Assembly (NCBI GenBank): GCA_000824805.1
Contig: CCNA01000061.1
Coordinates: forward strand, 1 to 64,000
DNA length: 64,000 nt
DNA from: Mesorhizobium sp. SOD10
GTDB taxonomy: Bacteria; Pseudomonadota; Alphaproteobacteria; Rhizobiales; Rhizobiaceae
Direction of reading: 5' to 3'
Made by a program: the position numbers and the translations under genes. The notes beneath the pieces were generated by a model. That model had not been told where the DNA came from, ran no database searches, and saw only the letters and a list, made by a program, of their open reading frames with translations. Position 1 is the first letter of the stretch, and each line of letters begins with the position of its first letter. Below are positions 1-64,000 of this stretch, piece by piece.

Positions 1-114
1 TGAACACAGTTGCCATGCCGTGACGTCCGAGAGCCGCGACGGTGCGGAACGAGCAACGGCCACGCCGTCCCTTGTTTCGGACCGTGGCATTCCTTGTCTG
101 ATGGAACGGCATGG

Positions 115-148
115 ATTCCAGGGTCTCCGCTTCGCTTCGCCCTGGAAT
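115..148. repeat. Short hairpin repeat downstream of fadB
   Basis: ATTCCAGGG and CCCTGGAAT form a perfect 9-bp stem around a 16-nt loop, just beyond the fadB stop. It resembles the short palindromic intergenic elements common in rhizobia and could stabilise or end the leftward fadB transcript. There is no clear U-run, so intrinsic termination is not certain. The rest of positions 1-155 shows no convincing gene. Confidence 0.5.
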
Positions 149-155
149 GACGAAA

Positions 156-2228
156 TTACCGGGCGCCGGCACCCTCCCACGATCCCGTCTCGGCAAACCG
201 CCTCAACGCCGGCGCCGGCTCGAAGATCGCCCGTCCCGTTTGCCGGTGCCAATGCTCCAGCCGCTCGACGATCCTGGGCCCGCCCTCAAGCGCTGCCCAG
301 AACATCGGCCCGCCTTTGCCGATCGGGAAGCCGTAGCCGTTGACCCAGACGACATCGATGTCGGACGCGCGCGCGGCGATGCCTTCCTCGAGAATCTTCG
401 CGCCTTCGTTGACCAGCGGATAGAGCGTGCGCTCGATGATCTCGTCGGCGCCGATCTCGCGCCGGGCGATCCCGAGTTCCTCCGCCTTCGCACGGATCAG
501 CGCCTCGACCTCCGGATCGGCAACCGGCTCACGCGAGCCGCTCTCGTAACGATACCAGCCGCGCCCGGTCTTCTGGCCGAAATGGCCCTGCTGGCACAAC
601 GTATCGGCAATCACCGCCGTCTGGCCGCGCGCCTTGCGGTTGCGCCAGCCGATGTCGAGTCCGGCAAGGTCGCCCATTTGGAACGGTCCCATCGGCCAGC
701 CGAAATCGGTGAATGCCTTGTCCACCTGGCTCGGCGTCGCGCCTTCCAGCAGGAGGAACTCGTTTTCTGAACCTCGCGCGGCCAGCATGCGGTTGCCGAC
801 GAAGCCGTGGCAGACGCCGACGACGACCGCCACCTTGCCGATGCGCCGGGCGAGATCGGTCACAGTTGCCAGCACCTCGGGCGCCGTCTTTTCGGCGCGA
901 ACGATCTCAAGGAGTTTCATGACATTTGCCGGCGAAAAGAAATGCATGCCGAGCACTTCACCTGGACGCGAGGTCGAGGCGGCTATTTCGTTCACATCGA
1001 GATAGGAGGTGTTGGTGGCGAGGATCGCGCCGGCTTTGGCGATTGCATCGAGCCTGCCGAACACCTCCTTCTTCGCCGCCATGTCCTCGAACACGGCCTC
1101 GACGATCAAATCGCAATCGGCGAGGTCGGCATAGTCGGTGCTGCCCTTGAACAGGCCGAGCCGCTGCTGCTTCGCCTCTTCCGTCAACGAGCCCCGGCTG
1201 ACCGAGACGGCATAGTGCTTCTCGATGGTCGCCAGGCCGCGCCGCAGCGCCTCCTCGCTGGTCTCGAGCAAAGTCACCGGGAGGCTGCCATTGGCGAAGG
1301 CCATGGCGATGCCGCCGCCCATCGTGCCGGCGCCAATAATGCCGACGCGTTCGATCCGGCGCTTCTGCAGGTCCTTGGCGGGCACCTTCGCCGCCTCGCG
1401 CTCGGCGAAGAACAGATGCCGCTGCGCGCGCGACTGGTCGCCGGAAACGAGTTTCTGGAAGAGTCGCCGCTCGGCGGCAAGCGCCTCGTCGAAACGCAAG
1501 GTGATCGCGTTGCGCACGGCCTCCGCGCAAGCAAGCGGGGCTTCCAGCCCGCGGGCTTTTTTGGCCAGACCGGGGGCTTGGGCATCGAAAGCGGCAAGAT
1601 CGGTCTCGGCCAGGCGGTCATCGCGGTCACGCACCGGCACGAACGGGCCACCCCGATCAGCCATTTCGCGGGCGAAACGAACGGCCTCCTCCAATAGACT
1701 ACCGTCAACAACCGCATCGGCAAGACCGGCCGTCTTTGCGTCGCCGGCCGAAATCGGCGTTCCGGAAACGATCATGCCGAGCGCCTTCAGGGCGCCAACC
1801 AAGCGCGGCAAACGTACCGTGCCGCCGCCGCCCGGCAAAAGGCCTAGCTTCACTTCCGGCAGGCCGAGTTTTGCACCGGCATCCGCGACGCGAAAATGGC
1901 AGCCGAGCGCCAGCTCCAGCCCACCGCCCAGCGCCGTGCCGTGGATGGCGGCGACGGTCGGCTTGGCGATGGTTTCTAGTAAAGCGACGATGGCGCGCAG
2001 TTCCGGCTGCGCGATCGGCTTGCCGAATTCGGTGATGTCGGCGCCGGCGACAAAGGTGCGCCCGGCGCAGGCGATGACAATCGCTCTCGCGGCAGGGTCG
2101 TCGCGCAGCGCGGCGAGCGCGTCATAAAGCGGCTTGCGGACATGAAAGCTCAGCGCATTGACCGGCGGGTTGTCGATGGTGACCACCACCACGCCGTTCT
2201 CGTTCGCGACGCTGACAGAACTGGACAA
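156..2228 (-). CDS. FadB-type bifunctional enoyl-CoA hydratase / 3-hydroxyacyl-CoA dehydrogenase
   Basis: A 690-residue multifunctional beta-oxidation enzyme, expected in the cytosol, that hydrates trans-2-enoyl-CoA and oxidises the 3-hydroxyacyl-CoA with NAD. The N-terminal crotonase domain carries GADITEF near residue 61 and [11 protein letters not shown] near 100 (oxyanion-hole region). A Rossmann motif GAGTMGGG lies near 297, and GMHFFSPAN near 427 holds the dehydrogenase histidine. Two C-terminal dehydrogenase lobes follow. The frame is open upstream, but the start is placed at a TTG because GGGAGG lies 6 nt before it and the family's usual N-terminus begins there; the upstream part has no domain character. 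The specific substrate chain length cannot be told. No thiolase gene is adjacent. Confidence 0.9.
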
Positions 2229-2331
2229 GCGGAACCTCCCGAGACCGGCTGCAACCGCTGAAGGGTTTACTAGGCCCGCCGGCCAATGGGAAACCCGATC
2301 CGGCCCTGGCCCAATGGTTGACCGGGAGCGG

Positions 2332-2922
2332 TCAGTTGTCCACGCGACCGAAGGGCGGAACGTCGCCGACCACTTCGCGCTTGTCCTTGCCGCAGGCGAA
2401 GGTTTTCGCCTTCTCGTCGGCAAGCTTGCGCGCCAGGTCATTGGCCTGCGCGTTGCCGGTGGCTAGAACCAGGCCGATCGTGCAGCCTTGGTGCTCTTCC
2501 GGCTGCGCCACCTTGGCGACGACCAGCACCTCGATCGATTTCTTCTCGTCTTCCGGGTTGCTGACCGAGCGGCGATGGATGGCGGCGAACGGAATGGCGA
2601 CATCGCCATTGGTCTCGATGCGCCATTCCACCTTCGGGCCGGAGCCGTTGAAGGCGGTGAAGCTCTCCCAGACCGCGGTCATGTCGTCGGACGGAAAGCC
2701 ATAATAGACGGATTCGCGTGCGTCGTCGTAGCCGATCAGCACCGGGTAGCCGCGATAGCCGGAGCAGACGAGGCTCGCCCAGTCGCCGTCGCCTTCCGCG
2801 GCCTGCGCATAGGTCACGCAATCCTTCTTCCAGTCGAGATCGGTATAGGCGCTGGAGATGTCGCCGGCCTGGGCCGCCTGGCAGAAACCGGCGAGGGCAA
2901 ACGGGATGACGAGAGCACGCAT
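2332..2922 (-). CDS. Secreted protein of unknown function
   Basis: A 196-residue protein with a typical Sec signal peptide: MRALV, a hydrophobic core, and a likely cleavage after AQA at residue 19. The mature part has four or five cysteines, which would fit disulfides in the periplasm. I do not recognise a named domain. The ATG at 2922 is chosen because GGAG sits 9 nt upstream; an in-frame TTG 9 nt further out abuts that GGAG and is unlikely. It lies about 100 bp upstream of fadB on the same strand, but nothing links the functions. Confidence 0.75.
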   Translation of the reverse strand: MRALVIPFALAGFCQAAQAGDISSAYTDLDWKKDCVTYAQAAEGDGDWASLVCSGYRGYPVLIGYDDARESVYYGFPSDDMTAVWESFTAFNGSGPKVEWRIETNGDVAIPFAAIHRRSVSNPEDEKKSIEVLVVAKVAQPEEHQGCTIGLVLATGNAQANDLARKLADEKAKTFACGKDKREVVGDVPPFGRVDN

Positions 2923-2966
2923 CGTTGGCAACTCCGTTCAGGTTGCCGGAAGCGTAGCTTCAATTG

Positions 2967-3575
2967 CTATTTCTTCAAGCTGGCTTCGATCAAGAGGTCG
3001 GCGTTGCGGGCAACCGCCGCCGCCGGGCCGCCCAGACCGAAAAGCTGGCCGCTGATATACGCGCCCTCGATCAGCAGCAGCAGGCCATCGCCCAGCGTGT
3101 CGGAATCGGCGGCGCCCATCGCCGCCGCCATGGCGCGCAGGCGCCGGCGCAATTCCTGCTTGTTGTTTTCGCTCACCACCCGTGCGGGATGGCCGCGCTC
3201 GGGATATTCCACCGCCGCGTTGGTCATGCCGCAGCCGCGATAGTCGGGCTTTTGCGTGCGTTTGCCGACGCGGGTCAGGAAAGCGATGATCTGCGCGCGC
3301 GGATCGCCGGGATGCGAATCGACGGCCTCGTCGAAGCGTTCCCAGAATTCGCGGTCGTATTTGCGCAGATAGGAGGCGGCAAGCTCGTCCTTGGACGGGA
3401 AGCTGCGGTAGAGACTCGGCTTGGTGACGCCGGCGCGCTTGACGATCTCGTCGACGCCGATCGCCCGGATGCCCTCGCGATAAAAAAGGTCGCGCGCCAC
3501 GTCCAGGATCTTGTCCGCCGCCTTGGGGGCGGGCGCGGCGCTCAACGACGCTTCAATTTTATTGTCCGATGACAT
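2967..3575 (-). CDS. TetR family transcriptional regulator
   Basis: A 202-residue one-domain-pair repressor. Residues about 20-66 form the TetR helix-turn-helix (ILDVARDLFYREG, then GVTKPSLYRSFPSKDEL), followed by a helical ligand domain whose ligand cannot be predicted. It is divergent from the MFS gene at 3654, and the 78-bp gap holds two perfect 17-bp inverted arms. The simplest reading is a repressor of itself and of the exporter, released by a substrate of the exporter. Confidence 0.9.
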   Translation of the reverse strand: MSSDNKIEASLSAAPAPKAADKILDVARDLFYREGIRAIGVDEIVKRAGVTKPSLYRSFPSKDELAASYLRKYDREFWERFDEAVDSHPGDPRAQIIAFLTRVGKRTQKPDYRGCGMTNAAVEYPERGHPARVVSENNKQELRRRLRAMAAAMGAADSDTLGDGLLLLIEGAYISGQLFGLGGPAAAVARNADLLIEASLKK

Positions 3576-3588
3576 GCAAACAACTCGC

Positions 3589-3654
3589 TTGACAATGTTA
3601 CTGACCGGTACGCATGTATGGTGCTATCGCATTGCAACGTACCGGTCAGTAACA
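3589..3654. promoter_or_regulatory. Divergent promoter/operator between tetR and the MFS gene
   Basis: TGTTACTGACCGGTACG at 3596-3612 is repeated as an exact inverse at 3638-3654. The arm centres are 42 bp apart, about four helical turns, so two TetR dimers could bind one DNA face or make a loop. Each arm contains the near-palindrome ACTGACCGGTACG, similar to many TetR boxes. A TTGACA at 3589-3594 points rightward and the first arm covers the region downstream of it. The second arm reaches the MFS start codon, so binding would block both initiation and elongation. Confidence 0.75.
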
Positions 3655-4937
3655 TGATAGCCCAGTCCCGTCCGTTTGGCCAGCGCTACGCCTTCGTGGT
3701 GGTTGCCGTCATCTTTCTTTGTCTTTTGATGGCGGCAGGGCTTCGCTCGGCCCCCTCGGTGATCATGGTTCCGCTGGAGGAAAGCTTCGGCTGGCGGCGC
3801 GACGTGACCTCCTGGGCGGCCAGCATCGGCATCCTGCTCTATGGCCTCACCGGTCCGTTCGCCGCGGCGCTGATGGAACGGATCGGGCTGCGCCGCACGC
3901 TGCTCGGCGCGCTGGCGGTGATGTCCGGATCGACGGCGCTCAGCCTGTCGATGACGCAACCCTGGCATCTCTTCATCACCTGGGGCGTGTTTTCCGGCAT
4001 CGGTTCGGGCGCGGTGGCGAGCGTGCTCGGCGCAACAATCGTCAACCGCTGGTTTAAGACCAATCGCGGCCTGATGATGGGCCTGATGTCGGCCTCCAGC
4101 GCCACCGGCATGCTGGTGTTCCTGCCGGTCATCGCCTCGCTGGCCCAAAGCGGCGGCTGGAAGCCGGTGGCGATCGCCGTGGCGCTTGCCACTGCCGCGC
4201 TGATCCCGCTTGTTCTGCTGCTCGTGCCGGAACGCCCTTCCTCGATCGGCCAGGTGCGCTACGGCGCCGATGCCGACGACGTTCCGCCGGTGTCGCCGGC
4301 ATCGCAGGGCAATTTCCTGGCGCATACGCTGACCACGCTGCGCCGCGCCGCTGGCACACGGGTGTTCTGGTATCTGTTCGCGACCTTCTTCGTCTGCGGC
4401 TTCACCACCAACGGCCTCGTCGGCACCCATCTCATCGCCTTTTGCGGCGACATGGGCATCGGCGAGGTGCAGGCTGCCGGACTGTTGTCGATGATGGGCA
4501 TTTTCGACCTGATCGGCACGACGCTGTCCGGCTGGCTCACCGACCGTTTCGACCCGCGTAAGCTGCTCGGCGTCTATTACGCCGTGCGCGGCCTGTCGTT
4601 GATCTACCTGCCTTATTCCGGCTTCTCTGCGACCAGCCTGATCATCTTCGCCGTGCTCTACGGGCTCGACTGGATCGCCACCGTGCCGCCGACGCTCAGG
4701 CTCGCCAACGAGGCGTTCGGCGACCGCAGCGGGCCGATCGTGTTCGGCTGGATCGTCGCCGGCCACCAGGTGGGCGCGGCGGCGGCCGCCGCCTTCGGCG
4801 GCACGATGCGCGAGCTGCAGGGCAATTACGAACTGGCCTTCCTGATCGCCGGCATGACGGGCATCGCGGCGGCCTGTATCTCTCTGCTGATCAACACCGA
4901 CAGGCCGGCATTCGAGCCGGAGCCGCAGGCGGCTTAA
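3654..4937 (+). CDS. MFS transporter, 12 membrane helices
   Basis: A 427-residue inner-membrane carrier with about 12 hydrophobic segments. The first is FVVVAVIFLCLLMAAG, the loop between helices 2 and 3 reads MERIGLRRTLLG, and a longer cytosolic loop near residues 190-225 separates the halves. The pattern fits the monocarboxylate/oxalate-formate-like branch of MFS. The frame also opens at an ATG at 3618, but that lies inside the putative promoter; the ATG at 3654 gives the expected short N-terminus, although no good ribosome site precedes either. Control by the divergent TetR is very likely; the substrate is unknown. Confidence 0.85.
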   Translation: MIAQSRPFGQRYAFVVVAVIFLCLLMAAGLRSAPSVIMVPLEESFGWRRDVTSWAASIGILLYGLTGPFAAALMERIGLRRTLLGALAVMSGSTALSLSMTQPWHLFITWGVFSGIGSGAVASVLGATIVNRWFKTNRGLMMGLMSASSATGMLVFLPVIASLAQSGGWKPVAIAVALATAALIPLVLLLVPERPSSIGQVRYGADADDVPPVSPASQGNFLAHTLTTLRRAAGTRVFWYLFATFFVCGFTTNGLVGTHLIAFCGDMGIGEVQAAGLLSMMGIFDLIGTTLSGWLTDRFDPRKLLGVYYAVRGLSLIYLPYSGFSATSLIIFAVLYGLDWIATVPPTLRLANEAFGDRSGPIVFGWIVAGHQVGAAAAAAFGGTMRELQGNYELAFLIAGMTGIAAACISLLINTDRPAFEPEPQAA

Positions 4938-5027
4938 GGCGCCGCTTCCCCTTCTCCCGTTCCGTATGCGCCTGAAACATTGAGGCGAGAGCTTGGCGGT
5001 CCCGTTCAAAGCCATCCGGAGACCGCC

Positions 5028-6602
5028 ATGAACAAGCTTTCCCTTACCCGCCGCGCTTTCGTCACCTCGGCAAGCGCCTTCGGCCTTGTCGGCGCCTCCG
5101 GACTGGCATTGCCTTACTATTCCCGTGCCAATCAGCGCCCGGCCTTCACGCACGGCGTGCAGTCCGGCGACGTCGACGCCACGTCGGGCATGGTCTGGAC
5201 CCGCACCGATCGCCCGGCGCGCGTGATGTATGAAGTGTCGACCACCGAAAGCTTCGCCAACGCCACGCGGCTGGCTGCGATCGATACGTCGCCCGCCAGC
5301 GACTACACGGTGAAGCGGCTGCTCACCGACCTCGCCTCCGACCAGGACATCTTCTACCGCATGACTGCCGTCGATCTTTCCGACATCAATGCGGTCTCCG
5401 AGCCGATCGTCGGCCGCTTCCGCACCGCGCCTTCGTCGAAGCGCGACGTGCGCTTCGCATGGTCGGGCGACACCGCCGGCCAGGGCTGGGGCATCGACGA
5501 GACCGGCATGAAGACCTATTCGACCATCGCCAAACACACGCCGGACTTCTTCCTGCATTCGGGCGACACGATCTATGCCGACGGCGCGCTGAAGGACGAG
5601 GTCGACCTGCCCGGCGGCGGCAAGTGGAAGAACGTCGTCATGATCGACGGCAAGCGCAAGGTCGCCGAGACACTGGACGAGTATCGCGACCAGTGGAAGT
5701 ACAACATGATGGACAAGCATGTGCTTGCCCTCTCCGCCATCTGCCCGACCTTCTACCAGTGGGACGACCACGAGGTGCTGAACAACTGGTCGGACTCGAA
5801 GGACCTGACCGCCGACAACCGCTACAAGGAGAAGTCGATCCATGTGCTGGCGGCCCGGGCGGCGCGCGCCTTCCATGAGATGACCACCATCCGCTACGAG
5901 CCGTCGGAGCCGGGCCGCGTCTACCGCAAGATCTCGCATGGGCCGCTGCTCGACGTGTTCTTCCTCGACATGCGCTCCTATCGCGGCCCCAACGGTCCTA
6001 ATCTGGACGAAACACTGACGCCGAAGTCGCGCATGATCGGCGAGGAGCAGTCCAAATGGCTGAAGCGCGAGCTGGCCAATTCCAGGGCGACCTGGAAGAT
6101 CATCGCCGCCGACATGCCGCTCAGCCTGGTCGTCTGGGACGACGCGGCGAAGAAGGTTGGCTTCGAGGCCGTCAGCAACAACGACAATGGCGCGCCGAAG
6201 GGCCGCGAGCTCGAATTCGCCGATGTGCTGCGCTTCATCAAGAATGCCGGCATCACCAATACGGTGTGGCTTACCGCCGACGTGCACTACACCGCAGCGC
6301 ATTACTACAACCCCGACAAGGCGCAGTTCCAGGATTTCAACCCGTTCTGGGAATTCGTCTCCGGCCCGATCCATGCCGGCACGTTTGGCCCCAACGATCT
6401 CGACATGACCTTCGGGCCGGAGCTGAAATTCATCAAGGCGCCGACCGCCGAGCAGGGCCAGAACCTGCCGCCGTCGGCCGGGCTGCAGTTTTTCGGGCTG
6501 GTCGATATTTCCGGCGCCACGGAGCAGCTGACGGTGCGCTTGATGGATCGCGATGACAACGAGCTTTACAAGGTGACGCTCGACCCGGTGCGGTCGGCTT
6601 AG
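5028..6602 (+). CDS. phoD: PhoD-type alkaline phosphatase/phosphodiesterase, Tat-exported
   Basis: A 524-residue extracytoplasmic metallophosphatase that releases phosphate from mono- or diesters. The N-terminus has a twin-arginine signal (LTRRAFV, then a hydrophobic stretch to ALP near residue 30). A PhoD N-terminal beta domain follows, containing HGVQSGDVDATSGMVWTR. The catalytic domain has metal ligands in WSGDTAG, HSGDTIYADG, QWDDHEVLNNW and TADVHYTAAHYY. PhoD enzymes use Ca and Fe at the active site. The start has GGAG 7 nt upstream. It is monocistronic. I saw no clear Pho box in the 90 bp upstream, so phosphate control is unproven. Confidence 0.9.
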   Translation: MNKLSLTRRAFVTSASAFGLVGASGLALPYYSRANQRPAFTHGVQSGDVDATSGMVWTRTDRPARVMYEVSTTESFANATRLAAIDTSPASDYTVKRLLTDLASDQDIFYRMTAVDLSDINAVSEPIVGRFRTAPSSKRDVRFAWSGDTAGQGWGIDETGMKTYSTIAKHTPDFFLHSGDTIYADGALKDEVDLPGGGKWKNVVMIDGKRKVAETLDEYRDQWKYNMMDKHVLALSAICPTFYQWDDHEVLNNWSDSKDLTADNRYKEKSIHVLAARAARAFHEMTTIRYEPSEPGRVYRKISHGPLLDVFFLDMRSYRGPNGPNLDETLTPKSRMIGEEQSKWLKRELANSRATWKIIAADMPLSLVVWDDAAKKVGFEAVSNNDNGAPKGRELEFADVLRFIKNAGITNTVWLTADVHYTAAHYYNPDKAQFQDFNPFWEFVSGPIHAGTFGPNDLDMTFGPELKFIKAPTAEQGQNLPPSAGLQFFGLVDISGATEQLTVRLMDRDDNELYKVTLDPVRSA

Positions 6603-6607
6603 GCTGC

Positions 6608-6736
6608 GTTGTATTCAAGTGATGCTGGCCTGCGAACGATGGTTTCCTGCGCTTCCGGTGCTCACGTACTTAACGTACGCTCCGCTCCGGTTCTCGGAAG
6701 CCATCGTCCTCGGCTCGGCCTGACCTGAATCTCAAC
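6608..6736. repeat. Long palindromic dispersed repeat, copy 1
   Basis: About 129 bp that fold back on themselves: ATTCAAGTGATGCTGGCC at the left is matched by the inverse of GGCCTGACCTGAAT at the right, with an inner palindrome around ACGTACTTAACGTACG. A second copy at 42586-42725 is strongly similar over its length, and a damaged left half lies near 26926. It has no coding capacity and sits between phoD and a convergent gene. Confidence 0.8.
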
Positions 6737-6820
6737 ACACCCGAAGGCCCAGAGTTACAAGGTCTGCGCCGTGAGGCGAAAGCATCGCGGCGGCTCAGAA
6801 GTCAAAGGCGATGAAGGGCG

Positions 6821-7108
6821 TTAGTCCGGATAACAAGCCCGGGGAACGTTCGGCCAGACCGCGGTGTCGCAGTTGGCGTCCTTCTGCCGCTGCTTGAAGG
6901 CGGCGCTGACCGGGCCAGTGACGATCGGGTCGACGCCGTCAGGCGCGTCGGCGAACATCTGCTGCGCGGTCCTGGCGTCGGGCGGCTGGATGGAACTGCT
7001 TTCTCGCAGAGCCGTCGCCGACTGCGCAACGCCGGCCGCAAGCAGCACGCCAAGCGCTGCCCACGCGAAAACCGGACGCAATCTGGACATCTGATCGGTC
7101 ATGAACAT
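6821..7108 (-). CDS. Small secreted protein of unknown function
   Basis: A 95-residue protein starting with a signal peptide or single membrane segment (VFAWAALGVLLAAGVAQSATA). The mature part ends in KDANCDTAVWPNVPRACYP, a two-cysteine tail that I recall from other short rhizobial periplasmic proteins, but I cannot name a family. Starts at 7108, 7102 or 7090 are all possible; GAGGGG about 11 nt before 7108 favours the longest form. It points away from typA. Confidence 0.65.
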   Translation of the reverse strand: MFMTDQMSRLRPVFAWAALGVLLAAGVAQSATALRESSSIQPPDARTAQQMFADAPDGVDPIVTGPVSAAFKQRQKDANCDTAVWPNVPRACYPD

Positions 7109-7210
7109 GAAATTGCCCGGCCCCTCAAAGGTTCCGCCTTGGTTAACAGAATCATTTCACACCAAGACGTTTAAGAATCAGTGACCATTTATTTGGGGAC
7201 GGGCCTCCCC

Positions 7211-7226
7211 TTTCGCAATTGCGAAA
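7211..7226. promoter_or_regulatory. 16-bp perfect palindrome upstream of typA
   Basis: TTTCGCAATTGCGAAA is perfectly self-complementary and lies 78 bp before the typA start in an AT-richer stretch that must hold the typA promoter. It has operator character. No regulator in the window is an obvious partner. Confidence 0.4.
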
Positions 7227-7304
7227 AACCCTGTATGAGCCGCGCAACCGAAAAAGGCGGCGCTTTTTAAGCCTGCTGCCTGCAACGTTCCCGAGACCAA
7301 ACAC

Positions 7305-9134
7305 ATGAACCTTCGCAATATCGCGATCATCGCGCATGTCGACCATGGCAAAACCACCCTGGTCGACCAGCTCCTGAAACAGTCCGGCGCCTTCCGCGAC
7401 AACCAGCGCGTCGCAGAGCGCGCCATGGATTCCAACGACCTCGAAAAAGAGCGCGGCATCACCATCCTGGCCAAGGCGACCTCGGTCGACTGGAAGGGCA
7501 CCCGCATCAACATTGTCGACACGCCCGGACACGCCGATTTCGGCGGCGAGGTCGAGCGCATCCTGTCGATGGTGGATTCGGCAATCGTGCTCGTCGACGC
7601 CGCCGAAGGCCCGATGCCGCAGACCAAGTTCGTCGTCGGCAAGGCGCTGAAAGTGGGCCTGCGTCCCATCGTCGTCATCAACAAGATCGACCGTCCGGAC
7701 GCCCGCCATGTCGAAGTGGTCAACGAGGTGTTCGACCTCTTCGCCGCGCTCGACGCCACCGACGAGCAGCTCGACTTCCCGATCCTCTACGGTTCGGGTC
7801 GCGACGGCTGGGTCTCGGAAAATCCGGAAGGCCCGAAGGATCAGGGCCTCGCACCGCTGTTCGACCTCGTCGTCAAGCATGTGCCGGCGCCGACCGTCCA
7901 TCCCGGCCCGTTCCGCATGATCGGTACCATCCTGGAGGCCAATCCCTTCCTTGGCCGCATCATCACCGGCCGCATCGAGTCCGGCACGCTGAAGCCCAAT
8001 CAGGCAGTCAAGGTGCTGCATCACGACGGCACGCAGATCGAGGCCGGCCGCATCTCGAAAATCCTCGCCTTCCGCGGCCTTGAGCGCCAGCCGATCGAGG
8101 AAGCGCAAGCGGGCGACATCGTGGCCATCGCCGGTCTGTCGAAGGGCACCGTCGCCGACACATTCTGCGACCCAGCCGTCAGCGAGCCGCTGCATGCGCA
8201 GCCGATCGACCCGCCGACCGTGACCATGTCCTTCCTCGTCAATGACAGCCCGCTTGCCGGCACCGAGGGCGACAAGGTGACGAGCCGCGTCATCCGCGAC
8301 CGCCTGCTGCGCGAGGCAGAAGGCAATGTCGCGCTCAAGATCGAGGAATCGGCCGAAAAGGATTCCTTCTTCGTCTCCGGCCGCGGCGAATTGCAGCTCG
8401 CGGTGCTGATCGAGACGATGCGCCGCGAGGGCTTCGAGCTCGCCGTGTCGCGTCCGCGCGTCGTCATGCAGAAGGGCGATGACGGCCAGCTGCTGGAGCC
8501 TGTCGAAGAGGTCGTCATCGACGTCGACGAGGAGCATGCCGGCGTCGTCGTGCAGAAGATGTCGGAGCGCAAGGCCGAGATGGTCGAGCTGCGCCCGTCC
8601 GGCGGCAACCGCCAGCGCCTCGTCTTCCACGCGCCGACGCGCGGCCTGATCGGCTACCAGTCGGAGCTTTTGACCGACACGCGCGGCACCGCGGTGATGA
8701 ACCGGCTGTTCTTCGCCTATGAGCCTTATAAGGGCGAGCTGCCCGGCCGCACCAACGGCGTGTTGATCTCCAACGAGCAGGGCGAGTCCGTCGCCTACGC
8801 CATGTGGAACCTGGAAGACCGCGGCCCGATGATCATCGATCCGGGCGTCAAGGTCTATCAGGGCATGATCATCGGCATCCACTCCAGAGACAACGACCTC
8901 GAAGTGAACGTGCTCAAGGGCAAGAAGCTCACCAACATCCGCGCCGCCGGCAAGGACGAGGCGGTGAAGCTGACCCCGCCGATCCGGATGACTCTGGAGC
9001 GGGCGCTGGCCTGGATCCAGGACGACGAGCTGGTCGAGGTGACGCCGAAGACCATTCGTCTGCGCAAGCTCTATCTTGACCCGAACGAGCGCAAGCGTTT
9101 TGAAAAGGCCGCCAAGGTGATGGGCGCGGCGTAG
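7305..9134 (+). CDS. typA: TypA/BipA ribosome-associated GTPase
   Basis: A 609-residue translational GTPase of the elongation-factor G family. It acts on 70S/50S ribosomes and matters for ribosome assembly and stress or cold adaptation. The G domain starts at once: [10 protein letters not shown] near residue 8 (P-loop), RGITI (switch I), [13 protein letters not shown] (switch II), NKIDRPDAR. Domains II, III and V-like follow, and the TypA-specific C-terminal domain begins near residue 400. Length and motif order are normal. It is transcribed alone between an operator-like palindrome and a strong terminator. Confidence 0.97.
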
Positions 9135-9156
9135 GTTTTTCAGAGAAGGATTCAAA

Positions 9157-9187
9157 AAGAGGGAGCGTCCGCTCCCTCTTTTTTCTT
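9157..9187. terminator. Bidirectional terminator between typA and the DUF1062 gene
   Basis: AAGAGGGAGC and GCTCCCTCTT form a perfect 10-bp stem with loop GTCC, followed by TTTTCTTTC on the + strand and A-rich (hence U-rich on the minus strand) sequence on the other side. It directly abuts the stop of the convergent gene, so it serves both. Confidence 0.9.
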
Positions 9188-9811
9188 TCAGCGGCACGCG
9201 GCCGACAGGATAGCGCAGCGATCCGCCTCCCCGGCCAGATCGATATGGATCGCCACGCCGTCGCGCACCGGCTTGCGCAAGGTCCTGGCGCCATCCGGTT
9301 CGACGGTCAGCCGCCTTCGGTCCTCTAGGGCTCGAAGCCTCGACCGCGAAAGGCCGAGCTCGCCGGCAAGCAAGCGGTCCAGCCGCAAAGCCGTCGCGCC
9401 CTCGAGCCGAAGCTCGAGCCGGAGCGCGCTCGCGTGTCCGGGTTCGCCGTCCAGCAGCGCCTTATCGACCGTGACGTCGGCAAATTCCTCGACCCGCCCG
9501 GCTCTGTTGCGCAGCGCGGCGGCATCGAAGGCAAAGCGGCGCGCGAGCGCCGGATCATTGCATTCGAGCGCCGTAAGCAGCGCCGGCTCGATGTCGCGGC
9601 GGGCTTGCCGTTCCAGGATGGCGAAATTCCAGGAATTGTCGCAGTCGACACAGCGGTAGATCAGCCACGCGTCAATGCGTTTGCCATTGGCGTTGATGCG
9701 GAATTTCTCGCTGCATCGGTATGATCCGACGCCGCCGCAGCGGTTGCAGTGGATGAGAGGTCGAGGCGCGATTGCGGGTGCGATCGTCCAGTGGACACGC
9801 AAAGTAAACAT
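9188..9811 (-). CDS. DUF1062 family protein: zinc ribbon plus S4-like C-terminus
   Basis: A 207-residue protein that I recognise as DUF1062 from the segment with FRINANGKRIDAWLIYRC. Two CxxC pairs, CNRCGG near residue 22 and CVDCDNSW near 54, should bind one zinc. The C-terminal part, with RLDRLLAGELGLSRSRLRAL and then RRRLTV and VRDGVAIHIDL, looks like an S4 RNA-binding fold as in RsuA/RluB proteins; that reading is mine. The role is unknown, but a ribbon plus S4 suggests an RNA or ribosome partner. It is convergent with typA and shares its terminator. Confidence 0.8.
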   Translation of the reverse strand: MFTLRVHWTIAPAIAPRPLIHCNRCGGVGSYRCSEKFRINANGKRIDAWLIYRCVDCDNSWNFAILERQARRDIEPALLTALECNDPALARRFAFDAAALRNRAGRVEEFADVTVDKALLDGEPGHASALRLELRLEGATALRLDRLLAGELGLSRSRLRALEDRRRLTVEPDGARTLRKPVRDGVAIHIDLAGEADRCAILSAACR

Positions 9812-10423
9812 GCCGGCAGGCCCTTCCCGTCGGGAAGTCCGTCAGGCCGGCGATATCCGAGATGCCCCAAAGGCACGGCGTGGCGAAGACTGTGTTGGTG
9901 GTGCCAGGCGGTCGGCGCGGAACTGCGCACGACAGCGGCTCAGCAATGCCAAACCGGTCTCGAACCGCCGCCTGAAGAACACGTGAAATAGAGCAGACGC
10001 GCCATGGCTGCGCCTGCGGTGCATTCGGGGGAGTTGGCGAGACCGGCGGTTACTGTGGCAAAGCGATGCTCGAAAATGGGTAAGGGACGGGTCTTCTAGC
10101 GAAGGCTCAAGGGGACGGCAAGAGCAGGAATTGTCGGCGTCGGCGCTGCCCCTCATCCGCCTGCCGGCACCTTCTCCCCGCGAGCGGGGAGAAGAGAGCT
10201 GGCCGCGACGCCGGCGCTTTTCCCGCAACGCTGGCGATTGGCGAAAGCAGCCATGAAAGCGTCCCTTCGCCCCGCTTACGGGGAGAAGTTGCCCGAAGGG
10301 CGGATGAGGGGGCAGCGCCGGCGTTGGCAGTTACTGGCGCCTTGAACAACGATCGCGCCTGCTGGGCGTGTCAAATCTAATCCGATCGGCTATCTTCTCT
10401 TCTCTGTCTTGTAGGAAACGCCC
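9812..10423. other. Gene-free 612-bp interval
   Basis: No reading frame here has a plausible ribosome site, domain or codon pattern. The right part is a palindromic repeat (10140-10321). The left part, 9850-10100, has short Cys-containing frames that could be debris of a lost gene, but nothing recognisable remains. Confidence 0.5.
10140..10321. repeat. Rhizobial intergenic mosaic (RIME-like) palindromic element
   Basis: The ends are inverted copies of each other: CTGCCCCTCATCCGCC near 10146 and GGCGGATGAGGGGGCAG near 10300, each followed inward by a CTTCTCCCCG / CGGGGAGAAG stem. This is the arrangement of the well-known RIME-type elements of rhizobia. It lies upstream of the LysE gene, outside any coding frame. 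Confidence 0.8.
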
Positions 10424-11035
10424 ATGCATCTCGCCTCGCTGCTCATCTTCGCCGCCGCCCTCTTCGTCGCCGCCGGCTCGCCCGGCCCGTCGATCGCAGC
10501 CCTCGTGGCGCGGGTGATCTCGAAGGGGTTCCGCGACGTCTTCCCGTTCTTGCTGGCCATGTGGATCGGCGAGGCCATCTGGCTGTCGCTGGCGGTGTTC
10601 GGGCTGGCCGTCGTGGCGCAGACCTTCCACTACGCTTTCGTCGCCGTGAAATGGCTGGGCGTCGCCTATCTCGCCTACCTGGCGTTCAAGATGTGGACGG
10701 CGCCGGTTGAGGCGAAAGAGGGCGAGATGCCGCGCGAGGATTCGGCCGTGAAACTGTTCTTCGCCGGCATGGCGGTGACGCTCGGCAACCCGAAGATCAT
10801 GATGTTCTATCTGGCATTGCTGCCGACCATCATCGATCTTGCCTCGGTCAGCGTCATCGGCTGGGTCGAGCTGACGCTGACCATGGCTGTCGTGCTGGTC
10901 GTCATCGACCTCGCCTGGGTGCTGGCCGCTTCGCAGGCGCGCCGGCTGCTCAAGAGCAAGCGCGCCATGAAGATCGCCAACCGCGTCAGCGCCACGACGA
11001 TGGCGGGCGCCGCCGCAGCAATCGCCGCGCGCTAG
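10424..11035 (+). CDS. LysE/RhtB family amino-acid exporter
   Basis: A 203-residue inner-membrane protein with about six helices and the family signature SPGPSIAALVARVISKGF at residues 19-36. The GNPKIMMFYLALLP segment near 125 is also typical. It exports amino acids or derivatives such as homoserine or threonine; the substrate cannot be read from sequence. AGGAA lies 7 nt before the ATG. It is separate from a second LysE-type gene at 57398, which is not closely similar. Confidence 0.9.
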   Translation: MHLASLLIFAAALFVAAGSPGPSIAALVARVISKGFRDVFPFLLAMWIGEAIWLSLAVFGLAVVAQTFHYAFVAVKWLGVAYLAYLAFKMWTAPVEAKEGEMPREDSAVKLFFAGMAVTLGNPKIMMFYLALLPTIIDLASVSVIGWVELTLTMAVVLVVIDLAWVLAASQARRLLKSKRAMKIANRVSATTMAGAAAAIAAR

Positions 11036-11132
11036 AGCAATTCCAGGAAAAGTGTGAGCGGTTTTCCGCCCGGAATTGCGTCAAAACAAAGAGAGAGAGC
11101 GTTTCGCCGTTTCCGTGAAACGGTGAAACGCT
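11036..11132. repeat. Two palindromic units between convergent genes
   Basis: CAATTCC (11038) pairs with GGAATTG (11072), with an inner GGAAAA/TTTTCC stem. Immediately after, GCGTTTCGCCGTTTC pairs with GAAACGGTGAAACGC over 11099-11131. Both units are frequent in rhizobial intergenic DNA. Lying between the convergent lysE and YCII genes, they may end both transcripts. Confidence 0.7.
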
Positions 11133-11146
11133 TTAAGCGGCCGGCC

Positions 11147-11470
11147 TCACATCATTTCGATGATCGGCGCGATCTCGACGCTGAAGGCGGGGTCCATCAG
11201 GATCGGGCAATCCTTTGCCTTGGCGACCGCGTCGTCGATGTCCCTGGCTTCGACGATGGTATAGCCGGCGGTCGGGTTGCTGCCGCCATTGTTCTCGATC
11301 CTGCCGCCCGGCAGCACCGTCTTCGACATGCCGACCGGATTGCCGCCGTCGACCACGGCCGAGCCGAGCTTGTCGTACCAGCCGGTCCAGGCATCCATTG
11401 CCGCTTTGCGTTCCGCGTCATCGGTCGGCATCTTGCCGGAGCCGTGATAGACATAGAGAAATTTCGCCAT
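11147..11470 (-). CDS. YCII-related family protein
   Basis: A 107-residue cytosolic protein of the YCII/DGPF type: MAKFLYVYHG at the start, a central GSAVVDGGNPVG, and the closing pattern GYTIVEARDIDDAVAKAKDCP near 68-88. This ferredoxin-like alpha/beta fold is common beside sigma factors or stand-alone; its activity is not established. GGAGG lies 5-9 nt before the ATG, a strong site. No sigma factor gene is adjacent here. Confidence 0.85.
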   Translation of the reverse strand: MAKFLYVYHGSGKMPTDDAERKAAMDAWTGWYDKLGSAVVDGGNPVGMSKTVLPGGRIENNGGSNPTAGYTIVEARDIDDAVAKAKDCPILMDPAFSVEIAPIIEMM

Positions 11471-11685
11471 GTTCTCCTCCCTTGTCGGCGGCGTCGAACC
11501 GGCATGCGGCTACGCCGCTTGCAATGTGCAGCGATGCTGCGATCCGATATGCGGCTCCGCCGCAATCTTGGATATGCGGCGCCGAAATCCCGGATATGAG
11601 GCTCGTGCCGCAACCCTGATCATCGGACCAAATGGTGCGGCGGGCAATGAAAAATTCGCCACTGCTAATGTAAAGCCAGGAGCCT

Positions 11686-12249
11686 CTACCGCGCCATGGC
11701 GTGATATTCGGGGTTCGGCCGCATATCCACGGCGGCGGCAACCCGGTTCGACATGTTGAAGAAGGCGACGGTCGAGGCGATGTCCCAGATGTCGCGGTCG
11801 GAGAAACCGACCTGGCGCAAGGCGGCGCGGTCGGCTTCCACGATCCTGGCCGGCTCCTCGGTCAGCTTGACCGCGAATTCGAGCATGGCGCGCTGGCGGT
11901 CCGACAGGTCGGCCGCGCGGAAATTCATCACCATCATCTCGCCCAGCGCCGGCTCGCCCGACAGCTGGCGCACCGCAGCGCCATGCGCGGTCAGGCAATA
12001 GAAGCAGTGGTTGATCGAGGAGACGACCACCGCGATCATCTCGCGCTCCAGCTTCGACAGGCCGGACTCGCCCAGCATCAGGTCGTTGTACATATCCGTG
12101 AAGGCGCGTAGCTTCTTCTCGTCGAAAGCATAGGCCAGAAGCACATTGGGCACGAGGCCGAGCTTCTCCCGGCATTTGTCGAAATAGGCCTTGGTCGCAT
12201 CGCTGAGCTCCGCCTGGACAAGGTCAAGAGCGGTTATTTTGCCGGTCAT
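11686..12249 (-). CDS. AhpD-like peroxidase-related (carboxymuconolactone decarboxylase family) protein
   Basis: A 187-residue protein with the AhpD fold. The motif NHCFYCLTAHG near residue 88 supplies the CxxC and nearby His of the redox relay in alkylhydroperoxidase D-type proteins. It belongs to the uncharacterised peroxidase-related branch, of about this length. The ATG at 12249 is chosen because GGAG precedes it by 7 nt; the frame continues upstream through charged, domain-free sequence. It is divergent from the glutamate dehydrogenase gene, with a 128-bp shared upstream region. Confidence 0.85.
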   Translation of the reverse strand: MTGKITALDLVQAELSDATKAYFDKCREKLGLVPNVLLAYAFDEKKLRAFTDMYNDLMLGESGLSKLEREMIAVVVSSINHCFYCLTAHGAAVRQLSGEPALGEMMVMNFRAADLSDRQRAMLEFAVKLTEEPARIVEADRAALRQVGFSDRDIWDIASTVAFFNMSNRVAAAVDMRPNPEYHAMAR

Positions 12250-12377
12250 ATGGTTTCTCCTCGCAGGCCGATGGCGTCGGTTCGAATTTTTTAAAGCGTC
12301 GTCAAACCTTTGTCGCCAAACAGCGCTCATCTGGCTACCATAGTCGCAAAAGCATACGACGGGAGGGACTAAGCGTC

Positions 12378-15300
12378 ATGGCCAGCGTTAAATCCAAGCC
12401 GAAGAAAGCGGCCGCGAAAGCAGAGGAAAAACCCGCAAGGCTTGTCGACTATCTGCTGGCCCGGGCACCCGCCGAGGACATCGCGGCCTATGACGTGGCC
12501 GACCTCGAGCGCGCCGGCGAGCTCGCCGCCCAAGCGGTCGCCGAGCACAGGAAGGGCGAAAGCGTCGTGGCCGTCGAGGCGGATTCCGGCGTTGTCTGCG
12601 GCGGCCGGCCGGTCACGGTCATCACCGTCGTCAACGACAACATGCCGTTCCTGTTCGATTCCATCCTTGGCGAAATCACCGAAACCAGCGGCGAGCCGAC
12701 GCTGGTCACCCATCCGATCGTTACCGTCCGCCATGGCAAAGCCGGCGTCGTCGAGATTCTCGGCGATGGCGGCAAGGAGGATGTCAGCCACGACCGGCTG
12801 AGCGTCGTCCATGTGCATATCCCGCGACTGACCGCCGAGCAGGCGAAGAGCCTCACCGAGCGGCTGCGCAAGACGCTTTCGCAGGTCCGCGCCGCCGTCG
12901 TCGATTGGAAGCGCATGCTCGCGCGCCTCGACCAGGCGATTTCCGAATTCCGCTATTCGGCCGTGCCGCTCGACAAGAAAAGCGTCGCCGAGGCGATCGC
13001 CTTCCTCGAATGGCTGCGTGACGACAATTTCACCTTCCTCGGCATGCGCGAGTTCAAATATATCGGCGGCGAGGAAAGCGGCAATCTGGAGCGCGCGGAC
13101 AAACCCGGCATGGGCATCCTGTCGGATCCCGATGTGCTGGTGCTGAGGCGCGGCACCGAAGCGGTGACGACGACGCCGGAGATCCGCGCCTTCCTGCACG
13201 GGCCGGAGCCGCTGATCGTCACCAAAGCCAATGCCAAGTCGTCGGTGCATCGGCGCATCTATCTCGATTACATAGGCGTCAAGACCTACACGTCGAAAGG
13301 CGCGCTGGCGGGCGAGCTGCGCATCGTCGGCCTATTCACCTCGACCGCCTACACGCGCTCGGTGATGAAGATCCCCTATCTGCGCTCGAAGGCGGAGACG
13401 ATCATCGCCAAGTCCGGCTTCAGTCCGAACGACCATTCGGGCAAGGCGCTGATCAACGTGCTGGAAAGCTATCCGCGCGACGAGCTGTTCCAGGTTTCCG
13501 TTCCCATCCTGCGCAAGCATGCCAGCGCCATTCTTGGGCTGATCGAGCGGCCGCGTGTCAGGGCCCTGGTGCGCGTCGATCAGTTCGACCGCTTCGTCTC
13601 GATCCTCGTCTTCGTGCCGCGCGACCGCTATGACAGCGTCGTGCGCGAGAAGGTCGGCACCTACCTCAAGACCGTGTTCGAGGGCCGGCTGTCGGCCTAT
13701 TACCCGGCCTTCCCGGAAGGCGGGCTGGCGCGCGTGCACTTCATCATCGGCCGTTCCGGCGGCAAGACGCCGAAGGTCGAGCAGTCGACGATCGAAGCGG
13801 CGATCCGCGACATCGTGCGGACGTGGGAGGACGCGCTCTCCGAAGCCGCGGAGGCGGCCGGGAGCGATCCGGCCCTGAAGGCGATCGCGGCGCGCTTTCC
13901 CGAAAGCTATCGCGACACCTTCTCGGCCGCCGTGGCACTTGCCGACGCCGGACGCATCGCGAAGATAAGCGCCGACAATCCGATCGCCATCGATTATTAC
14001 CGCCATGCCGACCAGAAGCCGCACCAGGCGGCTTTGAAGATCTACCATTTCGGCAGTCCGGTGGCCCTGTCGCGGCGCGTGCCGGTGCTGGAAAATATCG
14101 GCTTCCGCGTCATCAGCGAGCGCACTTTCGAGGTCGGCGACGACCCGGCCGATCGGGTGTTCATCCACGACATGGAATTGGAGAACAGCTACGGCGGGCG
14201 AATAGACCTCTCCGACGGCGGCGCGCTGTTCGAGGATGCATTCCTGTCGGTCTGGCGCGGCGATGTCGACAATGACGGCTATAACGGCCTGGCGCAGACG
14301 GCCGGCCTATGGTCCGGCGAGATCACGATCCTGCGCGCCTATGGCCGCTATCTGCAGCAGGCCGGCATCCCGCAGAGCCAGGATTTCATCGCGGCGGCGC
14401 TCAATCGTTATCCCGAGATCGCGCGCGGCCTCCATGAACTGTTCGTCGCCCGGCTCGGGCCGACGGCGGAAGGCGACGGCGTGGTCGCGGCCAAGCACCT
14501 CAAGGCCAAGATCAAGGATGCGTTGGAAGAGGTGCCCAATATCGATGACGACACCATCATCCGCCGCTACCTCAACCTGATCGAAGCCTCGTTACGAACC
14601 AATCATTTCGTAGCCGATACGAAGGAGAAGGGGCAGTCGCTGGCGATCAAGCTCGACTCGCAGGCGGTCGAAGGCCTGCCGGCGCCCAGGCCATGGCGCG
14701 AGATCTTCGTCTACGGCTCCGAGGTCGAGGGTGTGCATCTGCGCTTCGGTCCGGTGGCGCGCGGCGGCCTGCGCTGGTCGGACCGCGCCCAGGACTACCG
14801 GACCGAGGTGCTGGGGCTGGTCAAGGCGCAGCAGGTCAAGAATGCCGTCATCGTGCCGGTCGGCGCCAAGGGCGGCTTCTATCCCAAGAAGCTGCCGATG
14901 AGCGCCGGCCGCGACGCCATCTTCGAAGCCGGCACCTCGGCCTACAAGAATTTCGTCTCCAGCCTTTTGTCGATCACCGACAATATCGGCGTGGATGGCG
15001 TCATCCCGCCTGCAGGCGTGGTGCGGCGCGACAGGGACGATCCCTATTTCGTCGTCGCCGCCGACAAGGGCACGGCAACCTTCTCCGACACGGCCAACGC
15101 GATTTCCGAGAAGCATCACTTCTGGTTGGACGACGCCTTCGCCAGCGGCGGTTCGGCCGGCTACGACCACAAGAAGATGGGCATCACCGCCAAGGGCGCC
15201 TGGGAAGCGGTGAAGCGCCATTTCCGCGAGATGAACCGCGACATCCAGACCTCGCCCTTCACCGTGGTCGGCGTCGGCGACATGTCGGGCGACGTGTTCG

Positions 15301-17147
15301 GCAATGGAATGCTCTTGTCGCCGGCCACCAGGCTGATCGCCGCCTTCGACCATCGCGACATCTTCATCGATCCCGACCCGGATATGGCGGCCTCGATGGC
15401 CGAGCGCCAGCGCATGTTCGCGCTGCCGCGCTCGTCCTGGCAGGACTACGACAAGTCGAAGCTGTCGGAAGGCGGCGTTATCGTCTCGCGCAGCCAGAAA
15501 TCGATCACCCTGCCGCAGGCGGCGGCGGCCGCGATCGGCCTGTCCAAGACCACGGCGACGCCGGTCGAGATCATGAATGCCATCCTCAAGGCGCCGGTGG
15601 ACCTTCTGTGGTTCGGCGGCATCGGCACCTATGTGCGGGCTTCCGGGGAAAGCAATCAGGATGTCGGCGACCGCGCCAACGACGCCATCCGCGTCACCGC
15701 GCTGGACGTTCGCGCCAAGGTGATCGGCGAGGGTGCCAATCTCGGCGTCACCCAGCGGGCGCGCATCGAATTCGGCATGAATGGCGGGCGCTGCAACTCC
15801 GACGCCATCGACAATTCGGGCGGCGTCAACTGCTCCGACGTAGAAGTCAACATCAAGATCGCGCTGGCTTCCGCCATGCGCAAAGGCTCGCTGGCGCGGC
15901 CGGCGCGCAACAAGCTGCTCGCCGAAATGACCGATGAGGTGAGCGCGCTGGTGCTCTCCAACAATTACCAGCAGACGCTGGCGCTGTCGCTGGCGCGCAA
16001 GCGGGGGCTCGCCGACATCGCGCATCAGGCGCGCTTCATGACGGCGCTCGAAGCGCGCGGCCTGCTCGACCGCGCGGTCGAGACGCTGCCTTCGCCGGCG
16101 GCGCTCGCCGAACGCGAGGCGCGCGGCGAGCCGCTGACCAGGGCCGAGCTCGGCGTGCTGCTGGCCTATGCCAAGATCGTGCTGTTCTCCGACATCGTCG
16201 CCAGCGACGTGCCAGACGAGCAGCATTTCGACCGCGACCTGATGGGCTATTTCCCGGAGCGCATGGCCAAGAAATTCGCCGGCGAGATCCGCGACCACAG
16301 GCTGCGGCGCGAGATCATTGCGCGGGTCGTCGCCAACGACCTCGTCAATCGCGGTGGTCCGTCCTTCGTCAACCGCCTGCAGGAATCGACGGGACGCACG
16401 GCGGCCGATGTCGTACGCATCTTCACCGTGGTGCGCGACGGCTTTGCGCTGCCTGCGCTCTACAAGGAGATCGACGCGCTCGACAACCAGATCGACGGCC
16501 AGGTCCAGCTCGATCTCTATCAAGCGGTTAGCCGGCTCATTTTCGTGACCAGCGGCTGGTACCTGAAGAACGAAGCGGGCTCGGCGCCGCTCGGAAAGCG
16601 CATCGCCGAATTGCAGGAAGCCCGCAAGGCGCTCGAGCCGAAGCTTCTCTCGCTGCTGCCGGCCTTCTCGCGCGAGCGCATCGAGGATCGACAGCATGGC
16701 CTGTCCAAGGGCGGCGCGCCGGAAAAGCTCGCCGGGCAGCTCGCTTTGACCGAGGTGGCGGAACTGATCCCGGATATCGCGCTTACCGCGCGCACCGCCA
16801 ATGCCGACATCGTCAGCGCGGCCAAGGCCTTCTTCGCCGTCAGCGACGCCTTCCGCATCCCGCGCGTCGAGGAAGCGGCGCGCTCGATCGTGCCGCCCGA
16901 CTATTACGACCAGCTGGCGCTGTCGCGCGCGACCGACATGATCGGCGTGGCGCGCCGCGGCATCGCGGTGGCAGCGCTGACCGGTTACGGCGCGGCAGCG
17001 GATCCGGTCGCGGCCTGGCTGGAGGCCGGCGGCGAACGCGTCGCGCGCATCCGCGAAAGGCTGCAGGCGCTGACCGAAGGCGGCGACATCACCGTGTCGC
17101 GGCTGTCGGTGGCGTCCGGCCTGATGAGCGACCTGACGGGGATGTGA
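12378..17147 (+). CDS. gdhB: NAD-specific glutamate dehydrogenase, giant (1589 residues)
   Basis: Catalyses oxidative deamination of glutamate to 2-oxoglutarate and ammonia with NAD, mainly catabolic. The length and layout fit the large bacterial class found in Pseudomonas and Caulobacter. A long N-terminal region (about 1-700) contains ACT-like regulatory segments. The catalytic core has GPVARGGLRWSDRAQDYRTE near residue 790 and KNAVIVPVGAKGGF soon after. GVGDMSGDVFGNGMLLS lies near 965 in the NAD domain, and GEGANLGVTQRARIEF near 1116. A helical C-terminal domain follows to the end. GGAGG precedes the ATG by 11 nt. It is monocistronic and followed by a repeat-rich gap. Confidence 0.97.
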   Translation: MASVKSKPKKAAAKAEEKPARLVDYLLARAPAEDIAAYDVADLERAGELAAQAVAEHRKGESVVAVEADSGVVCGGRPVTVITVVNDNMPFLFDSILGEITETSGEPTLVTHPIVTVRHGKAGVVEILGDGGKEDVSHDRLSVVHVHIPRLTAEQAKSLTERLRKTLSQVRAAVVDWKRMLARLDQAISEFRYSAVPLDKKSVAEAIAFLEWLRDDNFTFLGMREFKYIGGEESGNLERADKPGMGILSDPDVLVLRRGTEAVTTTPEIRAFLHGPEPLIVTKANAKSSVHRRIYLDYIGVKTYTSKGALAGELRIVGLFTSTAYTRSVMKIPYLRSKAETIIAKSGFSPNDHSGKALINVLESYPRDELFQVSVPILRKHASAILGLIERPRVRALVRVDQFDRFVSILVFVPRDRYDSVVREKVGTYLKTVFEGRLSAYYPAFPEGGLARVHFIIGRSGGKTPKVEQSTIEAAIRDIVRTWEDALSEAAEAAGSDPALKAIAARFPESYRDTFSAAVALADAGRIAKISADNPIAIDYYRHADQKPHQAALKIYHFGSPVALSRRVPVLENIGFRVISERTFEVGDDPADRVFIHDMELENSYGGRIDLSDGGALFEDAFLSVWRGDVDNDGYNGLAQTAGLWSGEITILRAYGRYLQQAGIPQSQDFIAAALNRYPEIARGLHELFVARLGPTAEGDGVVAAKHLKAKIKDALEEVPNIDDDTIIRRYLNLIEASLRTNHFVADTKEKGQSLAIKLDSQAVEGLPAPRPWREIFVYGSEVEGVHLRFGPVARGGLRWSDRAQDYRTEVLGLVKAQQVKNAVIVPVGAKGGFYPKKLPMSAGRDAIFEAGTSAYKNFVSSLLSITDNIGVDGVIPPAGVVRRDRDDPYFVVAADKGTATFSDTANAISEKHHFWLDDAFASGGSAGYDHKKMGITAKGAWEAVKRHFREMNRDIQTSPFTVVGVGDMSGDVFGNGMLLSPATRLIAAFDHRDIFIDPDPDMAASMAERQRMFALPRSSWQDYDKSKLSEGGVIVSRSQKSITLPQAAAAAIGLSKTTATPVEIMNAILKAPVDLLWFGGIGTYVRASGESNQDVGDRANDAIRVTALDVRAKVIGEGANLGVTQRARIEFGMNGGRCNSDAIDNSGGVNCSDVEVNIKIALASAMRKGSLARPARNKLLAEMTDEVSALVLSNNYQQTLALSLARKRGLADIAHQARFMTALEARGLLDRAVETLPSPAALAEREARGEPLTRAELGVLLAYAKIVLFSDIVASDVPDEQHFDRDLMGYFPERMAKKFAGEIRDHRLRREIIARVVANDLVNRGGPSFVNRLQESTGRTAADVVRIFTVVRDGFALPALYKEIDALDNQIDGQVQLDLYQAVSRLIFVTSGWYLKNEAGSAPLGKRIAELQEARKALEPKLLSLLPAFSRERIEDRQHGLSKGGAPEKLAGQLALTEVAELIPDIALTARTANADIVSAAKAFFAVSDAFRIPRVEEAARSIVPPDYYDQLALSRATDMIGVARRGIAVAALTGYGAAADPVAAWLEAGGERVARIRERLQALTEGGDITVSRLSVASGLMSDLTGM

Positions 17148-17578
17148 ATAGGCTTAGGTTCCTCGCCCCCGCCAAAGGCGGCTGGTCTTTGGCGATAGCG
17201 CCTGGCAGCCTGGCGCATGCATTGTCTTATGTAGCGCTGGTCGACCCCCACTCCGTCTCGGCTTCGCCGAGCCACCTCTCTCCCCCGATCGACGGGGTAG
17301 AGGAACGGCGCCACGCTTTTGCCGTCAACGCTCGGCCAGCGACACTCCCTTCCTTTCCCTCCTGAGGGGGAAAGGTGGCGCTGCGAAGCAGCGACGGATT
17401 GGGGGAACCACGTGGCAACCAAGTCGAGGCCTGATCAGTCACGCCAGTCACAGAAGATGTGTGCATCCCCTAGCCCACTTCGTGGGGCGAGGAATTGGCG
17501 CCAAGCTTGTTCATTTGCATCGCTGCCTGAAAACATGCAGACATGGCGCCCGACGCGAGCGATGCCAAGGGAGAAAGC
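17148..17578. other. Gene-free 431-bp interval with a repeat
   Basis: The interval holds the palindromic element at 17246-17408 and the leader of the next gene. Short frames cross it, but none has a start site or recognisable product. Confidence 0.5.
17246..17408. repeat. RIME-like palindromic element, second type
   Basis: The left arm (CCCCCACTCCGTCTCGGCTT, then GCCACCTCTC) is inverted in the right arm (AAAGGTGGCGCTGCGAAGCA, then GACGGATTGGGGG). CTTCG-type tips sit in each arm. The style is that of rhizobial mosaic repeats and differs in sequence from the element at 10140. Confidence 0.75.
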
Positions 17579-18967
17579 ATGGCGGCAGTAGAGACAGTGC
17601 AGCGGGCATCGGGGCGCGGCATCTGGGGCTGGATGTTCTTCGACTGGGCGGCGCAGCCTTTCTTCACCGTCGTCACCACCTTCATCTTCGGGCCCTATTT
17701 CGTCTCGCGCATGGCGAGCGATCCGACCGCCGGACAGGCGGCCTGGGGTTACGGCATCGCCGCGGCGGGCCTGGTCATAGCGGTGCTGTCGCCGGTCCTC
17801 GGCTCGATCGCCGACCAGACCGGGCCGCGCAAGCCGTGGATCGCCTTCTTCGCCGCGATCAAGATCATCAGCCTTACGCTTTTGTGGTTCGCGGCGCCGG
17901 GCTCGAACCTGTTCCTGGTCGTGCTGTTGTTCTCGCTGGCTTCGGTTGCGGCCGAATTCTCGACGGTGTTCAACGATTCCATGATGCCACGCCTGGTGCC
18001 GAAGGAAGAGATCGGCCGGATCTCCAACGTCGCCTGGGGGCTCGGCTATCTCGGCGGCATGGTGGCGCTTATATTCGTGGTGCTGTTCCTGGCCGGCAAT
18101 CTCGAAACCGGCAAGACGATCATCGGCCTCGATCCGTTGTTCGGGCTCGATCCGAAACTCGGCGAGGATGCGCGTTTCACCGGGCCGATGTCGGCCGGCT
18201 GGTATTTCCTGTTCATCCTGCCGATGTTCTTCTTCACGCCCGACGCCACCAAGGGGATCCCGATCGGGCCGGCGGTGCGCGAGGGCCTGTCCGAACTGAA
18301 GTCGACGCTTGCCGAAGTGCGCCAGCGCAGCGGCATCCTGCGCTTCCTCCTGGCCCGCATGATCTATCAGGACGGCGTCAATGCGCTGCTCGCGCTCGGC
18401 GGCACGTTCGCGGCCGGCATGTTCCATTGGTCGATCACCGAAATCGGTCTGTTCGGCATCATCCTCAACATCGTCGCCATCTTCGGCTGCTGGATCGCGG
18501 CGCGGCTCGATACGGCGCTTGGCTCCAAGGCGGTGGTGATGATCGCGCTGGTGATGCTGTCGGTCGCCACCATCGGCGTCGTTTCGACCGGCCCGGGCTT
18601 CACGCTGCTCGGCCTGATTCCGCTGTCGACCGCCGATTCCGGCGGCCTGTTCGGCACGGCGGCCGAAAAAGCCTACATCTTATACGGCTTGCTGATCGGC
18701 CTTGCCTTCGGCCCGGTGCAGGCCTCGTCGCGCTCCTATATGGCGCGCAGCGTCACCGCCGCCGAGTCGGGCCGCTATTTCGGCATCTACGCGCTGGCCG
18801 GCCGGGCGACCAGCTTCCTGGCGCCGTTTCTGGTGGCGACCATCACCACCATGAGCGATTCGCCGCGGCTCGGCATGGCGGCGATCATCCTGTTCCTCGG
18901 CCTCGGCATGGCGATCCTGGCGGGGACGCCCTATCCGGCGGACAAGCCGAAGGAGATGCTTCAATAA
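17579..18967 (+). CDS. UMF1 (Atg22-like) family MFS transporter
   Basis: A 462-residue membrane protein with about 12 helices. WGWMFFDWAAQPFFTVVTTFIF near the N-terminus, and GPRKPWIAFF in the helix 2-3 loop, are typical of the UMF1/Atg22-like family, some members of which export amino acids or sugars. GGGAG lies 5 nt before the ATG at 17579; an in-frame ATG at 17543 lacks such a site. Its stop is 2 nt from the purH stop on the opposite strand, an unusually tight convergent junction that matters for the odd PurH C-terminus. Confidence 0.85.
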   Translation: MAAVETVQRASGRGIWGWMFFDWAAQPFFTVVTTFIFGPYFVSRMASDPTAGQAAWGYGIAAAGLVIAVLSPVLGSIADQTGPRKPWIAFFAAIKIISLTLLWFAAPGSNLFLVVLLFSLASVAAEFSTVFNDSMMPRLVPKEEIGRISNVAWGLGYLGGMVALIFVVLFLAGNLETGKTIIGLDPLFGLDPKLGEDARFTGPMSAGWYFLFILPMFFFTPDATKGIPIGPAVREGLSELKSTLAEVRQRSGILRFLLARMIYQDGVNALLALGGTFAAGMFHWSITEIGLFGIILNIVAIFGCWIAARLDTALGSKAVVMIALVMLSVATIGVVSTGPGFTLLGLIPLSTADSGGLFGTAAEKAYILYGLLIGLAFGPVQASSRSYMARSVTAAESGRYFGIYALAGRATSFLAPFLVATITTMSDSPRLGMAAIILFLGLGMAILAGTPYPADKPKEMLQ

Positions 18968-18969
18968 TT

Positions 18970-20526
18970 CTACTCCGCTGGTCGCTTGCTGCGGTATCCG
19001 CCGGGCTGGATGACGGCCGTGGCGCCGGCCTCGATCGCTGACAATAACCCGTCGGCGAAGGGGAAGAAGGCGTCCGAGGCGACGACCGAACCCTTGGTCA
19101 GCGGTTCGGCGAGGCCGCCGGCTTCGGCTGCGTCGAGCGCCTTGCGGGCGGCGATGCGCGAAGAATCGACGCGGCTCATCTGGCCGGCGCCGATGCCGAC
19201 CGTCGCCCCGTCCCTGGCATAGACGATGGCATTGGACTTCACGTGCTTGGCGACGCGAAAGGCGAATTTGAGGTCGGCCAGTTCGGCCGGCGTCGGCGCG
19301 CGCTTCGTCACCACCTTCAGCTCGAGATCGTCGACCACGGCGTTGTCGCGGCTTTGCACGAGCAGCCCGCCGGCGACGGATTTCACCATTGTGCCGGCGG
19401 CGCGCGGATCGGGCAGGCCGCCGGTCACCAGCAGGCGCAAATTCTTCTTCGCCGCGACGATCGCGGCTGCTTCGTCGGTCGCGTCGGGCGCGATGATGAC
19501 CTCGGTGAAGGTCTTGACGATCTCTTCCGCCGCGTTTGCGTCCAGGATGCGGTTCATGGCGACGATGCCGCCGAAGGCCGAGACCGGATCGCAGGCCAGC
19601 GCCTTGGCGTAGGCCGCCTTCAGCGACGAGCCTTCGGCGACGCCGCAGGGGTTGGCGTGCTTGATGATGGCGATCGCCGCCGATCGGGCGGGGTCGAACT
19701 CGCCGACCAGTTCGAAAGCGGCGTCGGTGTCGTTGATGTTGTTGTAGGAGAGCTGCTTGCCTTGCAATTGCTTTGCCGTCGCTACGCCCGGCCGCCTGTC
19801 GCCCGAGAGGTAGAACGCTGCGTTCTGATGCGGGTTCTCGCCATAGCGCATCACCTGGTCGAGGGCGCCGCCGAAAGCGCGCCATGTCGGATGCTCGATC
19901 TCCAGCGCCTTGGCAAACCAGCCGGAGATCGCCGCGTCGTAAGTTGCGGTGCGGGCAAAGGCCTTGGCGGCCAGCATCTTGCGGAAGTCGAGCGACAGCG
20001 AGCCGAGATTCATCTCCAGCGCGTTGACGACGGAGGCATAGTCGGCCGGGTCGGTGACGATGGCGACATAGGCGTGGTTCTTGGCCGAGGCGCGGATCAT
20101 CGCCGGGCCGCCGATATCGATGTTCTCGACGATCGAGGCATAGCCCGCGCCGGAGCGGCGGACCTCCTCGAACGGGTAGAGATTGCAGACGACGAGATCG
20201 ATCGGTTCGATGTGATGGTCGTGCATGGCCTTGGCATGATCGGCATCGTCGCGGATGCCGAGCAGTGCGCCATGCACCGACGGATGCAAGGTCTTCACCC
20301 GCCCGTCCATGATCTCGGGAAAGCCGGTGAGGTCGGAAACGTCGCGCACCGCAAGGCCCGCCTCGGCGATGGCCTTTGCCGTGCCGCCTGTCGACACCAA
20401 CTCGACGCCGGCAGCGGCGAGCGCTTTGGCGAAATCGATCAGGCCGGTCTTGTCGAAGACGGAGAGCAGCGCGCGGCGCACCGGAACGAGATCCGGCGCC
20501 GGAATGTTTTTTGTGGGCACGGCCAT
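18970..20526 (-). CDS. purH: PurH, AICAR transformylase / IMP cyclohydrolase, atypical C-terminus
   Basis: Carries out the last two steps of IMP synthesis. The N-terminal MGS-like cyclohydrolase domain has [17 protein letters not shown] near 40 and [12 protein letters not shown] near 75. The transformylase domain has GENPHQNA near 230, [10 protein letters not shown], and the catalytic KHANPCG near 290. The protein is 518 residues, about 20 shorter than I expect for this family. It ends [10 protein letters not shown], then YRSKRPAE, where PurH proteins normally continue with a segment closing in FTGMRHFRH or similar. No trace of that tail is visible in other frames downstream. Confidence 0.93.
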
Positions 20527-20635
20527 GCGGGCGGCCTTTCAGAGCTGTTGGAAGGGACGTTGGCCGGCCCTAGCATATGAGCCCCGGAAATCAAATGAGT
20601 CTTGGATCAGGCGCGCGGCCGGATTTGTCCGGAAC

Positions 20636-22381
20636 TCAGTTGTTTTCGGGATGGCCGGCGATAACGGTGCGGGTCAGCTGCCAGTGGACCTCGGCAATTT
20701 CGGAGGCCTTGAAGGCGAGCACGATCTGCCGGCTGCGGCGCGGACCCCCCAGACCGGCGAAATAGATCGATTCCTCGACCTCCGGCACCACTTCGGCGCA
20801 AGTGAAAACCCAGCAGTCGCCTTGCGCGGCGGCGAGCGTCAGGCGGTCGTGGTCGTCCTGCAGCAGGCTGATATCGGGGTGGAGGTGGAAGCGCACCGTG
20901 ACGAAGTCGCGGCCATTGTTGCGGATTGCTCCGCCGCCAGGGCGCAGGAAACGGTCGCGGCCGGCAAGCACGTTGCCGTTCGTGCCGAGCTTCAGCTCGC
21001 GCTCATGCAGGAGGCCGAATTGCTGGACATAGCCGTCGTGTCGGGCGACGAAGCCATGCATGCCCTTCTGGTCGAGTCGCTTGCAAGGCACGTGCTGCGG
21101 GCCGCCGATCAGCGGCGAACCCAAAAGGTCGCTGACGCGCAGCGAGTGGCTGAAACGCGCCGACGAGGTGTCGTTGACGGTGACGGTGGAATGCGCGGCG
21201 GTGGCGCGGGCCAGCGGCCGGAATTCCGGCGCGCCGAAAGTGTCGATGCCGGCATTGACGATGAAGTGCTGGCGTCCAGACGAAAGCTCGAAAGCGAGGC
21301 AACCGGCGTGTGCCGTGTTCGAGACATCGATGGGCGGCGGCAGGCCGGTGTCGGCGATCACCGTCACGCCGCCCATCGACAGGCGCTCATAGCCGGAATG
21401 CGGCGCGTGCAGCAGCGGCGCGCCGACCGTGTCGTCATGGCGCATGATGGTGGCGATGCGGTCGTGGATGGTGGCGCCCATGCCGTTGAAGCGGGCGAGG
21501 CTGCCGTCCTGGTGGCGGAAGAAACGCAGCGCCGGCAGCATGCGGTCGATGGCGCCGATCAGTGCCGGGGGCGGCGCCTCGGCCTGGTTGGCGTAGGTCT
21601 GGCGCAGCGGCAGGAGATCTGCCAGCAGCTCCAGCACCGCCATCGGGTTGCGCGAGATGTGGCCGCCGTCGGGCAGGATCTGGCGGTCGAGTTCCTCGGC
21701 CAGATTGCGCGTGGCAGTGCGCAGCGCCGAGGCCGGCGCCGGCAGCGACAGCGCTGCGAAGGCGAGCGCTATGCGGGCGCGCAGCCTGTCCTCGCCATCC
21801 GGCATCTCCCGCGCCATCGAGCGCAGGTAGCGGATCTGCACGGCGAGCGATTTGAGGAAGGCGCGATAGAAGGGAAATTCGGCGCCTTGCAGCACCACCG
21901 AGGAATGCTGCAGCCAGGCGATGACGCGCTTGGCGGTCGTTCCCGGCTCCCAGGCGATGCCCGAAATCTGGTTGCCGTGCATGGCGATCCAGTCGGTCAC
22001 GAGAGCTCTGGCATTGGCGGCGGCAAGCTCGGTGCCGGTGGCGCGCATATGGCGCAGCCAGCGAAAACCGTGCAGCGATTTCCGCCAGCCGCGATTGGGC
22101 ACATCGAGCTGGAAAGGCGACTTGCCGCCGGTCTCGACCAGGTGGCCGGACAGCGGGTAGCGGCCGTAATAGATCTCCAGCGCGATCTGCGGATCGGCGA
22201 GCCGGAGGTCAGGCGGGGCGATCAGGACACGTTCGGGCGTGCGGCCGGAATAGCGCCAGCGATAAACCGGCCCGGCGCGGAGGCGCCGGCGCGTTTTGCG
22301 CCAGAACTCCCTCGCGACAAGCGTCCAAAGACGCGTCGTGCTGCCGGCAACAAGTGCCAATAGCCCTCCTGGTGTCCCCAT
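20636..22381 (-). CDS. Heparinase II/III family protein
   Basis: A 581-residue protein of the heparinase II/III-like superfamily. The N-terminal half is an (alpha/alpha) toroid (WRKSLHGFRWLRHMRA, PDGGHISRNPMAVLELLADL). The C-terminal half is a beta-sandwich (YERLSMGGVTVIADTG, AHAGCLAFELSSG, AAHSTVTVNDTSSARF). The H-S-T pattern near residue 400 is conserved in the family. The true substrate is not heparin in such bacteria and is unknown. It sits between purH and rsmB on one strand, a neighbourhood I recall from other rhizobia. The ribosome site is weak. Confidence 0.85.
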   Translation of the reverse strand: MGTPGGLLALVAGSTTRLWTLVAREFWRKTRRRLRAGPVYRWRYSGRTPERVLIAPPDLRLADPQIALEIYYGRYPLSGHLVETGGKSPFQLDVPNRGWRKSLHGFRWLRHMRATGTELAAANARALVTDWIAMHGNQISGIAWEPGTTAKRVIAWLQHSSVVLQGAEFPFYRAFLKSLAVQIRYLRSMAREMPDGEDRLRARIALAFAALSLPAPASALRTATRNLAEELDRQILPDGGHISRNPMAVLELLADLLPLRQTYANQAEAPPPALIGAIDRMLPALRFFRHQDGSLARFNGMGATIHDRIATIMRHDDTVGAPLLHAPHSGYERLSMGGVTVIADTGLPPPIDVSNTAHAGCLAFELSSGRQHFIVNAGIDTFGAPEFRPLARATAAHSTVTVNDTSSARFSHSLRVSDLLGSPLIGGPQHVPCKRLDQKGMHGFVARHDGYVQQFGLLHERELKLGTNGNVLAGRDRFLRPGGGAIRNNGRDFVTVRFHLHPDISLLQDDHDRLTLAAAQGDCWVFTCAEVVPEVEESIYFAGLGGPRRSRQIVLAFKASEIAEVHWQLTRTVIAGHPENN

Positions 22382-22507
22382 ATCCCAAGCACAAGCTTAT
22401 GTGATTCAAGAACTTATGCGAAGGCGGATTTCGCCGAAGTGAAACACTTCACGCCGTCTTGCCGGTGCCATCCCTAAAAAAGTCAGCAAATTTTATGAGA
22501 TAACGCG

Positions 22508-23881
22508 TCAAGCCGTCCGCTTCATCCGCGCGGCGAAGAAGCCGTCCAGGCCTGAAATTCCAGGCGGTCCCAGTTCCAGGTCGGCCGGCGTGGTGCGCAG
22601 CGTCCCCTCCGGCGTCAGGAACGGATCGATGCCGGCAAACTCGCCGGGTCGAACGGGATCGTCGATCGCCGCCGATGTTTCGGCGAGGAAGGACCGGTAG
22701 AGTTCTTCGCCTTCCAGCGGATCGAGCGAGCAGTTGGAAAAGACGATCTGGCCGCCTGGCCTGACGAGCTTAACGGCGTGAGCGAGGAGCTTGCGCTGGA
22801 GATCGGCGAGCTTTTCGACATCCGCCACGGTCTTGGTCCAGGGCACGTCGGGGTGGCGGCGCACCGTGCCGGTCGAGGAGCAGGGCGCGTCGAGGAGCAC
22901 GGCGTCGAACAATTGCTCCGGCCGGTAATCGAGCAGGTCGGTCTGGACGAGTTCGGCCGCCAGGCCGAGGCGGTCGAGATTCTGCTTGAGCCGCGCCAGC
23001 CGGTTCTTCGAGCTGTCGACGGCCGTCACGCTGGCGCCGGCCAGGATAAGCTGCGCCGTCTTGCCGCCGGGCGCGGCGCAGAGGTCCGCGACGCCCTGGC
23101 CACGGATGTCGCCGAACAGGCGCGCCGGCAAGCTTGCCGCGGTATCCTGCACCCACCAGGCGCCGTCGGCGAAACCGGGCAGATCGGTGACGTTTGCCGA
23201 AAGCTTCTCGACACGCACCGTGCCGGTCGGCAGCACGATGCCGCCCAGGCGCTCGGCCCAGAGCGCCGGATCGGCCTTGACCGTGAAATCGACCGGCGCT
23301 TCGTGCCGATGCGCCGCAAGGATAGCGCGCGCCTTGTTGGCTCCGTAAGCGGCGGTCAGCCGTTCGGCGAACCATTGCGGCGCCTCGCTGGTCGCGGCAA
23401 GCGCCGGGGCAAGCTCGACGTCCTTGGCGCGGGCCAGCGAACGCAGCACGCCGTTCACGAGGCCGGAGAAGCGCGTGGTGCGCGGATCGGATTTGGCGTG
23501 GGTGACGGCAAGGTCGACGGCGGCGCTGTCCGGAACATCGAGAAACAGGATCTGCGCGGCGGCGACGTTGAGGATATGCGAGAGCGCTGTAGCGTTGGCC
23601 GGCAGCGGCTTTTCCAGCCGCTTAGCCAGCAGCCCGGCAATGGTCATGCGGTGGCGCAGCGCGGTCACCAGGATGGCGCGCACCAGCGCGCGGTCGCGGC
23701 CGTCCAGCGCCTTGTATTGCGGGTGGCCGTGCTCGTTGTCGGTCAACCCATCGAGCGGCGTGCGGGCATCGATGACGGCGGCAAGCAGCCGCGCCGCCGC
23801 CTTGCGCGCGGCAAGGCCGGCTATCTCGTCACCGGCCTTGCGTTGCGGATTGGCTGAATGCCCGCGCCTCGGCGGCGTCAC
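22508..23881 (-). CDS. rsmB: RsmB-type 16S rRNA (cytosine-C5) methyltransferase
   Basis: A 457-residue RNA methyltransferase expected to make m5C967 in 16S rRNA. An N-terminal NusB-like RNA-binding domain (about 20-150) precedes the Rossmann methyltransferase. AAPGGKTAQ near 270 binds [11 protein letters not shown] near 333 carries the first conserved cysteine and [13 protein letters not shown] near 382 the second, the catalytic pair of this enzyme class. The start is GTG, overlapping the htpX stop as GTGA, so translation is coupled to htpX. Confidence 0.93.
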
Positions 23882-24903
23882 GACCAGGGGCCCCTGCGCC
23901 CGGCATTGCGCGGTCCGGTCGGGTTACGGCCCCAGGGGTTGGGTTTGGGCTGCGGAGGCGGCGCGGGCTCTGGCCGCTTGCCCCATGGACCGGCCGGAAG
24001 CTCCTCTGGCTCGACGGGTGGCGGAGAAGCCTGACGCCGATTGGCTGGCGCGGTGCCGCCCATCGCGCGCGCCATCTCCTGCAGCGCCGCGATGCGGTTC
24101 TCGGTGCTCGGATGCGTCGAGAACAGATTGTCCATGCGCTCGCCATGCAGGGGGTTGATGATGAAAAGATGCGCCATCGCCGGATTGCGCTCGGCATCCT
24201 CATTGGGAATCTGTTCGGCGCCGCGCGCGATCTTGTTAAGCGCCGAGGCCAGCCATAGCGGGTGGCCGCAGATCTCGGCGCCGCGCCGGTCGGCCTCATA
24301 TTCGCGCGTGCGGCTCACCGCCATCTGCACGATCATGGCGGCGAAGGGCGCGACCAGCATAGCCACCAGCACGCCGACAAAACCGAACGGATTGTTGTTC
24401 TCCCGGCTGCCGCCGAGGAAGAAGGCGAAATTGCCGAGCATCGAGATGGCGCCGGCAAGCGTCGCCACGATCGTCATGGTCAGCGTGTCGCGATGCTGCA
24501 CATGGGCAAGCTCATGCGCCATCACCGCCGCGACCTCTTCATGGGAGAGCCGCTCGAGCAGGCCGGTGGACGCGGCCACTGCGGCGTTCTCCGGATTGCG
24601 GCCGGTGGCGAAGGCGTTGGGCTGCGGGTTGTCGATCAGATAGGTCTTCGGCATTGGCAGGCCGGCCTGCTTGGCCAGTGCCTGGACGATCGCGTAATAT
24701 TCGGGCGCGTTCTTCTCGTCGACCTCGATGGCGCGGTTCATCGACAGCACCATCTTGTCGGCGTTCCAGTAGCTGAACAGGTTCATGCCGGCGGCGATCA
24801 AAAGCGCGATGACCACGCCGCCCGAGCCGCCGATCAGATAGCCGACGCCCATGAACAGCGCCGTCATCGCGGCAAGAAGCATGGCGGTGCGAAGCGTATT
24901 CAT
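23878..24903 (-). CDS. htpX: HtpX membrane zinc metalloprotease
   Basis: A 341-residue inner-membrane protease that helps clear misfolded membrane proteins. Two N-terminal membrane helices lie at about 5-45. The zinc motif HELAHVQH is near residue 129, two further helices follow (about 145-200), and the third-ligand region is [14 protein letters not shown]. The C-terminal 60 residues are Pro-rich and disordered ([16 protein letters not shown]), an extension seen in alphaproteobacterial HtpX. It is first in a two-gene unit with rsmB (4-nt overlap). Confidence 0.95.
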
Positions 24904-24994
24904 CGTTTCATCCGTTGGGGGGTCGATCCTGATTGCGTCATGGCTATATGATGGGAAACACCGGCCCGTGTTTCAATCGGCAAGGACTTATCGC

Positions 24995-25216
24995 ATGACC
25001 GAAGAACCAAGCAAAACCGAAGCGAGCAGCGAGGCCGAGAAGCAGCAGAAGGTACTCAGGCCGGAAGCGCAGCGCGCGCTGGCCGAAGCCGAAGCGCGGC
25101 GCCGGTCGTACCGCGAGGCCGAAGCCCGTCTGCCGAAGGAGATCGGCGGCCGCGGCGGCAAGGAACCCGGCCGCTACGGCGACTGGGAGGTCAAGGGCCT
25201 GACCAGCGACTTTTAA
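24995..25216 (+). CDS. DUF1674 protein (SDHAF4-like succinate dehydrogenase assembly factor)
   Basis: A 73-residue protein. The C-terminal signature GGRGGKEPGRYGDWEVKG is that of DUF1674, whose mitochondrial relative Sdh8/SDHAF4 helps flavinylated SdhA join SdhB. The N-terminal half is charged and probably disordered. AAGGA lies 8 nt before the ATG. It is divergent from htpX. Its TAA overlaps the stop of the convergent HAD gene within TTAA. Confidence 0.85.
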   Translation: MTEEPSKTEASSEAEKQQKVLRPEAQRALAEAEARRRSYREAEARLPKEIGGRGGKEPGRYGDWEVKGLTSDF

Positions 25217-25878
25217 GCAACGGCACGCTCGGGCGCGAGCGCAATCCAGCCACTGTCGTCCAGCGCGATGCCGATTTCGTCATAGGAACGGATCATCGGA
25301 TGCGGCGTGACGAGCGGATGGACATGCGTGGCGCTGATCACCATGACCGACGCGCCGGAAGCCTCGCCCGCGGCGATGCCCGCCGGCGCGTCCTCGAAGA
25401 CCAGGCAGTCGCGCGCCTCGACGCCGAGACGCTTTGCCGCCAGCAGGAAGCAGTCCGGCGCCGGCTTGCCATGGGTGACATCTTCGGCCGTGACCATCAT
25501 GGCGGGAACCGGAATGCCGGCCGCCTTGATGCGCAGCAGCGCTAGTTCGCGCGGCGCCGAGGTGACGATCGCCCAGCGCTCCGGCGGCAGCGATTCCAGG
25601 AAGGCGACGGCGCCGGGAATCGGTACGATGCCTTCGAGATCGTCGGCTTCGGCCTTGAGCAGCAGATCCGCCTCCGCCACCGGATCGACGCCGGGGAGTT
25701 TCAGCGCGGCGATCGTCTCTCGCGCGCGCCTGCCATGGATCGTCGGCAGGAAGGCTGCGACATCGAGGCCATGCCGGTTTGCCCACGCCGTCCACACGCG
25801 TTCCGCCGCGGCGATCGAGTTGAGCACCGTGCCGTCCATGTCGAACAGGAAGGCGGCGAACTTTGAGCCTGCAAACAT
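25213..25878 (-). CDS. HAD-superfamily sugar-phosphatase-like hydrolase
   Basis: A 221-residue HAD subfamily IA enzyme. Motif I FDMDGTVLNS (nucleophile and acid Asp) is near residue 13, motif II TSAPRE near 110, motif III lysine in GKPAPDCF near 145, and motif IV FEDAPAGIAAG near 168. An alpha-helical cap between motifs I and II fits the beta-phosphoglucomutase/sugar phosphatase type. The ATG at 25878 has AGGA 7 nt upstream. The frame continues upstream without domain content, so the longer form is rejected. Confidence 0.9.
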   Translation of the reverse strand: MFAGSKFAAFLFDMDGTVLNSIAAAERVWTAWANRHGLDVAAFLPTIHGRRARETIAALKLPGVDPVAEADLLLKAEADDLEGIVPIPGAVAFLESLPPERWAIVTSAPRELALLRIKAAGIPVPAMMVTAEDVTHGKPAPDCFLLAAKRLGVEARDCLVFEDAPAGIAAGEASGASVMVISATHVHPLVTPHPMIRSYDEIGIALDDSGWIALAPERAVA

Positions 25879-26048
25879 CGGATGTCCTGGAGAATCGTTT
25901 TCGGGGAGGGCGAAACGCAAAACCCAGTTTAGACCGGGCAGCACCGCCTGAGAAGGCGAGACACTGCCATTTCGACTTGGGCGCCGGAACAAGCTCCGGT
26001 TCGCGGCGTTGAACAGGCAGTCTTCCAAAATCACCTAGGGGGAACGCG

Positions 26049-26918
26049 ATGCTGATCCGGCTCGGCTATGAAATCGCCATTGAATGCGCGGCGGTGACGC
26101 CGATCATCTCGCTTCTCGACATCCATCCCGATCGCCATGCCGATATCAAGCGGCAGACGCGGGTTCTGACCTCGCCCTCGGTGCCGACCCGGACCTATCG
26201 CGACGGCCACGGCAATGTCTGCCGTCGTTTCACGGCGCCGGCAGGCAACTTCCGCATCCTCTACGACGCGGCAGTCGAGGACAGCGGCGAGACCGACGAA
26301 GTCAACACGCTGGCGCGCGAAACGCCGGTCGCGGAATTGCCGGACGATGTGCTGGTCTATCTGCTCGGCAGCCGCTATTGCGAGACCGACCACCTCAGCA
26401 ACACCGCTTGGCAGCTTTTCGGCCAGCTGCCGCCCGGCTGGGCGCGCGTCCAGGCGATCGTCGATTACGTCAACAGCCGGCTCTCCTTCGGCTACGGCTA
26501 TGCGCGCGCCACGCGCACGGCGGCGCAGGCGCATGAAGAGCGTGTCGGGGTGTGCCGCGATTTCGCGCATCTGGCCATCGCGCTTTGCCGATGCATGAAC
26601 ATCCCGGCGCGCTACGTGAACGGCTATCTCGGCGATATCGGCGTGCCGGCCGACCCGGCGCCGATGGACTTCTCGGCCTGGATGGAAGTCTTCCTCGACG
26701 GCAAGTGGTACACGTTCGATCCGCGCCATAACCGGCCCCGCATCGGCCGCGTCGTCATTGCGCGCGGCCGCGACGCCACCGACGTGCCGCTGCTGCACAG
26801 TTTCGGCCCGCACCGGCTTACGCTGTTCAAGGTCTGGACCTATGAGCAGGAGGGCAACCGCTTCAATCCTCCGCACCATGGCGTCAATCGGACGGCCAGC
26901 GCGCAGATGCTGGCTTAG
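26049..26918 (+). CDS. Transglutaminase-like cysteine peptidase family protein
   Basis: A 289-residue protein with an N-terminal beta domain typical of bacterial transglutaminase-like proteins and a core with the catalytic-type Cys in GVCRDFAHLAIALCR near residue 168. The next block reads DFSAWMEVFLDGKWYTFDPRHN. The family's catalytic His usually sits where Ser is here (HAW becomes SAW), while the Asp of TFDPRHN is kept. I recall SAW in some proteobacterial relatives, so this may be a subfamily trait. AGGGGGAA lies just before the ATG. It is divergent from the HAD gene. Confidence 0.85.
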   Translation: MLIRLGYEIAIECAAVTPIISLLDIHPDRHADIKRQTRVLTSPSVPTRTYRDGHGNVCRRFTAPAGNFRILYDAAVEDSGETDEVNTLARETPVAELPDDVLVYLLGSRYCETDHLSNTAWQLFGQLPPGWARVQAIVDYVNSRLSFGYGYARATRTAAQAHEERVGVCRDFAHLAIALCRCMNIPARYVNGYLGDIGVPADPAPMDFSAWMEVFLDGKWYTFDPRHNRPRIGRVVIARGRDATDVPLLHSFGPHRLTLFKVWTYEQEGNRFNPPHHGVNRTASAQMLA

Positions 26919-26925
26919 GTTGGTT

Positions 26926-26985
26926 TGATATCAGGTAAGGCCGGCCTGCGAAGGACCGCCTCCTGCGCTTGCTGCGCTCAAAAGA
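26926..26985. repeat. Partial copy of the long palindromic repeat
   Basis: The block TCAGGTAAGGCCGGCCTGCG followed by AAGGACCGCCTCCTGCGCTT matches the left arm of the repeats at 6608 and 42586 with several changes. The right arm is absent, so this copy is truncated. Confidence 0.55.
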
Positions 26986-27183
26986 CCCTATGCTGCAGCT
27001 GTTTCATCGCAGCTTATGGCGGACGCTGACCCGCTTCGGCACAGGTCGATTGTGCCGAAGAGAGAACGGCCGCGACAGCTTTCGAGATCATGGTAAGCGC
27101 TTCGTGAAGGTCACCTCGCCAGCGCATTTTCGTTTACTTCCCCTTCACCCATAAATTTACCGAAAGCCAGCTAAAACAATGGA

Positions 27184-27198
27184 TTAACTGCCTGTTAA
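27184..27198. promoter_or_regulatory. Candidate CtrA binding box
   Basis: TTAACTGCCTGTTAA is an exact match to the full CtrA recognition pattern TTAA-N7-TTAA. It lies 93 bp before the start of a TadG/vWA gene in AT-richer DNA. CtrA is the essential cell-cycle regulator of this class of bacteria and controls pilus genes in Caulobacter. Confidence 0.5.
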
Positions 27199-27290
27199 GC
27201 GTCTTTCGGCGGCTGTCCGCCGGGTCTGGCCGAATTCCTGCAATGCCCTGGCCGAGCGGCGCAGCGCCGCAGACAGTGGAGGCGGGAGGG

Positions 27291-28706
27291 ATGCGGCAGT
27301 TCAGAGGCGTCGTTCGTGGGGTGGACGGCTTTATCCGCAATCGCGGAGGCAATTTCGCGGTTCTGTTCGGAGCTGCCGCATCGGTCCTCGCGCTGGGGGT
27401 GGGATTCGCGGTCAATATCTCGCAGCTCTACAATGCGAGGTCGAGCTTGCAGGGCGTCGTCGACGCCGCTGTGACCTCGACGGCCCGCGATCTCACCCTT
27501 GGCGTCATCACCGAAGCCGACGCCAACAAGACGGTGCAGGCATTCCTCGACGCCAACAGCGCGGCCGGCATCCTGCGGACCAATCAGGTCGTGCTGGACA
27601 AGCTTACGGTCAACAGGACAGCCAACACCGTACAGGCGGACGCGCATGTCGATGTCGGTCTCTTCTTCCCGCTGTTCAGCACCGACAACATGCGCCGCGT
27701 GACCGCCTCGACCACCGCGCTTTATTCGGACAAGACGGTCGAGGTGGCGATGATGCTCGACGTCACCGGTTCGATGGCGCCCGACAGGCGCGCCAAGACC
27801 AACAAGATCGGCGACCTAAAGATCGCAGCGTCACAGACGGTAAAGGATCTCCTGGATCAGAATCGGGATCCAAGCAATCCGCGCATTCGCGTGTCGATCA
27901 TCCCCTACGCCGAAGCCGTAAACACCGGCGGCCTCGCTGACACCGTTTTTGTCGAGACCGAGACGGGGCCGAAAGTGCCGCCGCCGATCGATGCCGCCGT
28001 GTCGATTTCCGCAACGGTGTCCGACAATTGCGCAACCGAGCGCAAGGACAAGGATGGCTACGCCGACTATTCGTTGGACGGGCCTTACACGCAACGCCGG
28101 GATAATCGGGGCAAAATATATCTGGCCAAGGTCAACCGCGACTACCGCATGAGGGTATGCCCTACGGCTGCCCTGGTTCCGCTGACTGCCGACGAGGACA
28201 AGCTGCTCACGGCGATCGATCATTTTCAGGCCGCAGGCGTGACCGCAGGCGGTATTGCCGTGCAATGGGGCTACTATATGCTCTCGTCAGCCTGGCGCTC
28301 GGCAATCTCGAGCGCCCGTTTGGGCGCCGGCCCCGCCAACTTCGATCGGAACAGGGTGGCCAAGATCGCCATTCTGATGACGGATGGCCAGTTCAACACA
28401 GCCTTTGCCGGCGGACGCGGCGCGTCACGGTCACAGGATCAAGGTCAGAAGTCGCGCGCCAATGCCCAAAACATCTGCGATAACATGAAGCGCGACGGCA
28501 TCGAGATCTTCACCATCGGCTTCGATCTCAGCGATCCGGCGATGACCGCGACAGAACGCGATCAGGCCAAGTCCGTCTTGAAGGACTGCGCGACTGACGA
28601 CACCTCGCCGCTCAAGCATTATTACGAGGCCGCCAACGGCGCCGAATTGTCACATGCCTTCGGTGAAATCAGCCGCAACATCGAGAAGCTCACAATCAGC
28701 CGCTGA
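27291..28706 (+). CDS. TadG-like pilus-assembly protein with von Willebrand A domain
   Basis: A 471-residue protein with an N-terminal TadE/TadG-type membrane anchor (GGNFAVLFGAAASVLALGVG, residues 19-38) and a large periplasmic part. A vWA domain starts at VEVAMMLDVTGSMAP; DVTGS near 157 is the metal-ion adhesion motif in its DxTxS form, and LMTDGQFNT near 365 completes it. Such Flp pilus/Tad pseudopilin-like proteins act at the cell surface in attachment. GGAGG sits 8 nt before the ATG at 27291; a start at 27243 is less likely. No other tad genes are adjacent. A CtrA-type box precedes it. Confidence 0.85.
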   Translation: MRQFRGVVRGVDGFIRNRGGNFAVLFGAAASVLALGVGFAVNISQLYNARSSLQGVVDAAVTSTARDLTLGVITEADANKTVQAFLDANSAAGILRTNQVVLDKLTVNRTANTVQADAHVDVGLFFPLFSTDNMRRVTASTTALYSDKTVEVAMMLDVTGSMAPDRRAKTNKIGDLKIAASQTVKDLLDQNRDPSNPRIRVSIIPYAEAVNTGGLADTVFVETETGPKVPPPIDAAVSISATVSDNCATERKDKDGYADYSLDGPYTQRRDNRGKIYLAKVNRDYRMRVCPTAALVPLTADEDKLLTAIDHFQAAGVTAGGIAVQWGYYMLSSAWRSAISSARLGAGPANFDRNRVAKIAILMTDGQFNTAFAGGRGASRSQDQGQKSRANAQNICDNMKRDGIEIFTIGFDLSDPAMTATERDQAKSVLKDCATDDTSPLKHYYEAANGAELSHAFGEISRNIEKLTISR

Positions 28707-28731
28707 TCTGCAGTGCCGACCCAAAACGGAA

Positions 28732-28765
28732 AAGGCCGCCGCTTCTTGACGAAGCCGGCGGCCTT
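28732..28765. terminator. Strong hairpin terminator, mainly for the minus strand
   Basis: AAGGCCGCCG and CGGCGGCCTT form a perfect 10-bp stem around a 14-nt loop. Read leftward it is followed by TTTTCCGTTTT, a U-rich tail. Read rightward the tail is weaker. It separates the TadG gene from the leftward small transcript and probably ends both. Confidence 0.8.
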
Positions 28766-28993
28766 CCGTGTTTCCGTCCATGACGCGGCTCCTGGCGGCA
28801 GCCCCTCCGGGCTACCTGCCGCGCGTCTCGCGCCTTAACGGGAAGACTGCTTCCCGGAAGTGCAATCCGCAGAGCTCACGTTATGGAAAACGAAATCACT
28901 CGACATCGGATCACCTCCTTTCAGTTCGTTGAACACACCCAGATGATGGGGTGCGTCGCCGCAAAAGACAAGATGACGCAACGGAATGCTCAT
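28766..28993 (-). ncRNA. Candidate short structured leftward transcript with tiny ORF
   Basis: Between the TadG and CFA genes the minus strand carries features of a small transcription unit of about 250 nt. AAAGGAGGTGATC exactly matches the anti-Shine-Dalgarno complement and is followed by CG and ATG. A 23-codon ORF (28835-28906) comes next. After its stop lies a compound hairpin (GACGCG pairing with CGCGTC, and GCGGCAG pairing with CTGCCGC, 28782-28827), then the terminator at 28732. The 5' end is not defined. It may be an mRNA for a small protein, a leader RNA or a dual-function RNA; I cannot assign a family. Confidence 0.5.
28835..28906 (-). CDS. Tiny ORF, 23 residues, behind a perfect Shine-Dalgarno
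   Basis: Encodes a peptide that begins MSSDFVFHNVSSAD and ends TSGKQSSR. The ribosome site AAAGGAGGTGATC lies 2 nt before the ATG, matching 13 consecutive bases of the 16S 3' end complement. The spacing counted from GGAGG is 7 nt. An in-frame ATG at 28993 would give 52 residues, but it has only a weak site. There is no membrane segment or domain. The perfect site suggests either strong expression or a role for ribosome binding itself. Confidence 0.5.
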   Translation of the reverse strand: MSSDFVFHNVSSADCTSGKQSSR

Positions 28994-29113
28994 GCCTCGA
29001 GCCAGGAAACCTGCGCTTGCGGTGCTTTTGCGCAACAGATCGGGATTGCCGTCCACAGGCCGGTGGACGACAGTGCGGCTTCGGGGGCGGATGCGACATA
29101 GCGGGAGGTGGGA

Positions 29114-30382
29114 ATGGATGCCGCCGACAGAGCTGCGCGGATCGTACGCAAGGTCGTCGAAACGCTGAAGCCGGGTTTCGCGGTCAGGCTGTGGACCGGC
29201 GAGCGGATCGGACCCGCCAGCGGTCCGGTGCTTGCCATCAACGACCAGGATATCGTCTGGCAACTGGTCCGACGGCCGACCTTCTCGACGCTGGTGGAGA
29301 TGTGGATTTCCAAGACGGTCGATATCGAAGACGGCACGCTGTTCGATTTCTATGCCCTGCCTTCACAAGGCAAGCTCAAGACGAGGCTCAAATCCCTCCC
29401 CAAGGTGGCAATACTGCGCGACCTGCCAATGGTGCTGTTTTCGCGCAAGCAGATGACGGCGCGCAGCGATCTTTCCGGCCGCAAGCCTTTCGTCAGCGGA
29501 TCGAACAGGGAGGCGATCCAGCACCATTACGACATTTCGAATGATTTTTACCGGCTCTTTCTCGACGAGCGCATGGTCTATAGCTGCGGCTATTTTCAGG
29601 ATTTCGCCAATGGCATCGATCAGGCGCAGGTCGACAAGCTCGACCATATCTGCCGCAAGCTCAGGCTGAAGCCCGGCGAAAGGCTGCTCGACATCGGCTG
29701 CGGCTGGGGCGCGATGCTCATCCATGCGGCAAAGCATTACGGCGTCTTCGGTCACGGCGTCTCGCTGTCGCAAGCCCAAACCGACCTTGCCCGCGAGCGC
29801 ATCCGCGCCGAGGGGCTGGAGGACCGCATCACCATCGAGCTGAAATCCTATGCCGAACTCTCCGGCGCTTTCGACAAGATCTCGTCGATCGGCATGTTCG
29901 AGCATCTGGGCCTTGCCAACCACGCGGCCTACTTCTCGGCCGTGCACCGTTTGCTGAAGCCCGGCGGGATCTATCTGCACCACGCCATCACCAGGCGCAG
30001 CAAGGGCGACATCAGGAAGACGCTGCGCAAGGGGCCCGAATACAAGGCGCTGATCAAATACATCTTCCCCGGTGGCGAGCTCGACACGATCGGCATGACG
30101 CTCGGCAATCTCGAGGCGCACGGCTTCCTCGCGTATGACGTGGAGAATCTGCGCGAGCATTATGCGCGAACCTGCCGGCTGTGGGCCGAGCGCCTGCATG
30201 CGCGCTTCGACGAGGCGGTCGCCGAGGTGGGCGAGCCCAAGGCGCGGCTGTGGCTGCTCTATCTCACGGGTTGCTCGATTACCTTCGAGCGCGGCTCGGC
30301 GCAGATCTTTCAGACAGTGGCCACCAAGCGCACGCGGGGGCCAAGCGGTCTGCCGCCGACACGGGCGGATTTGTACCGATAG
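29114..30382 (+). CDS. Cyclopropane-fatty-acyl-phospholipid synthase family methyltransferase
   Basis: A 422-residue SAM-dependent enzyme that adds a methylene bridge to cis double bonds of membrane phospholipid acyl chains. The N-terminal lipid-side domain is followed by HYDISNDFYRLFLDERMVYSC near 140, the family's acyl/bicarbonate region. LLDIGCGWGAM near 192 is the SAM motif, and SIGMFEHLG near 262 carries the conserved Glu. ITRRSKGDIRK and FPGGELD follow as in other CFA synthases. GGGAGG lies 5 nt before the ATG at 29114; a GTG two codons upstream overlaps that site. Confidence 0.92.
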   Translation: MDAADRAARIVRKVVETLKPGFAVRLWTGERIGPASGPVLAINDQDIVWQLVRRPTFSTLVEMWISKTVDIEDGTLFDFYALPSQGKLKTRLKSLPKVAILRDLPMVLFSRKQMTARSDLSGRKPFVSGSNREAIQHHYDISNDFYRLFLDERMVYSCGYFQDFANGIDQAQVDKLDHICRKLRLKPGERLLDIGCGWGAMLIHAAKHYGVFGHGVSLSQAQTDLARERIRAEGLEDRITIELKSYAELSGAFDKISSIGMFEHLGLANHAAYFSAVHRLLKPGGIYLHHAITRRSKGDIRKTLRKGPEYKALIKYIFPGGELDTIGMTLGNLEAHGFLAYDVENLREHYARTCRLWAERLHARFDEAVAEVGEPKARLWLLYLTGCSITFERGSAQIFQTVATKRTRGPSGLPPTRADLYR

Positions 30383-30394
30383 ACCCTGCCCGCT

Positions 30395-31140
30395 TCAGTC
30401 CATAAAGCGCATCGGCGCGCCGATCTCGATCCGCGCCGGCCGGTCGACGGTGCAATAGATGCCGAGATTGTGGGCGTTGTGGCGCACCAGGTTGCGCAGG
30501 ATGCCGGGGTCGGTGTCGAAGCCGTCCTGGGCGATGATGGTGAAGCCGCAGCGGCGGCAGGGTTCGGACACGGTGAGCAGCAGATCGCCGACCGCGAGCT
30601 TCCTGCCGATCCATTCCGTCTCCGGAAAGGCGCCTTCGACCGGTTCCATGTCGACGACGATGTTGGGCCGGAAGCGGCGCGGATCGGGCGTGCCCTCCGG
30701 GTGAAGCGCCTTCAGCCTGGCCAGCGAGGCGGTGGTGAGCAGATGGATCGGCGCCTTGGCATAGCGGGCCTCGGTCCGCGGGCCGGCATAGTCAGGGGCG
30801 GCGTTCTCCGCGCCGAACGGCCGGATCGAGGCGTCGAAGCCGAGAAAGGCCGATACCGCGCGGTCGCTTTCCGGGCCGGGCGCCGGCAGCCAGCCGCCGC
30901 CGGGCAGGGCCACTTCCAGCCGCCGGTCCTCGCTCAGCCGGGTGCGGATCAGCGGCACCTTGTGCCATTTGGTTTCGCGGTCGGGCCTGGCGATCTCGCC
31001 GTCGGACGCATCGACCAGTCCGAACAGCCGGTCGCCGTCGACGGTCTTCAGCCCGACGGAGATGGCATCAAGCCGCTCGCCGGCGAGCGAGCTCGCCGGA
31101 TAGCGCCAGAGCTGGCTGACGGTGCCGAGCTCGCCCGCCA

Positions 31141-31141
<1 letters not shown>
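30395..31141 (-). CDS. MOSC domain protein (mARC-like)
   Basis: A 248-residue protein with an N-terminal beta-barrel domain (VSQLWRYPASSLAGE) and a C-terminal MOSC domain that should bind molybdenum cofactor. The signature is in EPCRRCGFTIIAQDGFDTDP near 195, where the Cys after PCRR is the expected Mo ligand, and RHNAHNLGIYC follows near 225. Relatives reduce N-hydroxylated compounds or handle sulfur, but the substrate is unknown. Its ATG overlaps the acs stop by one base (TGATG), so it is co-translated with acs. Confidence 0.88.
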
Positions 31142-33096
<1,955 letters not shown>

Positions 33097-33399
33097 TTTT
33101 CAGCTTTCCTCCGGGACCATTCCGCCAGCTTGAAATGCCGACGGCATCGCGGCGAAGCGGCCGCGAATTCGCGGCCATTATTAACAGTTCCGCCGTGACG
33201 GCAATATTAGACGTTGGATTCGCGCGGCGGGATGACGCAGGGGCAATTCAACCAGCTATTAGCACTCTCGCGAATCGGCTGCTAACCTCCTGTTTTAACG
33301 ACAAAAATTTTGAAGAACCTCGCAAAAATCCATAGACAATTAAGCAACCGTGCGCACAATTCAGCGTTGGGAGGAAGGAGAATCAACCAAGGCAACGCA
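33097..33399. other. AT-richer divergent control region of acs and usg
   Basis: About 300 bp with a locally low GC content (for example TTTTAACGACAAAAATTTTG at 33293-33312) between divergent starts. It must carry both promoters. I see no gene and no clear palindromic operator. Confidence 0.45.
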
Positions 33400-33672
33400 A
33401 TGCGCGACAATTCCGAAATGGATCTGATGCTCAGGGGATACGGGCTGACCACCGCCAAGATCCTTTATCACTACCCCGACCACCCGCATTTGCTGCAAAG
33501 CTATGTCTGGCAGGACTATGACATAGCGCCGGAATTCCCGGTGCTGATCCGCTTCATCGAATTCTGGAAGACCAAGCTCGACGGCCCGCTGCATTCGGTG
33601 ACCTACACGCACCAGAAGCTGATCGCGCCGAACGAGTGGCGGAAGGTGGACGGGGAGTTTCGATTGCACTGA
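33400..33672 (+). CDS. usg: Usg family protein
   Basis: A 90-residue protein typical of alphaproteobacteria. The core LMLRGYGLTTAKILYHYPDH, then QSYVWQDYDIAPEFPVL and LDGPLHSV, matches the Usg family, named after an ORF upstream of tryptophan genes. The function is unknown. The ATG at 33400 is favoured by family length, though the ribosome site is modest; a GGGAGGAAGGAG lies 20-30 nt upstream. A hairpin at the stop codon may end transcription. Confidence 0.88.
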   Translation: MRDNSEMDLMLRGYGLTTAKILYHYPDHPHLLQSYVWQDYDIAPEFPVLIRFIEFWKTKLDGPLHSVTYTHQKLIAPNEWRKVDGEFRLH

Positions 33673-33700
33673 ACGGCCTCGCCGCCATCCAGTGCAATCG
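33661..33700. terminator. Hairpin between convergent usg and aldo/keto reductase genes
   Basis: CGATTGCACTG and CAGTGCAATCG form a perfect 11-bp stem with an 18-nt loop. It covers the usg stop codon and ends 7 nt before the stop of the convergent gene. No U-run follows, so its role as terminator is likely but not certain. Confidence 0.6.
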
Positions 33701-33707
33701 CCAAGGG

Positions 33708-34742
33708 TCAGGCCGCCGGCGGGTTGAGCCGGGCAAAGCCCTCTTGGCGCCGATAGGGGAAATAGGGATACGGCGCGGTCACCGCGCTTGCCTCATCCAG
33801 CCTCTTCATCTGCTCCGGCGTCAGCGTCCAGCCAACGGCGCCGAGGTTCTGCCGCAACTGCTCCTCGTTGCGCGCGCCGATGATCACCGACGATACGGTC
33901 GGGCGCCGCAAGAGCCAGTTGATGGCGATCTGCGGCACGGTCTTGCCGGTCTCGGCGGCGACCGCTTCCAGCGCATCGACCACCTTGAAGAGATGCTCGT
34001 CCTCGACCGGCGGGCCGAAAGCGGCGGTGTCGTGCAGTCGGCTCTTTTCCGGCAAGGGCTGGCCGCGGCGGATCTTGCCGGTGAGCCGGCCCCAGCCGAG
34101 CGGGCTCCACACCAGCGCGCCGACGCCCTGGTCGAGACCGAGCGGCATCAGCTCCCATTCATAGTCGCGCCCGACCAGCGAGTAATAGACCTGATGCGCA
34201 ACGTAGCGCGGGTAGCCGTGCCTGTCGGCAAGGCCGAGCGACTTCATCACCTGCCAGCCGGAGAAATTGGAGACGCCGACATAGCGTAGCTTGCCGGAGC
34301 GCACGAGGTCATCCAGCGCCGACAGCACCTCCTGGACCGGCGTCGAGGCGTCGAAAGCATGAAGCTGCAAAAGGTCGATGTAGTCCATGCCGAGGCGCTT
34401 CAGCGCCGCATCGACGGAGCGGATCAGGCGCGACCGCGACGAGCCCCAGTCGCCTGGGCCGTCGCCCATCGGCAGGGATGTCTTGGTCGAGATCAGCACC
34501 GCGTCGCGGCGGCCCTTGATCGCCTCGCCAAGCACCTCCTCCGACGCGCCATTGGAATAGACATCGGCCGTGTCGAAGAGGTTGACGCCTGCCTCCAGGC
34601 AGATGTCGACCAGCCGGCGCGCCTCCTTCGCGTCGCTGTTGCCCCAATGGCCGAAGAGCGGGCCGGAGCCACCAAAAGTTCCGGCGCCGAAGGAAAGGGC
34701 CGGCACTTTCAGGCCGGAGGCGCCGAGAGGTCGATAATCCAT
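33708..34742 (-). CDS. Aldo/keto reductase (first of two)
   Basis: A 344-residue NADPH-dependent TIM-barrel oxidoreductase. The catalytic tetrad is visible: Asp and Tyr in NLFDTADVYSNG near 54-60, Lys in LISTKTS near 86, and His in LLQLHAF near 126. VGVSNFSGW and the C-terminal SSVIIGARNEEQL are cofactor-binding parts. It resembles the YghZ/Tas-like branch. The substrate is unknown. It lies downstream of the MFS gene's end on the same strand with a 37-bp gap, so the two may be cotranscribed. Confidence 0.9.
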   Translation of the reverse strand: MDYRPLGASGLKVPALSFGAGTFGGSGPLFGHWGNSDAKEARRLVDICLEAGVNLFDTADVYSNGASEEVLGEAIKGRRDAVLISTKTSLPMGDGPGDWGSSRSRLIRSVDAALKRLGMDYIDLLQLHAFDASTPVQEVLSALDDLVRSGKLRYVGVSNFSGWQVMKSLGLADRHGYPRYVAHQVYYSLVGRDYEWELMPLGLDQGVGALVWSPLGWGRLTGKIRRGQPLPEKSRLHDTAAFGPPVEDEHLFKVVDALEAVAAETGKTVPQIAINWLLRRPTVSSVIIGARNEEQLRQNLGAVGWTLTPEQMKRLDEASAVTAPYPYFPYRRQEGFARLNPPAA

Positions 34743-34779
34743 CTTTTTTCTCCTGATTGGATGTCGAAAGGATTAGCGC

Positions 34780-35967
34780 TCAGCACTGCGCGGTGACCGG
34801 CTTGCCGATCGCGCCGCCGCGTTCGAGGCGCAGCGCCATGAGCACGACGCCGAGCGCGGCGAGCGGCACGAGGCCGGCGACGAGGGGGACGGCGCCGAGA
34901 CCGGGACCGTGGTCGATGACGAAACCGCCAAGCCAGGCGCCGATGGCGTTGCCGAGATTGAAGGCGGCGATGTTGAAGGAGGATGCCAGGCCCTGGCCGG
35001 CGCCCTTGGCCTTCTCCAGAACCCACATCTGCAGCGGCGCGACGGTGGCGAAGGCGGCGGCACCCAGCAAGCCGACGGCGGCGACCGCCGCGATCGGCTG
35101 GTGGATCGCGGCGGTCATGACGAACAGCACCGCCGACAGCGCGACCAGCGTGCCGACGACCGTCGGCACCAGATGCCGGTCGGCGAGGCGTCCGCCGAGC
35201 AGATTGCCCGCGACCAGCCCGCCGCCTAAGACAAGCAGGATCGGCGACACGGCTCCCTCGGAAAAGCCGGTGACGCGGGTAAGGATCGGCGCCAGATAGG
35301 TGAAGGCGGCGAAGACGCCGACCCAGCTCAGCACAGTCGTCAGAAGGCCAAGCAGCACCGGCCGGCGGCCGAGCACGGCCAGCGTGCCTTCGGAGCTCTC
35401 CTCAACGTCCGTCGCGGCGGGCTCGTCGCGCGGCACCAGCAGCGCGATCACGGCAATGGCGACGACGCCGACCAGGGTGACGGCGAGGAAGGTGGAGCGC
35501 CAGCCATAGGCCTGGCCGAGCCAGGTGCCGAAGGGCACGCCGAGGATGTTGGCGACGGTGAGGCCGGTGAACATCAGCGCGATGGCGGAGGCCTTCCTGT
35601 TGGGCGCGACCAGGCTCGTGGCGACGACCGAGCCGACGCCGAAGAAGGAAGCATGGGCGAAGGCGGTGAGCACACGTGCCGCCATCAGCGTCCAGTAGTT
35701 GGGCGCCAGCGCGCAGGCGAGGTTGCCGACGGTGAAGACCACCATCAGGGCAAGCAGCAGGGTCTTGCGCGGCAGACGGCCGGTCAGCGCGCCAAGCAGC
35801 GGCGCGCCGACGACGACGCCCAGCGCGTAGCCGGAAATGAGCAGGCCCGCCGCCGAGATCGAGACGCCGAGATCGGCGCTGACGTCGAGCAGCAGGCCCA
35901 TGATGACGAATTCGGTGACGCCGATGCCGAAGGCGCCGGCGGTGAGGGCATAAAGAGCGAGAGGCAT
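34780..35967 (-). CDS. MFS transporter of the AraJ/YdhP (DHA1) type
   Basis: A 395-residue 12-helix inner-membrane protein. It begins MPLALYALTAGAFGIGVTEF, which is characteristic of the sugar-efflux/drug-efflux DHA1 branch; GALTGRLPRKTLL is the helix 2-3 loop. The ATG at 35967 matches the family N-terminus; the frame extends upstream through the repeat at 36028 and that part is rejected. The divergent LysR gene probably controls it. The downstream aldo/keto reductase may process the same compound. Confidence 0.88.
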   Translation of the reverse strand: MPLALYALTAGAFGIGVTEFVIMGLLLDVSADLGVSISAAGLLISGYALGVVVGAPLLGALTGRLPRKTLLLALMVVFTVGNLACALAPNYWTLMAARVLTAFAHASFFGVGSVVATSLVAPNRKASAIALMFTGLTVANILGVPFGTWLGQAYGWRSTFLAVTLVGVVAIAVIALLVPRDEPAATDVEESSEGTLAVLGRRPVLLGLLTTVLSWVGVFAAFTYLAPILTRVTGFSEGAVSPILLVLGGGLVAGNLLGGRLADRHLVPTVVGTLVALSAVLFVMTAAIHQPIAAVAAVGLLGAAAFATVAPLQMWVLEKAKGAGQGLASSFNIAAFNLGNAIGAWLGGFVIDHGPGLGAVPLVAGLVPLAALGVVLMALRLERGGAIGKPVTAQC

Positions 35968-36027
35968 GGCTGCGGTCCGGTTGATCAGGAACGGGACGCC
36001 AATCCCGCGCCCCGGATCTTTGCTGGC

Positions 36028-36072
36028 GCATGATCTTTCCCGAAAACCGGTTTCCACTTTCCGGGATCATGC
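36028..36072. repeat. Short palindromic repeat GCATGATC...GATCATGC
   Basis: An 8-bp perfect outer stem with an inner CCGAAAACCGG / CCACTTTCCGG core. This element is very frequent in rhizobial intergenic DNA. Here it lies between the divergent MFS and LysR genes. Confidence 0.75.
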
Positions 36073-36130
36073 ACGGAGAAGATCGTGATCTGCCAAGCTG
36101 TGAACCAGCCTTGCATCAGGCACATTTTCT

Positions 36131-36145
36131 GTGAAATAGATTCAC
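36131..36145. promoter_or_regulatory. Candidate LysR operator
   Basis: GTGAAATAGATTCAC is an inverted repeat that contains the LysR-type T-N11-A pattern. It lies 2 nt before the LysR start codon, a position fit for autorepression, and within the region shared with the divergent MFS gene. Confidence 0.5.
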
Positions 36146-36147
36146 GA

Positions 36148-37053
36148 ATGGCAAGGGCCGACATCAACCGTTCCGGCGAAATCGAAGTGTTTGTTCGCGT
36201 CGTCGAGGCGGGCAGCTTCTCGGCCGCTGCGCGGGCATTACGGATGACGCCATCGGCGGTGAGCAAGCTGATCGCGCGGCTCGAGGCGCGGCTTGGCGCG
36301 CGGCTGATAAGCCGCTCGACACGGCGGCTGCAGCTGACGCCCGAGGGAAGCGCCTTTTACGATAGCGGCCTACGCATCCTTGCCGATCTCGACGCGGCCG
36401 AACGGGAAGCGGCGGCGGGCGCGGCGCCGCGCGGCAGACTGAGGGTCAACTCCTATGTGCCGTTCGGCCAGCACCGGTTGATGCCGCTGTTGCCGCGCTT
36501 TCTCGAACGCTACCCGGAAATCTCCGTCGAGGCGGTGCTGACCGACAGCGTCATCGACCTGATGGAGGAGCGCGCCGACGTCGCGATCCGCGCCGGTCCG
36601 CTCCGCGAGTCGCGGCTGGTGGCGCGCAAGCTCGGCCAGAGCCGGATGGTGGTTGTGGCCGCGCCCGCCTATCTCGAAGCGCGCGGCACGCCGCGGATGC
36701 CGGCCGACCTGGCCAGGCACAATCTGCTCGCCTTCGGCTTCGTGCGGCATATCGACGGCATGCCGTTCGTGAACGCCAAAGGCGTGCCCCTCATGGTTCC
36801 GATCGCCGGCAATTCGACGGTCAGCGACGGCGAAGCGATGCGGCTGACGACGCTCGCCGGCGCCGGCATTGCGCGGCTGGCGCGCTGGCATGTCGAGCCC
36901 GATATCGCCACTGGGCGGCTGGTGCCGCTGCTGGAGGAGTTCAACCCCGGCGACGTGGAGCTTACGCATGCCGTCTATGTCGGCCAGGGCAAGCATCTGC
37001 CGGCCCGGGTGCGCGCCTTTCTCGATTTTCTCGCAGAGACAGTGCGCATCTGA
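36148..37053 (+). CDS. LysR family transcriptional regulator
   Basis: A 301-residue regulator. The winged helix-turn-helix occupies residues 5-65 (VFVRVVEAGSFSAAARALRM, TPSAVSKLIARLEARLGARL). A periplasmic-binding-like effector domain follows (LRVNSYVPFGQHRLMPLLPR onward). It groups with the CrgA/DmlR-like branch by these motifs. The ATG at 36148 is used because the canonical N-terminus begins there; no strong ribosome site is visible. It is divergent from an MFS gene, its likely target. Confidence 0.9.
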   Translation: MARADINRSGEIEVFVRVVEAGSFSAAARALRMTPSAVSKLIARLEARLGARLISRSTRRLQLTPEGSAFYDSGLRILADLDAAEREAAAGAAPRGRLRVNSYVPFGQHRLMPLLPRFLERYPEISVEAVLTDSVIDLMEERADVAIRAGPLRESRLVARKLGQSRMVVVAAPAYLEARGTPRMPADLARHNLLAFGFVRHIDGMPFVNAKGVPLMVPIAGNSTVSDGEAMRLTTLAGAGIARLARWHVEPDIATGRLVPLLEEFNPGDVELTHAVYVGQGKHLPARVRAFLDFLAETVRI

Positions 37054-37061
37054 AATGGAAA

Positions 37062-37088
37062 AGCCGCGCATCCATCGGACACGCGGCT
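37062..37088. terminator. Terminator between LysR and the second aldo/keto reductase
   Basis: AGCCGCG pairs with CGCGGCT around a 13-nt loop. On the minus strand the stem is followed by TTTTCC, favouring termination of the leftward aldo/keto reductase transcript, and it can also end the LysR transcript. Confidence 0.65.
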
Positions 37089-37116
37089 CCCGAAATCGAC
37101 TTACCCGGAAGATGGA

Positions 37117-38166
37117 CTATGCCTTCGGCACGAATGGCGCCGGACGCCGGCCGGCGCCTTGCCGCTCCAGCATCCAGCCGGGATATTCGGCAGGCAGCGC
37201 GCTCACCTCATCCAGCCTCGCGAGGTCGTCCGCGTCGAGCTTCAAGCCCGTCGCGGCGAGGTTCTGCTCGAGCTGGTCCATGCGGCTGGCGCCGATGATG
37301 ACGCTCATCACGAAAGGTTTTGCCAGAACATAGCCCAGTGCCACCGTGGCGACGCTGACGTCGTGCTTCTTCGCGACCTCGCGCATGACGGCAACCGCCG
37401 CCCAGGCGCGGTCCTCATTGACCGGCGGGAAGTTGAAGGAAGCGCGGCGGCCCTCGCCATTGCCCGGCGCGCCGGGGCCGTATTTGCCAGAGAGCAGCCC
37501 GCCGGCCATTGGCGACCAGACCATCAGGCCGAGCTTCTCTTCATTGATCAGCGGCACGATCTCGCGCTCGAGATCGCGGCCGGCGATCGAGTAATAGGAT
37601 TGGATGGTCTCGAAGCGGGCAAAGCCCTTGCGCTCGGCAAGACCCAGCGCCTTGGCGATGCGCCAAGCCTGCCAGTTGGAGACACCGACGTAACGCACCT
37701 TGCCGCTGGCCACGAGATCGTCGAACGCCCGCAGCGTCTCGTCGATCGGGGTCACCGTGTCGGTGCCGTGCAGCTGGTAGAGGTCGATATGGTCGAGCTG
37801 CAGCCGCTTCAGGCTGCCGTCGACAGAATCCATGATGTGGCCGCGCGAGGAGCCGCGTTCGTTCGGCCCGTTACCCATGGCGCCATGCACCTTGGTGGCG
37901 ATGATGACGTCGGAACGTTTCACGCCGAGATCCTTGAGCGACTGTCCCAGCAATTGCTCGGACTGGCCGAAGGAATAGACATCGGCCGTGTCGAAGAAAT
38001 TGACGCCGGCCGCGATCGAGCGGGCGACGATCTCGTTGACGCCCTTCTGGTCCAGGCTGGCGATCAGGCCCCATTGGGCATTCTCGCCCGCGGCGCCGAA
38101 GGTCATGGTGCCGAGACAGAGTTCGGAGACGAACAGGCCGGTGTTGCCAAGCTGGTTGTAGCGCAT
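37117..38166 (-). CDS. Aldo/keto reductase (second of two)
   Basis: A 349-residue NADPH-dependent reductase with the tetrad in NFFDTADVYSFGQSE near 62, IATKVHG near 91, and LYQLHGTD near 129. RYVGVSNWQAWR and VIIGASRMDQLEQNL are cofactor-loop segments. It is clearly related to, but not a copy of, the reductase at 33708. The ATG at 38166 has GGGGA 8 nt upstream. The substrate is unknown. No close partner gene lies upstream; a broken antitoxin gene is the nearest. Confidence 0.9.
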   Translation of the reverse strand: MRYNQLGNTGLFVSELCLGTMTFGAAGENAQWGLIASLDQKGVNEIVARSIAAGVNFFDTADVYSFGQSEQLLGQSLKDLGVKRSDVIIATKVHGAMGNGPNERGSSRGHIMDSVDGSLKRLQLDHIDLYQLHGTDTVTPIDETLRAFDDLVASGKVRYVGVSNWQAWRIAKALGLAERKGFARFETIQSYYSIAGRDLEREIVPLINEEKLGLMVWSPMAGGLLSGKYGPGAPGNGEGRRASFNFPPVNEDRAWAAVAVMREVAKKHDVSVATVALGYVLAKPFVMSVIIGASRMDQLEQNLAATGLKLDADDLARLDEVSALPAEYPGWMLERQGAGRRPAPFVPKA

Positions 38167-38249
38167 GGTGGGATTCCCCGAGAAGGATTGAATGACACTA
38201 AGCAAATAGGAACGGGCCGTTTCGTTTCAAGGCCCCCATATCGAGAGAA

Positions 38250-38503
38250 TCAGAGATCGATGTCTCTGATCATCGTCTCAGGTCTGCGATTGACTTCCTC
38301 GGCGAACTCGTCGTCCCACTCAGGACCGGAGAGAAGATATTCCGCAAGTGACGGCTTGGCGCCGATGAGCTTTCGTAGTCAGCCACCGCTAATACCACGG
38401 CGACGGGCTTCCCATGTTGCGTGATGGTCTGCGGCCCTGTTTCACGCGCTTGCCTAATCAATTTCGGCAGGTTCTTCCCTGCTTTCTGAAGGTCCCAGTC
38501 CAT
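38250..38503 (-). pseudogene. Phd/YefM-type antitoxin, frameshifted and without toxin
   Basis: The first frame gives MDWDLQKAGKNLPKLIRQAR, then TGPQTITQHGKPVAVVLAVADY, the DNA-binding half of a Phd/YefM antitoxin. Near 38372-38376 the frame is lost. One base further on the other frame reads KLIGAKPSLAEYLLSGPEWD, then DEFAEEVNRR and RDIDL with a stop at 38250, the typical toxin-neutralising tail. A single missing base in GACTAC(C)GAAAG explains this. No toxin gene follows. Either a relic or a sequence error. Confidence 0.8.
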
Positions 38504-38578
38504 GAGCGCTGCTCGGCAAAACAGTCCGACATTCTTATCAGCTGCTTTAGAAAAGGTCATGCAAGCAGATCGCAGCAC

Positions 38579-39241
38579 CTACCGACTGCCGAAGATCGCC
38601 GATCCCACCCTGACGCTGGTCGCCCCGAAGGCGATGGCCGTCTCGTAGTCGCCGGACATGCCCATTGAGAGCTTTGCGACGCCGGCCTCGCGGGCGAGCT
38701 TGTCCAGCAGCGCGAAATGCGGGCCGGGATTCTCATCGGCCGGCGGGATGCACATCAGGCCTTCGATGGCGAGGCCATGCACGTCGCGGCAGCGTTTGAC
38801 GAAGGCGACCGCCTCGCGCGGCTCGATGCCGGCCTTTTGCGGTTCGGAGCCGGTGTTGACCTGGACATAGAGTTTTGGCGCCCGGCCCTGCCGGGCCATT
38901 TCTTTTGAAAGCTCAGCGGCGATCTTCTCGCGGTCGACGGTCTCGATGACATCGAAGAGCGCGACGGCTTCCTTCGCTTTGTTGGACTGCAGCGGGCCGA
39001 TCAGATGCAGCTCGATATCAGGAAATGCCTGCCTCAGCGCCGGCCATTTGCCCTGGGCTTCCTGCACGCGGTTCTCGCCGAAAACGCGCTGGCCGGCCTC
39101 GATGACCGGGCGGATATCCTCGGACGCGAAGGTCTTCGAGACCGCCACCAGCGTGACGGCGCCGGGCTCGCGCTTAGCCTCTCGCTCGGCGCCCGCGATC
39201 TTCGCCTTGACCGCGTGAAGCTGCTCTACGGCGCTCGTCAT
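38579..39241 (-). CDS. yggS: YggS/PLPBP family pyridoxal-phosphate homeostasis protein
   Basis: A 220-residue PLP-binding TIM-barrel protein that affects vitamin B6 and amino-acid balance; no enzyme reaction is established. LVAVSKTF near residue 32 holds the PLP lysine, FGENRVQEA near 53 and [10 protein letters not shown] near 78 are family motifs, and [20 protein letters not shown] near the end forms the phosphate-binding site. The start has a GGATGG-type site. It is divergent from leuS with a 146-bp gap. Confidence 0.94.
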
Positions 39242-39387
39242 GCCACCATCCTGCCTATAGTTTTAACGCCGGCGCCGGCTCGCCACAGTTGACGGGTCCG
39301 GCAATCCATGGTGAACACCGCGACGACATTCCCCGGCCGCTCGCCGTGTCTGGCGCCCTGTGCCTGCTTTTAAGTGAAAAACATCCG

Positions 39388-42015
39388 ATGGCAACCGAAC
39401 GTTACAATCCGCGCACCTCAGAGCCCAAATGGCAGAAGGCCTGGGCCGAAAAGAAGCTGTTCGAGGCCCGCAACGACGACCCGAAGCCGAAATACTACGT
39501 GCTCGAGATGTTCCCCTATCCGTCGGGCAAGATCCATATCGGTCACACCCGCAACTACACGATGGGCGACGTGGTGGCGCGCTACAAGCGCGCCAAGGGC
39601 TTCAACGTGCTGCATCCGATGGGCTGGGACGCGTTCGGCATGCCGGCCGAAAACGCCGCCATGCAAAACAAGGTCCATCCCAAGGACTGGACCTACGAAA
39701 ACATCGCGGTCATGCGAGAGCAGCTCAAGATGATGGGCCTGTCGCTCGATTGGGCGCGCGAGTTCGCGACCTGCGACGTCGACTACTATCATCGCCAGCA
39801 GATGCTGTTCCTCGACTTCGTCGAGAAGGGGCTGGTGACGCGCAAATCCTCCAAGGTCAACTGGGACCCGGAGGACATGACGGTGCTTGCCAACGAGCAG
39901 GTCATCGACGGCCGCGGCTGGCGTTCGGGCGCGCTGGTCGAGCAGCGCGAGCTGACGCAGTGGTTCTTCAAGATCACCGACTTCGCACAGGACCTCCTGG
40001 ACTCGCTCAACCTGCTCGAGGAGTGGCCGGAAAAGGTCAAGCTGATGCAGCACAACTGGATCGGCCGCTCGGAAGGCCTGCTGATCCGCTGGCCGCTGGC
40101 AAAGCCGGTCGGCGACAGCCAGGAGCTGGAAGTCTACACGACCCGGCCCGACACCATCTTCGGTGCCTCCTTCATGGCGGTCGCCGCCGACCATCCGCTC
40201 GCGAAAAAGGCCGCCGAGACCAATGTCGAGCTGGCGAAATTCATCGAGGAGGTCCGTCACATGGGCACCTCGGTGGCGGCGCTCGAGACGGCCGAGAAGA
40301 AGGGCTTCGACACCGGCATCCGCGTCGTTCATCCCTTCGACGAGAGCTGGACGCTGCCGGTCTATGTCGCCAATTTCGTGCTGATGGAATACGGCACCGG
40401 CGCCATTTTCGGCTGCCCGTCGGGCGACCAGCGCGACCTCGATTTCGCCAATAAATACGGCCTGCCGGTGATCCCGGTGGTGATGCCGGAGGACGCCGAC
40501 GCGAAGACCTTCCAGATCATCGAGGAGGCCTATGTCGACGACGGCGTAATGATCAATTCGCGCTTCCTCAACGGCATGAAACCCGAAAAGGCCTTCAATG
40601 AAGTGGCGAAGCTGCTCGAAGCAAAGACAATCGGCGGCCGACCGATGGCGGAGCGCAAGGTGAATTTCCGCCTGCGCGACTGGGGCATCTCGCGCCAGCG
40701 CTACTGGGGCTGCCCGATTCCGATGATCCATTGCGAGGCCTGCGGCGTCGTGCCGGTGCCGAAGGCCGACCTGCCGGTGAAGCTGCCCGACGACATCGAG
40801 TTCGACCGCCCGGGCAACCCGCTCGACCGTCATCCGACCTGGCGGCATGTGAAATGCCCGCAATGCGGCCGCGATGCGCGGCGCGAGACCGACACGATGG
40901 ACACCTTCGTCGATTCGTCCTGGTATTTTGCGCGCTTCACCGCGCCCTGGGCCAACGAGCCGACCGAGCCGAAAGCGGCCAACGAATGGCTGGCGGTCGA
41001 CCAGTATATCGGCGGCATCGAGCACGCGATCCTGCATCTGCTTTATTCGCGCTTCTTCACCCGCGCCATGCGCGAGACCGGTCACCTCAATCTGGCCGAG
41101 CCGTTCAAGGGCCTGTTCACGCAAGGCATGGTGGTGCACGAGACCTATCGTGTCGGCGGCCCGTCCAACAACGGGCGTTGGCTGTCGCCAAGCGAGGTCA
41201 GGATCGAGGACGCCGGCGGCAAGCGACGCGCCGTCGAGATCGCGACCGGCGAGGAGGCGACGATCGGCGCGCTTGAGAAGATGTCGAAGTCGAAGAAGAA
41301 CACGGTGAGCCCGGAAGAGATCACCGACGGCTACGGCGCCGACACGGCACGCTGGTTCATGCTGTCGGATTCGCCGCCGGAGCGCGACGTCGAATGGACC
41401 GACGAGGGCGCGGCCGGGGCGCATCGTTTCGTGCAGCGCATCTGGCGCCTGGTGCAGATCGCGGCCGATGAGCTGCCCGGCGTGAAACCCGCCGCGGCGA
41501 AGGATGGCGAGGCGGGCGCGGTGTCTAAGGCCGCGCACAAGATCCTGAAGGCGGTCGGCGAGGACATCGAAAAGCTCGGCTTCAACCGCGCGATCGCCCG
41601 CATTTACGAGCTCGCCAATGCGCTGGCGGCGCCGCTCAACGATGTGTCCGAAGGCAAGGCCGACGCCGCGCTGAAGGGCGCCTGCCGCGAGGCGGTGGAG
41701 ATCCTGGTGCACATCATCGCGCCGGTCATGCCGCATCTGGCGGAGGAATGCTGGGAGGCGCTGGGCGGCACGGAGATGATCGCCGAACGGCCGTGGCCGG
41801 TCTACGATCCGGTGCTGGTCGTCGACAACGAGATCGTGCTGCCGGTGCAGGTCAACGGCAAGAAGCGCGGGGATTTGACAATTGCCCGCGATGCGGATCA
41901 AGGTGCCGTCGAAAAAGCGGTGCTGGCTCTCGACTTCGTGCAAAAAGCACTGGAAGGTAAGGCTCCGCGCAAGGTGATCATCGTCCCGCAGAGGATCGTC
42001 AATGTCGTTGCCTGA
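39388..42015 (+). CDS. leuS: Leucyl-tRNA synthetase
   Basis: An 875-residue class I synthetase charging tRNA-Leu, normal for bacterial LeuRS. The HIGH motif occurs in [15 protein letters not shown] near residue 48. The CP1 editing domain (about 225-420) has [11 protein letters not shown] near 251, with the threonine-rich editing pocket. The zinc region CPQCGRD lies near 491, and KMSKSKKN is near 630. The anticodon-binding and C-terminal domains complete it. The ATG at 39388 begins the family-standard MATERYNP. Its last 14 bases overlap the lptE start, so the two are coupled. Confidence 0.97.
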
Positions 42016-42583
42016 TCCGGTGAAGTCAGAAGCGTCCCGCCTGCGCGGCCGACTGGCGGTCTGCGGCATGGCCGCCGCGCTGGCGCTGGTTTCGGCCTGC
42101 ACGGTCAGGCCGCTCTATTCCAGCCAGCCGCTGTCGCCCGGATCGCAGCTCAGCGCATCCGCCGAGCTCGCCTCGATCGCGATCAAGCCGGTCAACACCC
42201 GCTACGCGCAGCAGGTGCGCAACAATCTGATCTTCGCCTTCGGGCAAGGCTCGGGCGAGCCGGCCTCGCCGGCCTACACGCTCGATCTCGGCGTCACCGA
42301 GCTCGTCGAATCGGCGGCCATCGTGCAGGTGCAGACCCAGGAAGACGAGCCGACGGCCGGCACGGTCACGCTGACCGCCAACTATGTGCTCCGGGACACC
42401 GCGACCAACACGGTGATTGCCGTCGGCAAGCGCTCGATCCCCTCGTCCTTCGACCGGCCGCGCCAGGAGTTCGCGGCCTATCGGGCACAGATCGACGCCG
42501 AGAACCGCGCCGCGCGCGAACTGGCCGACCTTCTGCGGCTTTCCATCGCGCAGGATCTAGCCAAGCATGGCAAGAAGGCCTGA
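42002..42583 (+). CDS. lptE: LptE-like LPS-assembly lipoprotein
   Basis: A 193-residue outer-membrane lipoprotein expected to plug the LptD translocon for lipopolysaccharide. The lipobox is LVSAC with the lipidated Cys at residue 33, followed by TVRPLYS, as in alphaproteobacterial LptE. The mature part is a small alpha/beta fold ([34 protein letters not shown]). It overlaps leuS by 14 nt. In many relatives holA follows, but here a repeat and a terminator come next, so holA must lie elsewhere. Confidence 0.88.
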
Positions 42584-42585
42584 GG

Positions 42586-42725
42586 GGCGTGCCGATATTC
42601 AGGTGAGGCCGGCCTGCGAACGATGGTTTCCTCCGCTTCCGGTGCTCACGTACTTCAAGTACGCTCCGCTCCGGTTCTCGGAAACCACCGCTCTCGGCTC
42701 GGCCTGACCTGAATCTCGGCACGCC
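42586..42725. repeat. Long palindromic dispersed repeat, copy 2
   Basis: About 140 bp with near-complete dyad symmetry: GGCGTGCCGATATTCAGGTG at the left inversely matches CCTGAATCTCGGCACGCC at the right, with paired inner segments GATGGTTTCC/GGAAACCACC and a GTACTTCAAGTAC tip. It is strongly similar to copy 1 at 6608-6736 along its length. Confidence 0.85.
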
Positions 42726-42748
42726 TCGCGCAGAGCTTCCATCCACAG

Positions 42749-42774
42749 AAAAAGGCCGGTCACCCGGCCTTTTT
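42749..42774. terminator. Bidirectional terminator between lptE and tal
   Basis: AAAAAGGCCGG and CCGGCCTTTTT form a perfect 11-bp stem with loop TCAC. U-rich tails exist on both strands, so it serves the convergent leuS-lptE and transaldolase transcripts. Confidence 0.92.
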
Positions 42775-42795
42775 GTTCTCTGACGAGAGGCAGCC

Positions 42796-43452
42796 TCAGC
42801 CGATCTTCTGGCCAGTCTTGGCCCAGTCGGCGAGGAAGGCGGCGAGGCCCTTGTCGGTCAGCGGGTGGTTGACCAGCGCCTTCAACGTCGCCGGCGGCGC
42901 GGTGACGATATCGGCGCCGATCAGCGCGGCCTGCTTGACGTGGTTCACCGTGCGCACCGAAGCGGTCAGGATCTCGGTCTTGAAATCGTAATTGTCGTAG
43001 ATGGTGCGGATTTCCGAGATCAGCTCCATGCCGTCCGAGCCGGTGTCATCGATGCGGCCGACGAAGGGCGAGATGAAGGAGGCGCCGGCCTTGGCGGCAA
43101 GCAGCGCCTGGTTGGCCGAGAAGCAAAGCGTGACGTTGACCATGCGGTTCATCTCGGTGCGGATCGTCTTGCAGGCCTTGAGGCCGTCCAGCGTCAGCGG
43201 CACCTTGATGGCCACATTCGGCGCGATCTTGGCCAGCACCTCGGCCTCGGCCATCATGTCCTTGTATTCGGTCGCGACGACCTCGGCCGAGACCGGGCCT
43301 TCGACGATGTCGCAGATCTGCTTGGTGACTTCGGAGATCTTGCCGCCAGATTTCAGGATCAGCGACGGGTTGGTGGTGACACCATCGAGCAGCCCCAGCT
43401 CGTGCAGCTCCTTAATTTCCTTGATGTCAGCGGTATCGACAAAAAACTTCAT
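42796..43452 (-). CDS. tal: Transaldolase (TalC/fructose-6-phosphate aldolase-like, small type)
   Basis: A 218-residue TIM-barrel Schiff-base aldolase of the non-oxidative pentose phosphate branch. [20 protein letters not shown] at the start, [12 protein letters not shown] near 25, and [12 protein letters not shown] near 84 with the catalytic lysine in VAIKVP identify the small transaldolase subfamily. [13 protein letters not shown] near 130 is also conserved. By sequence alone, transaldolase and fructose-6-phosphate aldolase activity are hard to separate. AGGAG lies 7 nt before the ATG. It is divergent from priA. Confidence 0.93.
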
Positions 43453-43542
43453 GGCTGTCTCCTTGGGGATCGCCCGGCGTCGGCCAGGCACATGCGAGGG
43501 TCCTCTTTGATCTAGAGCAAAGTCGGGGCAAGGTCACGCCCG

Positions 43543-45726
43543 ATGATCGAAGATTCGCCCTTTGTCGCGGCCGCGCCCGTCCTGGTGCCGATGCCCGCCG
43601 AACGGCCCTACACCTATGCCGTGCCGCCCGGCATGCGCGTGGTGCCGGGTTCGATCGTGCGCGTGCCGCTCGGGCCGCGCCAGGTGGCCGGCATCGTCTG
43701 GGACGGCGCCGTCGAGGCGGTCGATGCGAAGAAATTGCGGCCGATCGAGGAGGTGTTCGACTGTCCGCCGATCGACAAGGCGATGCGCCGCTTCGTCGAC
43801 TGGATCGCGCAATACACGCTGTCGGCGCCTGGCATGGTCGCGCGGATGCTGCTCCGAGCCCCCGAGGCGTTCGACCCCGAGCCGTGGATCGAAGGGCTTC
43901 AGCGTACGCTTGCCGAACCCGACCGGCTGACCGATGCGCGGCGGCGGGTGCTCGAAACCGCGGAGGGCGGCCTGGCCTGGACGCGCTCGGGCCTGGCGCA
44001 TGCGGCGGGCGTCTCCTCGACCGTGATCGACGGATTGCGGGCACAGGGCGTGTTCGAGACGGTGATGATCCCGCCGCGGCCGGTGGTGGCGGCGCCAGAC
44101 CCCTCTCACGCCGTGCCGGAATTGATGCCGGACCAGAAAGCGGCGGCGCAGAAGCTGCGCGCCGCTGTCGCCGCCGATGCCTTCAACGTCACGCTGCTCG
44201 ACGGCGTCACCGGCTCCGGCAAGACGGAAGTCTATTTCGAGGCGGTGGCGGCAGCGCTCGACAAGGGCAGGCAGGTGCTGATCCTGTTGCCGGAAATCGC
44301 GCTGACCCATGCCTTCCTCGAACGTTTCCAGGACCGCTTCGGCGCCAAGCCGGCGGAGTGGCATTCCGACCTGCCGCCCCGGATGCGCGAGCGCGTCTGG
44401 CGGCAGGTGGCCGAGGGCGGCGTGCGCGTCGTCGCCGGCGCGCGCTCGGCGTTGTTCCTGCCGTTCAAGGAACTCGGCCTGATCGTCGTCGACGAGGAAC
44501 ACGACCCGGCCTACAAGCAGGAAGACCGCGTCTTCTACAATGCGCGCGACATGGCGGTGGTGCGCGGCCATATCGGCGGCTTCCCGGTCGTGCTCGCCTC
44601 GGCGACGCCCTCGGTGGAAAGCCGGGTCAACGCCGGCCAGGGCCGCTACCACAGGGCCGTGCTGTCGTCGCGTTTCGCGGAAGCCGCTCTGCCTGACCTG
44701 AAGTCGATCGACATGCGGCGTTCGCCGCCGGCGCGCGGCGGCTTCCTGTCGCCGGTGCTTCTGGAACAGATGCAGCGCACGCTGGAGAAAAAAGAGCAGT
44801 CGCTGCTCTTCCTCAACCGGCGCGGCTATGCGCCGCTGACGCTCTGCCGGGTCTGCGGCCACCGCTTCGGCTGTCCGGTCTGTTCGGCCTGGCTGGTCGA
44901 GCATCGCTTTCGCGGCCAGCTCGTCTGCCATCATTGCGGCCATAATGAGCGGCGGCCCGAGGCCTGCCCAGAATGCGGCACGCTCGACCATCTGGTGGCC
45001 TGCGGCCCAGGCGTCGAGCGCATCGCCGAGGAAGTGGTGGCGCATTTCCCCGATGCGCGCACCATCGTGCTGTCGTCCGACCTTCTGGGCGGCGTGCGCC
45101 GGCTCAGGCTCGAGCTGGAGGCCGTCGCCAATGGCGAGGCCGATATCGTCATCGGCACCCAGCTCGTCGCCAAGGGCCACAATTTCCCTGGCATGACGCT
45201 GGTCGGCGTGGTCGATGCGGACCTTGGGTTGGCCAATGGCGATCCGCGCGCCGCCGAGCGCACCTTCCAGCTGCTTAGCCAGGTGACGGGCCGCGCCGGC
45301 CGCACCGGCAAGAAGAGCCTCGGCCTTTTGCAGACCTACCAGCCGGACCATCCGGTAATGCGGGCGATCGTCTCGGGTGATTCGGAAGCCTTTTATGAAC
45401 GCGAGATCGCCGAGCGCGGGCGGGCGGCGCTGCCACCGTTCGGCCGATTGGCCGGCATCATCGTCAGCGCTGCGACACGAGGCGAGGCCGAAGGCCATGC
45501 GCGAGGATTGAGACGGGCAGCACCGCAGGCTTCCGACCTCTTCGTGCTCGGGCCGGCCGAGGCGCCGCTGTCGCTGATCGGCGGGCGGCACCGTTTCCGC
45601 CTGCTGATCCAGGGTGAGCGGCGCGCCGACATGCAGGGCTTCATCCGTACCATGCTGGCGAATGGGCCGAAGCTGCGCGGCTCGGTTCGCGTGCAGGTCG
45701 ACATCGACCCGCAGAGTTTTTTGTGA
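43543..45726 (+). CDS. priA: Primosomal replication-restart helicase PriA
   Basis: A 727-residue 3'-5' DNA helicase that restarts collapsed forks. It has an N-terminal 3'-end-binding domain, a winged-helix part, and then helicase domains. DGVTGSGKTEVYFEA near 220 is Walker A, IVVDEEHDPAYKQ near 315 the DEEH box, and SATPSVES motif III. The zinc-binding cysteines are in CRVCGHRFGCPVC near 435 and CHHCGH and CPECG after it. VTGRAGRTGKKSLG near 585 is motif VI. Length and order are normal. Confidence 0.96.
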   Translation: MIEDSPFVAAAPVLVPMPAERPYTYAVPPGMRVVPGSIVRVPLGPRQVAGIVWDGAVEAVDAKKLRPIEEVFDCPPIDKAMRRFVDWIAQYTLSAPGMVARMLLRAPEAFDPEPWIEGLQRTLAEPDRLTDARRRVLETAEGGLAWTRSGLAHAAGVSSTVIDGLRAQGVFETVMIPPRPVVAAPDPSHAVPELMPDQKAAAQKLRAAVAADAFNVTLLDGVTGSGKTEVYFEAVAAALDKGRQVLILLPEIALTHAFLERFQDRFGAKPAEWHSDLPPRMRERVWRQVAEGGVRVVAGARSALFLPFKELGLIVVDEEHDPAYKQEDRVFYNARDMAVVRGHIGGFPVVLASATPSVESRVNAGQGRYHRAVLSSRFAEAALPDLKSIDMRRSPPARGGFLSPVLLEQMQRTLEKKEQSLLFLNRRGYAPLTLCRVCGHRFGCPVCSAWLVEHRFRGQLVCHHCGHNERRPEACPECGTLDHLVACGPGVERIAEEVVAHFPDARTIVLSSDLLGGVRRLRLELEAVANGEADIVIGTQLVAKGHNFPGMTLVGVVDADLGLANGDPRAAERTFQLLSQVTGRAGRTGKKSLGLLQTYQPDHPVMRAIVSGDSEAFYEREIAERGRAALPPFGRLAGIIVSAATRGEAEGHARGLRRAAPQASDLFVLGPAEAPLSLIGGRHRFRLLIQGERRADMQGFIRTMLANGPKLRGSVRVQVDIDPQSFL

Positions 45727-45738
45727 GTTCGCGGAATT

Positions 45739-45987
45739 ACTCCCTCAGACCATTTTTGGTGAAGGGGTTCAGGTGAGTACATCGAGAATCGGAAAATGAC
45801 GGACATTAGCCGTCAACACGCCTATCTCGACGAGATCGGGCGGATGTGTCGCACCGACCGGGTGGATGGCGTCATCATGGGCTGCACCGAGATCACCATG
45901 CTGATCGGCCAGGGCGATTTCGACATTCCGGTGTTCGACACGACGCGCATCCACGCCGAGGCCGCGGTCGATTTCGCGCTCGCCTGA
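45739..45987 (+). pseudogene. C-terminal remnant of an Asp/Glu racemase
   Basis: From 45796 the frame reads RQHAYLDEIGRMCR, DGVIMGCTEITMLIGQGDF, PVFDTTRIHAEAAVDFA, the last quarter of aspartate/glutamate racemase family proteins including the second catalytic Cys (GCTE). Just upstream, in another frame, QTIFGEGVQ resembles the preceding helix. The first three-quarters are missing, so it cannot be active. It sits between priA and the DUF4345-like gene. Confidence 0.7.
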
Positions 45988-46082
45988 TTGCGCCACTTCT
46001 AATGTGGCCGCCATCCTCTGGCGCGGTTTCATTCCCTCGCTAGAATGCCGGTGTCTCAGAACAAAAATTATGAGGGGGATTT

Positions 46083-46478
46083 ATGGACTTCGCGTTTCCG
46101 TGGCCGGCGAGCCAGGGCGAATGGCTGGCCTGGTCGAGCGCCGTCGTGACTCTGGCCCTCGGCCTGTTCCTGTTCCTGGCGCCGGGACTTGCGTTTCGCG
46201 TGCTGCGCCTGCAGCCAAAGCCGGAGAAGGCGGCGGCGATCGCCGAGGGACGCGGCCGCATGTCGGGCTTCTATCTCGGCGTCAGCCTGTGCTGCATCCT
46301 TCTGGCGCAGCCGCTGCTCTACATGGCGCTGGGCTTTTCCTGGCTGTTCACCGCCTTCGGCCGGCTTTTGTCGATGATGTCGGACCGTGCCAACACCCCT
46401 TTCAACTGGGTTTCGATCGTGGTTGAATTGGCGTTGGCGGCGCTGCCGCTGGCCTTTGCCTTCGGCTTTGTGCCGTGA
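46083..46478 (+). CDS. Small membrane protein, DUF4345-like
   Basis: A 131-residue protein with four hydrophobic segments (about 15-35, 62-82, 85-105 and 108-128) and the block QPLLYMALGFSWLFTAFGRL, which I associate with DUF4345-type proteins. The function is unknown. GAGGGGG lies a few bases before the ATG. It stands between the racemase remnant and the ATP synthase promoter, in the same direction, and looks intact. Confidence 0.75.
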   Translation: MDFAFPWPASQGEWLAWSSAVVTLALGLFLFLAPGLAFRVLRLQPKPEKAAAIAEGRGRMSGFYLGVSLCCILLAQPLLYMALGFSWLFTAFGRLLSMMSDRANTPFNWVSIVVELALAALPLAFAFGFVP

Positions 46479-46549
46479 ATTCGGCGCTTGAGCTTGGCCT
46501 TCGCCGCCTGATGCGACAAAAGTGCCTGAAAACCATGCCGGACGATGCA

Positions 46550-46577
46550 TTGCGGTCTTAAAAAGCCTGTGCTAGAC
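46550..46577 (+). promoter_or_regulatory. Candidate promoter of the atp operon
   Basis: TTGCGG and CTAGAC with a 16-bp spacer fit a housekeeping sigma promoter of alphaproteobacteria. It lies about 140 bp before the atpH start in the only sizeable gap upstream of the operon. Confidence 0.35.
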
Positions 46578-46714
46578 GGCAATCGACTTTCGACCGGGGA
46601 TAGCGGAAGCCGTACCTCCGAGCTTGGAAAAATCGCAGTAAGGTCAAAGATTTAGCCAGAGTTTTCGCTCGCGCCAACAATCTGCGGCCTGTCAGACAAG
46701 AGAAAAGACGGTCC

Positions 46715-47275
46715 GTGGCCCAATCGTCATCACCAATCTCAGCTGTCGCAGAACGTTATGCCGGCTCGCTGTTCGAGCTCGCGCTGCAAGACAATTCGGT
46801 CGCAAAGGTCGAGGCCGACCTCGCCGGCTTCGAGGCGTTGCTCAATAGCAGCGACGATCTTACGCGGCTGATCAACAGCCCGGTGTTTTCCAGCGAGGAC
46901 CAGGCCAAGGCCATCGCCGCCATCGTCGACGAGGCCAAGATCACCGGCCTGGTCGGCAATTTCCTGCGCGTCGTCGCCAAGAACCGCCGCCTGTTCGCGG
47001 TGCCCGGCATGATCAAGGCGTTCCGCCAGATCGCCGCCGACCATCGCGGCGAGGCATCCGCCGAGGTCACTTCGGCGCATGCGCTGACGGATGCGCAGCA
47101 GACTGAACTCAAGGCGACGCTGAAGAGCATCGCCGGCAAGGATGTGGCCATCGCCATGACCGTCGATCCGTCGCTGCTCGGCGGCCTGATCGTCAAGATG
47201 GGCTCGCGCCAGATCGATACGTCGCTCAAAACCAAACTCAATTCGCTCAAGCTTGCACTGAAAGAGGTCGGCTGA
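46715..47275 (+). CDS. atpH: ATP synthase F1 delta subunit
   Basis: A 186-residue peripheral-stalk protein (OSCP homologue) that links F1 to the b subunits. [16 protein letters not shown] at residues 10-25 is the typical N-terminal helix, and the C-terminal [20 protein letters not shown] is the family signature. It starts with GTG. It is the first gene of the F1 operon atpHAGDC, and its stop overlaps the atpA start by one base (TGATG). Confidence 0.96.
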
Positions 47276-48804
47276 TGGACATCCGCGCCGCGGAAATTTC
47301 CGCAATTCTGAAAGACCAGATCAAGAATTTCGGCAAGGAGGCCGAGGTCTCCGAAGTCGGTCAGGTTCTGTCCGTCGGTGACGGCATCGCCCGCGTCTAC
47401 GGCTTGGACAATGTCCAGGCCGGCGAGATGGTCGAATTCCCGGGCGGCATACGCGGCATGGCGCTGAATCTCGAAGCCGACAATGTCGGCGTCGTCATCT
47501 TCGGCAACGACCGCGACATCAAGGAAGGCGACACCGTCAAGCGCACCGGCGCCATCGTCGACGTTCCGGTCGGCCCCGGCCTGCTCGGCCGCGTCGTGGA
47601 CGCGCTCGGCAACCCGATCGACGGCAAGGGCCCGATCAAGGCCACCGAACGCCGCCGCGTCGACGTCAAGGCGCCCGGCATCATTCCGCGCAAGTCCGTG
47701 CATGAGCCGATGTCGACGGGCCTCAAGGCCATCGACGCGCTGATCCCGGTCGGCCGCGGCCAGCGCGAGCTGGTCATCGGCGACCGTCAGACCGGCAAGA
47801 CCGCCATCATCCTCGACACGATGCTGAACCAGAAGTCGGTGCACGACAACGGTCCGGAGAAGGAGAAGCTCTACTGCGTCTACGTCGCCGTCGGGCAGAA
47901 GCGCTCGACCGTCGCGCAGTTCGTGAAGGTGCTGGAAGAGCGCGGCGCGCTCGACTACTCCATCATCATCGCCGCCACCGCGTCCGATCCGGCGCCGATG
48001 CAGTTCCTGGCGCCGTTCGCCGGCTGCACCATGGGCGAGTATTTCCGCGACAACGGCATGCATGCCCTCATCAGCTATGACGACCTGTCAAAGCAGGCCG
48101 TCGCCTATCGCCAGATGTCGCTCCTGCTGCGCCGCCCGCCGGGTCGCGAAGCCTATCCGGGCGACGTCTTCTATTTGCATTCGCGCCTGCTCGAGCGCGC
48201 CGCCAAGCTCAATGACGACAACGGCGCCGGCTCGCTGACCGCGCTGCCAGTCATCGAGACGCAGGCCAACGACGTGTCGGCCTACATCCCGACCAACGTG
48301 ATCTCGATCACCGACGGCCAGATCTTCCTCGAGACCAACCTGTTCTTCCAGGGCATCCGCCCGGCGGTGAATGTCGGCCTGTCGGTGTCGCGCGTCGGCT
48401 CGTCGGCGCAGATCAAGGCGATGAAGCAGGTTGCGGGCTCGATCAAGGGCGAGCTCGCGCAGTATCGCGAAATGGCGGCCTTCGCACAGTTCGGCTCGGA
48501 TCTCGACGCCGCCACGCAGCGCCTCCTGAACCGCGGTTCGCGCCTGACGGAGCTCCTCAAGCAGCCGCAGTTCTCGCCGCTCAAGACCGAAGAGCAGGTC
48601 GCGGTGATCTTCGCCGGTGTCAACGGCTACCTCGACAAGCTGGCCCTCAACCAGGTCGGCAAGTTCGAGCAGGGCCTGCTCAGCCACATGCGCTCGGCCG
48701 GCAAGGACGTGCTCGACGGCATCCGCAAGGAGAAGGCGCTGTCGGACGATTTGCGCGCCAAGCTCAAGGCCGAGATCGACGCCTTCGCCAAGACCTTCGC
48801 TTGA
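47275..48804 (+). CDS. atpA: ATP synthase F1 alpha subunit
   Basis: A 509-residue non-catalytic nucleotide-binding subunit of the alpha3-beta3 hexamer. The Walker [11 protein letters not shown] is near residue 169. [11 protein letters not shown]-like [20 protein letters not shown] sits near 95, and the arginine finger lies in the [13 protein letters not shown] block near 365. The length is normal. It is coupled to atpH by a 1-nt overlap and followed by atpG after 29 nt. Confidence 0.98.
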
Positions 48805-48833
48805 ACGAAGCTGGACGGGATCAGGTTTGAAGC

Positions 48834-49715
48834 ATGGCTTCGTTAAAAGACCTTCGTAACCGTATCGCCTCGGTCAAGGCGACGCAGAAGATCACCAAGG
48901 CGATGCAGATGGTCGCCGCGGCGAAGCTGCGTCGCGCGCAGGAAGCGGCGGAAGCAGCCAGACCCTATTCCGAGCGCATGGGCGCGGTTCTGGCCAACAT
49001 CACCCAGGCGATCGGCGGCGGCGGCGATGCCCCGGCGCTGATGACGGGCACCGGCCGCGACGATGTGCATCTGCTCATCGTCTGCACCGCCGAGCGCGGC
49101 CTGTGCGGCGGCTTCAACTCGCAGATCGCGCGTCTCGCCCGCGACCACATCCGCCGGCTGCTCGCCGACGGCAAGCAGGTGAAGATCATCTGCGTCGGCA
49201 AGAAGGGTTACGATATCCTGCGCCGCGACTACGGCTCGCTGATCCTCGAGCGCGTCGACCTGCGCGAAGTCAAGACGCTCGGCTTCGTCAACGCCGACGC
49301 GATCGCGCGCAAGGTCATCCACCTCTTCAATGAGGGCGGCTTCGATATCTGCACGCTGTTCTATTCGCAGTTCAAGTCGGTGATCAGCCAGATCCCGACG
49401 GCGCAGCAGATCATCCCGGCGGCGCAGGCTTCGGCCACGGCCGATGCCGGCAGCGGCGGGGCCGTCTACGAATACGAGCCCGAGCCGGGCGAGATCCTCT
49501 CCGACCTCATCCCGCGCAACATCGCCGTGCAGATCTTCCGCGCGCTGTTGGAAAACGCGGCGGGCGAGATGGGCGCCAAGATGAGCGCGATGGACAATGC
49601 CACGCGCAACGCCGGCGATATGATCAACAGGCTGTCGATCACCTACAACCGCCAGCGGCAGGCGCAGATCACCAAGGAACTGATCGAAATCATTTCGGGC
49701 GCCGAGGCGCTCTAG
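48834..49715 (+). CDS. atpG: ATP synthase F1 gamma subunit
   Basis: The 293-residue central-shaft protein. The N-terminal helix [20 protein letters not shown] and the C-terminal helix [19 protein letters not shown] form the coiled-coil rotor. [11 protein letters not shown] near 87 is the conserved middle motif. It lies third in the F1 operon and is of normal length. Confidence 0.98.
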
Positions 49716-51362
<1,647 letters not shown>

Positions 51363-51365
51363 CGA

Positions 51366-51446
51366 AGCGAATAGCGAATAGGGAGTAGCGAATAGGGATC
51401 AGTGGGCCGGCCGAGTTTCCTCTACTCGCTACTCGCTATTCGCTAG
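51366..51446. repeat. Inverted repeat of AGCGAATAG units between atpD and atpC
   Basis: The left arm AGCGAATAGCGAATAGGGAG, continuing TAGCGAATAGG, is matched by the inverse of CTACTCGCTACTCGCTATTC at the right. The 26-nt middle is GC-rich. It is built of short 8-9-bp tandem units, AT-richer than its surroundings, and fills the whole atpD-atpC gap so that atpC lacks a good ribosome site. Confidence 0.75.
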
Positions 51447-51452
51447 ATTGGC

Positions 51453-51860
51453 ATGGCTGAAGCTTTCAAGTTCGAACTGGTCTCGCCGGAACGGCTCCTC
51501 GTTTCCGAGCAGGTCGAGTCCGTCGTCATTCCGGGAGCGGAAGGCGAGATGACGGTGATGGCCGAGCACGCGCCTGTCATGACCACCATCAAGCCCGGCG
51601 TCGTCACGGTCAAGGCCGCAGGCGGCAAGGAAGACCGCTATGTCGTGTTCGGCGGTTTCGCCGACATCCTGCCGTCCGGCTGCACGCTGCTTGCCGAATC
51701 GGCCGTGCATGTGAACGACATCGACCGCGCGGACCTCGCGCGTCGTATCCAGGACGCCAAGGAAGATGCGGCCGACGCCAAGGACGACGTGGCGCGCAGC
51801 CGCGCCGAGCAGTTCCTCGCCCAGCTCACCACGCTGGAAGGCGCGCTGCTGCCGGCCTGA
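51453..51860 (+). CDS. atpC: ATP synthase F1 epsilon subunit
   Basis: A 135-residue rotor protein that also inhibits ATPase activity. The N-terminal beta-sandwich has FELVSPERLLVSEQVESVVI and GAEGEMTVMAEHAPVMTTIK, and a C-terminal helical hairpin follows. It is the last gene of the operon and ends at a strong terminator. The spacer before it is an inverted repeat and no Shine-Dalgarno sequence is obvious, which may lower its translation relative to atpD. Confidence 0.96.
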   Translation: MAEAFKFELVSPERLLVSEQVESVVIPGAEGEMTVMAEHAPVMTTIKPGVVTVKAAGGKEDRYVVFGGFADILPSGCTLLAESAVHVNDIDRADLARRIQDAKEDAADAKDDVARSRAEQFLAQLTTLEGALLPA

Positions 51861-51885
51861 GCGCGGCTGCCGAGAAGCGATTTGG

Positions 51886-51910
51886 AAAGCGGGGCTTGCC
51901 CCGCTTTTTT
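51886..51910 (+). terminator. Terminator of the atp operon
   Basis: AAAGCGGGGC and GCCCCGCTTT form a 10-bp stem with a TT tip (practically a 4-nt loop), followed by a run of T. It lies 26 nt after the atpC stop. Confidence 0.93.
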
Positions 51911-51968
51911 GTTTGCCCCCATTTTCCGTTTGCGAGACAGTCCGCGCTGCTTGTGAGAAGGCCGCCGG

Positions 51969-52927
51969 ATGTCCAACGAACAAGGCTCGCGATCCAGGTG
52001 GTCGACGGCGCTCGTGTCGATGTTCGGCGGGCCGTTCGGCGGCTTTCTGTGGATCGGCGCCGGCCGTGTTGCGGTGGTCTGGCTGATCGGCCGTCAGCCT
52101 TGCTGCGCTGACCATCTGCTATATAGGTTTTCCGGTTCCTTCCTGGCTTGAACCTCGCCTGGGTCGCGGATCTTTCAGGGCTCGGTCTGGCGGTCCTGTC
52201 GGCGGCGATCGTCGTTCCGTTCGCGCGGCGTTTCCGGCCCGACAAATGGTATGCGCACGGGTTCTGGGTGCTGATCATTGTCGCTGTCAGGTCCTATGGC
52301 GCAGCGCTCGCGATCCGCACATTCCTGTTCCAGCCATTGTCGATGCCGTCCGCCAGCATGGAGCCGACGCTCCAGCTGGGCAACTATTCTTCGCTTCCAA
52401 ATATGCCTATGGGTATGGCCGCTACAGTGTCCCTTTCGGGCTGCTGCCGGGTCGAAGGGCGGGTCCTCGGCACCCCACCGAAACGCGGCGACGTGGTGGT
52501 GTTCAGGCCGCGCAGCGATCCCGAAACGGACTATGTGAAGCGTATCGTCGGCATGCCGGGCGACCGCATCCAGGTGATCGACGAGCGGCTCTACATCAAC
52601 CGGGTTCCCGTCGAGATCCAAGACTTCGGAGACTATGTCACCCAGGACATACGCTCGGCACGGCTGCAACGGGAAACGCTGCCGGAGGGCATTTCCTACC
52701 TGGTGATCGACAATGATGTGAGCTCGGCCGGCGACGACACGCCGGAAATCATCGTGCCGCCCGGTGAATATTTCATGCTGGGCGACAACCGCGACAATTC
52801 GGCGGACAGCCGCTTCGCCATGGGCACGGTGCCGTATGGCAATATCGTCGGCAAGGCGGTGCGCCTGTTCTGGAATTCGAACGGGGTCGATTATTCGTCC
52901 CGCCAGGTCGTGAACACGGCGAGATAG
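51969..52927 (+). pseudogene. lepB: Signal peptidase I (LepB-like), broken by several frameshifts
   Basis: Pieces of one signal peptidase lie in successive frames. From the ATG at 51969 one frame reads GGFLWIGAGRVAVVWLIG. From about 52092 a second reads AVSLAALTICYIGFPVPSWL. From about 52148 a third continues NLAWVADLSGLGLAVLSAA to the end. Within it, 52388-52450 is out of frame, since the frame one base away reads NYFFASKYAYGYGRYSVPFG, the conserved box C region. The catalytic Ser (MPSASMEPT), Lys (DYVKRIVGMPGDR) and GDNRDNSADSR box are kept. A TTG at 52148 could still start a 259-residue product with a scrambled patch. Confidence 0.8.
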
Positions 52928-52943
52928 CGCGGCGCCACAGAGG

Positions 52944-54428
52944 CTATTCGGCTTTTTCGCGCTCGCCGCCGATGCCAAGCGCAGCCAGCGCAAGTGCCGG
53001 ACCACCCTGCCCGAGATGGACGAGGTGGGTGGCGACGAACTCGATCAAGGTTTGGCGCTCGGGATGGTCCTTGGCGAAGCCCGCCAGATCGAACGCGGCC
53101 GTCGTCATCTCCGCCGTCGGCAGGTTGCGGCCGAAGAGTTCGTCAAGGGCGGCGTCGAGCGGATCGGTGAAGTGACCTTCAGGCAAGCTGCCGCCGCGCG
53201 CGGCGCAGGCGGCGATCCAGGCGGCGACAACCAGCGACAGATGTTCCGGCAGCAGGCCCGCCTCCAGCCGGGCAAGCGCGGAAGCGACGATGCGCTGCGG
53301 CAGCTTCTGGCTGCCGTCATTGGCGATCTGCGCGGTGCGGTGGGCGAGCGCGGTGTTGGAAAAGCGTTGGGCGAGCTCGGCCGTGTAGGGAATCGGGTCG
53401 AGCCCGGCATCCTGCGGCAGGGTTGGAATGGCTTCGGCCCAAAGCCGGTCCACGAATTGCCGGATCGACGGATCGGCAAAGGCGCGGTCGACGGTGGCGT
53501 GGCCGCTGAGCTGGCCGAGATAGGCGATGCCGGAATGCGCGCCGTTGAGCAGCCTGAGCTTCATGTCCTCGAAGGGGCCGACATCCTCGACCATGGTGAC
53601 GCCGAATTTCTCCCAGGCCGGCCGGCCCGCCGGAAAGCGATTCTCGATCACCCATTGGCGGAACGGCTCGGTCATCACCGGCCAGGCGTCCTCGATGCCG
53701 AGCTCGTCGGCGATGCGCGCCCGGTCGGCGTCCGTGGTCGCCGGCACGATGCGGTCGACCATGGAAGACGGGAAGGCGACTTCGTCGGCGACATGGCGCG
53801 CGAGATCGGCATCGCGCAGCTTCGCGAATTCGATGAGCAGCCGGTGCAGCGTGGCGCCGTTGGCCGGCAGGTTGTCGCAGCAGAGCACGGTGAAAGGGGG
53901 CGTGCCGGCAATGCTGCGGCGCGCCAGCGCTTCGGCGAGAAAGCCATGCGCCGTCTTCGGCGATCCGGGGTTGGCGAGGTCGTGGACAATATCGGGGTGC
54001 GCACCGTCGAGCGTGCCGTCGGCTGTCCTGAGATAGGCCTTTTCGGTGATGGTGAGCGTGACGATGCGGATGCGCGGGTCGGTCAGCGCGGCGAGCACCG
54101 CGCCGGGGTCCTCCGGAGCGACGAGCAAGGACTGGATCGAACCGATCACCTGCAGCTGTTCGCCGGCGCTGTCCCGGATTGCCAGCGTGTAGAGCCCGTC
54201 CTGCGGCTTGAGCGCATCGCGCGTGTCCGGGCTGCGCAGCGAGACCCCGACGATGCTCCAATCGCTTTCGCCGTCCGCCAGGCAGGCATCGACATAGGCG
54301 GCCTGGTGGGCGCGGTGAAAAGCGCCGACGCCAAGATGTACGATGCCGGGCGTGACGTCGCGGCGGTCATAGCGCGGGATGGCGGCCGGCACATTCGCAA
54401 TCGTCAGGTTCGACAGGCGCGTCTTCAT
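52944..54428 (-). CDS. uxuB: Fructuronate reductase / mannitol dehydrogenase family (UxuB-like)
   Basis: A 494-residue NAD(H)-dependent long-chain polyol dehydrogenase. GIVHLGVGAFHRAHQAAYVD near 28 is the nucleotide-binding region and MKLRLLNGAHSGIAYLG near 300 carries the catalytic lysine and the K-x-x-x-x-N-x-x-H pattern. By sequence it could reduce D-fructuronate to mannonate or oxidise mannitol; the divergent uxaC-kduD-kdgF genes favour fructuronate reductase. The ATG at 54428 begins the family N-terminus; the longer open frame is rejected. Confidence 0.88.
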   Translation of the reverse strand: MKTRLSNLTIANVPAAIPRYDRRDVTPGIVHLGVGAFHRAHQAAYVDACLADGESDWSIVGVSLRSPDTRDALKPQDGLYTLAIRDSAGEQLQVIGSIQSLLVAPEDPGAVLAALTDPRIRIVTLTITEKAYLRTADGTLDGAHPDIVHDLANPGSPKTAHGFLAEALARRSIAGTPPFTVLCCDNLPANGATLHRLLIEFAKLRDADLARHVADEVAFPSSMVDRIVPATTDADRARIADELGIEDAWPVMTEPFRQWVIENRFPAGRPAWEKFGVTMVEDVGPFEDMKLRLLNGAHSGIAYLGQLSGHATVDRAFADPSIRQFVDRLWAEAIPTLPQDAGLDPIPYTAELAQRFSNTALAHRTAQIANDGSQKLPQRIVASALARLEAGLLPEHLSLVVAAWIAACAARGGSLPEGHFTDPLDAALDELFGRNLPTAEMTTAAFDLAGFAKDHPERQTLIEFVATHLVHLGQGGPALALAALGIGGEREKAE

Positions 54429-54557
54429 CGGATGTGAAGTCTCCAATCGCTGCGGCCAAGCCGCTCGGGGATGACGGCAAAGATGGGTGGCGGCGTAGCA
54501 CCCGCCGCGTCCGCCGACAATGGCCGCCGCAGGCGTAAGGGTGCAGCTTTTCGTGTG

Positions 54558-54586
54558 TTGACAGCATTTCCCCCGGACCCTACCGG
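54558..54586 (+). promoter_or_regulatory. Candidate promoter of uxaC-kduD-kdgF
   Basis: TTGACA at 54558 and TACCGG at 54581 are separated by 17 bp, just upstream of the uxaC ribosome site. The -10 element is poor, as expected for a regulated promoter. CGGTGGA occurs twice in the following bases. Confidence 0.3.
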
Positions 54587-54610
54587 TGGATCGGTGGAGG
54601 AGGGATCGAC

Positions 54611-56020
54611 GTGGCCGCATTGACCGATCCGAATCTGCTGTTCGCCGCCGAGGGGCGCCTGCTTTCGCTCGCCCGCGCCCTTTATGCCGGCGTGAAGGAC
54701 CTGCCCATCGTCAGCCCGCACGGCCATACCGACCCGCGCTGGTATGCCCTCAACGATCCGTTTCCGGACCCTGCGCAGCTGCTCATCGTGCCGGACCATT
54801 ACATTTTCCGGATGCTGTTCAGCCAGGGCGTGCGGCTGGAGGAACTCGGCGTGCCGACGCTCGACGGTTCGCCGGTCGAGGCCGACGGCCGCGCGATCTG
54901 GCGGCGCTTCGCCGAGCATTATCATCTCTTCCGCGGCACGCCGACGCGGCTCTGGCTCGACCATGTTTTCGAACATCTATTCGGCATCGCGGAGCCGCTC
55001 ACCGTTGCCAGCGCCGAGCGCACCTACGATGCGATCGCGACGCTGCTGCAACGCGACGACTATCGCCCGCGCGCGCTGTTCGAGCGCTTCAACATCGAGG
55101 TGATCGCCACGACCGAAGGCGCGCTCGACGACCTCAAATGGCATCGGATGATCCGCGACAGCGGCTGGAGCGGCCGCGTCGTTACCGCCTACCGGCCGGA
55201 CGCCGTCGTCGATCCCGATTTCGAGGGGTTTGCTTCCAATCTCGATCGGCTCGGCGAAATCACCGGATGCGACACCGCCAGCTGGGCCGGTTATCTCGAG
55301 GCGCACCGAAAGCGGCGCGCCTATTTCAAGGAATTCGGCGCCACTTCGTCCGATCACGGCCATCCAACCGCCGAGACCGCCAATCTCTCCGATGCGGCGG
55401 CTGAGGAGCTGTTCAACCGTATCCGCCGCGGCTCGGAAGACAGCCGCGAGCGAAAACTGTTCCGCGCCCAGATGCTGACCGAAATGGCCAAGATGAGCCG
55501 TGACGATGGCCTTGTGATGCAGATCCATCCTGGATCATGGCGCAATCATTCGCCTTCCGTTTTCCAGAAGTTCGGCCGCGACAAGGGCTTCGATATCCCG
55601 ACCCGCACCGATTATGTGACGGCGCTGAAGCCGCTGCTCGACCGCGTCGGGCTGGAGCGCGACCTCACGATCATCCTGTTCACGCTGGATGAGACCAGCT
55701 ACGCGCGCGAGCTGGCGCCGCTCGCCGGCGTCTATCCGGCGCTGAAGCTCGGACCGGCCTGGTGGTTCCACGACAGCCCGCAGGGCATGCGCCGCTTCCG
55801 TGAGATGACCACCGAGACGGCCGGCTTCTACAACACCGTCGGCTTCAACGACGACACGCGCGCCTTCCCGTCGATCCCGGCGCGCCACGACGTCGCGCGC
55901 CGCGTCGACTGCGCCTTCCTGGCGCGGCTGGTCGCCGAGCATCGACTGCGCGAGGACGAGGCGCATGAGCTGGCCGGGGAGCTGGCCTATACACTTGCCA
56001 AGAAGGCCTACCACCTGTGA
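54611..56020 (+). CDS. uxaC: Uronate isomerase (UxaC)
   Basis: A 469-residue amidohydrolase-fold enzyme that isomerises glucuronate to fructuronate and galacturonate to tagaturonate. IVSPHGHTDPRWYA near 33-46 supplies the HxH zinc site of this family, WLDHVFEHLFGI is near 118, and FALDETSY-like FTLDETSYAREL and GPAWWFHDSPQGMRRFRE near 375 form the active-site wall. It starts with GTG behind GGAGGAGGG. It heads the rightward uronate operon and is divergent from uxuB, which takes the product. Confidence 0.95.
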   Translation: MAALTDPNLLFAAEGRLLSLARALYAGVKDLPIVSPHGHTDPRWYALNDPFPDPAQLLIVPDHYIFRMLFSQGVRLEELGVPTLDGSPVEADGRAIWRRFAEHYHLFRGTPTRLWLDHVFEHLFGIAEPLTVASAERTYDAIATLLQRDDYRPRALFERFNIEVIATTEGALDDLKWHRMIRDSGWSGRVVTAYRPDAVVDPDFEGFASNLDRLGEITGCDTASWAGYLEAHRKRRAYFKEFGATSSDHGHPTAETANLSDAAAEELFNRIRRGSEDSRERKLFRAQMLTEMAKMSRDDGLVMQIHPGSWRNHSPSVFQKFGRDKGFDIPTRTDYVTALKPLLDRVGLERDLTIILFTLDETSYARELAPLAGVYPALKLGPAWWFHDSPQGMRRFREMTTETAGFYNTVGFNDDTRAFPSIPARHDVARRVDCAFLARLVAEHRLREDEAHELAGELAYTLAKKAYHL

Positions 56021-56072
56021 AGACGCGCCGCCACGGATTGACCGGTCCCTCGATCGGCGGCAAGCGAAAGGC

Positions 56073-56849
56073 ATGACCAGCTTGAGCGATCTTTCCGCCT
56101 TCAGCCTCACGGGCAAGCGCATCCTGGTCACCGGCGCCAACACGGGCATCGGGCAAGGCATAGCTGTCTCGATCGCACGCGCCGGCGGCCTGATCGTCGG
56201 CGTCGGCCGTTCGGCGATGGATGACACCGCCGGGAAAGTCGCGGCCGCGGGCGGCAGCTTCGAGGCGGTGAAGGCCGACCTCGGCGACCCGGCCGAGGCC
56301 GCCGCCATGCTCGACCGGGTCTGGGGCGAGAGCGGCCCGCTCGACGGCCTCGTCAACAATGCCGGCATCATCCGGCGCGCCGACGCGGTCGAGCTGAGCG
56401 AAGCCGATTGGGACGAGGTGATGGACGTCAATTTGAAGACGGTGTTTCGCCTTTGCCAGGGTTTCGCCCGGCGCGTGCTGGCGGAGCCCGGACGGCGCGG
56501 CAAGATCGTCAACATCGCCTCGGTGCTGAGTTTCCAGGGCGGCATCCGCGTCGCTTCCTATACGGCCTCGAAACACGGCGTGCTCGGCCTCACAAGGCTG
56601 CTCGCCTGCGAATGGGCGGCGAAAGGCATCAGCGTCAACGGCATCGCGCCGGGCTATATCGAGACCAACAACACCGAGGCGCTGCGCGCCGATCCGGACC
56701 GCAGCGCCGCGATCCTCGGGCGCATCCCCGCGGCGCGCTGGGGCCGGCCCGACGATATAGGCGACGCGGCCGTGTTCCTGCTGGCGCGGGCGTCGGACTA
56801 TATGCACGGCGCGATGGTGCCGATCGATGGCGGCTGGCTGGCGCGGTGA
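56073..56849 (+). CDS. kduD: KduD-like short-chain dehydrogenase
   Basis: A 258-residue SDR oxidoreductase. TGANTGIGQGIAVSIARAGG near 18 is the NAD(P) site, LVNNAGIIRRADA near 92, and the catalytic Ser, Tyr and Lys are in NIASVLSFQGG and SYTASKHG near 146-165. The close fit to KduD (GIRVASYTASK, PGYIETNNTEALRAD, ending DGGWLAR) suggests 2-dehydro-3-deoxy-D-gluconate 5-dehydrogenase, acting on uronate breakdown products. It lies 52 nt after uxaC. Confidence 0.9.
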   Translation: MTSLSDLSAFSLTGKRILVTGANTGIGQGIAVSIARAGGLIVGVGRSAMDDTAGKVAAAGGSFEAVKADLGDPAEAAAMLDRVWGESGPLDGLVNNAGIIRRADAVELSEADWDEVMDVNLKTVFRLCQGFARRVLAEPGRRGKIVNIASVLSFQGGIRVASYTASKHGVLGLTRLLACEWAAKGISVNGIAPGYIETNNTEALRADPDRSAAILGRIPAARWGRPDDIGDAAVFLLARASDYMHGAMVPIDGGWLAR

Positions 56850-56919
56850 CGGTTTCCCGTCGGAAAACCGCGCCGCGCCTTTCCTGGAATTGTTTTACAA
56901 GCCGAACGGAAGCTGAGCG

Positions 56920-57252
56920 ATGACCGAGATCTTTTCCCATGCGGGCGAAAAAGCCTGGGAGCCGACGCCGGACGGCAACAGGCGGCGCGTTCTGGTGCAC
57001 ACCGATGAATTGATGATGGTCGAGTTCGCCTTCGACAAGGGCGGCGTCGGCGGGCTGCATTCGCACCCGCATGTCCAGGCAAGCTATGTCGCCGAGGGAC
57101 GCTTCGAGGTCACCATCGATGGCCGGTCGGAGATCCTCGAAGCGGGAAGCAGCTTCATCGTGCCGTCCAATCTCGTGCACGGCGTCAAGGCGCTGGAAGC
57201 CGGGCGGCTGATCGACAGCTTCGCGCCTCATCGGGCCGATTTCCTGGGCTGA
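56920..57252 (+). CDS. kdgF: KdgF-like cupin, unsaturated uronate linearisation
   Basis: A 110-residue single-domain cupin. Metal-binding histidines lie in GLHSHPHVQASYVAEGRFEV near 47-66, and the closing His in VPSNLVHGVKAL near 88. This is the KdgF pattern; KdgF helps convert 4,5-unsaturated monouronates from pectin or alginate cleavage to the linear ketone that KduI/KduD-type enzymes use. It is last in the uxaC-kduD-kdgF operon and is followed by a strong terminator. Confidence 0.88.
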   Translation: MTEIFSHAGEKAWEPTPDGNRRRVLVHTDELMMVEFAFDKGGVGGLHSHPHVQASYVAEGRFEVTIDGRSEILEAGSSFIVPSNLVHGVKALEAGRLIDSFAPHRADFLG

Positions 57253-57264
57253 GTATAGAAAGGA

Positions 57265-57290
57265 AAGCCCGCGCCGTCAGGCGCGGGCTT
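57265..57290. terminator. Terminator after kdgF
   Basis: AAGCCCGCGCC and GGCGCGGGCTT form a perfect 11-bp stem with loop GTCA. The T-rich tail is short (TTGTT). It ends the uronate operon and may also stop the convergent LysE transcript. Confidence 0.85.
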
Positions 57291-57397
57291 GTTGCCTGGG
57301 CGCTCACGGCGCCGCCGCGGTACTCAAACAATGCCGCAGGAGGGCAAAGGTGCCGGAGCACGGTGAAGATAGGTTTAACGGCCTCGAAGCGCGCGTT

Positions 57398-58024
57398 TCA
57401 GCGCTGCTGCAGCGCCAGGCGCATGCCGAGCGCGCAATAGATGCCGCCGACCACCTTGCCCTGCCATTTCAGCACCGCCGGATTGCGGCGCAGGAAGGAA
57501 CCCAGGCCGACCGCGCTGACGGCGAAGACGATTGTGCTGAAGAGCCCGAGCAGGACGAAGATGATGCCGAGCAGCATCAGCTGCAGCACCACGAAACCGC
57601 CTTGCGGATGCACGAATTGGGGCAGGAAAGCCAGGAAGAACAAAGCGGTCTTCGGATTGAGCACCTCGGTCAGGATCGCCTGCCGGAAGGCTTTGCCCGC
57701 GGAGATGGGCAGCGTCCTGCCTGCCAGGCCGGCCGGCGCCTTTTCGAGAATGGCGCGGATGCCGAGATAGACGAGATAGGCCGCGCCGATATATTTGACG
57801 ATGCTGAACAGCATCGCCGAGGCGGCGATGATGGCCGAGATGCCGACGATGGCCATGATGGTGTGGATCACATCGCCCGCGGCGATGCCGGCACCGGTGG
57901 CGATGCCGACCTTCGTGCCCGAGCTCGTCGCCCGCGCGACCGTGAGCAGGGTCGCCGGCCCCGGAATGAAGACGAAGCCGAACACCACCGCGACGTAAGT
58001 GATGAGCGTGGCGGGATCGATCAT
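57398..58024 (-). CDS. LysE/RhtB family exporter (second in window)
   Basis: A 208-residue inner-membrane protein with six hydrophobic segments. FVFIPGPATLLTVARATSSG at residues 17-36 is the family signature, and VLNPKTALFFLAFLPQFV near 117 the conserved middle. The substrate is unknown. AGGA lies 9 nt before the ATG at 58024. It is convergent with the kdgF operon. Confidence 0.9.
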   Translation of the reverse strand: MIDPATLITYVAVVFGFVFIPGPATLLTVARATSSGTKVGIATGAGIAAGDVIHTIMAIVGISAIIAASAMLFSIVKYIGAAYLVYLGIRAILEKAPAGLAGRTLPISAGKAFRQAILTEVLNPKTALFFLAFLPQFVHPQGGFVVLQLMLLGIIFVLLGLFSTIVFAVSAVGLGSFLRRNPAVLKWQGKVVGGIYCALGMRLALQQR

Positions 58025-58473
58025 GCGAAGGTTCCTTTTGCACTCGCTGCCGGCAGCGGAAGGCTTGGCCTTATAGCACCGCACGATGCGCCGGTGGAAC
58101 TCTCACCGGCGGCGATGTCGGCGTCGCGCGACTCGAAGCGGAATGACGCGGCGGCCTGCCAGGCTGCGACGATTTCACAAGCGTCATCACTTCGCCTGCG
58201 CGGTGTCTGTTCGGGATCGATCGGCATTGGCTTGGACCTTCCGTTTCGACGCATGTCGTTGTATCGAAACGACAAGACCGAACGATGCCAGAACCGGCAA
58301 TCGGGCCAAGGCGCCTGCGCGCGCGGCGCAGGCCGGATCAATCCTTGAAGGGGGGCTGGCTTGGAAGAGCAAGCGACGCGGGAGAGCCGGCGAAACCGGG
58401 CTGGAACGTGCAGGCCCCATAACAGGCGGAGTTGTCGTCGGATGGGAGCTGCCGGCCGGAGGCAGCCCGACGC
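58025..58473. other. Gene-free 449-bp interval
   Basis: No convincing gene lies on either strand. It must hold the promoters of the leftward LysE gene and the rightward fusion gene. At 58242-58271 CGTTTCGA is inverted as TCGAAACG with 14 bp between, a possible operator. The longer open frames are high-GC artefacts without start sites. Confidence 0.45.
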
Positions 58474-60115
58474 ATGATCTCGCAGCCCATCCTCACCGCA
58501 ACACGGCATGGACTTATCGTGACGCCGGACATGTTGCCGGGCAGCGACGAAATCAACATCAACGGGCCGTCGCTGATCCGCATGCCCGACTGGGCGTCGG
58601 GACGGCTGGGCGCTTACCATCTCTACTTCGCCGACCATGGCGGCTCCTATATTCGCCTCGCCTACGCGGATTCGATCGAAGGTCCGTGGCACATCCATCC
58701 CGGCGGCGCGCTGTCCCTCGGTCAATGTCGGTTCATCAAGGAGCACATCGCGTCTCCCGATGTTCATGTCGATCAGCGGAACCGTCGCCTCGTCATGTAT
58801 TTTCATGGACCGGCGGAAAGCGGGGAAGGCCAGATGACCTTTGCCGCGACATCCGCTGACGGCCTTCATTTCAATCCGCTTCCCGAGCCGCTTGGGCCTT
58901 CTTATGCGCGCTTCTTCCACCACGACCAATGGTGGTACGGTTTTCTGGGGACGGGAAACGTCACCGTCTTCCGTTCCGGGACCGGCATCTCCGATTTCGA
59001 ACAAGGCCCGGTTATCCTGCCTCCCATAAAGCGGCGCCCGACCCTACGGCATCTTGCACTGCAGAAATCCGGCCGCTGGCTGCGGGTCTATTACACACGC
59101 AGGGGCGACGCGCCGGAACGGATCCTTCACGGCGCGATCGATCTCGCCGAGGACTGGCGAAACTGGACGGTGCGGGGCGAAACGGAACTGCTGCGGCCGC
59201 AGACGGACTTCGAAGGAGCGGGTTTGCCGGTCCGTCCCAGCCGGGGCGGGGCGGCCGAAGGCAAGGAAAACGCGTTGCGCGATCCTGCGATTTTCGAGGA
59301 GAATGGCCGCACCTGGCTTCTCTACTCCGTCGCCGGAGAGAGCGGCATCGCTTTGGCCGAGATTACGTCGAAGGACGTCCCTGCCAGAGCAGCCCTAACG
59401 CCGGTCACCATTCTGCGCCGCGGCGCAAGGCGATTTTTTTGGCGCCTGCGCAAGGCCGCACGCCGGCTGCCCTCGGCGATGACCTTTCGCAAACGAATCT
59501 TCATCGCGGGCTGTGCTCGCAGCGGAACCACGCTCAGCCGTCGTTTGATGGCGTGTTTCGACGATACCTATGTCCATGCGGACGAAGCGCCCTATCAGGC
59601 GCTGCTCGAACTGGATCGCCCCCAATTCAATCTGGTCGTCAAACGCACTCATGAAAGCCACAAGGACATCGAGCATCTGCCTGCCTCGGTGGGGTTGATC
59701 TATTGCGTGAGGCATCCTTTCGATGTGCTCACCAGCTCGCATCCGGAGACGGTGAACGAGCGGCGTTTTCATGTAACGACCGAACGCTGGGAGGCGGAGT
59801 ACGACGGATTGATGCGCCTTAGACAGGCTCAGCCCGAAAGAGCCGTTTTCTATTTGCGCTATGAAAGCTGATCGCCGAACCGGATATCGTCCAGGGCAGG
59901 ATCGCTCGATCGTTCGATCTTTCACCGGTCACCCTGTACAGCCGGGATGCGGATAATCCGATACGGGCGACGTCGCTGAGAAAATGGGAGCGCAATGAAG
60001 AATTCCGGACCTATCTGCATGGCCTACCTGCGGCGTTCCTCGCCCGCGTGGAAAGCTTCTGCCGCGAATTCGGCTACGATATGCCGGGCCACCTGTTGAC
60101 CACGGAAGCGCGGTG

Positions 60116-60116
<1 letters not shown>
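58474..60116 (+). pseudogene. Glycosidase-like beta-propeller fused to a sulfotransferase, frameshifted near the end
   Basis: Residues 1 to about 310 look like a five-bladed propeller of the GH43/GH32 type (INGPSLIRMPDW, YHLYFADHGGSYIRLAYADS, SPDVHVDQRNRRLVMYFHGP, RDPAIFEENGRTWLLYS). Residues about 340-465 start a sulfotransferase: IAGCARSGTTLSRRLM (5'-phosphosulfate loop) near 345 and CVRHPFDVLTSSHP near 410. The frame stops at 59871 after RYES. One base away it continues LIAEPDIVQGRIARSF, RKWERNEEFRTYL, FGYDMPGHL to a TGA at 60116, the usual sulfotransferase end. One missing base explains the break; the restored protein is about 547 residues. GGAGG lies 11 nt before the ATG. Confidence 0.75.
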
Positions 60117-61951
<1,835 letters not shown>

Positions 61952-61991
61952 CAATACGCATATCTCAGCTACTGCCGCCGGAGTCTGCCGC

Positions 61992-62564
61992 TCAACCCGC
62001 GCCCTGGACGGCCCGAACCATGGCATTTACGGCTTCAATGGGCTGCAGGCCGGTCTCGCGCACCAGCGTGCGCCAGGTGAAGAAGCTCAGCGCCACCCGC
62101 AGCATCGCTTGCCGGCTGCCGCCAAGGCCTTCGCCGAGCACCCCCTGGCAGGTCGCGAAATACGGGCCGATGCTCCTCTCGACAGTCTCCCGGGTTGGCG
62201 GGTGATGTTCGGCGTCGCGCAGCACGCTGGCCACCACGCCTTCATTGCGCCCGTACCATTCGTAGATCGCCAGCAGCGCGATCCGCATCCGTTCGCCTGA
62301 ATCGGCCACCGCACGCCACGGGTCCGCGCCCGGCAGCGGATCGCTCTCCATGTGCGTGCTCGAGCAGGCCTGAAGCAGGCTCCGCTCATCGGGGAAGTGA
62401 GCGTAGAGCGTGTGACGCTGAACGCCCGCGCGTTCGGCAACCATACTGAAGGACGTCGCCGCCGGGCCGATGCTGCCGTGCAGGTCGATGGCAGCCTGGA
62501 CGATGCGGCGCCGGGTTTCCGTCTGCTGCTCGGCGCGGCGCTTGAGGGTATATTTGCGGGTCAT
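61992..62564 (-). CDS. TetR family transcriptional regulator (beside MBL gene)
   Basis: A 190-residue repressor. The helix-turn-helix lies at about 18-62 (RRIVQAAIDLHGSIGPAATS, ERAGVQRHTLYAHFPDERSL) and the ligand domain follows. The divergent neighbour is a di-iron MBL protein with a promoter beside a perfect palindrome, so this regulator most likely controls that gene and itself. The ligand is unknown. Confidence 0.88.
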   Translation of the reverse strand: MTRKYTLKRRAEQQTETRRRIVQAAIDLHGSIGPAATSFSMVAERAGVQRHTLYAHFPDERSLLQACSSTHMESDPLPGADPWRAVADSGERMRIALLAIYEWYGRNEGVVASVLRDAEHHPPTRETVERSIGPYFATCQGVLGEGLGGSRQAMLRVALSFFTWRTLVRETGLQPIEAVNAMVRAVQGAG

Positions 62565-62573
62565 TTCATTTCA

Positions 62574-62633
62574 GTGCACATATCTGTGCACCCATTGTTG
62601 ACAGGGATCTCATATTTCACTACACACATATGT
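62574..62633. promoter_or_regulatory. TetR operator and promoter of the MBL gene
   Basis: GTGCACATATCTGTGCAC (62574-62591) is an 18-bp palindrome 10 bp upstream of the tetR start. A rightward TTGACA at 62598-62603 has a weak -10 (TACACA) at 62621 after 17 bp. The -10 region holds ACACATATGT, similar to one half of the palindrome. One site on each side of the promoter fits TetR control of both genes. Confidence 0.6.
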
Positions 62634-62709
62634 ACTTCGATTTAGGTCGAAGTCCAGCCCGGGATCGACCGGAGGAAGGAATGCAACCTCTATTTCTGCA
62701 GGAGAACCC

Positions 62710-63465
62710 ATGGAAACGAAGATCGACGAAATCGCCGACGGCATCTACCGCCTCTCGACCTATGTGCCTGATATTGCGCCGCCCACCGGCTTCACTTTCA
62801 ACCAGTTCCTCGTCCTCGGCGATGAGCCGCTGATGTTCCACACCGGTCTGCGGAAGATGTTCGCGCTCAACCGCGACGCGCTTGCCCGCATCATCGAGCC
62901 GGAACGCCTGCGCTGGATTGGATTTGGCCATTTCGAGGCCGACGAATGCGGCGCCATGAACGAGTGGCTCGCCGTTGCGCCGCAGGCGACGGCCGCGCAC
63001 GGACAGACAGGCGTCTACGTGTCGCTCAACGATTTCGCGGATCGTGCGCCGCGGGTGCTGAAGGATGGCGAGGTGATAGACATCGGCGGCGGCAAGCGCG
63101 TGCGCTTCATCGATACACCGCACACGCCGCATGGCTGGGATGCCGGCGTCATGTACGAGGAATCGACCGGCACGCTGCTCTGCGGCGATCTGTTCACCCA
63201 ACTCGGCAATGACCGCGCGCTGACCGACGGCGATGTTGTCGGCCCGGCGATCGCCGCGGAGGATCTGTTCAAATACGCGGCACTCAATCCCGGCATGGGC
63301 ACGACGATCCGCGAGCTTGCCAAGCTCGCGCCACGCACTCTGGCGCTCATGCATGGTCCATCATTTTCCGGCGACGGGGCAGCGGCCCTGCGGGCGCTTG
63401 CCGAGGACTACGACCGCCGTGTCTCGGCTCAGATGGCCGAAGCCATGCAGAGGCTGGCAGCATGA
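62710..63465 (+). CDS. MBL-fold di-iron (ODP-like) protein
   Basis: A 251-residue metallo-beta-lactamase-fold protein. HFEADECG near 75 has the H-x-E-x-D pattern of flavodiiron/ODP oxygen-binding proteins rather than the HxHxDH of hydrolases. TPHTPHGWDAGVMYEE near 137, LLCGDLFTQLG near 157 and ALMHGPSF near 215 give the other iron ligands. Such proteins bind oxygen or nitric oxide and can act as sensors; no flavodoxin domain is attached. The promoter is flanked by palindromes for the divergent TetR. Confidence 0.85.
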   Translation: METKIDEIADGIYRLSTYVPDIAPPTGFTFNQFLVLGDEPLMFHTGLRKMFALNRDALARIIEPERLRWIGFGHFEADECGAMNEWLAVAPQATAAHGQTGVYVSLNDFADRAPRVLKDGEVIDIGGGKRVRFIDTPHTPHGWDAGVMYEESTGTLLCGDLFTQLGNDRALTDGDVVGPAIAAEDLFKYAALNPGMGTTIRELAKLAPRTLALMHGPSFSGDGAAALRALAEDYDRRVSAQMAEAMQRLAA

Positions 63466-63635
63466 GCGCGCCCGTGGAGGGCACGAAGACGGACTGCCGG
63501 GTCACCGGCGTCTGCGGCCGGCAGGGGCGCGCCTGCCCTAATGCCGGCTTCGCATGTCGCATCCTGCTTCGGGCTGAGAATGTCAGTCCGAAGCGGGATG
63601 GAGCCGCCCGATGGATCGGGCGGCGACCAGCTTGA
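63462..63635 (+). CDS. Possible small Cys-rich ORF overlapping the MBL stop
   Basis: A 57-codon frame starts at ATGA overlapping the MBL stop and encodes DCRVTGVCGRQGRACPNAGF near its front, with four cysteines spaced 5-7 residues apart and a fifth soon after. The overlap suggests coupling, but the second half crosses two hairpins and looks non-coding. I rate it a weak candidate. Confidence 0.2.
   Translation: MSAPVEGTKTDCRVTGVCGRQGRACPNAGFACRILLRAENVSPKRDGAARWIGRRPA
63550..63624. terminator. Two hairpins between MBL gene and right-edge gene
   Basis: CATCCTGCTTCGG pairs with CCGAAGCGGGATG (63557-63601), and GCCGCCC pairs with GGGCGGC around 63603-63624. Neither has a U-run. They sit between convergent genes and probably act as transcript ends or are short repeats. 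Confidence 0.4.
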
Positions 63636-63663
63636 ACTCAACCCCGCAATCGGCTTGAGCCGG

Positions 63664-64000
63664 CTAACGCCAAAGGCAGACCTTGACGTTCTTCCCGACA
63701 TAGCAGGCACCTTCACGGCGAAGCTCTCCCCAGTCGCCTGCCTCGCCGTAAGTGTCGCGAATATCCCGGTTCGCATAGCCTGCCCAAGAATCTCCGTCCT
63801 TGTAGACAACGGCCCAGTAATCCTTCGACATTTCACCGGCCCCGCTATGCGTGTCGGGATAGTCGATGCCGGCAAAGACCTGTTTGGGCCCCTGGATGTT
63901 GAAATCGCCGCCCTTCTCGATTTGATAGGAGCATTTTCCGGAGATGCGGGTCTCGCCGTGAACGACCAGCAGGCAGCGGCCCCATTTATAGCCGCTCGGC
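63664..64000 (-). CDS. Unknown protein, 5' part beyond the window
   Basis: An open frame of about 112 codons runs in from the right edge and ends at a TAG at 63664-63666; the start is outside. It reads SGYKWGRCLLVVHGETRISG, then KCSYQIEKGGDFNIQGP, YWAVVYKDGDSWAGYANRD and ends ACYVGKNVKVCLWR. Paired cysteines and aromatic beta-rich pattern suggest a secreted protein, like the tails of some rhizobial periplasmic proteins. I cannot name a family. Confidence 0.6.
   Translation of the reverse strand, partial: PSGYKWGRCLLVVHGETRISGKCSYQIEKGGDFNIQGPKQVFAGIDYPDTHSGAGEMSKDYWAVVYKDGDSWAGYANRDIRDTYGEAGDWGELRREGACYVGKNVKVCLWR

Follow-up and report, generated by a model that had tools for sequence, protein, structure and literature searches.

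The stretch of DNA analyzed here (hereafter 'the window', 64,000 nucleotides) is part of contig C61 of a 6.5-Mb genome, G000, from the genus Mesorhizobium. On its forward strand, an open reading frame (ORF) of 465 amino acids runs from an ATG at 58474, preceded by GGAGG at 58458-58462, to a stop at 59871, and joins an N-terminal propeller domain (P) to a PAPS-type sulfotransferase domain (S). The fusion of a five-bladed propeller to a sulfotransferase had been claimed in a first-pass annotation of the locus, and is borne out by the ORF, by Pfam and by its presence in 23 genomes of the genus; both phosphosulfate motifs that had been ascribed to S are also present in the window (Table 1). Genes of uronate-catabolism type and, on the other strand, a LysE-type gene come before the fusion, and recQ follows it. 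Genes that resemble ATP synthase subunits by eye are located a few kb upstream of the fusion.

Table 1. Features of the fusion gene and its surroundings in the window.
Feature	Position	Strand	Evidence
P domain, five-bladed beta-propeller, residues 1-302	58474-59379	+	AF2 model of intact relative L029; Z 27 to GH43, GH130
Linker, residues 303-335, low confidence, variable in sequence and length	59380-59478	+	pLDDT 47-76 in blocks of residues 301-350 (L029 model); gapped alignment columns
S domain up to the break, residues 336-465, PAPS-type sulfotransferase	59479-59868	+	Sulfotransfer_3 35.8 bits; L029 S model Z 13.6 to TPST1
5'-phosphosulfate loop GCARSGTTL, residues 346-354	59509-59535	+	Sequence, alignment
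3'-phosphate motif RHPFDVLTS, residues 413-421	59710-59736	+	First Arg and last Ser invariant in 20/20 S sequences
Frame-break site, one base fewer than four relatives, stop directly after	59862-59872	+	Alignment to relatives
Rest of S domain, in another frame and out of frame with the rest in the window copy	59865-60116	+	Open frame; S-profile match; dN/dS
Conserved RKWE motif within the S tail	59979-59990	+	S tail in other frame
recQ helicase, syntenic neighbor, outside the system	60116-61951	+	Pfam DEAD, Helicase_C, RQC, HRDC; distribution
LysE-type translocator, neighbor recurring at the locus	57398-58024	-	Pfam; layout in relatives
Uronate-catabolism-type genes (Mannitol_dh, UxaC, short-chain dehydrogenase, cupin), context only	52944-57252	.	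Pfam

The profile search that had been proposed for the second half of the protein placed it in the Pfam family Sulfotransfer_3, where even the truncated copy of the window exceeds the cut-off of 27 bits. All 20 aligned S sequences retain Gly-Thr in the 5' loop as well as Arg and Ser in the 3' motif, and we take the two motifs to have the roles of phosphosulfate (PAPS) motifs. When the S domain of the intact relative L029 was modeled (pLDDT 81.0, pTM 0.80), it superimposed on TPST1 over 194 residues (Z 13.6, rmsd 3.5), and the best matches of the S profile in the PDB were TPST1 (2.5e-10) and CurM (2.6e-10). Since the best solved sequence relatives of S are thus tyrosylprotein sulfotransferases and CurM, a peptide or small-molecule acceptor is possible. 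The core of S is short, with a cut of 214 amino acids compared with 247-303 in the best TPST-, CurM- and 3rnl-type chains. An APS kinase match (236.9 bits, in a 720-residue frame) was found in the same genome, so that PAPS can be made. S would transfer sulfate from PAPS.

The S domain is incomplete in the window copy. Near 59868, the window has one base fewer than the four close relatives aligned with it, and the last ~80 residues of S are out of frame; this agrees with the single missing base, and the loss of about 82 residues, that the annotation had described. The two S pieces match the S profile with 249 and 135 bits, and the stop of the tail overlaps the ATG of recQ at 60116 by one base, also as described. 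The accompanying suggestion that the full-length frame was once under selection is supported by the 21 intact fusions found among 146 genomes of the genus. We calculated dN/dS (Nei-Gojobori) between the window and six relatives, which gave 0.19-0.23 for P; S gave 0.09-0.17 up to the break and 0.12-0.39 beyond it. The corresponding medians among seven intact relatives (21 pairs) were 0.21, 0.10 and 0.22, with a range of 0.12-0.57 for the last part. The S tail of the window therefore shows no sign of long neutral decay, and given that its dN/dS lies within the range of intact relatives, the break is either young or an error of sequencing or assembly. Because the break removes the C-terminal part of S together with the conserved RKWE motif, the window copy is not expected to sulfate, barring a sequencing error at this site; it is probably inactive, or misread. 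We are evenly divided as to whether the gene is a young pseudogene, a status that would concern the window copy only and would be compatible with every functional reading given below. The frame break itself speaks for it, as does a stop codon, in frame, within the corresponding stretch of S in a second genome, while the dN/dS of the tail, inside the intact-relative range, and the possibility of a one-base error in a draft assembly speak against it. In that second genome, the MAG Mesorhizobium sp. 65-26 (L059:9393-9395), the stop is located about ten codons beyond the break point of the window. Both truncations cut off the RKWE segment, and the stop in L059 suggests that loss of the C-terminal part of S is tolerated there too.

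We modeled the full-length protein of L029 with AF2 on a 32-row alignment. The model had a mean pLDDT of 85.6 and a pTM of 0.58; its propeller is confident (pLDDT >90 in 25 of the first 30 ten-residue blocks), whereas the placement of P and S relative to each other is left uncertain at this pTM. The modeled P has the five-bladed fold that is shared with GH43 and with GH130. GH43 headed the Foldseek ranking, and the structural scores to GH43 (3qz4: Z 27.1, rmsd 2.5, 254 residues) and to GH130 (5b0q: Z 27.1, rmsd 2.6, 266 residues; 9fj8: Z 27.0, rmsd 2.9, 269 residues) are ties. By sequence, P is weakly related to GH43 5a8c, with an E-value of 7.1e-5, and a GH43 hint was obtained in Pfam for 23 of 36 P members (best E 1e-4). 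However, the scores of the window (14.1 bits) and of L029 (16.6 bits) stay below the Pfam GH43 cut-off of 32.2. The earlier description of a GH43/GH32-style propeller is supported as to the fold, which is GH43-like. NCBIfam gave weak matches only, each to one or two P members, three of the nine families being arabinanases, and the P family is without a name in the Pfam and NCBIfam copies searched. When the P profile was compared with six GH130 sequences of the order by hhalign, the best probability was 1.5%, and PF04041 was absent from the families that the 36 P members gave at an E-value of 0.1. A single-sequence phmmer search of the PDB gave antibody chains only, which we took as spurious.

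GH43 enzymes keep an Asp-Asp-Glu triad (Asp base, Asp modulator, Glu acid) at the blade starts, before the blade prolines. The residues that precede the blade prolines of P are Gly31, Ser94, Arg192-His193 and Asp270, with no acid in blade 3. Given a single Asp at these positions, no rotation of the blades would yield the GH43 triad, which, as far as can be judged from the sequence, is absent from P. The best profile match between P and GH43 needs a circular permutation (71% probability, E 3.7e-5, 92 columns; 15% without permutation). In this alignment, D270 pairs with a GH43 Asp, and the GH43 Glu falls on the N30-G-P site, where Asn, Gln, Cys and Glu all occur; the triad is therefore still incomplete. 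We rejected a plain GH43 hydrolase on the missing triad together with the sub-threshold Pfam scores, and the glycan-trimming hydrolase of GH43/GH32 type that had been envisaged is not upheld, the triad checked being that of GH43. Nevertheless, four acidic residues (E215, E247, D270 and E289) and seven His or Arg residues (H55, R61, H91, H111, R146, H193 and R269) are invariant in all 36 P sequences, which come from several phyla and include the fused ones. The search for Asp/Glu catalytic residues in the propeller thus gave a divided answer, namely no GH43 triad but four invariant acids, and the invariant acidic, His and Arg residues make P unlike a decayed domain.

We searched 146 Mesorhizobium genomes for P and S by sequence and read the categories from the match table. 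A match to either domain was found in 50 genomes. The fusion, that is, one match spanning P and S, was present in 23, of which 21 show no internal stop, one (G391) has a single TAA, and one is the frameshifted window genome. Nine further genomes (G011, G027, G043, G047, G392, G393, G401, G405 and G429) have S and P as separate neighbors only, some of these matches containing a stop, and in G014 S and a distant P are on different contigs. Seventeen of the 50 have S only, and none of the 146 has P only. In other words, all 33 P-bearing genomes of the genus also have S (fused in 23, adjacent in nine and on different contigs in one), whereas S is not strictly dependent on P. The fusion is accompanied by separate S and P genes in G032, G036 and G403 (the S of G403 being broken), and by one further S in G412. 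The annotation had named, as grounds for its refutation, separate halves in close relatives together with a fusion unique to this sequence; separate halves do exist in relatives, but the fusion, sought in related genomes as had been advised, is not unique. Named loci that carry this fusion bear the label Mesorhizobium, except for one MAG labeled Hyphomicrobiales. As for individual loci, Mesorhizobium sp. M2D.F.Ca.ET.226.01.1.1 (L050:5295-6790) carries an intact fusion as well as a broken separate S adjoining an unbroken separate P. In G010 (L044), the S-only match contains a stop and runs on upstream into the terminal part of P; it is perhaps what is left of a P that has been lost.

Of the 36 S domains placed in a tree, the 17 fused ones form one clade (100/99), which is nearest to stand-alone S genes (87/86); most separate S genes with an adjoining P are placed further out. 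On the best P tree, fused P requires two changes, and fused P forms one group in 16% of the bootstrap trees, so that the P tree leaves room for a single origin of fused P. The locus is a mosaic: among 22 genomes with a RecQ at least 92% identical to that of the window (G403, with a recQ match split in two, is left out), 10 have the fusion, five have S only and seven have neither. The GC3 of the fusion gene, 0.71, is the lowest of the 43 window genes of at least 150 amino acids predicted by our own gene caller, the mean of the others being 0.85. The lowest GC3 and the mosaic presence at the locus fit an accessory gene, and the low GC3 is compatible with a lateral origin.

The fullest layout in relatives is S, P, LysE, fusion and recQ, others being without some of these parts. 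Judged by match ends, 17 of the 23 genomes have at most 50 bp between the end of the fusion and recQ, both on the same strand; the distance is 172-263 bp in three (G350, G397 and G418), and the fusion is not directly upstream of recQ in the remaining three (26-27 kb apart in G037 and G377; recQ on the other side in G391). The coupling to recQ proposed in the annotation looks like synteny, since recQ occurs in 137 of 144 genomes of the genus and P or S in a minority, 50 of 146. We therefore rejected a functional link, although the close spacing in 17 genomes runs counter to this view.

P is also found outside the genus. Within the order, the surroundings of P were examined in seven other genomes (G078, G091, G095, G098, G123, G171 and G315, some with flanks of 1.5 kb only); a sulfotransferase adjoins P in two of these, and the other five showed no S beside P. 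In G123, which is assigned to a different family of this order, S comes after P (23.5 bits to Sulfotransfer_3, under the cut-off of 27) among housekeeping genes, as judged by eye. In G315 (L139:1178-9988), the P gene overlaps one whose product has a P-loop resembling that of sulfotransferases (by eye; no Pfam match); a Sulfotransfer_3 gene (90 bits) comes next, and genes for GT2, PIG-L, an acetyltransferase and a methyltransferase are located within 8 kb on both strands. This gene group resembles a surface-glycan cluster. Further afield, P corresponds to a cross-phylum family of proteins of ~300 amino acids (L068-L127), with records labeled Acidobacteria, Chloroflexi, Gemmatimonadetes, Planctomycetota, several proteobacterial groups, Amycolatopsis and Paenibacillus. 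No S match was found in these 60 loci, many of which are short. The neighbors of P in other phyla have no common theme, either among ten neighbors in one set or among 65 in another, picked from 150 listed (60 of the 65 on the strand of P); they are unrelated to glycans or sulfate, with NHL repeats in seven, lysine-decarboxylase-like proteins in five and each other listed family in at most three. In the Chloroflexi loci L105 and L110, P comes directly after a gene for an oligopeptide-type ABC transporter ATPase (Pfam), and L106, L111, L112 and L122 have the same layout, judged by layout alone. Plasmid records contain one hypothetical protein matching P, from the archaeon Natrononativus, and no S match, and phage records gave three weak matches to part of P.

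We propose that the product of the intact gene is an enzyme that works in the cytosol and sulfates a saccharide which the propeller holds or processes, a proposal whose chances of being right or wrong we consider equal. The central pocket of the N-terminal P domain would accommodate an acceptor of sugar type, which P may in addition process, and the C-terminal S domain would bind PAPS and move sulfate to this acceptor. The likely target would be a precursor of a saccharide that is exported or displayed on the surface. The Nod-like saccharides also suggested in the annotation gained no support from the domains, genomes and neighborhoods compared. The N-termini of the fusion proteins show no signal peptide by eye. 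The proposal draws on the fusion in 23 of 146 genomes, on the single clade of fused S, on the presence of S in all 33 P genomes, on the GH43- and GH130-like fold of P together with the motifs and fold of S and the APS kinase, and on the position of P beside a sulfotransferase in G123 and G315. Counted against it are the TPST and CurM relatives of S, the occurrence of S without P in 17 of the 50 genomes, the unrelated neighbors of P in other phyla, the 60 P loci L068-L127 that gave no S match, the five of seven genomes of the order that showed no S beside P, and the uncertain placement of the two domains in the model (pTM 0.58).

The main rival of saccharide sulfation by a P that holds the sugar is a truly bifunctional fusion, in which P itself is catalytically active on carbohydrates, through an active site unlike that of GH43, and prepares the sugar for S. 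We consider this a substantial possibility, though one that falls short of even chances. The 11 residues invariant in all 36 P sequences, the innermost strands of the model, which start at or beside such residues, and the GH130 phosphorylases among the nearest folds all argue for it, whereas P matches no known catalytic arrangement in its sequence, and the comparison with six GH130 sequences gave the low probability cited above. Somewhat more tentatively, P could belong to an unnamed cross-phylum propeller family with its own active site, and the bifunctional fusion would select or alter a sugar and then sulfate it through a compact S that borrows acceptor recognition from P. In that reading, the pocket of P would be rich in invariant His and Arg, and the sugar is perhaps a charged one.

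Two other explanations appear unlikely. One is that neighboring genes simply merged and the domains act independently; the separate S and P genes that lie side by side in nine fusion-less genomes speak for it, as does the poorly conserved linker. However, 21 intact copies have been kept with low dN/dS in both halves, and two genomes from outside the genus again have P next to a sulfotransferase. We consider it similarly improbable that S sulfates a peptide or small metabolite, with P as a structural or regulatory partner. The best PDB profile matches of S, TPST1 and CurM, point in this direction, but the fold of P is that of sugar-active families, glycosyltransferase and PIG-L deacetylase genes accompany P in G315, and NodH, a glycolipid sulfotransferase, belongs to the same family, Sulfotransfer_3 (PF13469), according to PMC11625862.

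The P-S architecture is new, while both domains are of known kinds; no description of a propeller-sulfotransferase architecture was found in the literature searched, which was mostly without subscription journals. With other Sulfotransfer_3 proteins, S shares a Pfam match above the cut-off, the loop GCxRSGTTL, the 3' motif and the fold of TPST1, but it is fused behind a propeller and has a short core; NodH is a member of this Pfam family. LpsS, the lipopolysaccharide sulfotransferase of Sinorhizobium meliloti, is likewise a rhizobial sulfotransferase and modifies a surface glycan; however, it is listed as a Stf0-family protein in PMC12445080. P has the five-bladed propeller of the GH43 glycosidases (3qz4, 5a8c) and a weak sequence relation to them, but differs in the Asp-Asp-Glu positions and, in L029 and the window, in its sub-threshold Pfam score. 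With the GH130 mannoside phosphorylases (5b0q, 9fj8) it shares the fold (Z 27), whereas no sequence-profile relation was found to the six GH130 sequences compared. Activity has been shown for a GH43-like group that lies outside CAZy, but that enzyme keeps its base and acid, unlike P (PMC11022575). If the proposed saccharide sulfation is true, then one cytosolic protein would couple sugar recognition to sulfation in root-nodule bacteria, whose interaction with the host is affected by sulfated signals and surface glycans. The proposal would also provide a first functional lead for the unnamed propeller family to which P belongs.
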